Shown here: piece by piece, positions 1 through 40,945 of the stretch | How the letters are laid out: the number at the start of each line of letters is the position of its first letter | Numbering within the stretch: the first letter of the stretch is position 1 | Origin: Deltaproteobacteria bacterium | GTDB taxonomy: Bacteria > Desulfobacterota > Syntrophia > Syntrophales > UBA2192 | Assembly (NCBI GenBank): GCA_012728915.1 | Contig: JAAYEC010000048.1 | Span: 1-40,945, forward strand | DNA length: 40,945 nt | Direction: 5' to 3' | Position numbers and translations under genes: made by a program | Notes under the pieces: generated by a model | Told to the model about the DNA's origin: nothing | Databases searched by the model: none | Seen by the model: the letters and a program-made list of their open reading frames with translations, nothing else

Positions 1-1
1 C

Positions 2-196
2 AACGGCAGCATGATCGGCGGCTTTGCCGTCGTGGCCTGGCCGGCCCTGTACCGGTCCTCCGGCGTCAAGACCTTCATGGTGAACCATGAGGGTGTCGTC
101 TACGAAAAGGACCTCGGGGCCGACACGGCGAAACTCGCGACCGCCATGGCCGTCTTCGACCCGGACGCGTCGTGGAAAAAGGTGGAGGCAAGATAG
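2..196 (+). CDS. DUF2950 family protein, C-terminal end (5' truncated by window)
   Basis: Only the last 64 codons are present; the frame is open to the left edge, so the start lies outside the window. The visible stretch (GGFAVVAWPALY, then GVKTFMVNHEGVVYEKDLG, then a DPDASWKKV tail) matches what I know of the C-terminus of DUF2950 proteins, which are exported proteins of unknown function that often neighbour DUF3300 proteins. A DUF3300 gene is present in this window, but about 16 kb away on the other strand. No enzymatic residue can be assigned. The assignment rests on the C-terminal motif alone. Confidence 0.72.
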   Translation, partial: NGSMIGGFAVVAWPALYRSSGVKTFMVNHEGVVYEKDLGADTAKLATAMAVFDPDASWKKVEAR

Positions 197-327
197 GGAA
201 CAGGCAGGAAGGCACGGAGCTGCGAAAGGCCGGCCCCATCCCGGGGACGGGCAGGGCCCCCTGCCATCGTCATGCCCTGCGACGAGCGGCGGTCTGTAGG
301 CCCGAAAGGGCCTGGTGGAGGAGATTC

Positions 328-675
328 GTGAAGCATCAGGACCCGTGCGGGGGGCGGGAAGCCGACGTGCATCTCCTGCTCGACACCGGCACGTCCGCGA
401 CGACGATCTACAGCGATGTTGCGGATCAGCTCTCCATCGACCTGGAAAGGGCGAAGAAGGCGAGGGTCCAAGTCGTCGGGGGGGAGGTCCTGGAGGCGCA
501 CGTGGTCCCTCTCGACAGGCTGACGATAGGGCCCCACACGAGGCGCAACGTGCACGTCGTGGTCGTCCCCCACAGGGGCCCCGCCGCCCGATACCACGGG
601 CTGCTCGGCATGGATGTGCTGCGGGGGCTCAAATACCGGGTCGACTTCAAGAAACAGGTCATCCTCTGGGAGTAG
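328..675 (+). CDS. Single-domain retropepsin-like aspartic protease
   Basis: A 115-residue protein with the retroviral-type aspartic protease signature: hydrophobic-hydrophobic-DTGTS at residues 17-23 (catalytic Asp19) and the second hydrophobic-hydrophobic-Gly element LLG at 92-94, about 70 residues later, as in bacterial one-lobe aspartyl proteases that act as homodimers. I chose the GTG at 328 because a GGAGGAG ribosome site ends five bases before it; the open frame runs further upstream but that part is not protein-like and overlaps the preceding gene. With this start there is no signal peptide or membrane segment, unlike the periplasmic TIGR02281-type relatives. The substrate is unknown. 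It could also be a non-proteolytic member of the fold. Confidence 0.75.
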   Translation: MKHQDPCGGREADVHLLLDTGTSATTIYSDVADQLSIDLERAKKARVQVVGGEVLEAHVVPLDRLTIGPHTRRNVHVVVVPHRGPAARYHGLLGMDVLRGLKYRVDFKKQVILWE

Positions 676-804
676 GCGGGGCCTCGGCCGACGGCGGATG
701 TCACACCAGGCCGCGGCGCCTCGGCACGGAACCGTTCATCATCCGTGCCCTGCGGGCGTCGTGGTGTTTCACGAGGGCTTCCGCGCGACGGGCTGACCCT
801 GCGC

Positions 805-823
805 GGGCGGGCTTCCCCCGCCC
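805..823. terminator. GC-rich hairpin between convergent genes
   Basis: A 7-bp perfect stem (GGGCGGG / CCCGCCC) with a CTTCC loop lies between the convergent retropepsin-like and thiamine-binding genes. No T-run follows on either strand, so it is at best a weak terminator. Confidence 0.25.
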
Positions 824-849
824 CAGATGTGCGGCGCACGGCATGGGTC

Positions 850-1155
850 CTACTTCTTGAGCGCCCGGCCCAGTTTCGCCTCCACCGAGCGGACCTTCTC
901 TGTGATGCGGTCGGGCTTCCCCGGCCTGTCGTCGATCGTGATCGTCGTCAGCGCACGGGGCGCGTCCCGCAGGGCCTCGCGGTGGCACTGCCCGACCAGT
1001 GCCATCACCTCGTCCCACCCGCCCTCGACGATCGTCCCCATGGGCGTGAGCCGGTACGGGAGACCGCTGCCGTCGACGAGGTCCAGGATCCTTGCCACCT
1101 GCCCGCTGATACTTTCCCCCTTGGCGAGGGGGACGATGCTGAACTGCACCAGCAT
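850..1155 (-). CDS. MTH1187-family thiamine-binding protein
   Basis: 101 residues starting MLVQFSIVPLAKGESIS, with the family's central SGLPYRLTPMGTIVEG element and the closing alternation of charged helix residues. The length equals that of MTH1187/YkoF-like (DUF77) proteins, small ferredoxin-like-fold cytoplasmic proteins that bind thiamine or related ligands. The ATG at 1155 has an AAAGGAGG site eight bases upstream; the longer open frame upstream is not conserved in character. I looked for a TPP riboswitch in the leader and found none, only a GGCGAT/ATCGCC hairpin near 1178-1194. The family call is secure; the ligand and physiological role are not established. Confidence 0.85.
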   Translation of the reverse strand: MLVQFSIVPLAKGESISGQVARILDLVDGSGLPYRLTPMGTIVEGGWDEVMALVGQCHREALRDAPRALTTITIDDRPGKPDRITEKVRSVEAKLGRALKK

Positions 1156-1412
1156 GGGGAACCTCCTTTTTCGTCCCGGGCGATCTGTTATCGCCGAGAC
1201 CGCAGAGATGACGGACAGCATACCACAAAACCGATGGAGGGGGCAGGAGCGGGAGGGGGAAAGCGCCGTGACAGGCTCCCGGAAATAGGGTGGAAATTCG
1301 GCGCGATCCCTGATAGAGAGAAGCGGATCGTTCATCGGGCCTGCGAGCCGGGGATCGCCCCGGGCCTGCCGGGATCCGGGGCAAACCAAGGAAAAGGAGA
1401 GGACTTATCCGT

Positions 1413-1793
1413 ATGGCATCGAAGCTGAAGCAGACGCAACTGCGGAGGAAGGAGCAGTACGAACGAAAGCTGAAAAACCGCCTGGCGCTCCTGGCCGAAA
1501 GAAAGATGGAGCCCGCCCGGATGGACAGGGACGCGATCGTCAAGAACCTGCGCGCGCAGATCGAGGCCGCCGATGCGCGGCTGAAGGCAATTGCCGCGAT
1601 CGAGAAGAGGACGGAGGATCAGGCGAAAGCCAAGGCCGACAAGGCCGCGGCGGAAAAGGCGGCCAGGGAGGCCCCTGCAAAGGCGGCGGAGGGTGGCAGG
1701 GAGAAGAAGGAAAAGGCGGCGAAGGCCCCGGCGGAAGGCCAGGAGAAGAAAGAGAAGAAGGAAAAGAAGAAAAAAGAGGAGAAGCCGGAATAG
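1413..1793 (+). CDS. Lysine/alanine-rich coiled-coil protein of unknown function
   Basis: 126 residues. Residues 1-70 form a heptad-like helical region rich in Lys, Arg, Glu and Leu; from about residue 70 onward the chain is almost purely Lys, Glu and Ala (KEKAAKAP and KKEKKEKKKKEEK types). An AAGGAAAAGGAGAGG stretch precedes the ATG by about ten bases. No signal peptide, membrane segment or catalytic motif is visible. The polybasic tail would suit nucleic-acid or polyanion binding, but that is inference. I do not recognise the family. Transcribed alone, diverging from the thiamine-binding gene. Confidence 0.7.
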   Translation: MASKLKQTQLRRKEQYERKLKNRLALLAERKMEPARMDRDAIVKNLRAQIEAADARLKAIAAIEKRTEDQAKAKADKAAAEKAAREAPAKAAEGGREKKEKAAKAPAEGQEKKEKKEKKKKEEKPE

Positions 1794-2208
1794 GCACAGA
1801 TCGAGCCGGCCACGGACGGGCCAGACCGTCCCTGCGGAGGGCAGGCCGTTGGACCTCGGGCCCGCATCGGGGAGTCCTGCGAGCGGGTCGGTTACCGCGT
1901 CCCGCTGGGAACGGATTGAACGACTGGGGACGGTGTTGACCGGCTTGACCGATGCCGAGTTGGCTATTCCGGCCTGAAGCAGGCAGGGAAGCCAGTCAAC
2001 GCAGCCGACACAGCCCCCATGAAACAGCAAGGCCGTCCCCGACAAGGAGACGGCCTTTCGAATGTTCCGTTGGCTATGAGATTACCGAAAGCTCCGATCA
2101 AAGAGCCCGGCGATCGCCTTCTTCCCGTTCACCTCCAGGAAGCGCGTCCCGGTCCCGGTGAAATGGATGTGGGTGATGACGGGGTCCCCGCAGGGCGCCC
2201 CGTCCGTG
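1794..2208. other. Gene-free gap between convergent genes
   Basis: No convincing coding frame was found. The only structure seen is the hairpin at 2029-2057, described separately. Confidence 0.6.
2029..2057 (-). terminator. Hairpin, probable terminator for the ATPase gene
   Basis: A 9-bp perfect stem AAGGCCGTC / GACGGCCTT with an 11-base loop lies about 150 bases past the stop of the minus-strand ATPase gene. The U-tract is short on both strands, so it may act bidirectionally and weakly. Confidence 0.45.
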
Positions 2209-2910
2209 TCAGTTTTCGCCCCGGATCAGCATCGTCGCAGGATCCAGGTGCAGGCGCTTCTCGCCGGCCTCCACGGCGATGCCCCGCAGGGGCTCCACGA
2301 CGATGTCGGCGCCCTTCGGCTCGAGCCTCAGGATCACGTCGAACAGGTCTCCGGCCTCCGCCAGGGCGGGCGGGAGCCCATCGGGCGTCGGCGCTTCGTG
2401 CCGGTGGGTGTGAACGGTGAACCAGGCGAAGACCCCGAGCCGGACGGCGAGCAACTGCAGCGCCATGAGGCGCTCCCTGGTGGCCTCTCCGAAGGGGAAC
2501 CCGTCGATGAGCACCATCTCCGGGCGGAAGATGTTCTGGGCCGTCAGGTCCGTCAGCCGCTCCTCCAGCCTGGGGACGGTGAAGCCTTCCGTCTTGAAGG
2601 TCATGATGAACCGGTGGGGAAGCAGGTCCTCGAGTGCCCCGTCGAGCCGCGTCCACCTGGAGCGGCTCGCCAGGTCCTGGAAGAGTTTCTCGTACCAGAG
2701 GCTCACCTTGGTGACGGGCTCGTCGAGGCTGATGTGCAGGACGTTCTTTTCCTGCAGCATGGCGTTGAGGGCAAGCTGCACGATGAAGGCCGTCTTGCCG
2801 ACCCCGGCGGGGGCGAGCACCGCGCCGAAGCGGCCTGCCGTGAGGATCTCTTCGCCCTCGCGGCCCAGGGACCGAAGGGGGTTGCGGAGGATCAGATCTT
2901 TCTTGAGCAT
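2209..2910 (-). CDS. RecA/KaiC-fold P-loop ATPase
   Basis: 233 residues. Walker A is APAGVGKTA at residues 33-41 and a Walker B-like strand MVLIDG is at 132-137, followed by a FTVHTH segment typical of the sensor strand in RecA-fold ATPases. The protein begins MLKKDLILRNPLRSLG, a short lead-in that positions the nucleotide-binding loop. The ATG at 2910 is preferred over one 60 bases upstream because the upstream part is not protein-like, but its ribosome site (CAGGAA) is only fair. No transmembrane segment. It may be a KaiC- or DnaB-like regulator, but its partner and job are unknown. It reads in the same direction as the upstream fusA gene, about 200 bases from the fusA stop, so co-transcription is possible. 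Confidence 0.7.
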   Translation of the reverse strand: MLKKDLILRNPLRSLGREGEEILTAGRFGAVLAPAGVGKTAFIVQLALNAMLQEKNVLHISLDEPVTKVSLWYEKLFQDLASRSRWTRLDGALEDLLPHRFIMTFKTEGFTVPRLEERLTDLTAQNIFRPEMVLIDGFPFGEATRERLMALQLLAVRLGVFAWFTVHTHRHEAPTPDGLPPALAEAGDLFDVILRLEPKGADIVVEPLRGIAVEAGEKRLHLDPATMLIRGEN

Positions 2911-3113
2911 GTGGCAATTCCTGTTTCTCGGATGAATGACGGTTTCGATCGACCGGGTCTGCATGGGCACGATGCCGTTGTTCCCAAACGGGGTCCGGGG
3001 TCCTTAATGACGCGGTTGCCGGGCCGCTTTTCCCCTGTTTCCCCGTTCCTGAAGAGGGAACCCTCCCGCCTCGATCCCGTCAAGGGGGAGCAAGAGCGGG
3101 GCAAGGGCTCTTT

Positions 3114-5201
3114 TCAGGCCGCGTTCTTCTTCCTCGCCGCCACTTCCTCGGCGATCTTCTCGGCGACCGACTGGGGCACGAGCTTGTACATAGCGAACTC
3201 CATGGTGAACTGCGCCTTTCCCTGCGTGGCGGAGCGCAGCGCCGTGGAGAACCCGAACATCTCGGCCAGGGGGACGTGGGCCTCGACGACGGACAGGACG
3301 CCCTCGTCCTGCGCGCCGACGATCATGCCGCGGCGCTGGTTCAGCAGGCCGATGACCGGGCCCTGGAACTCGGTGGGCGTCTCGACGACGACTTTCATGA
3401 CAGGCTCGTGGATGACGGGCCTGGCCTTCGCGTAGCCTTCCCGGAAGGCGCCCCGGGCCGCCTGCTGGAAGGCGATGTCCGAGGAATCCACCGTGTGAAA
3501 GGCGCCGTCGTCGATGACGACCTTCACGCCCGTGACGGGGAATTCCATGCGGGGGCCCTTGGCGAGGCAGGAGCGGAAGCCCTTCTCGCAGGCCGCGATG
3601 AACTGGGTCGGGATCGCACCGCCGGTCACCTTGTTCTCGAAGACGAATTCCGCGTCGGCGACGGGCTCGAGCCAGCCGGCCACGCGGCCGTACTGGCCGG
3701 AGCCGCCTGTCTGCTTCTTGTGGGTGTAGTTGAACTCGGCGCGCTGCGTGATCGTCTCGCGGTAGGCGACCCGCGGGCTGCCCGTGGTCACCTCGGCCGC
3801 GTACTCGCGCCGCATGCGCTCCACGTAGACCTCGAGGTGCAGCTCGCCCATACCCTCGATGATCGTCTCGCTGGTCTCCGGGTCGACGTGGCACCGGAAG
3901 GTCGGATCCTCCTTGGTGAAACGGTTCAGGGCCTTGGACATGTTGATCTGGGCCTTGTTGTCCTTTGGCACGATCGCCAGCGAGATGACCGGCTCGGGGA
4001 CATACATGGAGGTCATGGTGAGATTGACGCCCGGGGAGACGAAGGTGTCGCCCGAGGCGCACTCGATGCCAAACAGGGCGCCGATGTAGCCCGCGGGGAC
4101 GGCCTCCATGTCCTCCATCTGGTCGGCGTGCATACGGACGACGCGGCCCACCTTGACCTTCTTGCCCGTGCGGACGTTGACGATGGTGGAGCCCCGGGCG
4201 ATCGCGCCCTGGTAGACGCGGATGTAGGTGAGCTGCCCGTAGGGGCCGTCCTCGAGCTTGAAGGCGAGCGCCACGACGGGCTTTGCCGGGTCGCTGGCGA
4301 GCGTCACGGGCGCCTCGTCCTTTTCCATGTCCAGGGCCGTGTTCTCCACATCCGAGGGGCAGGGCAGCAGGGCGCAGACGGCATCCAGGAGGGGCTGGAC
4401 GGCCTTGTTCTTGTAGGCCGAGCCCATGAGCACCGGCGTCAGCTCGCGGCTGATCGTCCCGGCGCGCAGGGCCGCGATCAGCAGCTCCCGCGGGATCTCC
4501 CGCTCCTCGAGGGCCGCCTCCATGAGCTCGTCGGAGAACATGGACGCCGCCTCGATCATCTCCGCCCGCTTCGCCGCCGCTTCATCGCGCAGCTCGGCGG
4601 GGATTTCTCCGGTACGCACCACCTCGCCGTTTTCTCCGTCGAAGTACAGGGCCTTCATGTCGACGAGATCGACGACGCCCTGGAAGTTCATCTCCAGGCC
4701 GATAGGGATCTGCAGGGCCACGGCGTTGTGGCCGAGCTTCGTCCTGAGCTGGGCGATCACGCGGGACGGGTCGGCCCCGCTGCGGTCGCACTTGTTGACG
4801 AAGGCGATGCTGGGAACCTTGTAGCGCTTCATCTGCTGGTCCACGGTGATCGACTGGGACTGGACGCCTCCCACGGAGCACAGCACGAGGACCGCGCCGT
4901 CGAGCACCCGCAGGGAGCGCTCCACCTCGATGGTGAAGTCCACGTGCCCGGGGGTGTCGATGAGGTTGATCTCATGGCCGAGCCATTCGCAGAAGGTGGC
5001 CGCGGAGGCGATCGTGATCCCCCGCTCCCTCTCGAGCTCCATGGAGTCCATCGTCGCGCCGACGCCGTCCTTGCCCTTGACATCGTGGATCGCATGGATG
5101 CGCTTGGTGTAGAAGAGGATGCGCTCCGACAGGGTGGTTTTCCCGGAGTCGATGTGGGCGCTGATGCCGATGTTCCGGACCTTCTGGATGTCGCTTTTCA
5201 T
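3114..5201 (-). CDS. fusA: Elongation factor G, spd/mt EF-G1-type paralogue
   Basis: 695 residues, the standard EF-G length. G1 is AHIDSGKTT (15-23), G3 is DTPGH (82-86), G4 is NKCD (136-139). The switch I element [20 protein letters not shown] and the Ser in AHIDSGKTT are features I associate with mitochondrial EF-G1 and the spd (spirochaete, planctomycete, deltaproteobacterial) EF-G1 group, rather than with canonical EF-G, which has AHIDAGKTT. The protein catalyses GTP-driven tRNA-mRNA translocation on the ribosome. The ATG at 5201 follows AGGAAAGGGA; an in-frame extension upstream is not EF-G-like. No rpsL, rpsG or tuf neighbours are present, so this is not the str operon copy. A strong promoter and a leader hairpin lie upstream. 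Confidence 0.95.
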
Positions 5202-5250
5202 GGTCCCTTTCCTGGTGTTGGAATCCCGCCAGCCGTTACGGAAAAGAAAA

Positions 5251-5285
5251 CTCCCCGCATCTGACAGGTTCATCAAACGGGGGAG
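5251..5285 (-). promoter_or_regulatory. Attenuator-like hairpin in the fusA leader
   Basis: On the minus strand CTCCCC(C)G pairs with CGGGGAG (6-7 bp with one bulge) and is followed at once by TTTTCTTTT (plus-strand 5242-5250). It sits about 50 bases ahead of the fusA start and downstream of the predicted promoter, so it looks like an intrinsic terminator inside the leader. Whether it is conditional cannot be told from one sequence. Confidence 0.5.
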
Positions 5286-5349
5286 CCATCGAACCAAATC
5301 CTGCAATGGATACCTGGAACTCTAGCGTAAGGTCTGACGTAATTTTTGA

Positions 5350-5378
5350 TTAATATACATGTAAAACCGGTTTGTCAA
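5350..5378 (-). promoter_or_regulatory. Sigma-70-type promoter for fusA
   Basis: On the minus strand a perfect -35 TTGACA (5373-5378) is separated by 17 bases from TATTAA (5350-5355). This lies in an AT-rich island and predicts a leader of about 140 bases before the fusA ATG. Confidence 0.7.
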
Positions 5379-5499
5379 TATATATTTTTGAGAAACTCTG
5401 GGGCAGGGAAGGAGCGGCCCTGGGGGGACGAAGCTGCGGCGGGTGGGACGCAGGAATCCGTTCACGCCGCGGGCCCGCCGCACGCGGCCGACCGGGACA

Positions 5500-5532
5500 C
5501 CGCCGCAGAGCGCCGGTGCCGGCGGGTTTTTT
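5500..5532 (+). terminator. Terminator-like hairpin ahead of the thioesterase gene
   Basis: CCGCCG (5500-5505) can pair with CGGCGG (5520-5525) and six T follow (5527-5532). No plus-strand gene lies upstream within 3 kb, so it would have to be a leader element of the thioesterase gene, or chance in GC-rich DNA. Confidence 0.3.
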
Positions 5533-5593
5533 GTTGCCGTGCCCGGCGGTTTGCTGGTAGATAAGGCCGAAAACAGGCCGGAAAGGGGTCGGC

Positions 5594-6010
5594 ATGGGCA
5601 AGGTCTACGAATACCGGACGACGGTGACGATCGGGGATACCAACCTTCTGCAGCACATGTACTTCGTGCATTTCTTCACGCTCCAGGGGATCACGCGGGA
5701 CCTCTGGGTAAAGGAGTGCGTGCCGGGAGGTCTCGAGTCCATCCGCGACGGCCTCGTCCTTATCACGAAAAACGCCATGTGCGAGTACAAGAAGGACTTC
5801 TTCCTGTACGACCGGGTGCTCGTGCAGATGCAGATCCGGAACCTGCGGGGAGCCAGCACGGAGCTCGTTTTCCGGTTCTACAACGAGGCGACGATGGAGC
5901 TTCACGCCGAGGGGACCAACGAGATCGTGTTCGCCAACAGCAATCATCGCGTCTGCCGGATCCCGCCGAATTTCCGGAACGCGGGGATCGAGTATTCCGC
6001 AGACGAGTGA
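5594..6010 (+). CDS. Hotdog-fold (4HBT-type) acyl-CoA thioesterase
   Basis: 138 residues, typical for a single hotdog domain. The N-terminal GDTNLLQHMYFVHFFTLQG element corresponds to the DxNxxxHxxF region of 4HBT-type thioesterases that forms the start of the long hot-dog helix; the arrangement resembles the CalE7/DynE7 subgroup, where Asn or Asp near this region helps catalysis. It probably hydrolyses an acyl-CoA or acyl-carrier thioester in the cytoplasm. The ATG follows GGAAAGGGG by six bases. No partner enzymes are adjacent: the next plus-strand gene is a CheX-like protein about 235 bases away, so the substrate cannot be inferred from context. Confidence 0.78.
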   Translation: MGKVYEYRTTVTIGDTNLLQHMYFVHFFTLQGITRDLWVKECVPGGLESIRDGLVLITKNAMCEYKKDFFLYDRVLVQMQIRNLRGASTELVFRFYNEATMELHAEGTNEIVFANSNHRVCRIPPNFRNAGIEYSADE

Positions 6011-6245
6011 GGGCCCCGCGGGGGCGCTTCCGGCATGGCGGAGACGCAGGCAGCGGACCGCCTGCGCGGAACAGCGTCAGGCGCCGATGGGACAGCGGAT
6101 TTTCCCGTCCCGGCGTCATGGGCGCGGCCCGGGGCATGGGGCCTGCCGGCGCGGTGGCATCCCGGTTGCATGCCTTTTCCGGAAGGGGCGAGAAAAGGCT
6201 CCCCGGGGCCCGGTCGGCCCCATCCCGTAACGAAAAAGGTCCCCC

Positions 6246-7193
6246 ATGGACGTCCAATACATCAACCCCTTCCTGGCCGGAACGCTGGAGGTGCTGAAGA
6301 AGATGGCCCACATCGATGCCGTCCCGGGCACGCCCCGCGTCAAGGCGGACGGTGCGGCCTGCGGGGATGTCTCGGGCATCATCGGCATCACGGGTGATGC
6401 GCTGGGGTCTCTGGCGCTGAGCTTCTCCGAGGCCTGTATCTGCGAGATCGTCGCCAACATGCTGGGCGAGCGGTTCGACGGGGTGACCCAGGAGATCATC
6501 GATGCTGCAGGGGAACTGACGAACATGATCTCCGGGGCCTCGCGGACCCGGATGGAGAAGATGGGCATGAGCGTTTACGCGGCCATCCCCACCGTCGTGC
6601 ACGGCCGGCAGCACACGATCAGCCACATCCTGAAGAGCCCGAGCATCGTGATCCCCTTCTCGACGGCCCCGGGGCCGTTCTTCGTCGACGTCTGCATCAG
6701 GACGATGGATGCAAGCGAGCGCGCCGCCGTCCACTACGGCGTGGCCAATATCCGGACGCCCGTGGGGTCCGGGGCAGCCGCTCCGCCGCCGGGCAGGCCC
6801 CGGGAGGCGGGTGCCCGGCCGCCCGCGGCCGACGCCCCCAAGAGTCCCGTGCTCGACATCCGGCCCGTGGAGCAAGGGGGGCAGGGCAGGCCCGTGGATT
6901 TCGAACGGGTGAAGGAGGGCGCGGCGGGAAGGCTGGAGGTCCTGCGGGCGAAGCTCAAGGACGTGAGCGCAAAGCGCAACGCCCTCCAGGAAGAGCTCAA
7001 CGGCAAACCCTTCATGGACATCGCGAAGCGCAAGCGGTTCAAGAGCGACATCGAGTTCTACGACAAGCAGATCAGGCAGGTGAAGCTCGACATGCGGGGG
7101 CTCGAGATGGTCGCCAGGATGTCGCAGGAAGACCTCGACAACCCGAAGATCTCCGCGCACTACCAGAACTACGACACGCGCCGGAAACGCTGA
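6246..7193 (+). CDS. CheX-like phosphatase domain fused to a coiled coil
   Basis: 315 residues. Residues 1-165 resemble CheX/CheC chemotaxis phosphatases: the DAAGELTNMISG element carries the characteristic E-x-x-N pair (Glu90, Asn93) that in this family removes phosphate from CheY-type receivers. Residues about 170-225 are a Pro/Ala/Gly-rich linker, and about 225-310 are a long charged helical region (EVLRAKLKDVSAKRNALQEE type) predicted as a coiled coil. Ordinary CheX is about 155 residues, so this is an extended form. No che, fli or mot genes occur in the window. It may dephosphorylate a receiver such as the stand-alone one at 12 kb, but this is speculation. The upstream ribosome site is poor (GAAAAAGG). 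Confidence 0.75.
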   Translation: MDVQYINPFLAGTLEVLKKMAHIDAVPGTPRVKADGAACGDVSGIIGITGDALGSLALSFSEACICEIVANMLGERFDGVTQEIIDAAGELTNMISGASRTRMEKMGMSVYAAIPTVVHGRQHTISHILKSPSIVIPFSTAPGPFFVDVCIRTMDASERAAVHYGVANIRTPVGSGAAAPPPGRPREAGARPPAADAPKSPVLDIRPVEQGGQGRPVDFERVKEGAAGRLEVLRAKLKDVSAKRNALQEELNGKPFMDIAKRKRFKSDIEFYDKQIRQVKLDMRGLEMVARMSQEDLDNPKISAHYQNYDTRRKR

Positions 7194-7319
7194 TTCCCCG
7201 CAGCTCCGGGGACACGACGCAAGGCGCGGCCCGTCGCCCGGCCTGCCGGCGGGAAGGAGGCCGTCCGCTGCGGGGCGGCCCCCGGACACTCTCTTCCGCA
7301 AGGCGGGTCGAGGCGCCCC

Positions 7320-7838
7320 CTATTTCGGTTTTTCGCCTCCCCACAGCGAGAGCAGCGGCCCTCTGACCTTCATGGCCTTGCACTTGTCCTCGCACTCCTT
7401 CCGCATCAGCTCGTCATACCGGTCGATGACTACGAACTCGGCATAGTCGAACATGAGGATCATGCGGCTCTGGCTCTCCAGCGCATGCCGCTGGTCCACG
7501 GCCGTCTCGAAGATGGCCTGGTACTCGGCAAAGAGCCACATGTGCCGCCTCATCAGGATGAGCGCGTAGACCGCCTGGGGAAGGGGGATGCCGTCCCGGT
7601 AGCTGGCGTCGGCGTACTTCGAGAACAGGGCGTAGGCATCCTCGAAGGGCTTCTCGGTGGCGAAGAGTTTGAGGAAGCCGCTGTAGAACGTCAGCGCCTG
7701 CTCGATGGCCTTTTCCTCTTTCAGCGTGTGATAGACCGGCGTCTTGGGGTTGATCTTGACGTTCTTATACCATTGCTGGGCGATCGCCCTGGAATTCTGC
7801 TCGACGATCTCGATGAGCTTCGTGGCGTGCGGTCTCAT
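7320..7838 (-). CDS. RsbRD N-terminal-domain protein (stand-alone sensor domain)
   Basis: 172 residues, all alpha-helical in character. It starts MRPHATKLIEIVEQNSRAIA and contains TPVYHTL and an RDGIPLPQAVYALILMRRHM stretch, features of the RsbRD N-terminal domain found in stressosome-type and two-component sensors. No STAS, kinase or GGDEF output follows: the domain is the whole protein. The ribosome site GGAAGGAGG is excellent. It lies 71 bases downstream of the triple-PAS gene on the same strand, so the two are probably co-transcribed and may work together. The ligand is unknown. Confidence 0.7.
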   Translation of the reverse strand: MRPHATKLIEIVEQNSRAIAQQWYKNVKINPKTPVYHTLKEEKAIEQALTFYSGFLKLFATEKPFEDAYALFSKYADASYRDGIPLPQAVYALILMRRHMWLFAEYQAIFETAVDQRHALESQSRMILMFDYAEFVVIDRYDELMRKECEDKCKAMKVRGPLLSLWGGEKPK

Positions 7839-7909
7839 GTGCTGACCTCCTTCCTTTCAGCCTGAACGGGGATCACGGTCGACGGATTGTCCGGCCTGCC
7901 GCGGGGCGG

Positions 7910-9301
7910 CTAGGACGACTTGCCGCTCCTGCGGGTCGTGCGCTTCTTCAGGGCGTTTTCGGCAACCTTCTGTCCCGTGATGTTCTCCAGGGTCTCCACG
8001 GCCCCGACGAGCTCGCCCCGCGAATCCCGGATGACCGCCGCGGTGAACCGCAGCCAGTGTCCGCCTTTGCCGACATCCGGCAAGAAGTCGGTCGCCTCGT
8101 AGGCCTCCTCGATGAGGTCGGACTTGCGGTATTTCCCCGAGTACCACTTGGCCACCTTGTCCGTCGCGCCATCCACGAGCAGGTCGGCCATGCACGGCCT
8201 CTCCTTCCCGTAGAAGGCCCGCCACTGCTGGTTGGTCCCGACCATGTCCACGGCCTTCAGCCCGGTGAGTTTCTCCAGGGCCCGGTTCCAGTAGAGGATC
8301 CGGTGGTCCCTGCCGATCACGAAGGCGGGGATAGAGAACCCCTGGACGATGCTGTGGAGCCTCTTCTCGTTCTCGAGGCACTGCTGCTCCGACTCCTTGC
8401 GTTCCGTGATGTCCTCGAGGGTCTCGATAGCGCCGACCAGGGCGCCGCGGGAGCTCCGGATGGGGGACACGGTGAATCTCAGCCACCGGCCCTTCTTCCC
8501 GAGATCGGGGAAGAAGCCCTCGGCTTCGTAGGTGTCCTCGAGGAGCTTCGACTTCGCGACCCCGCCGTACCACTCGGGGATCGTCTCGAGGGACTGGTCG
8601 ACGAGCAGGTCCGCCATGCAGGGGCGTTCCTTGGCGTAGAAGGCCCGCCAGTGACGGTTGGTGCCGATCATCTCCTCTGCCGGGATTCGGCTGAGTTGCT
8701 CCAGGGCACGGTTCCAGTAGAGCACCTTGTGGTCCAGCCCGATCACGAAGGTCGGGATGGGCGAGCCCTCGATGATGCTGAAGAGCTGCTGCTCGCTTTC
8801 GCGGCGCGCCAGTTCCGCGACCTTGCGCTCCGTGATGTCCTCGAGGGTTTCGATGGCGCCGATGATCTCGCCGCGGGTATCCCGGATCGCCGCGGCCGTG
8901 AAGCGCAGCCAGACGCCCTTTTCCCCTAGGGCGGGGAAGAAGTCGGTCGCCTCGAAGGCCTCCTCGAGCAGCTCGGACGTCTCATACTTGCCCTCGTACC
9001 ACTTCGGGATCCGATCGGCCGCGCCGTCGACGAGCAGGTCCGCCATGCAGGGCCTCGGCTCCGCGTAGAATGCCCTCCAGTGCTGGTCGGTCCCCACCAC
9101 TTCGCTCATCGGGATCTTGCTCAGGCGCTCGAGGGCCCGGTTCCAGTAGAGGATGCGGTGGTCCTTCCCGATGACGAAAGCGGGGATGGAAAAGCCCTGG
9201 ACGATGTTGTGCAGCAGGTAAGCGGATTCACGGGGGTCGCTCGTGAGCTCCCCCCGGCTGCCCCTGCCGGCGTCCTTTTTCCCGACCGTTTTCTTGCTCA
9301 T
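7910..9301 (-). CDS. Triple PAS-domain protein without output domain
   Basis: 463 residues made of three tandem PAS/PAC repeats, at roughly 27-160, 172-302 and 313-445. Each carries an IxxLDH-like start, ILYWNRALE, an invariant RPCMADLLVD (Cys85, Cys228, Cys370), WLRFT and a closing GAIETLEDITERK-type PAC motif. Repeats 1 and 3 are more alike than either is to repeat 2, suggesting a stepwise duplication. There is no transmembrane segment, kinase, GGDEF, HTH or receiver; a basic tail (KKRTTRRSGKSS) ends the chain. The ribosome site AAAGGAGG is strong. It probably senses a small ligand or redox state and passes the signal by protein contact, perhaps with the downstream RsbRD-N protein. Confidence 0.85.
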   Translation of the reverse strand: MSKKTVGKKDAGRGSRGELTSDPRESAYLLHNIVQGFSIPAFVIGKDHRILYWNRALERLSKIPMSEVVGTDQHWRAFYAEPRPCMADLLVDGAADRIPKWYEGKYETSELLEEAFEATDFFPALGEKGVWLRFTAAAIRDTRGEIIGAIETLEDITERKVAELARRESEQQLFSIIEGSPIPTFVIGLDHKVLYWNRALEQLSRIPAEEMIGTNRHWRAFYAKERPCMADLLVDQSLETIPEWYGGVAKSKLLEDTYEAEGFFPDLGKKGRWLRFTVSPIRSSRGALVGAIETLEDITERKESEQQCLENEKRLHSIVQGFSIPAFVIGRDHRILYWNRALEKLTGLKAVDMVGTNQQWRAFYGKERPCMADLLVDGATDKVAKWYSGKYRKSDLIEEAYEATDFLPDVGKGGHWLRFTAAVIRDSRGELVGAVETLENITGQKVAENALKKRTTRRSGKSS

Positions 9302-9602
9302 GGTAAAACCCTCCTTTCGTGAAAAGCCCGCCTGGTCGCCCGGCCGGGGCCGGATCTCCCGCTCTGGCGGTCCGCTGACGCGTTACCCTCGCCTCGACGT
9401 GCCTGCCGCGGCAGGCCCCGGTTCCTCCCTCCCCCCCGGCATCGCCGGGATGGGGAGGGCGGCCACGGGGGAAGCCCTGGTTGAAGAATGCGGGAAATCC
9501 GGGGGAAAGGCAATATGAGTAGATAATGAGTAAAACGGTAGGTACTTCCTAATGCTGCGGTCCCTGAAGGCGGAGCGGAGGATGGCCCCCGCCGGGGACG
9601 GG
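9302..9602. other. Gene-free gap upstream of the triple-PAS gene
   Basis: GC-rich, with one AT-rich stretch at 9511-9536 that contains a direct repeat of ATGAGTA (9515-9521 and 9526-9532, 11 bases apart, about one helical turn). This spacing suits an operator or activator half-site pair, but I could not place a clear -10/-35 next to it. Confidence 0.35.
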
Positions 9603-9929
9603 CTACTTGTGAAAGCTGCTGATGTCGAAGTAGTAGCGCAGGCGGGCCCCGTCGCTCGTGAGAATGACGAAGATCTCGTAGCTGCGAGCCCCGCGGTGCA
9701 GGATCTCCTGGGATTCGATGAACCAGTCCAGGCTGCGGAAGCCATGCAGGCTGGAGATGTAGCCGTACTGGTCGGCCAGCCCCTTTCGCCGGTCCCGGGC
9801 ATGGATCACGACGGCGTGCTCCATGTCGATGCCGTCGCCGCCCGACCATTCCTCGGCCATTTCCATCGAAACGGCCTTGCTGATGCCCCTGCGGGGCCTT
9901 TTCTGCATGATGGCATCCAGAAATCCCAT
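9603..9929 (-). CDS. Small conserved-looking protein of unknown function
   Basis: 108 residues starting MGFLDAIMQKRPRRG. The chain has an acidic and amphipathic N-terminal part, then a mixed alpha/beta pattern (YEIFVILTSDGARLRYYFDIS) suggesting a small globular cytoplasmic protein. I chose the ATG at 9929 because GAGGGTGG lies about six bases upstream; a GTG three codons earlier is the alternative. No signal peptide, no cysteines and no motif I can name. It stands alone, with the PA2779-like gene upstream on the same strand. Confidence 0.6.
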   Translation of the reverse strand: MGFLDAIMQKRPRRGISKAVSMEMAEEWSGGDGIDMEHAVVIHARDRRKGLADQYGYISSLHGFRSLDWFIESQEILHRGARSYEIFVILTSDGARLRYYFDISSFHK

Positions 9930-10017
9930 GATGACCACCCTCGAACGGATTCAGTGCCCGATCATCTGCAAGACATGTGCCCCGGGGGCGGGCGATTGAG
10001 GAACCCGGGCGGATCGC

Positions 10018-10413
10018 CTACCGGATGACGATCTTCTTGTTCTGGAGGTAGAGGATCAGGAGAACCAGCAGGATGATGACGAGCACCGCGACGACGACAC
10101 CGCCGCCGTCTCCCCCGGCCAGCACCCGATCCGAGGCCCGGGCCATGAGGTGGATCTGCTCGTCGGACATCGCCTGCAGGCGCTCGCGGGCCTCCGCCGG
10201 CGAGAGCCCGTGCGCCTCGAGGCCCGCCCTCACGACCTCGGTCTCGAGTGCGCGCTGGATCCGGCTCAGTTCCTCGCAGCGGGGCTTTCCCGGATCGGAG
10301 GGAGCCGAGGCGAGGCCCCCCACCATCCCCGCCAGGGCGGGCGACGTCAGGAAGGCTGTCAGGTAACAGACGAACGCAACGGCAAGCATGGGGCGTCTCA
10401 GTCTCGAAAGCAC
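10018..10413 (-). CDS. PA2779-family exported small membrane protein
   Basis: 131 residues beginning at a GTG (10413) that follows GGGAGG by seven bases. It has an N-terminal signal peptide or membrane segment (residues about 8-28, ending SPALAG), a helical middle with the SPAEARERLQAMSDEQI motif, a Gly-rich hinge and a very hydrophobic C-terminal segment (VVVAVLVIILLVLLILYL) followed by a basic end. This two-ended membrane layout and the L-T/S-P-x-E-A-x-x-R-L motif are those of PA2779 family proteins, whose function is unknown. Its start overlaps the end of the upstream repeat-domain gene by 16 bases, implying translational coupling. Confidence 0.75.
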   Translation of the reverse strand: MLSRLRRPMLAVAFVCYLTAFLTSPALAGMVGGLASAPSDPGKPRCEELSRIQRALETEVVRAGLEAHGLSPAEARERLQAMSDEQIHLMARASDRVLAGGDGGGVVVAVLVIILLVLLILYLQNKKIVIR

Positions 10414-10724
10414 GGTTTTTCCTCCCTGTCCCGTCCGGCGGAGCGCCGGTCCTTTTTCCTGAACGTGGCGCGGATCGTGTGATCCTCCGTGACGTCCGTG
10501 AACATGTACAGGCTCACGGGCCCGATCGAGACGCCGTCCACTTCGACATCGCCGATCGCGTAGCCTTCCCGGGGCCGGATAACGAACATCCGGCTCCGGC
10601 CGTACCCGACGGACTGCCGGGACGAGGGCGTGATGACGCCCCCCTGCCCGGAGGCGGCTGTGATGGTGATTTCGGATCCCGGCGGCTCCTCGCCGCAGGG
10701 CCATGGGATCTTCGTTGCCCGCAT
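10398..10724 (-). CDS. Free-standing InlB-like beta repeat domain protein
   Basis: 108 residues. The core (GGVITPSS, then a beta-rich stretch with VRPREGYAIGDVEVDGVSIGPVS, then an ATFRKK end) is a bacterial repeat domain of the kind that closes the neighbouring exported FN3/BACON protein, where GGSISPSG, VKVNGVSVGAV and ATFKRK occupy the same places. Here the domain stands alone without a signal peptide. ATG at 10724 has GGAAGGA five bases upstream. The C-terminal tail (DRRSAGRDREEKPCFRD) overlaps the next gene. It may be a decayed or detached duplicate of the exported protein's last domain, or a real cytoplasmic protein; I cannot decide. Confidence 0.6.
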   Translation of the reverse strand: MRATKIPWPCGEEPPGSEITITAASGQGGVITPSSRQSVGYGRSRMFVIRPREGYAIGDVEVDGVSIGPVSLYMFTDVTEDHTIRATFRKKDRRSAGRDREEKPCFRD

Positions 10725-10840
10725 GGCATTCCTTCCCGGTCCGGCCGTACTGCCGGGGGGTGCGAAGGGACATCCTCCCTGGGGAATAGAGGGGGCATAA
10801 AACAAAAATTCCCCAGGGAGGGATCCGTATCAGGACGGTT

Positions 10841-11665
10841 CTAGAACTTCCGTTTGAACGTAGCGCTGATTGTCTGGTTGTCCCTGACGCCGGAGAAGGT
10901 GTACGACCTGACCGCCCCCACGGAGACGCCGTTCACCTTGACGTCGTAGATCCTGTAAAGCCAGCCGGGCCTCACGGTGAACGTCTTGCTCGACCCGATG
11001 GCCACTGCAACCGAACCGGAGGGCGAGATGCTGCCGCCGGTCCCGGCCGAGCTCGTGATGGTTGCCTTTGCCGATGCGGCCTGCTGGCTCACCGCAAGGC
11101 TGCTGCCGGCGATCGTGATGCGCGCCGATCTGGCCGCGGCGGCCGTGTTGGCGGTCACGGAATAACCGACCGTCCCCGTCCCGGAGCCGCTCGCGCCCGC
11201 CGTCACGGTCAGCCAGGAGGCGGTGCTCGACGCGCTCCAGGGGCAACCCGCCTGGGTGGTGACCGTCACTCTTCCCGTCCCCCCGGAGGCGGCGAAGGAC
11301 TGGCTCGCGGGCGATATCGTGTAGGAACAGGCCGTGGCCGGCGCCGTGTAGGAGACTTCACTGGAGTACGCGCTCTCCTTGCCCGAAACGTCATAGGCCT
11401 TGCAGGCGAAGTAATACTTCCGCCCCGCCTCGAGGCCGCTGATGCTGACGCTGGTCCAGTTGCCCACATCGACCGTGCTGGGGTAGCTCCCGCTGGCCGT
11501 CCCGTAGCCGACCCTGTAGCCCGCCACGGTTGCTTCCCTGTTGGCGTCCCAGGCGAGCGTCACGTCGGCCGCAAGGGCCTGTCGGGCAAACCCGGTCAGG
11601 ATCAACAGGAAAAAAAAGGACAAAAAAAGTCTTTTTCGGAAGACGAGTCGCCTCGCAAGGCCCAT
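10841..11665 (-). CDS. Exported FN3 / BACON / beta-repeat protein
   Basis: 274 residues. A basic N-terminus and a long hydrophobic core (FLSFFFLLILTGFA) end at a signal-peptidase-like ARQALAA site. Next come a fibronectin type III domain (VTLAWDANREATVAGYRVGY, about 33-110), a BACON-like domain with CSYTISPASQSF and CPWSASSTASWLTV (about 115-200), and a C-terminal InlB-like beta repeat (about 205-274). BACON domains are linked to carbohydrate or surface binding. The ATG at 11665 was chosen because the signal peptide starts there and GGAG lies upstream. It is probably a cell-surface or periplasmic adhesin-like protein. Two further genes follow on the same strand. Confidence 0.8.
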   Translation of the reverse strand: MGLARRLVFRKRLFLSFFFLLILTGFARQALAADVTLAWDANREATVAGYRVGYGTASGSYPSTVDVGNWTSVSISGLEAGRKYYFACKAYDVSGKESAYSSEVSYTAPATACSYTISPASQSFAASGGTGRVTVTTQAGCPWSASSTASWLTVTAGASGSGTGTVGYSVTANTAAAARSARITIAGSSLAVSQQAASAKATITSSAGTGGSISPSGSVAVAIGSSKTFTVRPGWLYRIYDVKVNGVSVGAVRSYTFSGVRDNQTISATFKRKF

Positions 11666-12019
11666 GTGCCGCTCCGTAATGCCTGCCGGCAGAGATCGGG
11701 CAGGTGAACTGCCTGCGCGGAGCCTATAGGCAACGAGCATACCACCCGAAGCGGAAATAATTCATGTTCTTGATATAATTGATTATCTGGATAGTTCCGG
11801 CAAGCTGGAGACCCTTGGGAATGCGGGTCTTGTTGCAGGGAGGATCCTACGCAACCCGGGGCGATATTCTGAAATAATCCCTGAAATCAGCTGGTTGCTG
11901 TGTATGGTTTTCCCTCCATGCACCTCGACGGACGGGAATCGGAGGGGCCGTGCGCATCTGGCCGGACGATCGCCCCCGGGAGCGGGGCCGATGGAGACGG
12001 GGATGGGGGTGTACGAACG
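11666..12019. other. Gene-free gap between same-strand genes
   Basis: No coding frame. The block 11752-11790 is AT-rich and holds a perfect TATAAT on the plus strand (11774-11779) without a matching -35; it is more likely part of the promoter region for the minus-strand exported protein. Confidence 0.4.
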
Positions 12020-12385
12020 CTACAGCGCTGCGGATGAATCCGTCTGAAAGAGGCCCTGCATGGCCCTGAGCAGATCCTGGAAGGGGACCGGCTTGCGGAA
12101 GAACAGGTGGGCGCCGGATTTTTCGAACTCGTTCACGTTGACCTGGCCGGTCATCCCGATGATTCGGATGTGAGGGTACCCTGTCCTGATTGCCTCGCAG
12201 AGCTCGAAGCCCGACATCCCCGGCATGACCGCATCGGTGATGACGACGTCGTAAGGGGCGCTCTCCAGGCGGCGAAGGGCCGCGAGACCGTTTTCAGCCG
12301 TGTCCGTCTCGTGGCCTGCCCGCAGCAGGTAGAGTCTCAGGATCTCCGTCATGAAGGGGTCATCGTCTACAACCAGGACTCTCAT
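12020..12385 (-). CDS. Single-domain response regulator (CheY-like receiver)
   Basis: 121 residues with all receiver landmarks: the acidic triad DDD (7-9), phospho-acceptor Asp51 in VVITDAVMPG, Thr79 in GMTG and Lys98 in FRKPV. There is no output domain. The ribosome site (GGTGGT) is weak. It is followed at a distance by no kinase of its own; the nearest histidine kinase is about 2.5 kb upstream on the same strand, with the NtrC-type regulator in between. It might be a phosphate sink or relay in that system, or a target of the CheX-like protein at 6-7 kb. Confidence 0.9.
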   Translation of the reverse strand: MRVLVVDDDPFMTEILRLYLLRAGHETDTAENGLAALRRLESAPYDVVITDAVMPGMSGFELCEAIRTGYPHIRIIGMTGQVNVNEFEKSGAHLFFRKPVPFQDLLRAMQGLFQTDSSAAL

Positions 12386-12568
12386 CAGCGACCACCGTAA
12401 TTTCAGACGAGGGTTTCTAGAGCAAGGCCCGTACCATCCGGTCCTGACTTTCCAACTCCTTGAATACGCTTATCTTGTCATGCGAGCCGAGGCGGGCGCC
12501 CCTGTCTGCCGACGCTTTCCTTGCAGGGTTTTCCCTTCAAAGCGCCTGACAAAGCGATGCACCGCCCC

Positions 12569-13927
12569 TCAGTCCTTTCGGAAGTCCAGTGGATCGATCC
12601 GGTATTTCTCCAGCAGCTCGTAGAGATCGGCCCGGTACTTGCCGGCCAGCTTGGAGGCCCGGCTGACGTTCCCCCGGCTGATCTTCATGAGCTGGACCAG
12701 GTAGTTCTTCTCGAAATCCTGCTTGCTTTCCTTCAGGGGCTTGAACGCCTGCTTTGCGTCCGGCTGTCCCGGGACGATGATGAGATCCTCGGGGATCACG
12801 TTTTCCGTCGACATGACCACGGCGCACTCGATCATGTTCTCGAGCTCCCGGACGTTGCCGGGCCAGGCATAGATCATGAGTTTCTGCATGGCGCCCGCCG
12901 AGAGGCGCTTGACGGGTTTTTCGAGCTTCTGGGCCACCTTGCCCAGGAAGTGCTCCGCGAGCACCGGGATGTCCTCCTTGCGCTCCCGCAGGGGCGGCAC
13001 CCTGATCGGCACGACATGGACGCGGTAAAAGAGGTCATTGCGGAAGGTCCCTTTCTCGACCTCCTGGACGATCTCCTTGTTCGACGCCGAGACGATCCGG
13101 ACGTCCACCTTCACCGTCCTGTGGGCACCCAGGGGGTAGAACTCCTTTTCCTCGAGGGCCTTGAGGAGCTTTCCCTGCATGGCCAGGGGGATCTCGGAGA
13201 TCTCGTCGAGGAAGATGATGCCCTTGTCGGCCTGAACGAAGAGCCCCTTTTTGCTCGCCACGGCGCCCGTGAAGGCCCCCTTCTCGAACCCGAAGAGCTC
13301 GCTCTCCAGCAGGGTGGCGGGAATCGCCGCGCAGTTGATGCCGACGAAGGGCTGCTCCCTGCGCTTGCTGAGCCTGTGCAGGGCGCGGGCCACCATCCCC
13401 TTGCCCGTGCCGCTCTCGCCGCTGATGAAGACGTTGGAATCCGTCTCGGCGGCAAGCGCCACGGCGTCGAGGACCCGCCTCATGGCCTCGCTGCGCGCGA
13501 TGATGCTCGACCCCTCCAGGTCCGCGCGCATCATGTGCCTCAACCGCTTCACCTCCCGGGACAGGCTTGACTTCTCGATCGCGTTGCGGATCTGGACGAG
13601 CAGCTCGCGGTAGTCGAAGGGCTTGGTGAGATAGCTGTACGCCCCCTCCTTCATGGCCTCGACGGCGCTCTCGATGGTCCCGTAGGCCGTGAGGATGATC
13701 ACCGGCAGGTCGGGGTCGATGTCCCGGATGCTCTTCATCAGCTCGATGCCGCTGCCCTCCGCGAGCCTCAGGTCGAACAGGGCGATATCGTAGGTCTCCT
13801 CCTCGAGCCTCTTCTTCGCTTCGCCGGCCTCGGAAGCCGCCGTCACGGAGAAGCGCTCCGATTCCAGGCGCATCTGCAGCACCTTCAGAACACTCACGTC
13901 GTCATCGACGATCAGGATTCGTTGCAT
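12569..13927 (-). CDS. NtrC-family sigma-54 response regulator (GlrR/QseF-like)
   Basis: 452 residues in three domains: receiver (1-120; Asp52, Lys102), AAA+ sigma-54 activator (about 140-375; Walker A GESGTGKG 170-177, GAFTGA loop 217-222, Walker B IIFLDEI) and a C-terminal Fis-type helix-turn-helix (about 410-450, SRGNVSRASKLAGKYRADLY). The intact GAFTGA means it should contact sigma-54 and open promoters. It is the last gene of a kinase / lipoprotein / regulator run on the minus strand, the same order as QseE-QseG-QseF in enterobacteria. The gap to the upstream lipoprotein stop is about 10 bases. Target promoters cannot be named from this window. Confidence 0.93.
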   Translation of the reverse strand: MQRILIVDDDVSVLKVLQMRLESERFSVTAASEAGEAKKRLEEETYDIALFDLRLAEGSGIELMKSIRDIDPDLPVIILTAYGTIESAVEAMKEGAYSYLTKPFDYRELLVQIRNAIEKSSLSREVKRLRHMMRADLEGSSIIARSEAMRRVLDAVALAAETDSNVFISGESGTGKGMVARALHRLSKRREQPFVGINCAAIPATLLESELFGFEKGAFTGAVASKKGLFVQADKGIIFLDEISEIPLAMQGKLLKALEEKEFYPLGAHRTVKVDVRIVSASNKEIVQEVEKGTFRNDLFYRVHVVPIRVPPLRERKEDIPVLAEHFLGKVAQKLEKPVKRLSAGAMQKLMIYAWPGNVRELENMIECAVVMSTENVIPEDLIIVPGQPDAKQAFKPLKESKQDFEKNYLVQLMKISRGNVSRASKLAGKYRADLYELLEKYRIDPLDFRKD

Positions 13928-13936
13928 GGCGGATCC

Positions 13937-14476
13937 TCACTTGCGCGGCGGCGTCTGTCGCCGCTTCTCTTCCCGGCTCCGGTCGATTTCCTTCATCTGT
14001 TCGATCTGTTTCTGCAGGGCATCGAGCTGTCTCTCGAGAGCGTCGACCTGCCTCTTCAGGGCCGGCGCCCCCCGGTCGCGGTTCGCGAGATCCTTCTCCC
14101 GGCCCGCCAGATCGACGAGGACCGCGATGAAGGCGTCTGTCGGCACGCGGTACGCGCTCCCGGGATACTCGGCGACGAGTTGCCGGAAGCTCTCCAGGGC
14201 CTTCCCGTAGTCTTTCTTCGGGTTGCGGGGGTGGGCCTGGATGCAGCCGATCTTGAAGAGGCCCTCGTCGGCCGCCCTCGGGTAGAGGCGGCCGATCTCG
14301 CGGTACCGGTCGATCGCGGCCTCGTAATGACCGGCCGCCATCTGCTGGTCCGCCTGCCAGTAGTCGGGCGTCGAGATCACTCCCTGGAAGCCGGCGCACC
14401 CGGAGACGCCGGTCAGGATCAGGCAGGCAAGGAAAAAGTAAAGGTGCTTCCCTTGCCGAGTTCGCTTTGGGCCCAT
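13937..14476 (-). CDS. QseG-like outer-membrane lipoprotein
   Basis: 179 residues. A short basic N-terminus and hydrophobic segment lead to a lipobox (VSGC, Cys27). Residues about 35-120 contain TPR-like helix pairs (YWQADQQMAAGHYEAAIDRY, YGKALESFRQLVAEYP) and the C-terminal 50 residues are a charged coiled coil. The start at 14476 has GGAGGT five bases upstream and lies 58 bases inside the kinase gene, so the two are translationally coupled. Its place between a HAMP kinase and a GlrR-like regulator matches QseG/YfhG, a lipoprotein that modulates the kinase from the periplasmic side. Sequence-level homology to QseG itself is not proven here. Confidence 0.72.
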   Translation of the reverse strand: MGPKRTRQGKHLYFFLACLILTGVSGCAGFQGVISTPDYWQADQQMAAGHYEAAIDRYREIGRLYPRAADEGLFKIGCIQAHPRNPKKDYGKALESFRQLVAEYPGSAYRVPTDAFIAVLVDLAGREKDLANRDRGAPALKRQVDALERQLDALQKQIEQMKEIDRSREEKRRQTPPRK

Positions 14477-15879
14477 ACCCGACCTCCGTGGGCTTTGATG
14501 ATGTGCTTCACGATGGCAAGCCCGAGCCCCGTTCCCCGCACGGCGCCCTTGCCGTCGTCGACGCGCTTGAATTTCTCGAACACTTCCTTCAGCCCCGACT
14601 CGGGGATTCCGCGGCCTGTGTCGGAAACGGCCACCTCGACGAGTTTCTCGTCCCCGAGGTGCCGGGCGGCGACCGTGATGTGCCCGTCGTCGGGGGTGAA
14701 CTTGAGGGCATTGCTCAGCAGGTTCTCGACCACCACCTCGATCTTCTCGGCGTCCATTCGGATCAGGGGCAGGTCCGACGGGATGTCGAGTCTCATGTCG
14801 ATCCGCTTGCGCTGGGCGACGGGCGAGAATCGCTGCAGGTTCCGTTCCACGAGCGGCCTCAGGGGCGCTTCCTGCACCACCAGGGGCATGATGCCCGATT
14901 CCATCATCGAGAAATCGAGCAGCCGGGTGACGGACCGGATCAGGCGCTCGCAGCCTTCGCGGATGAGGGTCTGCAGCTCCCGCTGCTTTTCCGGCATCTG
15001 CGTGAAGAGCCCTTCCTCGAGCATGCTCGAGGCCTCCCGGATCGCGGTCAGCGGCGTACGCAACTCGTGGGAGAGATGGCTGATGTAATCGATCTTCATC
15101 TGGTCGAGCTCCCGGAGCCGGTCGCACATCGTGTTGAAGGCCGCGGCCAACTCCCGGATCTCCGGGGGCGAGCCGATGTCCAGCGGGTCTCCGAAGTCTC
15201 CCCGGGCGACGGCCTTCGTCTTCTCCCGCAGGCGGGAGATGGGGACGTTGATCGACTGCGTGTTCAGGATGGAGATGGCGATCATGAGCACCACCGCCAC
15301 GACGAGCGAGATCAGGATCGCATCGGCATTGCGCACCGAGAGGGCCTCGATCTCCCGGAGCTTTTCCTCGCGCGCATCGGAGGAGATCCTCGCCAACTCG
15401 CGCAGGTTCTGTCCCGTGTCCCCGACGATCAGGTCCTGCTCGATCCGGTACAGGGCGGCCTCGTCGGCGGGGATCCGGCCGCTTCCCACGCGGGCCGCCA
15501 TTTCGTCGAACAGCGCGCCGTACCGCACCAGGGACGCCCGAATGGCCTCCAGGAGGGCGCGCTCTTTTTCCGTGTCGGCCAGCGTCGCAAGCTCACTGAG
15601 CTTTCCGGCAAGCGCGGCCTCGATGTCCTTGAACTGTCTCAGGTATGTCTCGTCGCCGGCGACGAAGAACTTCCTTTCCGCCGCGTTGGCGTTGTAGAGG
15701 GTTTCCTGGCACTCCTCCGCGAGCTGGATCATCCGCGTGTCGTAGGAGGCCACGGCGCGGATGAGCCGGTTGAATTCGCTGAGGTTCCAGATGGTGTACA
15801 GGCCGGACAGCAGGACCACGACGATGATCAGGAGATAGCTGCTGATGAGCCTGAAGAGGATCGAAACGTTGAATGCCAC
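14419..15879 (-). CDS. HAMP sensor histidine kinase (GlrK/QseE-like)
   Basis: 486 residues from a GTG at 15879. Two membrane segments (about 7-29 and 188-206) bracket a 155-residue helical periplasmic domain containing AERKFFVAGDE, followed by HAMP (about 207-260), the H-box HLSHELRTPL (phospho-acceptor His271), an N-box (LLSNALKF), G1 (DTGRGIPE) and G2 (GTGLGLAI). All catalytic elements are intact. The open frame continues upstream for 54 codons but that part is not membrane-protein-like, and the GTG start puts the first membrane helix near the N-terminus; its ribosome site is weak, so the start is the least certain point. It heads the three-gene signalling run. Confidence 0.9.
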   Translation of the reverse strand: MAFNVSILFRLISSYLLIIVVVLLSGLYTIWNLSEFNRLIRAVASYDTRMIQLAEECQETLYNANAAERKFFVAGDETYLRQFKDIEAALAGKLSELATLADTEKERALLEAIRASLVRYGALFDEMAARVGSGRIPADEAALYRIEQDLIVGDTGQNLRELARISSDAREEKLREIEALSVRNADAILISLVVAVVLMIAISILNTQSINVPISRLREKTKAVARGDFGDPLDIGSPPEIRELAAAFNTMCDRLRELDQMKIDYISHLSHELRTPLTAIREASSMLEEGLFTQMPEKQRELQTLIREGCERLIRSVTRLLDFSMMESGIMPLVVQEAPLRPLVERNLQRFSPVAQRKRIDMRLDIPSDLPLIRMDAEKIEVVVENLLSNALKFTPDDGHITVAARHLGDEKLVEVAVSDTGRGIPESGLKEVFEKFKRVDDGKGAVRGTGLGLAIVKHIIKAHGGRVWAQSELGKGSTFTFSLPA

Positions 15880-15935
15880 CTGTGCGTCTTGCTCCGCGGA
15901 GATGCAGCAGCGGCCCCGACGGTCCGCCCTGGCCC

Positions 15936-15964
15936 TTGTTACCAGAAAAAGACGTTTTTTCCAA
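15936..15964 (-). promoter_or_regulatory. Possible promoter for the kinase operon
   Basis: On the minus strand TTGGAA (15959-15964), 17 bases, then TAACAA (15936-15941), about 57 bases ahead of the chosen GTG start. It lies in an A/T-rich patch between divergent genes. The -10 match is only partial. Confidence 0.35.
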
Positions 15965-16008
15965 TCTTTCTTGCGGGCCCCGCGCCGTGGCGTGCCGACG
16001 CCTTTTGC

Positions 16009-16037
16009 TTGCGTTGTGCGTCGCGGGACGGTATCCT
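16009..16037 (+). promoter_or_regulatory. Promoter for the phasin-like gene
   Basis: TTGCGT (16009-16014), a 17-base spacer, then TATCCT (16032-16037), followed 22 bases later by the ATG. The same TTGCGT-N17 layout occurs ahead of the gene at 33154. Confidence 0.45.
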
Positions 16038-16058
16038 GCAAGAAAAGGAGGAACCCAC

Positions 16059-16406
16059 ATGCAGGATTTCATCAAGAAGGCCCGGCTGCTCGGGGTTGGT
16101 CTTTTCTACCTGGGCAAGGAGAAGGTCGAGGAGACGGTCGCGGAGCTGATCAAGAAGGGGGAGTTGACCGAAAAGGAGGGCAGGGCGCTCATGATCGAAC
16201 TCCTTGCGAAGTCGAAAGCGGCCACGAAAGACCTGGAGGGTCGCATCCAGCAGATGATGGCCGATGCCCAGGCCCGGCTCCACGCCCCGCTGATCAAGGA
16301 GATCGACGCGCTCAAAAAGCGGATCGCCAGGCTCGAAAAAGCGGCGTCCGCTGGGAAGCCAGGGAGCCGGAAGAAGGCCGCCCCGCCGGCGAAACCGGGC
16401 AGGTAG
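16059..16406 (+). CDS. Phasin-like protein (COG3937 type)
   Basis: 115 residues starting MQDFIKKARLLGVGLFYLGKEKVEETVAELIKKG-like (first helix hydrophobic, then charged), with LTEKEGRALMIELL, a heptad-rich middle and a Lys/Ala/Pro C-terminal tail. This resembles the family annotated as polyhydroxyalkanoate synthesis regulator phasin: small amphipathic helical proteins found in many anaerobes, often without PHA genes. AAGGAGG precedes the ATG by seven bases. No PHA synthase is present in the window, so a role in granules is not shown; it could equally be a structural helper. Divergent from the kinase operon. Confidence 0.7.
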   Translation: MQDFIKKARLLGVGLFYLGKEKVEETVAELIKKGELTEKEGRALMIELLAKSKAATKDLEGRIQQMMADAQARLHAPLIKEIDALKKRIARLEKAASAGKPGSRKKAAPPAKPGR

Positions 16407-16473
16407 CGGGTTCCTGTTACCGTTGTTCGCGCAGGGGGGCCTTGCACGGTCCATCCCGGGGGGTCCGCCGGCC

Positions 16474-18015
16474 CTAGCGGTGGCCTCCCCGGAAGAATCC
16501 GCCCCCGGCGCCGCCGCTTCCCTGTGGGAAGGTGCGGGGGGCATCCCCGGCCCTTCCGCTGACCTGCGGCATGCCGCGGACGGCACTGCCCGCTGCCGCT
16601 CTTCCCTGCGGGAAGCCGCGAACGGCGTCCCCGGGCCTGCCGCCTCCGGTTCGTGCGGCATCGAGGCTCCCGCGGCCCCAGGCGCTCTGCCGGCGGACCT
16701 CTCCGCCCCGCCCGATCCCCTCGAAGGCCCGCCCCGCGAGGCCGCGCTCCACGACTGCCCGGCCCGGCCGCCTTTCCGCGCCCGTCTGCGCCCGCCCGAT
16801 CTCTCGCCGGCCGTCCCGATCCGGCCTCCCCGCCCGGGAGAAGACCGCGTCGGCTCTGCCTGTCCGCAGGGAGAGCGCATCGTTTCGCCCCGGGGCACCC
16901 GTCCTTCCGGCCCGTGCTGACAGCGCCTCCCGGACGGCCGAGGGGTCGGGCCTGGCGGTCCCGCGGGCGCTCATCGCCGGGCTCTCCGCGCCGGCCGTTC
17001 GCCCGGCCCCGGAGGCCTCGTGTCCGCGGAAGCTGCGCCTGTTCTCAACGGCCGCGCGGTTCGTCCGACCGTACCGTTCGCCCGTTGCCGTGTCCCGGTA
17101 AGCGACTCCCCTGCGGTGGGCGGGGTCGTGCCGCCAGGGCTGTGCTGCCGCAACCCCGCCGGCAGCTCCGGACGCGCCCGGTGCGCCCTGTTGCCGTGTC
17201 GCCCAGGCCCGGCCCACGGCTCCTCCCCCCTGTCCCCCGCGGCTGCCGTAACCGCCGCGGAAATAGGCGCGGTTCACGTAGCAGGTGTGATTGTGCCAGC
17301 CCCAGTACCCCCAGCTGCCCCAGTAGGCCCCGACGAAAAGACCCGTGCCGAACCAGATGACCCCCGGCGCGATCGCCACGCCGGCCGGATAGGGGTAGAC
17401 CACGTACGGGGGATAGGCCGGCCACCACCACGGCCCGTAGACCCACCAGGGGTCGTAGACCGGCACATAGACGATCGAAGGACTCGAGGGCTCGACACGG
17501 ATGACGTCCCGCTCCACGATGACCTTCTGCTGCTCCGTCGATTTGAGGCTCCCCGCGTCGTGGGCCCGCTTGCGGAGCCTCTGGACCGTGTCCATCACAT
17601 CGGCCTGCTGGGCGAGGAAGGCATTGCCGACCTTCTCGGTCCAGTCCAGTTTCCGGCTCATCATCTCGAGGACGTCGGGAAAGGGAACCAGGGCTTTCAC
17701 GCTGGGGTCCCAGTTCTGCTTCTCCAGGGCGGCATTGAACGATTCGGCGGGAAGGCTCCTGTTTTCCCGCGCCCATCTCTCCGCCATGACCACCTCCAGG
17801 GGGTAGGTGGCGGCGATGAAAAGGTGGGCGAGGAGCGAATCGGGGTAGAGCGCAATGGGGGCAAGCAACTGGTCCAGCTCAGGCTGGGAAAACGCCCTGG
17901 CGCCCGTCCTTGCGGCATCGGGCGACGTTTCCTGAGCAATGATCGGCATCGGTACGGCGATCAGCAGCGCCAGGCACCAGACGAGGGCATACCGGGAGGG
18001 TTTCCATAGGTTCAT
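16474..18015 (-). CDS. DUF3300 family exported protein with low-complexity tail
   Basis: 513 residues. Signal peptide (about 1-27, ending PIIAQ), then the DUF3300 domain (about 40-215) with LDQLLAPIALYPDSLLA, ATYPLEVVMAERW, and VYVPVYDPWWVYGPWWWPAY, a Trp/Tyr/Pro-rich segment characteristic of the family. From about residue 270 the chain is a long Gly/Arg/Ala-rich tail with repeated GRGG, RAGR and PQG elements and little secondary structure. The ATG at 18015 follows GGAGA. The function of DUF3300 is unknown; envelope localisation is implied by the signal peptide. Members often neighbour DUF2950 genes; the DUF2950 copy here is at the window's left edge. Confidence 0.9.
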   Translation of the reverse strand: MNLWKPSRYALVWCLALLIAVPMPIIAQETSPDAARTGARAFSQPELDQLLAPIALYPDSLLAHLFIAATYPLEVVMAERWARENRSLPAESFNAALEKQNWDPSVKALVPFPDVLEMMSRKLDWTEKVGNAFLAQQADVMDTVQRLRKRAHDAGSLKSTEQQKVIVERDVIRVEPSSPSIVYVPVYDPWWVYGPWWWPAYPPYVVYPYPAGVAIAPGVIWFGTGLFVGAYWGSWGYWGWHNHTCYVNRAYFRGGYGSRGGQGGGAVGRAWATRQQGAPGASGAAGGVAAAQPWRHDPAHRRGVAYRDTATGERYGRTNRAAVENRRSFRGHEASGAGRTAGAESPAMSARGTARPDPSAVREALSARAGRTGAPGRNDALSLRTGRADAVFSRAGRPDRDGRREIGRAQTGAERRPGRAVVERGLAGRAFEGIGRGGEVRRQSAWGRGSLDAARTGGGRPGDAVRGFPQGRAAAGSAVRGMPQVSGRAGDAPRTFPQGSGGAGGGFFRGGHR

Positions 18016-18198
18016 GATCGTCTCCGGCCGGACACCGGCACCGAGGCGCAGGCCGCAGCAGGCGCTGCGGGCCGCGAAACCGCTCCCCGGTCTCCCGGGA
18101 TGCCGGCGCGGGCAAAACGGTCTTTTCTTGTAAAACGCGCCAGGGAGGATCCGGTTTACCGTCCGGGGACTGATTTCGGCTCCCCGGGCCGGGCGCCG

Positions 18199-20364
18199 TC
18201 ACTTGCTTTCGACCCGGTGGATGCCGTCCCAACTCTCGGGCGGCGGGGTTTCCCGGTATCGCCGGCAGCGCTCCATCAGGATACGGGCGGGCTCGTCGCC
18301 GTGATTGAGCTCCAGGATCTTCCCGCCGTGCTCCATGGCCTCGTCCCAGCGGCGGCCGAGGTATGCATCGAGCGCTTGTTCAGCCAGCCGGGCGATCGAG
18401 CGGGTGCGCTCGTCGGCCGCAGCGGTCTCCGCCATCAGCTCGTAGATCCGGATCCCCCTGGCGCTTCCCTTGACGGAGACGAAGTCGAGGGGACGCGCGA
18501 CAAATTGGTCCTTCACGAGCGCCCGGGTGCTCTCGCCGATGATGATCTGCGTGCCGTAGAGCTTGTTGAGGCCCTCGAACCGGCTCGCCGTGTTCACCGT
18601 GTCGCCCACGACGGTGTAGTTGAGGCGGCTGGCGCTGCCCATGTTGCCCACGATCACCTCGCCCGAGTTGATGCCGATGCGCTGGTGAAACAGGGGCTTC
18701 CCCTGCCGTTTCCACCTCTCGTGGAGCGCCTTCAGCTCCTCGAGGCAGGCAAGCGCCGCCCGGCAGGCCGACACGGCGTGATCGGCATTGGGCGTGGGTG
18801 CCCCCCAGAAGGCCATGATGCTGTCGCCGATGAACTTGTCGAGCGTCCCCGGGGGCCGACGCCTCAGGGCGTTGCTCATGGCCTCGAAGTATTCGCCGAG
18901 CTGCTCGACGAGCTCCTCGGGCGCGAGCCGTTCCGAGATCGACGTGAAGTCGGCGATGTCGGAGAAGAAGATCGTGAGATGGGCCTTGCGTCCGCCGAGT
19001 TCCGCCTCGCCCCCCGAGGCGAGGATCTCGCGGACCAGGTCGGCCGGCACGTATTTGCCGAAGGAGCGCAGGCCCCGCTTCATGTCGTGGGTGGCCACCA
19101 TCAGCTGATCCACCTCCTTGATCTGCGAGCGCTCCAGGGGCCGGGGCTCCAGTTCGAAGCGGCCGATGGCCTCGGAGTCGAGGGCGATCCGGCGCAGGGG
19201 CTTTGCGACGAGGGCGGAGATCCAGGCGCTCGAGATCAGGATCAGGAAGAAGGCGGCGATCCCGATCCCCACGGTCTCGAGGTTGTTGCGGTCCACGGCC
19301 CCCATGATCTCGCTGTAGGGGATGACGAGGGCGATGGTCCAGCCCGGCACGTTGCTGCCCGCCATCCGGCGGTAGCAGCCGAAATAGTCCCTGCCGCCGG
19401 CGCCGAAACGGAACATCCGGAGGTCGTGCCCGAGATAGCCGCCGTCCTGCGTGAATTTGTCCATGAAGCGCACGACCTTCTCGTCGGCGAGCTTCCGCCA
19501 GGGCGTGAACTCGAACTGCGTGCGGCCCCGCTCGTCCCTGAATTCGCGGGTGAGGATCTCCGGCTGCGGGTGGGCGAGAACCCGGTGCACCCCCTCTTTT
19601 GTCTGCTCGATGATGAAGGCGAAGCCCGCCCGGCCGATCGGGTTGGAGTTGAGGAAGCGGGAGATGGCGCTGATGTCGATGTCGACCGTCGTCACGCCGA
19701 CGAACTGCCGGTCCCGGTCGTAGACAGGCGTGGCCAGGCTGATCCCCGGGACCGCCCGTGCGCCGCTTCGGAGCGTTCGCCCCTCGGTCCAGACCGGCCC
19801 CTCGGCGTCGCGGGCCAGGCTGTACCATTCCGGCAGCATTCTCGCGCCGGTCAGCGGGAACTCCCGACGGTCGAACGCCTTTCGCCGCGGATAGTCTTCG
19901 GGCGTGAAGTCGAGGATCACCGCCTTGCCGGCCTTGCGGTCGAACCGGGCCTCGCGGATGCTGAACCCGCCTTCCGCGAGGCGCTCGATGGAAAGCATCA
20001 GGCCGTTCTCGAAGCCGGCCGAGAGGAACGTGAAGTGGGTCTGCGTCTCCATGACCCGCTGCAGGTAGCGGGTCAGCCAGTTCAGCGTCTCCGGCTTCAT
20101 CTGGACGGTGCTCAGGATCTGGCGGTTCATCTCGCCCTGGTCACGGGCGCGGGTGAGGAGCGTGCCGACCCAGTGCCGGATGCGCAGGGAACTCTCGTCC
20201 AGCACCTGCGCCGAGAGGGTGTCGGCGTTTCGCTTCAGGTTGTAGTAGGACAGGCCCCCGAGGAGCAGGACCGTGCCGATGAGCATGACGGCCAGGAGCG
20301 TCGCCAGGGCCGTGCGGAAGGTGACGCGGGCGGATGCCAGTTTCTGCGCGAAGGGGGTCTTCAT
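18199..20364 (-). CDS. Cache-domain membrane adenylate cyclase (class III)
   Basis: 721 residues. First membrane helix at 19-41, a long extracytoplasmic double-Cache-like sensor (about 45-355, with GISLATPVYDRDRQFVGV and WTIALVIPYSEI), second helix 363-386, HAMP (about 387-435) and a class III nucleotide cyclase domain (about 462-640). Metal-binding Asp469 (FFSDIADF) and Asp514 (KFIGDSIMAFWG), substrate-selecting Lys510 and Thr584, and transition-state Asn591/Arg595 are all present; Lys plus Thr favours ATP, hence cAMP. A short helical tail ends the protein. The ATG at 20364 was chosen because it places the membrane helix correctly; the ribosome site (AGGA) is modest. Extracellular ligand unknown. 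Confidence 0.92.
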   Translation of the reverse strand: MKTPFAQKLASARVTFRTALATLLAVMLIGTVLLLGGLSYYNLKRNADTLSAQVLDESSLRIRHWVGTLLTRARDQGEMNRQILSTVQMKPETLNWLTRYLQRVMETQTHFTFLSAGFENGLMLSIERLAEGGFSIREARFDRKAGKAVILDFTPEDYPRRKAFDRREFPLTGARMLPEWYSLARDAEGPVWTEGRTLRSGARAVPGISLATPVYDRDRQFVGVTTVDIDISAISRFLNSNPIGRAGFAFIIEQTKEGVHRVLAHPQPEILTREFRDERGRTQFEFTPWRKLADEKVVRFMDKFTQDGGYLGHDLRMFRFGAGGRDYFGCYRRMAGSNVPGWTIALVIPYSEIMGAVDRNNLETVGIGIAAFFLILISSAWISALVAKPLRRIALDSEAIGRFELEPRPLERSQIKEVDQLMVATHDMKRGLRSFGKYVPADLVREILASGGEAELGGRKAHLTIFFSDIADFTSISERLAPEELVEQLGEYFEAMSNALRRRPPGTLDKFIGDSIMAFWGAPTPNADHAVSACRAALACLEELKALHERWKRQGKPLFHQRIGINSGEVIVGNMGSASRLNYTVVGDTVNTASRFEGLNKLYGTQIIIGESTRALVKDQFVARPLDFVSVKGSARGIRIYELMAETAAADERTRSIARLAEQALDAYLGRRWDEAMEHGGKILELNHGDEPARILMERCRRYRETPPPESWDGIHRVESK

Positions 20365-20550
20365 GTCCGATTCCTGAACCGGGGCTCGCAAGCCGGCGCG
20401 CCGCCGGAGCGCTTGCGGCGTACTGCTGCATTGTAGTACAAACGGCGCCTGCATGCCCCAAAAAAAACGGCCCCTGCCCGCCCGGAGATCCCCCTTCCGG
20501 ACCTGGCCTGAACGGGCGGGCCTTCCGGCTGTTCAGACTCGCCGCCGCCG

Positions 20551-20587
20551 CGAAAAGAGAAGCCCCGCATCGAAGGTGCGGGGCTTC
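20551..20587 (-). terminator. Intrinsic terminator after the SGNH hydrolase gene
   Basis: An 11-bp perfect stem GAAGCCCCGCA / TGCGGGGCTTC with a 7-base loop; on the minus strand it is followed by TCTTTTCG. It lies 34 bases past the hydrolase stop and closes the three-gene envelope operon. Confidence 0.75.
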
Positions 20588-20620
20588 CTTGCCTGCCCCG
20601 ATTCCGGCGACCGGCTCCGG

Positions 20621-21520
20621 TCATTTCGGGGGCTCGGCAAACGGCCCGTGCCGCCAGGTGATCTCCGAGAGTTTCCTCTGCCCCGGCGCGGAGGGATGGA
20701 AACAGTCGATGTCCGAGACATGGCTTTCGACGAAGGGGTACTTGAAGATCTCGTCTGTGAAGACGTAGTGGTGGTTGCTGTCTTGAGCCTGATACTCCTC
20801 GGTCACCCGCCGGAGAATGGCGTTGAACGCGACGTTACGCTCCCGGGTGAACTGCCGGCCCGCCTCCCCGATGAGCGGGTTGAGCATGGTGCCGCAGGGG
20901 TACCACCTCAGCAGCGTTGCCGCCCACAAGACCTCGCAATCCACGATCCCCAGGGCCCTCTTGTCGCCTGCGACCTGCCAGAGCCGGTAGATGTCCACGA
21001 TCCCCACGACGTATACGGTGGCCCCCGCCGGCAGGCCCTGTCTCAGCGTTTCCATCCCCTCCCGGAAGCGGTCCTCGAAGACCTCGTCCGACGGGATGTC
21101 GATGAAGCGGTCCTGGCAGACGTCGTTGTGACCCATGAGCACCGTCACGTACGAGGCCTTGCGGCTGACGGCCTGCTTTGCCTGGGCCGGGAAGTCGAAC
21201 ATGTCGGCTCCGCTTTTGGCCTCCATGTAGTTGGCGCGGCCGGAGCTCCCGAAGGCCTTCGTGATCCGCTGGTTGTGGCTGTTGACGTTGGTGAGCCCCA
21301 AGAGCCATTCCCAGAACCCGTGGTAGCCGTTGACCCAGCTTGCCCAGTGGTTGGCCGCCGGCAGCTCCGCGTCGATGGCCTCGGTCATGCTGTCGCCCGT
21401 GCTGGAGAGGCGCTTGGGCTTGAGCTGCGCCGCCTTCCCCTGGGCCAGGGCCTGCGGCGCGGCCAGGGCGAGGCACAGCAGGGCCAGCACGGCAAGGATC
21501 CAGACGTTTGTCCTGTTCAT
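20621..21520 (-). CDS. Secreted SGNH/GDSL-type hydrolase
   Basis: 299 residues. Signal peptide 1-27 (ending QALAQ). Block I is SSTGDSMTEA with nucleophile Ser44, block III is GHND (130-133), and block V is DCFHPS with Asp272 and His275; the oxyanion-hole Gly lies in the block II region. These are the full catalytic landmarks of SGNH esterases, which cut ester bonds of lipids, acylated sugars or cell-wall polymers. GAAAGGAGGAAG precedes the ATG. The gene follows the SurA/DsbA-like lipoprotein by 46 bases on the same strand and is followed by a strong terminator, so it ends an operon of envelope proteins. The substrate is unknown. Confidence 0.88.
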   Translation of the reverse strand: MNRTNVWILAVLALLCLALAAPQALAQGKAAQLKPKRLSSTGDSMTEAIDAELPAANHWASWVNGYHGFWEWLLGLTNVNSHNQRITKAFGSSGRANYMEAKSGADMFDFPAQAKQAVSRKASYVTVLMGHNDVCQDRFIDIPSDEVFEDRFREGMETLRQGLPAGATVYVVGIVDIYRLWQVAGDKRALGIVDCEVLWAATLLRWYPCGTMLNPLIGEAGRQFTRERNVAFNAILRRVTEEYQAQDSNHHYVFTDEIFKYPFVESHVSDIDCFHPSAPGQRKLSEITWRHGPFAEPPK

Positions 21521-21566
21521 GATCTTCCTCCTTTCCCCTGTGTCGGTTGATTCGGTCAGCGCCCCC

Positions 21567-22613
21567 TCACTTCAGGGCCTCTTTCTTACGAACCCCTTCG
21601 AGCTCCCGGCGCACAAGGGCCCTCAGGTCCTCGAGGGGGAAGGTCCCGCCGAAGTAGATCCCGTTGACGAACACGACCGGAGCGGCCTGCACGCCGAGGC
21701 GCACGCCGATGCCGATATCCTCCCGGACCCTCCGGAGCAGGGCCCCCTGTTTCTGTCCGGCTTCGTCACGGTCCGGGTCGAGGCCCGCTTCCCGGGCCGC
21801 CTGGCGGACCGCCTCGGCCGTGACCCTGCCGCCGCGGGCGAAGATCGCGTCATGGTATTGCCAGAATTTTCCCTGCCGGAAGGCCGCTTCCCCCGTCTCC
21901 GCAGCCGCCAGGGCGACGGGGTCCTGGGTGCCGATGAAGTTCCGGTGCACCCATCGGATCTTCCCTGGGAACTCCTCGAGGAGGCGGTGGATCTTCTCCG
22001 CGCTCTCGGCGGAGGGCTTCGAGGAGAATCGGGCGAAGTGAACAAGCGTGACGGGCGCGTCCGCCGGGCCCCGTTGCGGCGCGCCCTCGATTTCCACCCG
22101 GACACGCGGCCGTTCGGGAGGCGCCGCAAGGAACCGGTAGTCCGACGTTTTCCGCAGCGAGGCCAGGTAGTCGAGCTTCCGCTGGATCCGGGCGCGCTCC
22201 TCGAGGTAGGCCGTCAGCCGTCCGCGGCCCTCGGCGCCCCCGCCCGCCTCGGCGGGATGCGCCGCGACGTAGGCATCGACGTCCTTCTCCGTCACCGGGG
22301 CGGTCTTGCCGTCGACCTCCCTCTTCAGCAGGGCCCCCACGCTCAGCCCCTGCCGGGCCGCTTCGCGTTCCAGCAGGCGCCGGTCGGCGATCTCCCGGGC
22401 CTCGCGCTGCAGGAGGCTGTGGATGCTGCCGCGGAGCCGGTAGATCTGGAAAGCGGCGCTCCCCTCGATCTCCGAGAGGGTGATGGGACTGCCGTCGATC
22501 ATCGCGATCACCTCGTCGCCGTCCGCCCGGATGCATCCGGGGGCCAGCACAAGGCTAACGGCCAGGGCGATCGAGAGGCTCCGCAACCGTCCCGTTTTCT
22601 TCGTGCCTGTCAT
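21567..22613 (-). CDS. SurA-N/DsbA-like lipoprotein lacking the CXXC
   Basis: 348 residues. Lipobox APGC (Cys27). Residues about 33-160 resemble the SurA-type chaperone N-domain (EVIAMIDGSPITLSEIEG, a REIADRRLLEREAARQGL helix). Residues about 172-345 have a DsbA-like thioredoxin fold: APVTLVHFARF leads into SSKPS where the family has C-P-x-C, and the cis-Pro loop is AAPVVFVNG (Pro312). Both active-site cysteines are therefore replaced by serine (Ser198, Ser201), so it should not do disulfide chemistry and may act as a chaperone or binding module. The start overlaps the upstream gene by 59 bases. The ribosome site is weak, consistent with coupling. Confidence 0.8.
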   Translation of the reverse strand: MTGTKKTGRLRSLSIALAVSLVLAPGCIRADGDEVIAMIDGSPITLSEIEGSAAFQIYRLRGSIHSLLQREAREIADRRLLEREAARQGLSVGALLKREVDGKTAPVTEKDVDAYVAAHPAEAGGGAEGRGRLTAYLEERARIQRKLDYLASLRKTSDYRFLAAPPERPRVRVEIEGAPQRGPADAPVTLVHFARFSSKPSAESAEKIHRLLEEFPGKIRWVHRNFIGTQDPVALAAAETGEAAFRQGKFWQYHDAIFARGGRVTAEAVRQAAREAGLDPDRDEAGQKQGALLRRVREDIGIGVRLGVQAAPVVFVNGIYFGGTFPLEDLRALVRRELEGVRKKEALK

Positions 22614-23145
22614 TGTCGATCCCGTCCCTCGTGGTCCGCCGCAGAAACTCGTTGATGCTTACGCCCGCCGTCTTCTCGAAGCGGCGGCGGTTCTCCTCGA
22701 CGCGCTCCATCCACTCGCGGATCCTCTCCGCGTTTTCCGGGGTCCGTTCCGTGTCACGGAGCGCCTGCATCGATTCCCGGAAGGCCTGGACGGATTCGGT
22801 CAGCTCGCGGACCTGCTCGTCCGACAGGGGCGTGTCGGGAAGCGCTTCGCGCAGGGACCGGGAAATCAGGGCGGGCAGGTCCCGCCCCGCCTCTCCGGGC
22901 TTGGCGGGCGGCGGCTCGACCGGGGTCTCGCTCCTCGCCGGGAACGTCGGCGCATCCTGCGGAGGGGGGGCGAAAACCGGCGCCACCTCCGCGGCCGTGG
23001 GCTCGACGGGCACCGGCCGGGAGGCAACCGCCCCGGGATTCGGGGCAGGGAGGCGCGGCCCTGGGGGGAATGCCCAGAACGCGGCCGTGGCGGCGATCGC
23101 CGCCACGGCGAGGGCGGCAAGAAATCTCTCGAGGCGCGGGAACAT
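22555..23145 (-). CDS. Membrane-anchored proline-rich helical protein, function unknown
   Basis: 196 residues. One N-terminal membrane segment (about 8-27), a Pro/Ala-rich spacer (about 28-85) and a charged helical C-terminal part (about 90-180, with SDEQVRELTESVQAFRESMQ). The layout suggests a periplasmic helical domain held away from the inner membrane by a flexible linker. I do not recognise the family. It is the first gene of a run with the SurA/DsbA-like lipoprotein, which it overlaps by 59 bases, and the SGNH hydrolase. That coupling suggests the first two products act together. The ribosome site GAGAGG is modest. Confidence 0.68.
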   Translation of the reverse strand: MFPRLERFLAALAVAAIAATAAFWAFPPGPRLPAPNPGAVASRPVPVEPTAAEVAPVFAPPPQDAPTFPARSETPVEPPPAKPGEAGRDLPALISRSLREALPDTPLSDEQVRELTESVQAFRESMQALRDTERTPENAERIREWMERVEENRRRFEKTAGVSINEFLRRTTRDGIDNDRHEENGTVAEPLDRPGR

Positions 23146-23350
23146 GGCTGCTGCCTCTCGGGAAGGAGGGGAAAGGGATGGATGAACCCGTGGATCCCTG
23201 TCCTTTCGGATTTATAACAGAGCGGCGCGGGCGACGTCAAGCGGGCCGGGTCGGCTTCCTCCCCCGCACCGGTGCGAAGACGGGGGGATTCGCCCGCCAT
23301 CTCGCGGCTTGCGGGCGCGCCGATTCTGTGGCAGATTGAATCAACGGCTT

Positions 23351-24553
23351 ATGGTACCTACAGTCACCTTCGGCACCCTCCGGTTCATCGTCGTCGGTCT
23401 CGCGGTCTTCGCCCAGATTTACCTGTTCCTCCGTCTGCGGACGGCCGTCCGGTCCTCGCAGAGCTCGGAGCGATTCAAGCTCCTGGCGGTCTTCCTGGCA
23501 GGGTCGGTCATCGGCCTGCTGTTCGCCATGAACGTCCTCATCCTCCTGAGGCCAGTGCCCTGGGTGGACCCGCCCGCGCCGGCACAGGCTCTCCTGTTCT
23601 ACCTGCCGGCCGTCTGGGGCCTGGGTTCGATTTTTTCGGCCCTGCTGCTGGCCGCCCTCCGGCTGGCGGGGGGAGCCCGGCGGGCGGTCGCCGGGCGTTC
23701 CCATGGACCCGCCTCCGGGGCGGGCGGATCGTCCGCGGATCCCGGACGACGGTTGATCCTGCAGGCCGGGGCCGGGGCGATCGCGGCCGCGCCCCTTGTC
23801 CTCTGCGGATACGGGGCGGCCCGGGCGGGGCGATCCCACGAGGTGAGGGAGCTCTCTCTGCCCTTCGGGGTTCCGCTCCGGGTGGTCCAGCTCACCGATC
23901 ACCATGCGGGCCCCTACATGACCCGCAGCGACCTGAGGCGTTACGCCGAGGCCGTGATTGCGCTGGAGCCCGACGTCTTTGCCCTGACGGGGGACTACGT
24001 CTCGAATTCGATCGCCTTTCTGCCGGGGTGCCTCGAGGAGATGGCTCGCGTCAGGGCGCGCTACGGGACCTTCGCCGTCCTGGGCAATCACGAGCACTGG
24101 GTCGCGAGCCCGGAGAGGCTCAGGACGATCTTCCGGCAGCACGGCATCCCCCTTCTCTGCAATGCGCACCGGGTGATCCGGGCCGCGCGGGGACCTTTCG
24201 CCGTTGCGGGGATCGACGACATGCGGATCGGCAACGACGACCTCGACGCGGCCCTGGCGGGGCTTGCCCCGGATATCCCGACCCTCCTGCTCTCCCACCG
24301 CCCCGAAATTTTTCCGGCCGCAGCGGAACGGAAGATTGCGCTGACGCTGTCGGGCCACTATCACGGCGGGCAGATTCAGCTGCCCCTGCCCGGAGGCGGG
24401 GCGACGAGCCTCGCCCACCTGCGGACCCCGTACCCCGAGGGTCTTCACCGCATCGGCGAGTCCCGTCTGTACGTGAGTCGCGGCATCGGCACGACCTTCA
24501 CCCCGGTGCGGCTGGGCGCGTGGCCGGAGATTACCGTGTGCAATCTGTCCTGA
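23351..24553 (+). CDS. Membrane-anchored metallophosphoesterase (YkuE/YaeI-like)
   Basis: 400 residues. Three hydrophobic helices occupy about 5-30, 40-65 and 75-110; a twin-arginine-like stretch (GRRLILQAGAGAIAA) follows near 135. The catalytic domain has the full calcineurin-type metal set: LTDHH (D, H), GDYVSN (GD), GNHEHW (GNHE), SHRPE and GHYHGG (GHxH). Relatives hydrolyse phosphodiesters or UDP-sugar lipids at the membrane. The ATG at 23351 is preferred because the first helix begins right after it; a start at 23309 is possible. The ribosome site is poor, so the start is uncertain. A terminator lies just downstream. Confidence 0.85.
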   Translation: MVPTVTFGTLRFIVVGLAVFAQIYLFLRLRTAVRSSQSSERFKLLAVFLAGSVIGLLFAMNVLILLRPVPWVDPPAPAQALLFYLPAVWGLGSIFSALLLAALRLAGGARRAVAGRSHGPASGAGGSSADPGRRLILQAGAGAIAAAPLVLCGYGAARAGRSHEVRELSLPFGVPLRVVQLTDHHAGPYMTRSDLRRYAEAVIALEPDVFALTGDYVSNSIAFLPGCLEEMARVRARYGTFAVLGNHEHWVASPERLRTIFRQHGIPLLCNAHRVIRAARGPFAVAGIDDMRIGNDDLDAALAGLAPDIPTLLLSHRPEIFPAAAERKIALTLSGHYHGGQIQLPLPGGGATSLAHLRTPYPEGLHRIGESRLYVSRGIGTTFTPVRLGAWPEITVCNLS

Positions 24554-24571
24554 ACTTGGCGGTGCGCGACG

Positions 24572-24593
24572 ATCCCCCCGGGGGGGATTTTTT
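24572..24593 (+). terminator. Intrinsic terminator after the metallophosphoesterase
   Basis: An ATCCCC...GGGGAT stem with a very short loop followed by TTTTTT and a further T/C-rich stretch, 18 bases past the stop. Confidence 0.65.
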
Positions 24594-24618
24594 CTCTTTT
24601 CCTTCTCTCCGTTGTCCT

Positions 24619-24624
24619 TATAAT
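24619..24624 (+). promoter_or_regulatory. Possible -10 box for the nitroreductase gene
   Basis: A perfect TATAAT in otherwise GC-rich DNA, about 190 bases before the nitroreductase start. No good -35 is seen 16-18 bases upstream. Confidence 0.3.
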
Positions 24625-24809
24625 CAAAACAGGGGGATCCGCCCGGTCCCCGCGTTCGAACCCGAGACCCTTGAGACGCGATGACCGATGGTCGGAGACG
24701 GGCCGGCGAATGCCCATGACGGGCTGTCGCGGGGGGAGAGTCCGCCGCGGGGGCCGGCGTCGCGGCGGGCCGTTGGCTCGGAACGATTGCCGGAGAAAGG
24801 AGGCGGGCC

Positions 24810-25475
24810 ATGGAACTGGAAGCGGCCGTGAAAGGCAGAAGAAGCATCCGGAAATTCACCGAGAGGAAGGTCCCGGGGTTGCTGATCGACGAGATCCTCG
24901 ATGCCGCCCGGTGGGCGCCCTCCTGGGGGAACACACAGCCCTGGGAGTTCACCGTGCTCACGGGAGCGCCTCTTGCGGCCTTCAGGGAGGCCAACGAGCG
25001 GATGTTGTCCGGGGGGCTGGCGGCGTCCCCGGACGTCCCCATGCCGGAGGCGTGGCCCTCACCTCTCAAGGAACGTTACGGCCGGATGGGCAGGACCATC
25101 CTGGAGCTGATGGGCATCGACCGGGCGGACCGGGAGGCCCGCAACCGGCTCTATGCGCGCATGGCCGGCCTTTACGGGGCGCCCTGCCTGATCGTCGTCG
25201 CCGTTCCACGGGACGTGGCCGTCGAGTATGCCCTGTTCGACGCGGGGCTCGTCGTCCAGACGATCTGTCTGCTCGCGCATGCCAGGGGCCTCGGCACGTG
25301 CATCATGGCCGCCGCGGTCCGCTACCCCGACGTGCTGCGGAAGGTCGCCTCCATTCCCGAGGAACGCCGCATCGTGGCCGGCATCGCGCTCGGATACCCC
25401 GATCCGGACTGCCCCCTCAACCGGTTCGAAAGAACGAGGGCGGACGCCCGGGAGATCGTCCACTGGGCCGGCTGA
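24810..25475 (+). CDS. Nitroreductase-family FMN oxidoreductase
   Basis: 221 residues. The N-terminal GRRSIRKFTERKVPG is the classic FMN-phosphate-binding start of the family, followed by ILDAARWAPSWGNTQPWEF (the SxxNxQPW flavin-binding loop) and a closing LGTCIMAA / ALGYPDPDCP region. Such enzymes reduce nitro groups, quinones or related acceptors with NAD(P)H and act as dimers. AGAAAGGAGG precedes the ATG by six bases. No ferredoxin domain is fused. The neighbours do not suggest a substrate. Confidence 0.9.
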   Translation: MELEAAVKGRRSIRKFTERKVPGLLIDEILDAARWAPSWGNTQPWEFTVLTGAPLAAFREANERMLSGGLAASPDVPMPEAWPSPLKERYGRMGRTILELMGIDRADREARNRLYARMAGLYGAPCLIVVAVPRDVAVEYALFDAGLVVQTICLLAHARGLGTCIMAAAVRYPDVLRKVASIPEERRIVAGIALGYPDPDCPLNRFERTRADAREIVHWAG

Positions 25476-25771
25476 CCCCGCCGGCTCCTTCACGCCGTCG
25501 GCAACCTCGGAAAGAAGCCCCCGACGGCGACGGTCCCGTTCTTTCCGGGATGCGGGGGGCGGCGCGGCGCTTCGCGGGCCAGGAGGCCTGCGCCCCGATC
25601 GGGGAGTGACGCCGGGAGCGGCCCGGGCCGGGTACGCCGCGCGGGCGAGGCGGGTCGGAAGAACGTCGTAGGGGCAATTCATGCTGCCGTCGTATTGACT
25701 TCCCGCGGGAAAGAAACGAGACTGCGGCCATCGAATACGACGGGGAACCGCGGTTCCCGGGAGGGTGTTCC

Positions 25772-26083
25772 ATGAAGAAGACGGCGATTGTGTTTCTGGT
25801 TGTCTGCGCTCTCTTCGCAAGCACGGCGCAGGCCTTTGCCGAACCGCCGAAGGACGGCATGGCGATCGTGGCCGATGTGCTGCTCGTCCGCCCCGTGGGG
25901 CTCGTCGCCGGCGTGTTCGGGTCGGCGATGTTCCTCGTATCCCTGCCCTTCTCGATCCCCAGCGACAGTGTCGGTACGGCCGGGAAGCTTCTCGTCGCGG
26001 ACCCCTTCGAATTCACGTTCCAGCGGCCCCTGGGGGATTTCGACTACAGGGTGGGGCAGGCGCAGATGCCGAAGGCGCAGTAG
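25772..26083 (+). CDS. Small exported or membrane protein of unknown function
   Basis: 103 residues. Signal peptide 1-23 (ending AQAFA), then a hydrophobic stretch about 35-65 (VLLVRPVGLVAGVFGSAMFL) that may be one membrane helix, followed by SIPSDSVGTAGKLLVADPFEFTFQRPLG. Similar small proteins with a V-R-P-x-G-L motif and an F-T-F-x-R-P-L-G end occur in many proteobacteria without known function. The ribosome site GGGAGGG lies seven bases upstream. A perfect palindrome TTCCCGCGGGAA (25700-25711) about 60 bases upstream could be an operator. Confidence 0.7.
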   Translation: MKKTAIVFLVVCALFASTAQAFAEPPKDGMAIVADVLLVRPVGLVAGVFGSAMFLVSLPFSIPSDSVGTAGKLLVADPFEFTFQRPLGDFDYRVGQAQMPKAQ

Positions 26084-26095
26084 CCGGCGGGCCTC

Positions 26096-26356
26096 TCAGG
26101 GTTTTTCCAGCAGTTCCCGGAGGGCGGGGCGGATGTAGACGTTGCTGAGGTCGAAGGGCTTCAGGGCCTGCACCAGGGTGCGGACTCTGTCCCTGGCCGC
26201 CGCCCGCGCGTCGAGGACGATGACGTTCTTTCCCTTGAGCCGGCAGAGCCCGCCGGCGATCGCGACGTCGTCCTGCGGGATTCTCTCGTGGCGGACCTCG
26301 ATGCCGAGGCTGCAGGCCAGGGCCTCGAGCTGGTCCAGGGCGATGTGGTCGTCCAC
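26096..26356 (-). CDS. Conserved hypothetical protein
   Basis: 86 residues from a GTG at 26356, preceded by GGGGGA. The chain has a helix (ALDQLEALACSLGIEV), a GGLCRLKGKNVIVLD strand-turn-strand element and a closing helix with RPALRELLEKP, suggesting a small alpha/beta cytoplasmic protein. I recall similar short proteins in Geobacter-like genomes but no function. The stop is 12 bases from the convergent exported protein. It follows the EcsC-like gene on the same strand by 37 bases and is probably co-transcribed with it. Confidence 0.62.
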   Translation of the reverse strand: MDDHIALDQLEALACSLGIEVRHERIPQDDVAIAGGLCRLKGKNVIVLDARAAARDRVRTLVQALKPFDLSNVYIRPALRELLEKP

Positions 26357-26393
26357 GGTGTCCCCCGGGGTCCGGGAGCGCCGTCGCGCTCCT

Positions 26394-26969
26394 TCAGTCT
26401 TCGATCGTCTCGATTTCGATGTCCTGCCGGAAGAGATCCTCCGCGTACCCGCCGATCTTTTCCGTCATCCGCTTGGAGAGAAGGGCAAACACCGGGGCCG
26501 TGGCCATGCAGATCCAGCGACCGGCGCTTCGCTGCACAAAGCTAGACCCGATCCGCGCGCCGATGGCCGCGGCGATCTTCTGCGCCGCCTGCGTGCTGAA
26601 CGCCTTGACGATGAGCCGGGAGCCCGCCCTCTGCACCAGCAGGCGCCCCGCCGTCACGCCCAGGGCGCAGCCGAAGACGTACAGGACGAGGGTGCGGTTC
26701 ACCTGATCGAGCCGGCCGTGGTACTTGGCGATCTTGTAGAGCAGGTCCATCTGGATTTTCGTGACCGCGGCGAGCTCGGGCAGGATCGTCGCCATGCCGA
26801 AGGGGCCCGGCATCATCCCCGAGGCGAAGCTCACCGAGAAGGCCTTGTTGGACGCGAAGTCCGTCATGTCCGGGGGCGCCCCGTCCACCCGGACCGTCTC
26901 CGGGTCGGGCGCGAGCCCCATCATCGTCTCGACAAACCACTTCTCGAAGCCGAACGCCTCCGTGCTCAT
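26394..26969 (-). CDS. EcsC-like / DUF697-type protein
   Basis: 191 residues. Features shared with EcsC-family proteins are the MATILPELAAVTKIQMDLLY segment, which places a hydrophobic helix before a conserved Q-x-D, and a long Ala-rich helical region (AFSTQAAQKIAAAIGARIG) that may be a membrane hairpin. The acidic C-terminus (DIEIETIED) is cytoplasmic in character. EcsC function is not well established; the Bacillus protein is linked to an ABC exporter, but no ABC genes are nearby here. The ribosome site GGAAGGAGGAACGGGAG is good. Confidence 0.65.
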   Translation of the reverse strand: MSTEAFGFEKWFVETMMGLAPDPETVRVDGAPPDMTDFASNKAFSVSFASGMMPGPFGMATILPELAAVTKIQMDLLYKIAKYHGRLDQVNRTLVLYVFGCALGVTAGRLLVQRAGSRLIVKAFSTQAAQKIAAAIGARIGSSFVQRSAGRWICMATAPVFALLSKRMTEKIGGYAEDLFRQDIEIETIED

Positions 26970-27290
26970 CTCCCGTTCCTCCTTCCTTCGCCGGGGGCCC
27001 GGCGTCGGCCTTGTGCATCATGCGGCAGATCGGCCGTGTGCCGCCATTGGAGGAGCAGCCCTCGCCCTTCGGAACCCGACCGTCGCAGCACGCCGGTTTT
27101 CGCGAGGCCATCCCCCCCGGCGCGAGATCGGAGCCGCCACGATTTTTCCACATCGGCGGATCAATTGCAACGCTCTTTGCGCCCGTCGGGTCCCTTGTCC
27201 CGGACGTCATGCCCGCAGATTTCTGTTGCGGGGGCGGGCAAACCGTGGTGATAGATAACCTGCAAACGATTCCGGGAAGCGAGGAACCCC
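26970..27290. other. Divergent intergenic region
   Basis: 321 bases between the EcsC-like gene and the PAS-LuxR gene. No coding frame, strong hairpin or clear promoter pair was seen. Confidence 0.4.
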
Positions 27291-28631
27291 ATGAACGACT
27301 CATCCGCGGCGGGGCGGGAACGGAAGCGGGAGCTGGCCCGCCTCCGGGCGAGGATTGCCGAGCTCGAAAAGGCGCAATCGCGGTCCCGGCAGATGGAGGA
27401 AAGGCTGCGAGACAGCGAAGAGCGTTTCCGGTCCATTTTCGACAACAGCCTGGACGCGATCATGCTGGCGAGGCCCGCGGGCAAGATCGTCGCGGCAAAC
27501 CGGGCCGCCCGGGTACTCCTGGGAATGACGGAGGAAGAGATCCGTCGGGTGGGGCGGGCGGGGATGGTCATACAGGACGAGGCGCTGGCCGAGGCCGTCG
27601 AGGCCGTGGAGAAGAACGGCCAATGGCGGGGGATGCTCACCTGCCGGCGCAAGGACGGGTCGACCTTTCCGGCCGAGACGAGCGCGAAAACCTTCGGGAG
27701 GGCGGACGGCCGGACCATGAGGGTTCTGATCTTCCGCGACATGACGGAACAGAAGCGGGCGGAGGACAGCTTGCGCGAAAGCGAGGAGCGCTTCCGGCTC
27801 TTCATGGACAACAGCCCCACCATTGCCTGGATCAAGGACGAAGAGGGCCGGTATGTGTACCTCAGCAGGAGGTGCGAGGACAGCTTCGGGAGCTGGCTGA
27901 AGGATTGGATGGGAAAGACCGATGCCGAAATCTGGCCGCCGAACATCGCCGAACAATTCCGGCAGAGCGATCTGGCCGTGCGTGAAGCCGATCGCCCCAC
28001 CGAGGTCATGGAACAAACGGTCAGCCCCGACGGCGGGCGCCATTTCTGGCTGGGCTGCAAATTTCCCTTCCGCGCCTCCGGGAAGCCCTACGTCGCCGGC
28101 ATCGGGCTGGACATCACCGCTCAGAAGATGATGGAAGCCGAACTGGCCCGGCACCGCGAGCACCTGGAGACCCTGGTAGAGGAGCGAACGCGGGAGCTGG
28201 AGGAAAAGACCCGGATTCTCGAGGAGCTCAATGCGGCGACAAGGGTGCTGCTGCGGCAACGGGAGGAGGACCGGAAAGAGATCGGGGAACGCTTCATGGC
28301 GAACATGAAGAACCTGATCCTCCCCTACGTGGAAAAACTCAGGGGCACCCGCCTCGACGAGCGGCAGAAATCCTACCTCTCGATCATGGAAACCCACCTG
28401 GACGAGGTCCTGTCACCGCTGATGAGGGCCATGCGGTATCACGGCCTCACGCCCACGGAATCCCGGGTGGCCTCGCTGATCCGGGACGGCAGGACGACGA
28501 AGGAGATCGCCGCCGTCATGGACGTGGCGACCAGTTCCGTCGATTCGCACAGGAAGAGCATCCGGAAGAAACTCGGGTTGAGCAACGAGAAGGTCAATCT
28601 CCAATCGCATCTCCGGTCAATCGAAATATAG
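27291..28631 (+). CDS. PAS-PAS-LuxR transcriptional regulator
   Basis: 446 residues. A short N-terminal coiled coil (REL-ARLRARIAELEKAQ type) is followed by two PAS/PAC domains (about 38-160 and 163-285), then a signalling helix (about 285-340) and a LuxR/GerE helix-turn-helix at the end (about 385-440, LTPTESRVASLIRDGRTTKE and SSVDSHRKSIRKKLGL). The HTH places it as a one-component cytoplasmic regulator that binds DNA in response to a signal perceived by the PAS domains. GCGAGGAA lies before the ATG. A small cysteine-rich gene follows 106 bases downstream and shares its terminator. Targets are unknown. Confidence 0.9.
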   Translation: MNDSSAAGRERKRELARLRARIAELEKAQSRSRQMEERLRDSEERFRSIFDNSLDAIMLARPAGKIVAANRAARVLLGMTEEEIRRVGRAGMVIQDEALAEAVEAVEKNGQWRGMLTCRRKDGSTFPAETSAKTFGRADGRTMRVLIFRDMTEQKRAEDSLRESEERFRLFMDNSPTIAWIKDEEGRYVYLSRRCEDSFGSWLKDWMGKTDAEIWPPNIAEQFRQSDLAVREADRPTEVMEQTVSPDGGRHFWLGCKFPFRASGKPYVAGIGLDITAQKMMEAELARHREHLETLVEERTRELEEKTRILEELNAATRVLLRQREEDRKEIGERFMANMKNLILPYVEKLRGTRLDERQKSYLSIMETHLDEVLSPLMRAMRYHGLTPTESRVASLIRDGRTTKEIAAVMDVATSSVDSHRKSIRKKLGLSNEKVNLQSHLRSIEI

Positions 28632-28737
28632 GGAGAATTCATCCCCAATCCATCCCTGTTTTTTAGCCATTGTCTTCGGGCCGTCCTTTTGTCATCGTCG
28701 CTCCAGTTCTTCATTTTCCCTCCGCGGTTGAGCGCCG

Positions 28738-28908
28738 ATGAAGAAAGTCGTCTGCCCTTCCTGCTCCCAGGACGTCCAGCCCGTCTCTTACGGGGGGGGA
28801 TGGGTATGGGTCTGCTGCGGCAAGGTCCTGCACAGCGCGGCCCGCTCTGACGTATCGAGGCATGAAGAAGCAGGGACTGACTCGGGGACCACCGATGCCA
28901 AAACGTGA
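28738..28908 (+). CDS. Small cysteine-pair (zinc-ribbon-like) protein
   Basis: 56 residues. The N-terminal part KKVVCPSCSQDVQPVSYGG and the WVWVCCGKVLHSA segment give a Cys-x2-Cys pair (6, 9) and a Cys-Cys pair (26, 27), as in short zinc ribbons. First-half codons follow the local G/C-third bias; the last 20 codons (from about Val39) do so less. A terminator starts 24 bases after the stop, which supports a transcribed unit. The ribosome site is weak (GCGGTTGAG). I cannot name the family. It may be made only with the upstream PAS-LuxR gene, or may be spurious in its C-terminal part. Confidence 0.5.
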   Translation: MKKVVCPSCSQDVQPVSYGGGWVWVCCGKVLHSAARSDVSRHEEAGTDSGTTDAKT

Positions 28909-28931
28909 CGCGCCCGCCGAATGGAAAGGCG

Positions 28932-28963
28932 AGCCCCCGTGCTTCAGGGCCGGGGGCTTTTTT
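28932..28963 (+). terminator. Intrinsic terminator
   Basis: An 8-bp stem AGCCCCCG / CGGGGGCT with an 11-base loop and a run of six T. It closes the PAS-LuxR / small cysteine-pair unit. Confidence 0.85.
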
Positions 28964-29017
28964 ATGCCGCCAGGGATGAGGGCCGGGATGCGAGGCGCCC
29001 CGACAGGGCCCCGCGAA

Positions 29018-29052
29018 ACAGGAAGCCCCGCCGCAGGGACGGGGCTTCCTGT
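29018..29052 (-). terminator. Terminator hairpin after the DivIVA-like gene
   Basis: A 13-bp perfect stem ACAGGAAGCCCCG / CGGGGCTTCCTGT with a 9-base loop, 43 bases beyond the stop of the DivIVA-like gene. The U-tract is short (TTTC) on the minus strand. Confidence 0.65.
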
Positions 29053-29094
29053 CGTAGAGCCGGCGGGAGGAGGGGCCTTCGCTTCGGCATCCGC

Positions 29095-30069
29095 TCACTG
29101 GTATTTTGGACTTGTCTTTCCGCCGCTGCCGGCCGTTTTCCCCTCGACGCCCGGTTTGATCCCGTGGGACGGTCTGCGCGACCTCAGACGGCTGAGGATG
29201 ACGCCGGCCTTGCGCTCGGCCTCGAGGAGCACGGCGTTGCACTCCTCGAAGGCATCGCTCTTTCTGCGCACGGCGAACTGCTCCGCCTCCTCGCGGGCGG
29301 CCTTGACGATCTCCTCGGACTTGTGGACGGCGTTCTGCACGGCGGCAAGCAGCCGCTCGTGCTCCTTGTTGAGTTCCCCCAGGGTACGGCCGATGAGGCC
29401 GCTGGTGACCATCTCGGCCTCCGCCCGGGTGGTCTGGATGATCGTCTCGGCCTTCACCCGGGCCTCGGCGATGAGGGAGTCGAAGTTCTGCAGGGCCTCT
29501 TCGCTGCTCAGGTCTTCGGCCTCGTCGGACCCGAAGGCGCCTTCGCCGGGCGATGGGGGGATCGAAAGGGGCCGCTCGAAGTCGGGTACCGACGCTGCGG
29601 CAGCCGCCAGCGCCTCTTTCGCCTCGGCCTCGATCTTCTCGGCCTTCTGCTTGGCGTTCAGGATCACCTCGTCGGCCATTACCTTCGCCTGCGACAGCAT
29701 CAGGGCCGTTTCGCGGCGGGCCTTCTCGTGGGCTTCCCTCTCGGTCTTGCGCCGCAGCTCGGCGAGGTCCCGCTCGGTCTGCTGCCGGATCCCGTCGGCC
29801 TCTTCCCTCGCCCGGGCGATGATCTCCCCGGCGGCCTTGTCCGCGCTCTCGAGTGTCTGGCGCTGCTTCTCGGCCTCCTTCTTCGTGCCCAGGGTGGACC
29901 GGACGGTCTGCTCGGTGAGCCGCTTCTCCAGCAGGGCATTCTGGGTGAGGATCCTGTCGAATTCCGCCGCCACGATCTTCAGGAAGTCCTTCACCTCCTC
30001 GGCGTCGGCCCCCATCAGGCTCTGCTTGAACTTCCGGTTCTTGATCTCGCGGGGTGTAAAGGTCGTCAT
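29095..30069 (-). CDS. DivIVA-domain coiled-coil protein
   Basis: 324 residues. The N-terminal TPREIKNRKFKQSLMGADAEEVKDFL matches the DivIVA/GpsB lipid-binding domain: a P-x-E/D-I-x-x-x-x-F start followed by G-Y/A-D-x-x-E-V-x-x-F-L. A long alternating charged helical region (about 30-290) broken by a Pro/Ser/Gly/acidic spacer near 160-190 follows, then a basic tail. DivIVA proteins bind curved or negatively charged membrane and organise poles or division sites, usually as coiled-coil oligomers. The ribosome site is GAGG. It diverges from the attenuator/porin unit, and no division genes are adjacent. Confidence 0.85.
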   Translation of the reverse strand: MTTFTPREIKNRKFKQSLMGADAEEVKDFLKIVAAEFDRILTQNALLEKRLTEQTVRSTLGTKKEAEKQRQTLESADKAAGEIIARAREEADGIRQQTERDLAELRRKTEREAHEKARRETALMLSQAKVMADEVILNAKQKAEKIEAEAKEALAAAAASVPDFERPLSIPPSPGEGAFGSDEAEDLSSEEALQNFDSLIAEARVKAETIIQTTRAEAEMVTSGLIGRTLGELNKEHERLLAAVQNAVHKSEEIVKAAREEAEQFAVRRKSDAFEECNAVLLEAERKAGVILSRLRSRRPSHGIKPGVEGKTAGSGGKTSPKYQ

Positions 30070-30195
30070 GGGTCAGCCTCGTTTTGCCCGGGTCCGGCCG
30101 CGGCTCCCCCGGGATTTTATCCTTACCCGTTATTCGGCCTGCCGACACGAATCCTTTAGCGGAATCGGGGGGCGCGGCCGTCAACAAGAACGCCC

Positions 30196-30225
30196 TTGAC
30201 ACAACGGGGCAACCTGTGGTTAACT
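30196..30225 (+). promoter_or_regulatory. Sigma-70 promoter of the Trp-leader / porin unit
   Basis: A perfect -35 TTGACA at 30196-30201, then 17 bases to GTTAAC (30219-30224) or 18 to TTAACT (30220-30225). The predicted start of transcription is near 30231, about 23 bases before the leader peptide ATG. Confidence 0.65.
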
Positions 30226-30253
30226 GCATCCACTTTTTTCAAGGAAATCGACG

Positions 30254-30331
30254 ATGATGGCAGGGCAGGCGCGCATTCATTCTATCGGCTGGTGGTGGGC
30301 CGGCAGCAGCTCGCGGGTCTGCCCATCGTAA
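30254..30331 (+). CDS. Leader peptide with three consecutive Trp codons
   Basis: 25 codons, MMAGQARIHSIGWWWAGSSS and five more residues, then TAA. AAGGAA lies eight bases before the first ATG (30254); the second ATG at 30257 is equally possible. The TGG TGG TGG run abuts the first arm of the leader hairpin, the placement expected of an attenuation peptide. A random 25-residue frame would rarely hold three Trp in a row at that spot. No stable protein is expected. Confidence 0.65.
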   Translation: MMAGQARIHSIGWWWAGSSSRVCPS

Positions 30332-30361
30332 CGTGCCGGCCGTAAGGCAACGGGTGAAAGC

Positions 30362-30400
30362 AAGCCATGGGTGGATCGGAAACCGCCCATGGCTTTTTTT
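30362..30400 (+). terminator. Attenuator terminator hairpin ahead of the porin gene
   Basis: A 10-bp perfect stem AAGCCATGGG (30362-30371) / CCCATGGCTT (30386-30395) with a 14-base loop and seven T (30394-30400). It stands 74 bases before the porin ATG with no complete gene before it on this strand since 28.9 kb, other than the leader peptide. Confidence 0.85.
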
Positions 30401-30474
30401 CTGCAGGCTGCGGGGGCGGGGACCCGGCGGCCTTTTTTGATCGTGAAAAATCCCAGGAAGGAGGAAGCAGCGGT

Positions 30475-31368
30475 ATGAAGAAGCGGCAGTCATTCAGTCT
30501 GTGGGTCGTCGTCCTCGTTGCGGCGGCGGCGCTGGCGTCGCCGGCGCTCGCCACCGAGGGCGGCGGGGGGGCCTACCCGAACGGCGCGGAGGGGTTCATG
30601 GCCGGGGCGTTGCCGCCCCCGGGGACCTACTTCATCAACTACCTGACCTACTACACGGCATCGAAGTTCAAGGACAATAACGGCAATGATGCCCCCGGTG
30701 ATTTCAAGCTGAAGGTGGCGGCCGACGTTCTCCGGTTCGTCCACGTGACGAATTACAAGGTCCTCGGGGCCAACTGGGCCGTCCACGCCTTCATCCCGAT
30801 CGCCTACCAGGACGTGAGCGTCCCCGGCCGCGACGACGACCGGTTCGGGCTGGGCGACATCATCATCGACCCGATCATCCTCGGCTGGCACTCCCGGAAC
30901 GTCCACGTGACGGTGGGCCTCGACATCTACATCCCCACGGGAAGCTACAACAAGGACCGCCTGGCCAACATCGGCCGCAACTACTGGACCTTCGAGCCCG
31001 TCCTCGGCGTGACCTTCCTGAGCGACGGCGGCTTCGAGGTCTCGGCCAAGTTCATGTACGACATCAACACGGAAAACGACGACACGAAGTACCGGTCGGG
31101 ACAGGAGTTCCACGTGGACTACACCGTCGGCTACCACATCGGCAAGGAGTGGGCCGTCGGTCTCAACGGGTATTACTACCAACAGGTGACAGAGGATGAG
31201 AAAAACGGCAACGACGTGGGAAACAAGGGCCGGGTCTTCGCCATCGGGCCCGCGGCGCAGTTCAATTACAAGAACATGAGCTTCACGGCGAAATGGCAGC
31301 CCGAGTTCGAGGCGCGAAACAAGCCCGAGGGCAACAAGTTCTGGCTCAACTTCGTCTACGCCTTCTAG
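30475..31368 (+). CDS. Outer-membrane channel of the MetA-pathway/SphA type
   Basis: 297 residues. Signal peptide 1-26 (ending PALATEG). The mature start AYPNGAEGFMAGALPPPGTY is the hallmark of the Phenol_MetA_deg (COG4313, SphA-like) outer-membrane proteins, followed by amphipathic beta strands such as VHAFIPIAYQDVSV, HVTVGLDIYIPTGSY and a C-terminal NFVYAF ending in Phe, the usual signal for BAM assembly. These beta-barrels are thought to pass hydrophobic or aromatic compounds; the specificity here is unknown. GGAAGGAGG precedes the ATG by ten bases. It is the only gene downstream of the Trp-type attenuator. Confidence 0.85.
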   Translation: MKKRQSFSLWVVVLVAAAALASPALATEGGGGAYPNGAEGFMAGALPPPGTYFINYLTYYTASKFKDNNGNDAPGDFKLKVAADVLRFVHVTNYKVLGANWAVHAFIPIAYQDVSVPGRDDDRFGLGDIIIDPIILGWHSRNVHVTVGLDIYIPTGSYNKDRLANIGRNYWTFEPVLGVTFLSDGGFEVSAKFMYDINTENDDTKYRSGQEFHVDYTVGYHIGKEWAVGLNGYYYQQVTEDEKNGNDVGNKGRVFAIGPAAQFNYKNMSFTAKWQPEFEARNKPEGNKFWLNFVYAF

Positions 31369-31374
31369 CGCAGG

Positions 31375-31400
31375 GGGGCCGCCCCGCGCGGGGCGGCCCC
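31375..31400 (+). terminator. Strong GC hairpin after the porin gene
   Basis: An 11-bp perfect stem GGGGCCGCCCC / GGGGCGGCCCC with a GCGC loop, beginning seven bases after the stop codon. No T-run follows, so it may act as a mRNA 3' stabiliser or with Rho. Confidence 0.5.
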
Positions 31401-31567
31401 TCCGGTTCCGGATACCGCTTGAAACCCCGACCGGATTCGTCCGGGTGTCCCGAAACGCGGGCTTATTCCCGGGGCCCCGCGGCCTCCAGGAGTTTCGGCC
31501 CTGCGAGGTCCGCATGGACCCGGGCAGGCGCCTCCACGCTTTTGTCTTCCGGCCCGGCAGCCCGGCC

Positions 31568-31789
31568 TCACGGTTCGCAGACGTTTTGCACCGTCACCCT
31601 GCCTGGCGCCCGCTGCAGGTTCTGCCAGTCCGTGGCGGGGCCGCAGAGGGCCGGCGTTGCCGTGCGGTCGGCAGGCGGGCTGCTCGCGTAGCAGTTGTAG
31701 CCGTCGAAGATGCCGAAGCCCCCGCAGGGGTTGGGGCAGTCGGCGCTGAGGGTCGACTCGACGCAGGCCGCGTCCTTCGCCCTTGTCAT
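31568..31789 (-). CDS. Small cysteine-rich protein of unknown function
   Basis: 73 residues with six cysteines (ACVESTLSADCPNPCGG, GYNCYASS, TPALCGP, QNVCEP). Third codon positions are overwhelmingly G or C, as in the real genes around it, which argues for genuine coding. AGGGTGA lies three bases before the ATG and an in-frame stop lies nine bases upstream, so the start is fixed within a few codons. There is no signal peptide, odd for so cysteine-rich a chain, so it may be the surviving part of a longer exported protein. It diverges from the ParA gene across an AT-rich 60-base gap. Confidence 0.5.
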   Translation of the reverse strand: MTRAKDAACVESTLSADCPNPCGGFGIFDGYNCYASSPPADRTATPALCGPATDWQNLQRAPGRVTVQNVCEP

Positions 31790-31849
31790 TTCACCCTATT
31801 TATATTATGGAATTCAAGGATCCAATGAACAGATCCGGCAGGGGAGGTC

Positions 31850-32599
31850 ATGGCCCGAAAGATCGCCATCACGAATCAGAAGGGCGGAGTGGGCAAGACC
31901 ACGACGGCCGTCTGTCTCGCCGCGGCCCTGAGGGCCATTGGGAAACGGACGCTGCTCGTCGATCTCGACAGCCAGGGCAACGCCTCGGCCGCCGTGGGGC
32001 TCATCATCGAAGACGACGGGCCGACGCTCAAGGACCTCCTCCTCGAAAAGGGCGTGGCCTCCGATTACATCGTCGCGACCGGGTGGACGGATATCATCCC
32101 CTCCAACAACGCCCTGAAGGACGTGGAGGAGAAGCTGCTGCGCGGGCAGGCCTTCGACCGGATCAAGACGGCCCTGCAGCCCCTCGAAACCCGCTACGAG
32201 TTCATTCTCTTCGACTGCCCCCCGAGCTTCAACATCTTCACGAAGAACGCGCTGGTGGCCGCGGACGAGGTGCTCATTCCCGTCGACTCGGGGTTCTTCC
32301 CGCTGCTGGGGCTCAAGCAGCTGCTCGAGGAGGTCGGCTACATCCGGCGCGGCCTCAATCCGTCCCTCGGGCTCCTGGGCGTCCTGGCCTGCAAGTTCGA
32401 CCGCCGAAGCAGCCTCTCGGAGCAGACCTACGAGGCCCTGAAGAGCCATTTCCCCGACAAGCTTTTCCGCACCGTCATCCGCGTGAACGTCGACATCGTC
32501 AAGGCCCAGATCACGCAGCAGAACCTCTTCGAATACAGCCCGTCGAGCAAGGGAGCCGAGGACTTCCTCGCTCTGGCGAAGGAGATTGTCCATGGCTAG
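31850..32599 (+). CDS. Orphan ParA/MinD-type ATPase
   Basis: 249 residues. Deviant Walker A KGGVGKTT (11-18) with the signature Lys, Walker A' VDLDSQGN (37-44) and Walker B ILFDCPPS place it in the ParA family that forms ATP sandwich dimers bound to nucleoid DNA. There is no N-terminal HTH, so it is of the short chromosomal or cargo-positioning type. GGGGAGG precedes the ATG by two to three bases. The stop overlaps the ATG of a small basic protein that is not ParB, and no parS-like palindrome was seen. This arrangement suggests positioning of a cellular cargo rather than plasmid or chromosome partition. Confidence 0.88.
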   Translation: MARKIAITNQKGGVGKTTTAVCLAAALRAIGKRTLLVDLDSQGNASAAVGLIIEDDGPTLKDLLLEKGVASDYIVATGWTDIIPSNNALKDVEEKLLRGQAFDRIKTALQPLETRYEFILFDCPPSFNIFTKNALVAADEVLIPVDSGFFPLLGLKQLLEEVGYIRRGLNPSLGLLGVLACKFDRRSSLSEQTYEALKSHFPDKLFRTVIRVNVDIVKAQITQQNLFEYSPSSKGAEDFLALAKEIVHG

Positions 32600-32999
32600 G
32601 AAGAGCCGCACCGACATCCTGGAGAAGCTGAGCGCACTGAAGCCCAGCGAGCCGACGAAAACGAGGGGAAGGGCCGCCCGCAAGCCCGCGGCGAAACCGG
32701 CCCGCGTGAAGAAGGCCGCCCTGCCGAAAGCGCCGGGACGCGCGGCCGCCGCGGGAAAACCGAAGGCGCAGCCCCCGACGGTCGAGCCGAAGCCGGCCGC
32801 AGCGCCTCGTGACGAATTCCCCTTTCCCGGGTATGCCGCGTATCTGGCTTACGGCGACGTCTCCAGGACGGTCCAGGGCGTCTACGAGAGCTGGTCCCGG
32901 ATCATCCGATGCTGCAGCGGCGCGGCGGCGGATTGCAACGAGATCTTCCTGAGGAGCCTTTTCCGCTTTGCGGACCCCGTTCGCTGGTGGCGGCTCTGA
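32592..32999 (+). CDS. Small basic ParA-partner protein, unknown family
   Basis: 135 residues; the ATG at 32592 lies inside the end of the parA-like gene (the reading frames overlap by eight bases), so the two are coupled. Residues 1-20 are basic and helical (MARKSRTDILEKLSALKP), 21-72 are a Lys/Ala/Pro-rich tract reminiscent of histone-H1-like tails, and 75-135 form a compact aromatic segment (FPFPGYAAYLAYGDVSRTVQ ... WSRIIRCCSG ... FADPVRWWRL) with Cys107, Cys108, Cys115. No ParB domain. Such a basic N-terminus is what ParA ATPases usually need for activation by partners (ParB, McdB and others); the C-terminal segment may be the cargo contact. Both roles are inference. Confidence 0.7.
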   Translation: MARKSRTDILEKLSALKPSEPTKTRGRAARKPAAKPARVKKAALPKAPGRAAAAGKPKAQPPTVEPKPAAAPRDEFPFPGYAAYLAYGDVSRTVQGVYESWSRIIRCCSGAAADCNEIFLRSLFRFADPVRWWRL

Positions 33000-33031
33000 G
33001 CCCCGGCACCGGAGGGCGAAAACCGACAGGG

Positions 33032-33058
33032 GCCGCCCGTCGAGAGGGCGGCTCTTTT
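33032..33058 (+). terminator. Intrinsic terminator of the ParA/partner operon
   Basis: A 7-bp stem GCCGCCC / GGGCGGC with a 7-base loop followed by TCTTTT, about 33 bases past the partner's stop. Confidence 0.7.
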
Positions 33059-33090
33059 CGATGAGGCCGTGCTCCGCGTGAAAAGAGTCG

Positions 33091-33119
33091 TTGCGTGTCG
33101 GACGGCGACGTGGTAAAAA
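33091..33119 (+). promoter_or_regulatory. Promoter for the 33154 gene
   Basis: TTGCGT (33091-33096), 17 bases, then TAAAAA (33114-33119), about 35 bases before the ATG. The -35 and spacing are identical to those before the phasin-like gene. Confidence 0.45.
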
Positions 33120-33153
33120 CGCAAAAAAACATCATGAAGAACCGGGAGGGACA

Positions 33154-33429
33154 ATGCCCGACTACTGGATCAAGATCACCGAGCGCGAGGATGAGGACAT
33201 CCGCCACCACCATTACCTCATCGAGGCCAAGGACGAGAAAGAGGCCCGCAAGCTCGCCCTGCGTTTCATGGAGCGTTTCATCGACGATGACGAGAACCCC
33301 GAGAAGATCGACGACGGGTATTCGTTCTACAACAACGCCATCCTGGTCAAGCTCTCCGACGTCAGGGAAACCACGAAGGAGCAGTTCAAGGAATTCCTGT
33401 TGAAGACTCACACGATCAACCTGGCCTGA
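33154..33429 (+). CDS. Conserved hypothetical small acidic protein
   Basis: 91 residues. Starts MPDYWIKITEREDEDIRHHH; then a helix-strand pattern (EAKDEKEARKLALRFMERF) and SFYNNAILVKLSDVRETTKE, a mixed alpha/beta small domain rich in Asp and Glu. A GGGAGGG site precedes the ATG by two to four bases. No signal, membrane or catalytic motif. I do not recognise it. It has its own promoter and a textbook terminator, so it is a single-gene unit. Confidence 0.7.
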   Translation: MPDYWIKITEREDEDIRHHHYLIEAKDEKEARKLALRFMERFIDDDENPEKIDDGYSFYNNAILVKLSDVRETTKEQFKEFLLKTHTINLA

Positions 33430-33458
33430 CGGTCTTCCAGGTTGCGGAAGCAGAACGG

Positions 33459-33482
33459 GGCGGCCTTCGGGCCGCCTTTTTT
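33459..33482 (+). terminator. Intrinsic terminator with UUCG tetraloop
   Basis: GGCGGCC-TTCG-GGCCGCC followed by six T, 30 bases past the stop. A canonical terminator. Confidence 0.93.
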
Positions 33483-33637
33483 ATGGCCCTTTCCCCGTGG
33501 GATGCCGCGCATCCGGGGGCCCATGCTCAAGTTTGGGCGGACCCGGGATCCCGCAGAGAAGGCGACCGGCCGCGGCCGGTGGGCATGGGCCTTGCAAACC
33601 CTTTTCGCGTCAGCACAAACTCCCGAGGAGGTCTCTC

Positions 33638-34111
33638 ATGAAAAGAACAGGGATTGTCATTTTACTCGCCGCCGTTCTGATGCTGTCATGGGCCCTCGCC
33701 TGCCACGCGCAGCAGGACCCGGCCAACGTGGGGACGCCCGCCTTCAAGCCGGTGTCGAGCAAGTCCGGGAACATGACGCTCAGGTACGGTTTCCTGGGGG
33801 CCTCGGTCTATGACGGCTCCACGAAGAAGTGGAACTTCCACAAGATGACGACGATCACCCGCAGCAAGGTGGAAGGGTTCGTCAACATGGTCAACGACAA
33901 GTTTGCGCTGGCTGCCGGCCTTCACGAGGTCTCCGTCTATGACTACGGCAAGCACCAGTGGGCCGTCTACAGGGGGCGCGGCGCCGACGACAGCACGGGC
34001 ATGCTCAAGACGAACTTCGAGATGACCGGGGACTACGTCAAGGTGAAGACCCTCAACGGGCCCTGGATCCGGTACACCGGCGCCGCGGGCTGGCAGGAGG
34101 TATCCAAGTAG
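33638..34111 (+). CDS. Exported protein of unknown function
   Basis: 157 residues. Signal peptide 1-24 (MKRTGIVILLAAVLMLSWAL, ending ACHAQ). The mature part is beta-rich, with KSGNMTLRYGFLGASVYDGS, WNFHKMTTITRSKVEG, VSVYDYGKHQWAVYRG and GPWIRYTGAAGWQEV: short alternating strands with aromatic residues, perhaps a small barrel or propeller-like fold. The strands around VYDGSTKKW and VYDYGKHQW are similar to one another, hinting at an internal duplication. A GAGGAGG site precedes the ATG. Probably periplasmic. Transcribed alone. Confidence 0.72.
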   Translation: MKRTGIVILLAAVLMLSWALACHAQQDPANVGTPAFKPVSSKSGNMTLRYGFLGASVYDGSTKKWNFHKMTTITRSKVEGFVNMVNDKFALAAGLHEVSVYDYGKHQWAVYRGRGADDSTGMLKTNFEMTGDYVKVKTLNGPWIRYTGAAGWQEVSK

Positions 34112-34216
34112 AAAACCATAGGAGTCCTTGAGGGGAAGACGGTTGGAGAAGCGGAAGGTCCGCGGTTGATTTCCGGTCCGTCCAGGGTTCTCACCTTCCC
34201 CGCGTCAGGATACAGG

Positions 34217-34248
34217 AAGGGGTGGTCGCAAGGCCGCCCCTTTCTTTT
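34217..34248 (+). terminator. Intrinsic terminator after the exported protein gene
   Basis: A 9-bp stem AAGGGGTGG / CCGCCCCTT (one T-G wobble) with an 8-base loop, then TCTTTT. It lies between the exported protein gene and the acyl-CoA dehydrogenase gene, separating the two units. Confidence 0.75.
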
Positions 34249-34315
34249 GCCCGCCCTTTGTGGCAAAAAGAAACCCGACGGGCACGCAGCCGGCGGGAAA
34301 GGAGGCAAGGGGGCG

Positions 34316-35587
34316 ATGTACGACTTTCTGATGACGCCGTCACAGCGACAAATCGTGCAGGAGGCGAGGGATCTCGTGAAGTGGGTCCCCCGGCAGATGA
34401 TCCTCGACATGGACGCCGATGCGATCCGGTTCCCGAAGGAGTTCCTGCAGGAGGCCGGGAGGCGTAACCTTCTGGGCTGCCGCTACCCGGAGAAGTGGGG
34501 CGGCCGGGGGATGGACTGGGTCACGACATGCATGATCATGGAGGAGATTGGAACCCTGGGCTACGAGATGGCCTGCGTATTCGGCGTGGGGGCGGAACTC
34601 GTCTGCGACGCGATCGTCCTGCACGGCACGGACGAGCAGAAGGAGCGGTTCGTGAAGCCCCTGCTGAGGGGCGAGCGCTTTGCCGCCGAGTGCCTTACGG
34701 AACCACGGGGGGGCTCCGATTTCTTCGGCGCCACGACGAGAGCGGAGGACCGGGGCGACCACTTTTTGCTCAACGGCCAGAAGCGCTTCATCGTGGGGGC
34801 CGAAGGGGCGGACTTCTTTCTTGTCTACGCCCGCACCAATCCCGGCGCGAAGCCCCGGGACGCGATCTCCTGCCTGCTCGTCGAGCGGGGAGCCGGCGTG
34901 GAGACGAAGTACCTCTACGGCCTCATGGGCTGTCGCGGCGGAGGCACGGGACGTCTCGTCTTCCGCGACGTGAAGGTCCCGAAGGAGAACGTGGTGGGGA
35001 GGCTTCACGGGGGCTACGACGTGTTCAACACGATGATGATCCCCGAGCGGCTGGGCACGGCGGCCATGACGATCGGATCGGCCCGGGCGGCCCTCGACGT
35101 CGCCACGGCCTACACGACTCGCCGCAAGGCCTTCGGGCAGGTGATCAACCAGTTCCAGGGCGTGAGCTTCCAGGTGGCCGAGGCGGCCATGCTGCTCGAT
35201 GCCTGCCGCGCCATGGCGCGGATGACGGCCGGCGCCGTCGACGCGGGGGCGGACGCGAACCTCATCCGCCGGCTCGTCTCGGAGTCGAAGAAGTTCATCA
35301 CCGAGTCCTGCCAGAAGGCCGTCCACAATGCCATGCAGGTCATGGGGGGAATCGGCTACACGAACGTCTTTCCCGTCGAGCGGATCTTCCGCGACATCCG
35401 CCTCGCCTCCATCTGGACGGGCACGAGCGAGGTCATGTCGCTGATCACGGCCCACGAGTGGTACCGGGAGCATCTCACGCGAAAGGGGAAGCCCCCGCGC
35501 GATTACGAGGCCGATGCCGCCGAGACCCACGCCGCCGACGAGAAGGTCTACGACGACGAGGACATGTGGCGAAAGGGCTGGACCTGA
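34316..35587 (+). CDS. Acyl-CoA dehydrogenase
   Basis: 423 residues, a normal length. Family landmarks are an N-terminal all-helical domain (LTPSQRQIVQEARDLVKW-like), a middle beta-domain with ECLTEPRGGSDFFGATTRAE (the flavin/substrate loop) and a C-terminal helical domain with QVMGGIGYTNVFPVERIFRD and IWTGTSEVMSLI, where the C-terminal Glu/Ser motif follows the usual pattern. It oxidises an acyl-CoA to the trans-2-enoyl-CoA, passing electrons to ETF. AAAGGAGG precedes the ATG. The MaoC-type hydratase gene 0.75 kb away could take the product, but it is on the opposite strand. Substrate chain or ring type cannot be read from the sequence. Confidence 0.92.
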   Translation: MYDFLMTPSQRQIVQEARDLVKWVPRQMILDMDADAIRFPKEFLQEAGRRNLLGCRYPEKWGGRGMDWVTTCMIMEEIGTLGYEMACVFGVGAELVCDAIVLHGTDEQKERFVKPLLRGERFAAECLTEPRGGSDFFGATTRAEDRGDHFLLNGQKRFIVGAEGADFFLVYARTNPGAKPRDAISCLLVERGAGVETKYLYGLMGCRGGGTGRLVFRDVKVPKENVVGRLHGGYDVFNTMMIPERLGTAAMTIGSARAALDVATAYTTRRKAFGQVINQFQGVSFQVAEAAMLLDACRAMARMTAGAVDAGADANLIRRLVSESKKFITESCQKAVHNAMQVMGGIGYTNVFPVERIFRDIRLASIWTGTSEVMSLITAHEWYREHLTRKGKPPRDYEADAAETHAADEKVYDDEDMWRKGWT

Positions 35588-35618
35588 CGCGCCGGGCCGG
35601 GACGGTCAGAACGCCGGC

Positions 35619-36011
35619 TCAGGACCCGGGAAGGCTGATCGCGCCCGTGCTGCTGACGGAGCCCGTATTCCTGGAGGCCGGGAGCTGGCTGTGCATGAGC
35701 GAGACCGCCCCGGAATCGATTCGAAGGTCGCCGGAGCTCCACCTCACGCGGGGCGAGGCGAGCCAGCCCGCTGCGGTGAGCTTGGCGATGCCGTCGATCG
35801 TTGCCCCCGGGTAGTCGGCGAAATAGGCCTGTGCAGCCGTGTAGGCGTTTTTCAGATCCGAGGTGAGTTCGGTCCGGAAGCCGCGCTGCCGGTATTGGAT
35901 GAATTGCGGCACGGCGATGGACGCCAGGATGGCGATGATGCCCACGGTGATCATCAGCTCGATTAGCGTGAACCCCCTCGTGCCCCTCTTTCCGCTGAAT
36001 CTGCAGATCAT
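35619..36011 (-). CDS. Type IV pilin-like prepilin
   Basis: 130 residues. A 13-residue basic leader ends in Gly13, then FTLIELMITVGIIAILASIA: the prepilin peptidase site G/FTLIE with the conserved Glu5 and the hydrophobic N-terminal helix. The rest (DLKNAYTAAQAYFADYPG, then a short beta-rich part) resembles short Geobacter-type PilA or pseudopilins; there is no C-terminal disulfide pair. GGAGGG precedes the ATG at 36011. No pil or gsp machinery is adjacent, so it may be an orphan or minor pilin. Confidence 0.88.
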   Translation of the reverse strand: MICRFSGKRGTRGFTLIELMITVGIIAILASIAVPQFIQYRQRGFRTELTSDLKNAYTAAQAYFADYPGATIDGIAKLTAAGWLASPRVRWSSGDLRIDSGAVSLMHSQLPASRNTGSVSSTGAISLPGS

Positions 36012-36338
36012 GGAAATCCCTCCTTCCTTTTGAACGCGTCCCGCGTTTCTTGTTGCCCTGCGGCTGCAGCATTCGGCCCGCCGGCACCTGAACGGCCGGG
36101 CGGCAACGGGACCGCAGCCCGCGGGGTGGAAGGAGGTTCGTGAAAAATAAACCCGGAACCCCGGAAAGTAAAGGGGGCAATGAGGCGGGCATGAAAAATA
36201 CGACGCGGGTATTAGATGTTCGGACATTGGTTGCACGGCGGGCCCGCGAGACGACCCGGCCCCGGTTCCTTGCGGTCTCGCCCCCTTCTTTTCCCGGCAT
36301 CCGATGGCCCCGGCGTGCCCCGGTAGGGGATGCGGCGA
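36012..36338. other. Gap upstream of the pilin gene
   Basis: 327 bases with no convincing coding frame. It contains the candidate pilin promoter at 36144-36172. I looked for a sigma-54 site and did not find a GG-N10-GC pair in the right place. Confidence 0.4.
36144..36172 (-). promoter_or_regulatory. Candidate sigma-70 promoter for the pilin gene
   Basis: On the minus strand TTTACT (36167-36172), 17 bases, then TATTTT (36144-36149), giving a leader of about 125 bases. Confidence 0.4.
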
Positions 36339-37178
36339 TCAGCGGGTGCCGTACTCGAACTCTCCGCCGTCGATGACGCTCCGGCCCGTGGCGGCGTGGA
36401 TCACCCTCCAGAGGGCGTTGCCGTCCGCCGTTTTCCAGATGAGCGTCCGGATGGGCTCGCCGGGGTAGAGCGGGCTCGTGAACCGGCAGGCGATGCGCTT
36501 GGTCCGCTCGGGCTCGCCCGGGATGAGGCACTGCAGGAGAGCCCTGCAGGCAAACCCGAAGGTGCACAGGCCGTGCATGATGGGTTTTTCGAAGCCCGCG
36601 GCCCGGGCGAACGCGGGGTCCACGTGCAGCGCGAAGAAATCCCCCGTGAGGCGGTACAGCAGGGGCTGATCGGGAGAGGGCCGTGCGTCGATCGCGCCGT
36701 CGGGCTCGCGTCCGGGGAACTCGACGGCCCGGGACATTCCCTCCTGCCCGCCGAATCCCCCGTCGAGCCGGCTGAAGATGCTCATGACGCTGGTGTAGAG
36801 CCGCGTCCCGCTGGAGTGGACGGTGGTGCTCTCGCCGCGGATGATTGCGCCCTTTTTCCCCTTGTCGAACATGTTCGTGATGGTCCCGTTCGTGGTCAGG
36901 GTTCCCGAGACGGGGATGGCGCTGTGAAAAACGACCTCCTGCTCGCCGTGCAGGGCCCCGCGCGGGTTGAGGTTCGAGTGTTTCGCGACGGCCCAGAAAA
37001 AGTCGAAGATCGTCGCCACGGAGAAGGTGGGGATGACCTTGAGGTCCTTCTCCCAGGTGTAGAGCGGCTCGTCGAACCCCGCGCCCACCGACAGGGCGTA
37101 GAGGATGACGTCCTTCCACCCGTATTCGCGCACGATGGGGCCGATGGGGCGTCCGATGGCCGACAGGTCCAGCGCCAT
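36339..37178 (-). CDS. MaoC-like double-hotdog enoyl-CoA hydratase (hydratase 2 type)
   Basis: 279 residues. Two hotdog halves: the N-terminal one (about 1-130) with the GWKDVILYALSVGAG start typical of eukaryotic-type hydratase 2, and the C-terminal one (about 150-279) carrying the catalytic hydratase-2 motif YRLTGDFFALHVDPAFA (Asp and His intact, with FFA in place of the more usual YNP) and PIMHGLCTFG. The enzyme hydrates trans-2-enoyl-CoA to (R)-3-hydroxyacyl-CoA. The ATG at 37178 follows GGAGGG; the longer frame upstream is not protein-like. The acyl-CoA dehydrogenase gene nearby would make its substrate. Confidence 0.88.
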   Translation of the reverse strand: MALDLSAIGRPIGPIVREYGWKDVILYALSVGAGFDEPLYTWEKDLKVIPTFSVATIFDFFWAVAKHSNLNPRGALHGEQEVVFHSAIPVSGTLTTNGTITNMFDKGKKGAIIRGESTTVHSSGTRLYTSVMSIFSRLDGGFGGQEGMSRAVEFPGREPDGAIDARPSPDQPLLYRLTGDFFALHVDPAFARAAGFEKPIMHGLCTFGFACRALLQCLIPGEPERTKRIACRFTSPLYPGEPIRTLIWKTADGNALWRVIHAATGRSVIDGGEFEYGTR

Positions 37179-37477
37179 GACCGATCCCTCCTTCCGTCGC
37201 CGATGTGCGACCGTTGAGCTCCAGGCAGATCCCGCTGGGCCCGCAGGCCCCTCAAAAAAGCTCGAAAGCGCTGATCGCTCAGCCGCCGACATTCTAGGGG
37301 CAACGGCAGTGCCTGTCAATACGCGGCAGGCCCTGGCGGGCAGGTGCCGCCGTGGATCTTCGGGCGATCGTCCCCGGGGCCCAGGCAGGGGACCGGCCAC
37401 CGGGGATTCTCCGGGGTTGATCGGCGCCGCGTTTTGTGTGATTCTTCCCCCGGTACGTCACCCGGGGAGGCAGAACC
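37179..37477. other. Gene-free gap
   Basis: 299 bases between the MaoC gene and the HD-domain remnant, in which no coding frame or clear signal was seen. Confidence 0.4.
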
Positions 37478-37672
37478 ATGACCGGGCGGGAAGCGCTGGA
37501 GCTGCTCGGGCAACACGTCCGGAGCGAAAGGATGATCGGTCACAGCCTCGCCTCGGAGGCCGTGATGCGGGCCCCGGCGCGCGGGCTCGGTCGGGACGAG
37601 GAAGAGTGGGGCCTGGCGGGGCCTCGACCGGTGACAGCCCCTCCTGCGGGGGCATCGGAAAGGGATTCGTGA
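37478..37672 (+). pseudogene. Truncated HD-domain phosphohydrolase (remnant)
   Basis: The first 50 residues (MTGREALELLGQHVRSERMI, GHSLASEAVMRA, then DEEEWGLAG) match the conserved start of a small HD-family hydrolase, in which the next residues should be the metal-binding LLHDxD. Instead the frame runs into PRPVTAPPAGASERDS and stops after 64 residues. Likely substitutions are Pro for Leu and Gly for Arg in the ALARRLG motif. An excellent GGGGAGGCAG ribosome site is still present. No downstream HD sequence was found in the next 190 bases in any frame I read. I conclude the gene has been cut short and is decaying. Confidence 0.6.
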
Positions 37673-37864
37673 AACCGGAGCGATCCCTCTGCGCGATGCC
37701 GCTCGGGCACGAGGAAAAACAGGAAAGGGGACGGCGCGGGGGAGACGGCTCTTCGGCCCCCGCCCTTCGACCGGAAGCGGGCGATTGTCTTGAAGCAGGG
37801 AATGTGCTAAGGGAGCGGCAACGCGCCTGCACTGCGGGCAGCCACGAGAGGAGACGGGAAGGAC

Positions 37865-38233
37865 ATGGATGATCGGCCACAGAGGAAAGTCAAGGTCAAC
37901 CTGCAGAACCTGTACAGGGAAGAGATGTACACGGACATGCGAACGGCGGCCCTCCGCCAGCTCACACCCGTAAAACCCAATGGGGAAATCGACAAGACCC
38001 GCAAGTTCCTCTTCGTGGGGCAGACGAACATCATGTCGCCCCAGGGGCCTCTGCCGGTGCAGTTCCCCATCGACGCCAAGAATCTCCAGGAGGCGGCCGA
38101 GAAGTTTCCCGACGTGATGGAGCAGTTCCTGGCGAAGCTCGCCGAGGAGATCAAGGATGCCCAGCGCCAGGAACAGTCGCGCATCATCGTTCCGGAGGGC
38201 AGCCTTGCGGACCCGAAAATCATATTGAAGTGA
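37865..38233 (+). CDS. Conserved hypothetical cytoplasmic protein
   Basis: 122 residues. Start MDDRPQRKVKVNLQNLYREE, then VKPNGEIDKTRKFLFVGQTN and GPLPVQFPIDAKNLQEAAEK, ending in a charged helix and RIIVPEGSLADPKIILK. It looks like a small globular alpha/beta protein with no membrane, signal or metal motif. The GAGAGGAGACGGGAAGG region precedes the ATG. I do not recognise a function. It is followed by a 12-bp hairpin and then the SnoaL-like gene on the same strand. Confidence 0.7.
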   Translation: MDDRPQRKVKVNLQNLYREEMYTDMRTAALRQLTPVKPNGEIDKTRKFLFVGQTNIMSPQGPLPVQFPIDAKNLQEAAEKFPDVMEQFLAKLAEEIKDAQRQEQSRIIVPEGSLADPKIILK

Positions 38234-38235
38234 GG

Positions 38236-38272
38236 AGGGCTCAGGGCAAGGAAACGGATCGCCTTGAGCCCT
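38236..38272 (+). terminator. Hairpin between the hypothetical and SnoaL-like genes
   Basis: AGGGCTCAGGGC / GCCTTGAGCCCT forms a 12-bp stem (one G-U pair) with a 13-base loop, starting three bases after the stop. No T-run follows, so it may be a processing or partial-termination site. Confidence 0.4.
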
Positions 38273-38309
38273 GTCCCCTGCACCCTGCCCTGGCAGGACT
38301 GGCCGGCCC

Positions 38310-38732
38310 ATGCTCGACCGTGAAGAAACGATAGCGCTGCTGTCCCGCTGGAACGACGCCTGGAACGACCATGACCTCGACCGCGTCATGGAGCTGCTGG
38401 ACGACGAGGTGGAATTCGAGAACTGGACCGGCGGCCGGATCCGCGGCAAGGAGGCCCTCCGCAGGGCCTGGGCCCCCTGGTTTGCGAATCACGGCGGGTT
38501 CCGGTTCACCACGGAGGACCTCTTCGTCGACGAGAAGGCCGGGAAGGTCCTCTTCCGCTGGCGCCTCGACTGGCCGTCCGTCGAGAAAGGCCGCGAGGGG
38601 CAGCCCGAGCGGCGCCGCGGCGTCGACGTGATGCACTTCCGTGGCGGCAGGGTCATCCGGAAGTACACCTATTCGAAGACCACCCTCGAGATTGGCGGCA
38701 GGCCTGTGAAGCTTTCCGCCGAGCAGCCCTGA
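38310..38732 (+). CDS. SnoaL/NTF2-like domain protein
   Basis: 140 residues. The sequence ETIALLSRWNDAWNDHDLDR, VMELLDDEVEFENWTG, RGKEALRRAWAPWF and the WRLDWPS ... MHFRGGRVIRKYTY pattern are those of the SnoaL-like/NTF2 fold (cone of beta strands with a pocket), a ligand-binding or small-molecule-modifying domain often of unknown substrate. The start is poorly supported: no strong ribosome site precedes the ATG at 38310. Read in the same direction as the hypothetical gene before it. Confidence 0.78.
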   Translation: MLDREETIALLSRWNDAWNDHDLDRVMELLDDEVEFENWTGGRIRGKEALRRAWAPWFANHGGFRFTTEDLFVDEKAGKVLFRWRLDWPSVEKGREGQPERRRGVDVMHFRGGRVIRKYTYSKTTLEIGGRPVKLSAEQP

Positions 38733-38764
38733 GTCCCCCGCAGCCCGCGTTCCCGGGGCCGTTG

Positions 38765-39988
38765 TCACCGACGGTTGTACAGGTCACGACCGCGCGTGAC
38801 GGCGAACAGGCAGGCGATGTTCACGACGATGAGCGCCAGCAGGGCGCTTGAGAAGAGGTACACGGTCCCCAGTGACCAGCGCGCCGAGACCCACCCGACG
38901 AGGTAAACCGCCAGCGCACCGACCCCGAAGACCAGAATCGCGGCCAGGCCGTACCCCGTGCTGCGCCAGCGGGGCGGCGTGAAGGCGGCGACGAGGCTGT
39001 TCTCGACGGGCTGGATCCCCAGGGCGAAGAAGACGTAGGCCGCTGCCGCGGCGACCAGGTACTGTTCCGTCAGGAACGCCATGAGGAGCGCCAGGGGCAG
39101 GATGGTGGCGTTGAAGAGGATGTAGAGACGCCTGAGCTCGTGGCGGTCGGCGATCCGTCCCCCCCAGAGCTGGCCGAAGATCCCCGCGGCGTAGATCAGC
39201 GACGTGAGCGAGGCGGCGGCCATGGTCGCCGTGGCCGCCGCGGCGGGGATCTTCAGCAGGTCGTGCAGGGCTGAGGCGAGGAACCCCGCCTTGTATTCGA
39301 GGAAAGCGGGAAGGGCGACGATGTTGATCCGGTAGACGAGCCCCCCCAGGGTGACGATCCAGAAGAAGAGGATCACCGTTCCGAGCGGGAAACCGCTGCC
39401 CTGTTCAACGCCTTCGCCGGTGTTTTCATGCGTCACGGGGGTCTCGTCGATGCGGACGAAGAGAAGCGCCAAGCCCCACAACAGGCTCACGACCCCCATG
39501 ACGGCGTAGGCCACCGTCCAGCCCGCCAGCCAGTTCATGAGACCTGCGAGAAAGGGGCCCACGATCAGGCCCACGGTCCCGGCCACGCTGAAGACCCCCA
39601 GCGCGGCCCCCCGGTTCTTCGCCCCGTGGGAGATGAGGCCCATTCCTGCCGGGTGGCAGATGCAGGAGAAGGCCCCGATCAGCGCAAGCGACCACAGGAT
39701 GCCCGAGGGCGTCGTCGACAGGGCGGTGAGGAAGGAGCCGGCGGCGGCGCCGAAAAACCCGATCGTGAGGGCCAGCCGGTTGCCGAAGTGATCGGCGAAG
39801 AATCCCCAGGGCAGGGCGCACAGGCCGAACAGGAGATACATCGGGAATCCCAGGGCGAGAACGTCCTTGAGATCCATTCCCAGCGAGAGGGTCAGCGGGA
39901 TCGCGAGCGCGGGGAAGGCGATCTCGTAGAAGTGGAACAGGAAGTGGGATGCCGCGGGGAAGAGGATGATCTTCTTGTCGTTGTCCAT
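38765..39988 (-). CDS. MFS transporter
   Basis: 407 residues with about 12 hydrophobic helices in two groups of six, separated by a charged loop (about 185-205). The GFFADHFGNRLALT segment between helices 2 and 3 corresponds to the MFS motif A, G-x-x-x-D-x-x-G-R/N-R. The second half has GGRIADRHELRRL in the equivalent position. The fold resembles drug- or sugar-phosphate-type exporters (FSR group), but the substrate is not visible. It has a poor ribosome site; the start at 39988 places helix 1 correctly. It is convergent with the SnoaL-like gene. Confidence 0.88.
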   Translation of the reverse strand: MDNDKKIILFPAASHFLFHFYEIAFPALAIPLTLSLGMDLKDVLALGFPMYLLFGLCALPWGFFADHFGNRLALTIGFFGAAAGSFLTALSTTPSGILWSLALIGAFSCICHPAGMGLISHGAKNRGAALGVFSVAGTVGLIVGPFLAGLMNWLAGWTVAYAVMGVVSLLWGLALLFVRIDETPVTHENTGEGVEQGSGFPLGTVILFFWIVTLGGLVYRINIVALPAFLEYKAGFLASALHDLLKIPAAAATATMAAASLTSLIYAAGIFGQLWGGRIADRHELRRLYILFNATILPLALLMAFLTEQYLVAAAAAYVFFALGIQPVENSLVAAFTPPRWRSTGYGLAAILVFGVGALAVYLVGWVSARWSLGTVYLFSSALLALIVVNIACLFAVTRGRDLYNRR

Positions 39989-40163
39989 GGTCCGGCTGCA
40001 GTCCGGGGGATGAAAGCCTCACGGAACCATACGGGAGAGGCCCCCAAAAAGCAAGGGGCAACCGCGCCGAAAACGCATTCCACGGGCGGCCCTGTCGTGC
40101 ATGGGCGGAGCGCCGTGGCCGCCGTCCCCGGGCTCGTTGGCGAAAACCGCCGCAGGGCCGCGG

Positions 40164-40192
40164 TTCCATTCGAGACGGAGTTCTGGTATCCT
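40164..40192 (+). promoter_or_regulatory. Possible promoter for the LEA14-like lipoprotein
   Basis: TTCCAT (40164-40169), 17 bases, TATCCT (40187-40192), about 36 bases before the ATG. The -10 is the same as that before the phasin-like gene. Confidence 0.3.
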
Positions 40193-40228
40193 GTCCGGCA
40201 AGCAAACGATGATAGGGAGGCGGAACAG

Positions 40229-40684
40229 ATGAAACGAAGCGCCGTTGCGGCCTGCCTGGCGATTCTCGCGGTCCTGGTTTCCGGCTGTGCCTCGCTGTTC
40301 TGGATGGGGGAGAAGCCGCGCATCGACATCGTCAACCTCACGCCGAAGGAGATGCGGCTCCTGGAGCAGACGTTTCTCATGGAGCTCCGCATCCAGAACC
40401 CCACGGACGCGGACCTGGAGGTCAACGGCCTGTCCTTCGAACTTGAGATCAACGGGCAGCCCTTTGCCCGCGGGGTTTCCAACCAGGGCGTGAAGGTCGA
40501 ACGCCTGAGCACGAAGCTCGTCCAGGTGGAGGCCTACACGGGACTCACCGACATCCTGCGGCAGCTCTCGGAAGCGAGGAAGGGCAGCTACGCCTCGGGG
40601 TTCACCTACCGCCTCAAGGGCTCGGTTCATACGGGAGCCCCTTCCTTCCGCCTTCCCTTCGACGAGACGGGCCAATTCAAATGA
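40229..40684 (+). CDS. LEA14-like (WHy domain) lipoprotein
   Basis: 151 residues. Lipoprotein signal 1-20 with lipobox VSGC (Cys20). The mature domain (about 30-150) has a KPRIDIVNLTPKEMRLLEQT start, FLMELRIQNPTDADLEVNGL (the N-P signature of the WHy/LEA14 domain) and SFELEINGQPFARGVS, a beta-sandwich fold. LEA14 proteins are linked to desiccation tolerance in plants; bacterial ones sit in the envelope with unclear roles. The ATG at 40229 is preceded by GGGAGG. Asp in place of Ala right after the lipid anchor is absent (residues after Cys are Ala-Ser), so outer-membrane sorting is expected. Confidence 0.8.
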   Translation: MKRSAVAACLAILAVLVSGCASLFWMGEKPRIDIVNLTPKEMRLLEQTFLMELRIQNPTDADLEVNGLSFELEINGQPFARGVSNQGVKVERLSTKLVQVEAYTGLTDILRQLSEARKGSYASGFTYRLKGSVHTGAPSFRLPFDETGQFK

Positions 40685-40837
40685 CGCCGTCCCGGGCTGC
40701 GGACCTGCGCAGCCCGATGGCGGTGGCCCGTGCGCCCTCCCGTCTTTCCCGGCCGTGCCGCCTCTCTGCCTGCCCGGAGACGCCGCGTTCACCGTGCGCC
40801 GCACCGGTCCGCCCGCGACCGAATTGCCTCACAATAA

Positions 40838-40893
40838 ATGTTACCGGAGGTGACGATGCATAGTGGTCGTTGACTCATAATTCATGTTACCGG
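40838..40893. repeat. Repeated ATGTTACCGG motif at the window edge
   Basis: ATGTTACCGG occurs at 40838-40847 and 40884-40893, 46 bases apart, and TGACGATG at 40851-40858 and 40918-40925. The surrounding DNA is markedly more AT-rich than the window average. I suspect these belong to the left end of an insertion element whose gene starts at 40923. Confidence 0.45.
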
Positions 40894-40922
40894 GAGAGAG
40901 ACCTTCTCTGGGAGCCGTGACG

Positions 40923-40945
40923 ATGAGTCCGCGAACCAAACGCGA
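40923..40945 (+). CDS. Start of a gene cut by the window edge, possibly a transposase
   Basis: ATG at 40923 opens MSPRTKR and runs off the window. A GGGAG site precedes it by eight bases. I associate this opening with a family of DDE integrase/transposase proteins found in Desulfobacterota insertion sequences, but TetR-type regulators can begin alike. With seven residues this is a guess supported mainly by the repeat-rich DNA in front. Confidence 0.3.

Follow-up and report, generated by a model that had tools for sequence, protein, structure and literature searches.

A putative tryptophan attenuator in front of an outer-membrane channel gene in a genus of Syntrophales

The tryptophan attenuators known so far act on biosynthetic genes, on TrpRS or, in some bacteria, on transport across the inner membrane. 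The classical examples, E. coli trpL and the trp leaders of other proteobacteria and of actinobacteria (PMC1262725), combine an ORF bearing a run of Trp codons with an antiterminator that competes with an intrinsic terminator, and the same combination is found at the locus described here. It differs from the classical leaders in its target, which is an outer-membrane channel and not trp biosynthesis or trpS, as well as in its annotated 1:2 hairpin, which is not conserved, in an antiterminator arm placed within the 3′ end of the leader ORF, and in the presence of tandem terminators. The S. meliloti rnTrpL/peTrpL system also has a short Trp-run peptide in front of an attenuator, but acts on its additional targets in trans (PMC7298713), whereas the non-trp target of our locus lies in cis. 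Our search of the open literature turned up no Trp attenuator acting on an outer-membrane protein; the mechanism is known, and the target is apparently new. The features that set this locus apart are the channel as its target, a pair of terminators in tandem, an antiterminator arm that falls within the leader ORF, and persistence of the leader in a genome devoid of trp genes.

The locus lies in a stretch of 40,945 nt (hereafter, the window) of contig JAAYEC010000048.1, assembly GCA_012728915.1, from a Deltaproteobacteria bacterium (Syntrophales; UBA2192), one of a group of anaerobes that are uncultured. The genome (G000) comprises 2.79 Mb with a completeness rating of 100%, and its close relatives are Syntrophaceae/Syntrophales MAGs. 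A first-pass annotation of the window had proposed that an outer-membrane channel is under Trp attenuation, and the comparison of the elements, their reading frame, conservation and alternative pairings supports this proposal. Judging from the sequences compared, ribosome-mediated transcription attenuation in response to charged tRNA-Trp very probably governs a single outer-membrane channel gene here.

The leader and its conservation within the genus

All the elements listed in the first-pass annotation were found, in order, in the sequence 30196-30477, along with a second terminator that was absent from its list. The main features are as follows:

30196..30225, + strand: promoter seen in the sequence, with TTGACA at 30196-30201, an 18-nt spacer and a weak -10 box TTAACT at 30220-30225
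30257..30331, + strand: leader peptide ORF MAGQARIHSIGWWWAGSSSRVCPS, 24 codons from the conserved ATG, followed by the stop codon at 30329-30331; frame kept in 8 loci
30290..30298, + strand: Trp regulatory codons TGG TGG TGG; three or four TGG in every genus member
30316..30326, + strand: antiterminator 5′ arm GGTCTGCCCAT, lying across the last part of the leader ORF; shared by the porin leaders and those of DAHP synthase
30362..30400, + strand: intrinsic terminator 1 with a 13-bp stem and a U tract, identified by a terminator scan and conservation
30367..30377, + strand: antiterminator 3′ arm ATGGGTGGATC, part of the terminator 5′ arm, pairing with 30316-30326
30405..30438, + strand: tandem intrinsic terminator 2, AGGCTGC...GGCGGCCTTTTTT, in all genus members
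30475..31368, + strand: COG4313/Phenol_MetA_deg outer-membrane channel gene (PF13557), a single-gene unit whose product has 297 residues

The genus comparison covered seven genomes (that of the window and relatives including G001 to G006) with eight copies of the channel gene, which was present in 7/7 genomes; the other copies share 77-86% protein identity with that of the window. Each of the eight is preceded by a short ORF with a Trp run, whose predicted product has the form GWWW(W)...V(C/R)PS, as exemplified by MANRMGIRFLGWWWSDRRPSVCPS, MSGQMRIRSMGWWWRINGSVRVCPS and MPRLAHKNIFGWWWWANISAGVCPS. Outside these two motifs the leader codons drift freely, and where the Trp run has four codons in place of three, the indel is of a whole codon and leaves the frame intact. 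The three consecutive Trp codons reported at 30290-30298 are matched by three or four TGG codons in every genus member: when the orthologous leaders were aligned, as the first-pass annotation had suggested, Trp codons were retained in 8/8 copies, and no locus within the genus kept the porin while losing the Trp codons or the pairings, a pattern that had been named in advance as speaking against attenuation. Since the Trp run, the reading frame and the arms are conserved in eight loci, a chance origin is ruled out. The ORF had been described as a 25-codon leader; it is present in all eight loci, but its length and start had to be corrected, because the extra in-frame ATG at 30254 is absent from most relatives in the alignment and the conserved start, ATG 30257, gives 24 codons. 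A leader of this kind is missing from the more distant channel homologues found outside the genus, which reach 76% identity, so that the Trp leader is specific to the genus. In G003 there are two channel copies (G003:C21 and G003:C60), both preceded by a Trp leader of their own and both adjoining a divIVA copy; this pair may be a real duplication or two strains binned together.

The TTGACA box of the proposed promoter was confirmed at 30196-30201 and is kept in the orthologues wherever an alignment is possible; with its weak -10 box, the promoter was not called by a strict consensus promoter scan. In every genus member divIVA lies upstream and is transcribed divergently, and the promoter must therefore sit in the leader-bearing gap. 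The 74 nt between terminator 1 and the channel start codon hold the conserved terminator 2, which, together with the divergent divIVA, makes a separate channel promoter after 30400 unlikely. In a rival view, the leader would mainly give rise to a small RNA or peptide that acts in trans, as rnTrpL/peTrpL does, with the channel being read from its own promoter. Terminated Trp leaders can act in trans, as reported for peTrpL (PMC7298713), and two tandem terminators would yield a tidy small RNA. However, the leader stands directly upstream of the channel in 8/8 loci, the intervening 74 nt are already occupied, and the peptide is poorly conserved outside GWWW and V(C/R)PS, so we consider a mainly trans-acting leader very unlikely. 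A trans role may nevertheless exist in addition to the role in cis.

Competing RNA structures and the proposed switch

The antiterminator was assessed over 20 related leaders, with slid registers as controls. The 11-bp competing pairing proposed earlier was clearly present: 30316-30326 and 30367-30377 are paired in 98.6% of cells, versus 32-41% for the slid registers. The changes in the antiterminator arms are one-sided, the variation being too small for two-sided covariation, and the antiterminator is therefore described as conserved complementarity. Shuffles of its 3′ arm fail to distinguish the real arm. In every leader examined, the terminator arm pairs with the RNA upstream of it to a greater extent than in most shuffles: from 0 to 41 of 500 shuffles reach the real value, with 2/500 for the window's genome and 41/500 for the weakest leader.

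The channel gene is preceded by two intrinsic terminators in tandem. The first, already assigned to 30362-30400, was recovered both by the scanner and by conservation; it is formed in 96.2% of cells, and two of its pairs are changed on both sides. Terminator 2 carries a compensatory change of a G-C to an A-U pair in G004 and G006. In several leaders of this family, such as L091 (DAHP synthase), L160 (trpE) and L241 (Phe), the attenuator terminator is likewise followed by a second terminator-like hairpin. Of the three pairings in which covariation was to be sought, as recommended along with the alignment, the terminator shows pairs changed on both sides, the antiterminator shows conservation with one-sided changes, and the 1:2 hairpin is not conserved. 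The latter (30298-30305 with 30334-30341) does form in the window sequence, as had been noted, but it is paired in 41.7% of cells, near one of the slid controls at 35%, and was rejected as a conserved element. For the untranslated leader, a further structure was predicted:

30254..30329, + strand: candidate protector pairing of 30254-30259 with 30324-30329, enclosing weaker inner helices

This composite structure, which joins the start-codon region with the ORF end, is paired in 91.5% of cells; its outer helix overlaps the start codon, so that its conservation is weak evidence.

When a ribosome was modelled on the Trp codons, the antiterminator formed in the nascent RNA with a mean probability of 0.78-0.99 in 8/8 leaders; with the ribosome modelled at the stop codon, the antiterminator arm was covered, by construction. 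Without a ribosome, the predicted antiterminator probability ranged from 0 to 0.99 between species. In the full-length RNA at equilibrium the terminator was always preferred, even under the stalled-ribosome constraint. As the complete terminator is the more stable structure in every leader, the switch must be kinetic. Structure prediction and conservation together point to a mutually exclusive antiterminator that is freed by a stalled ribosome.

Most probably, the switch would operate as follows. Transcription would start downstream of the TTGACA promoter, and a ribosome would translate the 24-codon leader. With Trp-tRNA plentiful, the ribosome would reach the stop at 30329 and cover the arm 30316-30326, thereby allowing the terminator 30362-30400, backed by that at 30405-30438, to halt transcription before the channel gene. 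With Trp-tRNA scarce, it would stall on the Trp codons 30290-30298 and leave the arm free to pair with 30367-30377 in the nascent RNA, which would pre-empt the terminator so that the channel is made. We infer both the direction of the response, i.e., more channel upon Trp shortage, and the contribution of both hairpins to termination.

Related leaders in the order and the loss of tryptophan synthesis

The channel leader shares its core, GGTCTGCCC...AAGCCATGGGT(G/A)GATC...CCGCCCATGGCTTTTTT, with leaders that precede DAHP synthase (PF00793, PF18152). No Rfam family was matched at the gathering score anywhere in the window, the shared core included. A covariance model of this core was used to search 154 Syntrophales genomes and found matches in 141/154 of them. 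Two further types of leader carrying the core are represented, in the window's genome and in others, by:

L091 (G000:C5) 2604-2696: Phe/Tyr leader attenuator before DAHP synthase; same core, in many Syntrophales genomes
L241 (G000:C20) 483-556 (also L242, L244, L245 and L248): Phe-run leader before a Peripla_BP_6 protein; in several Syntrophales families

The DAHP-synthase leaders have the same arm GGTCTGCCC and a terminator core near-identical to that of the channel leader; they differ in their codons, being rich in Phe/Tyr (e.g., ...RYYYFYGQVCPSLRRT in the window's genome), in their biosynthetic target, and in their occurrence throughout the order. The third group, noticed among the matches inspected, has leaders with a Phe run (...FFAFFSFFGFFREVCP) that stand ahead of the gene for a Peripla_BP_6 periplasmic binding protein, and makes a candidate for a Phe-controlled uptake system. 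Of all the targets inspected, the channel of this genus alone has a Trp run together with the shared core. The common core suggests that the channel leader may have been derived from the DAHP-synthase type by codon exchange.

Across the order, trpE has its own Trp leaders with a different core, including those of G003 to G005 of the same genus, which indicates that this lineage uses Trp attenuation. Like the channel leader, the Syntrophales trpE leaders (e.g., MSKTILSKTSWWWRNFIGGVCLLPV in G005) possess a Trp run and a terminator with a second hairpin; unlike it, they control trpE, have another core sequence, and have been lost from the window's genome.

This loss extends to tryptophan synthesis as such. 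No match to TrpE (PF04715), TrpA (PF00290) or TrpC (PF00218) was found in the window's genome, despite its full completeness rating, and the organism is therefore a predicted Trp auxotroph. All three proteins are present in G003 to G006; the TrpC (IGPS) match of G003 is split in two (G003:C46:59632-60614), perhaps by a frameshift or an assembly error. The trp operon of G005 has shikimate-pathway genes on one side and a response-regulator gene on the other. These neighbours adjoin each other on a single contig of the window's genome, from which about 7 kb, with the trpE leader among them, are gone:

L157 (G000:C5) about 11498-11542: trp operon excision, from the trpE leader to trpA, relative to G005

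At this junction the trp operon has been cleanly excised. The genes trpE, trpA and trpC are absent from G001 and G002 as well; since these MAGs are incomplete (77% and 86%, respectively) and the G002 contig appears to end near the excision junction, we state only the absence of the genes for them. The channel gene tree poorly resolves whether the trp-less G000, G001 and G002 form one clade, so that one loss or several are both possible. Despite the lost operon, the window's genome keeps the Trp leader of the channel; in a pattern search, which can miss others, it was the only Trp leader recognised there.

Given that the trp operon is gone from this genome, the element might be viewed as a functionless relic, left when a trp operon was lost or relocated, that came to stand before an unrelated gene. 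Against this, G003 to G005 carry the trpE leader in its own place together with the channel leader, the latter is nearer to the DAHP-synthase type, and although the sequences have clearly diverged, they retain the Trp codons, the frame and the pairings. We therefore rejected an origin as a trp-operon remnant, which we regard as extremely improbable, and return to a working attenuator of the channel gene.

The channel and its putative substrate

The product of the gene had been named a MetA-pathway/SphA-type outer-membrane protein encoded 74 bases downstream of the terminator, and the profile match (PF13557, E 7e-81) as well as the predicted structure agree with this. The AlphaFold model is a beta-barrel with 13 strand segments (pLDDT 87.7), and its best Foldseek match among solved structures is 4RL8 (Pput2725), with TM 0.79/0.87, so that both the profile and the modelled barrel, resembling the 12-stranded one of 4RL8, place the protein in COG4313/PF13557. 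It has its fold and family in common with the COG4313 channels Pput2725 (4RL8), SphA and TcpY. We know of no COG4313 channel under amino-acid attenuation.

The COG4313 family has been implicated in the uptake of hydrophobic and aromatic molecules, and the compounds with which its characterised members have been associated are trichlorophenol, sphingosine and other hydrophobics (PMC4493636). These substrates, and the fact that no inner-membrane transporter of the Trp_Tyr_perm family was found in the genus, leave considerable room, if somewhat less than an even chance, for a real attenuator on a channel that serves another purpose, such as hydrophobic entry or export, with Trp charging being used as a general starvation signal. 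On the other hand, three or four Trp codons with no other regulatory run speak for a Trp-specific need, the retention of the leader in a trp-less genome is in keeping with scavenging, the COG4313 family typically has aromatic substrates, and the transporter search covered Trp_Tyr_perm only.

A Trp leader on the channel, kept even where the trp genes are missing, thus suggests that the channel probably serves the scavenging of Trp or a related compound. Candidate substrates are Trp, indole, a precursor and Trp-containing peptides; the chances that the channel helps take up tryptophan, an aromatic precursor or a Trp-containing compound seem to us about equal to those that it does not. More tentatively, the whole locus can be pictured as a dedicated entry for Trp, or for a Trp-yielding aromatic compound or peptide, whose attenuator arose from the Phe/Tyr type by codon exchange and which in the trp-less species would be the remaining identified Trp-responsive attenuator.

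If this is true, a switch of biosynthesis now runs nutrient scavenging. The attenuator offers a concrete substrate hypothesis for a large family of channels, few of whose substrates are known. One attenuator design is spread, within a single order, over a gene of synthesis (DAHP synthase) and candidate uptake genes (the Peripla_BP_6 protein and the channel). The trp-less genome that keeps the switch provides a natural test of whether attenuation can be redirected from the synthesis of an amino acid to its scavenging.
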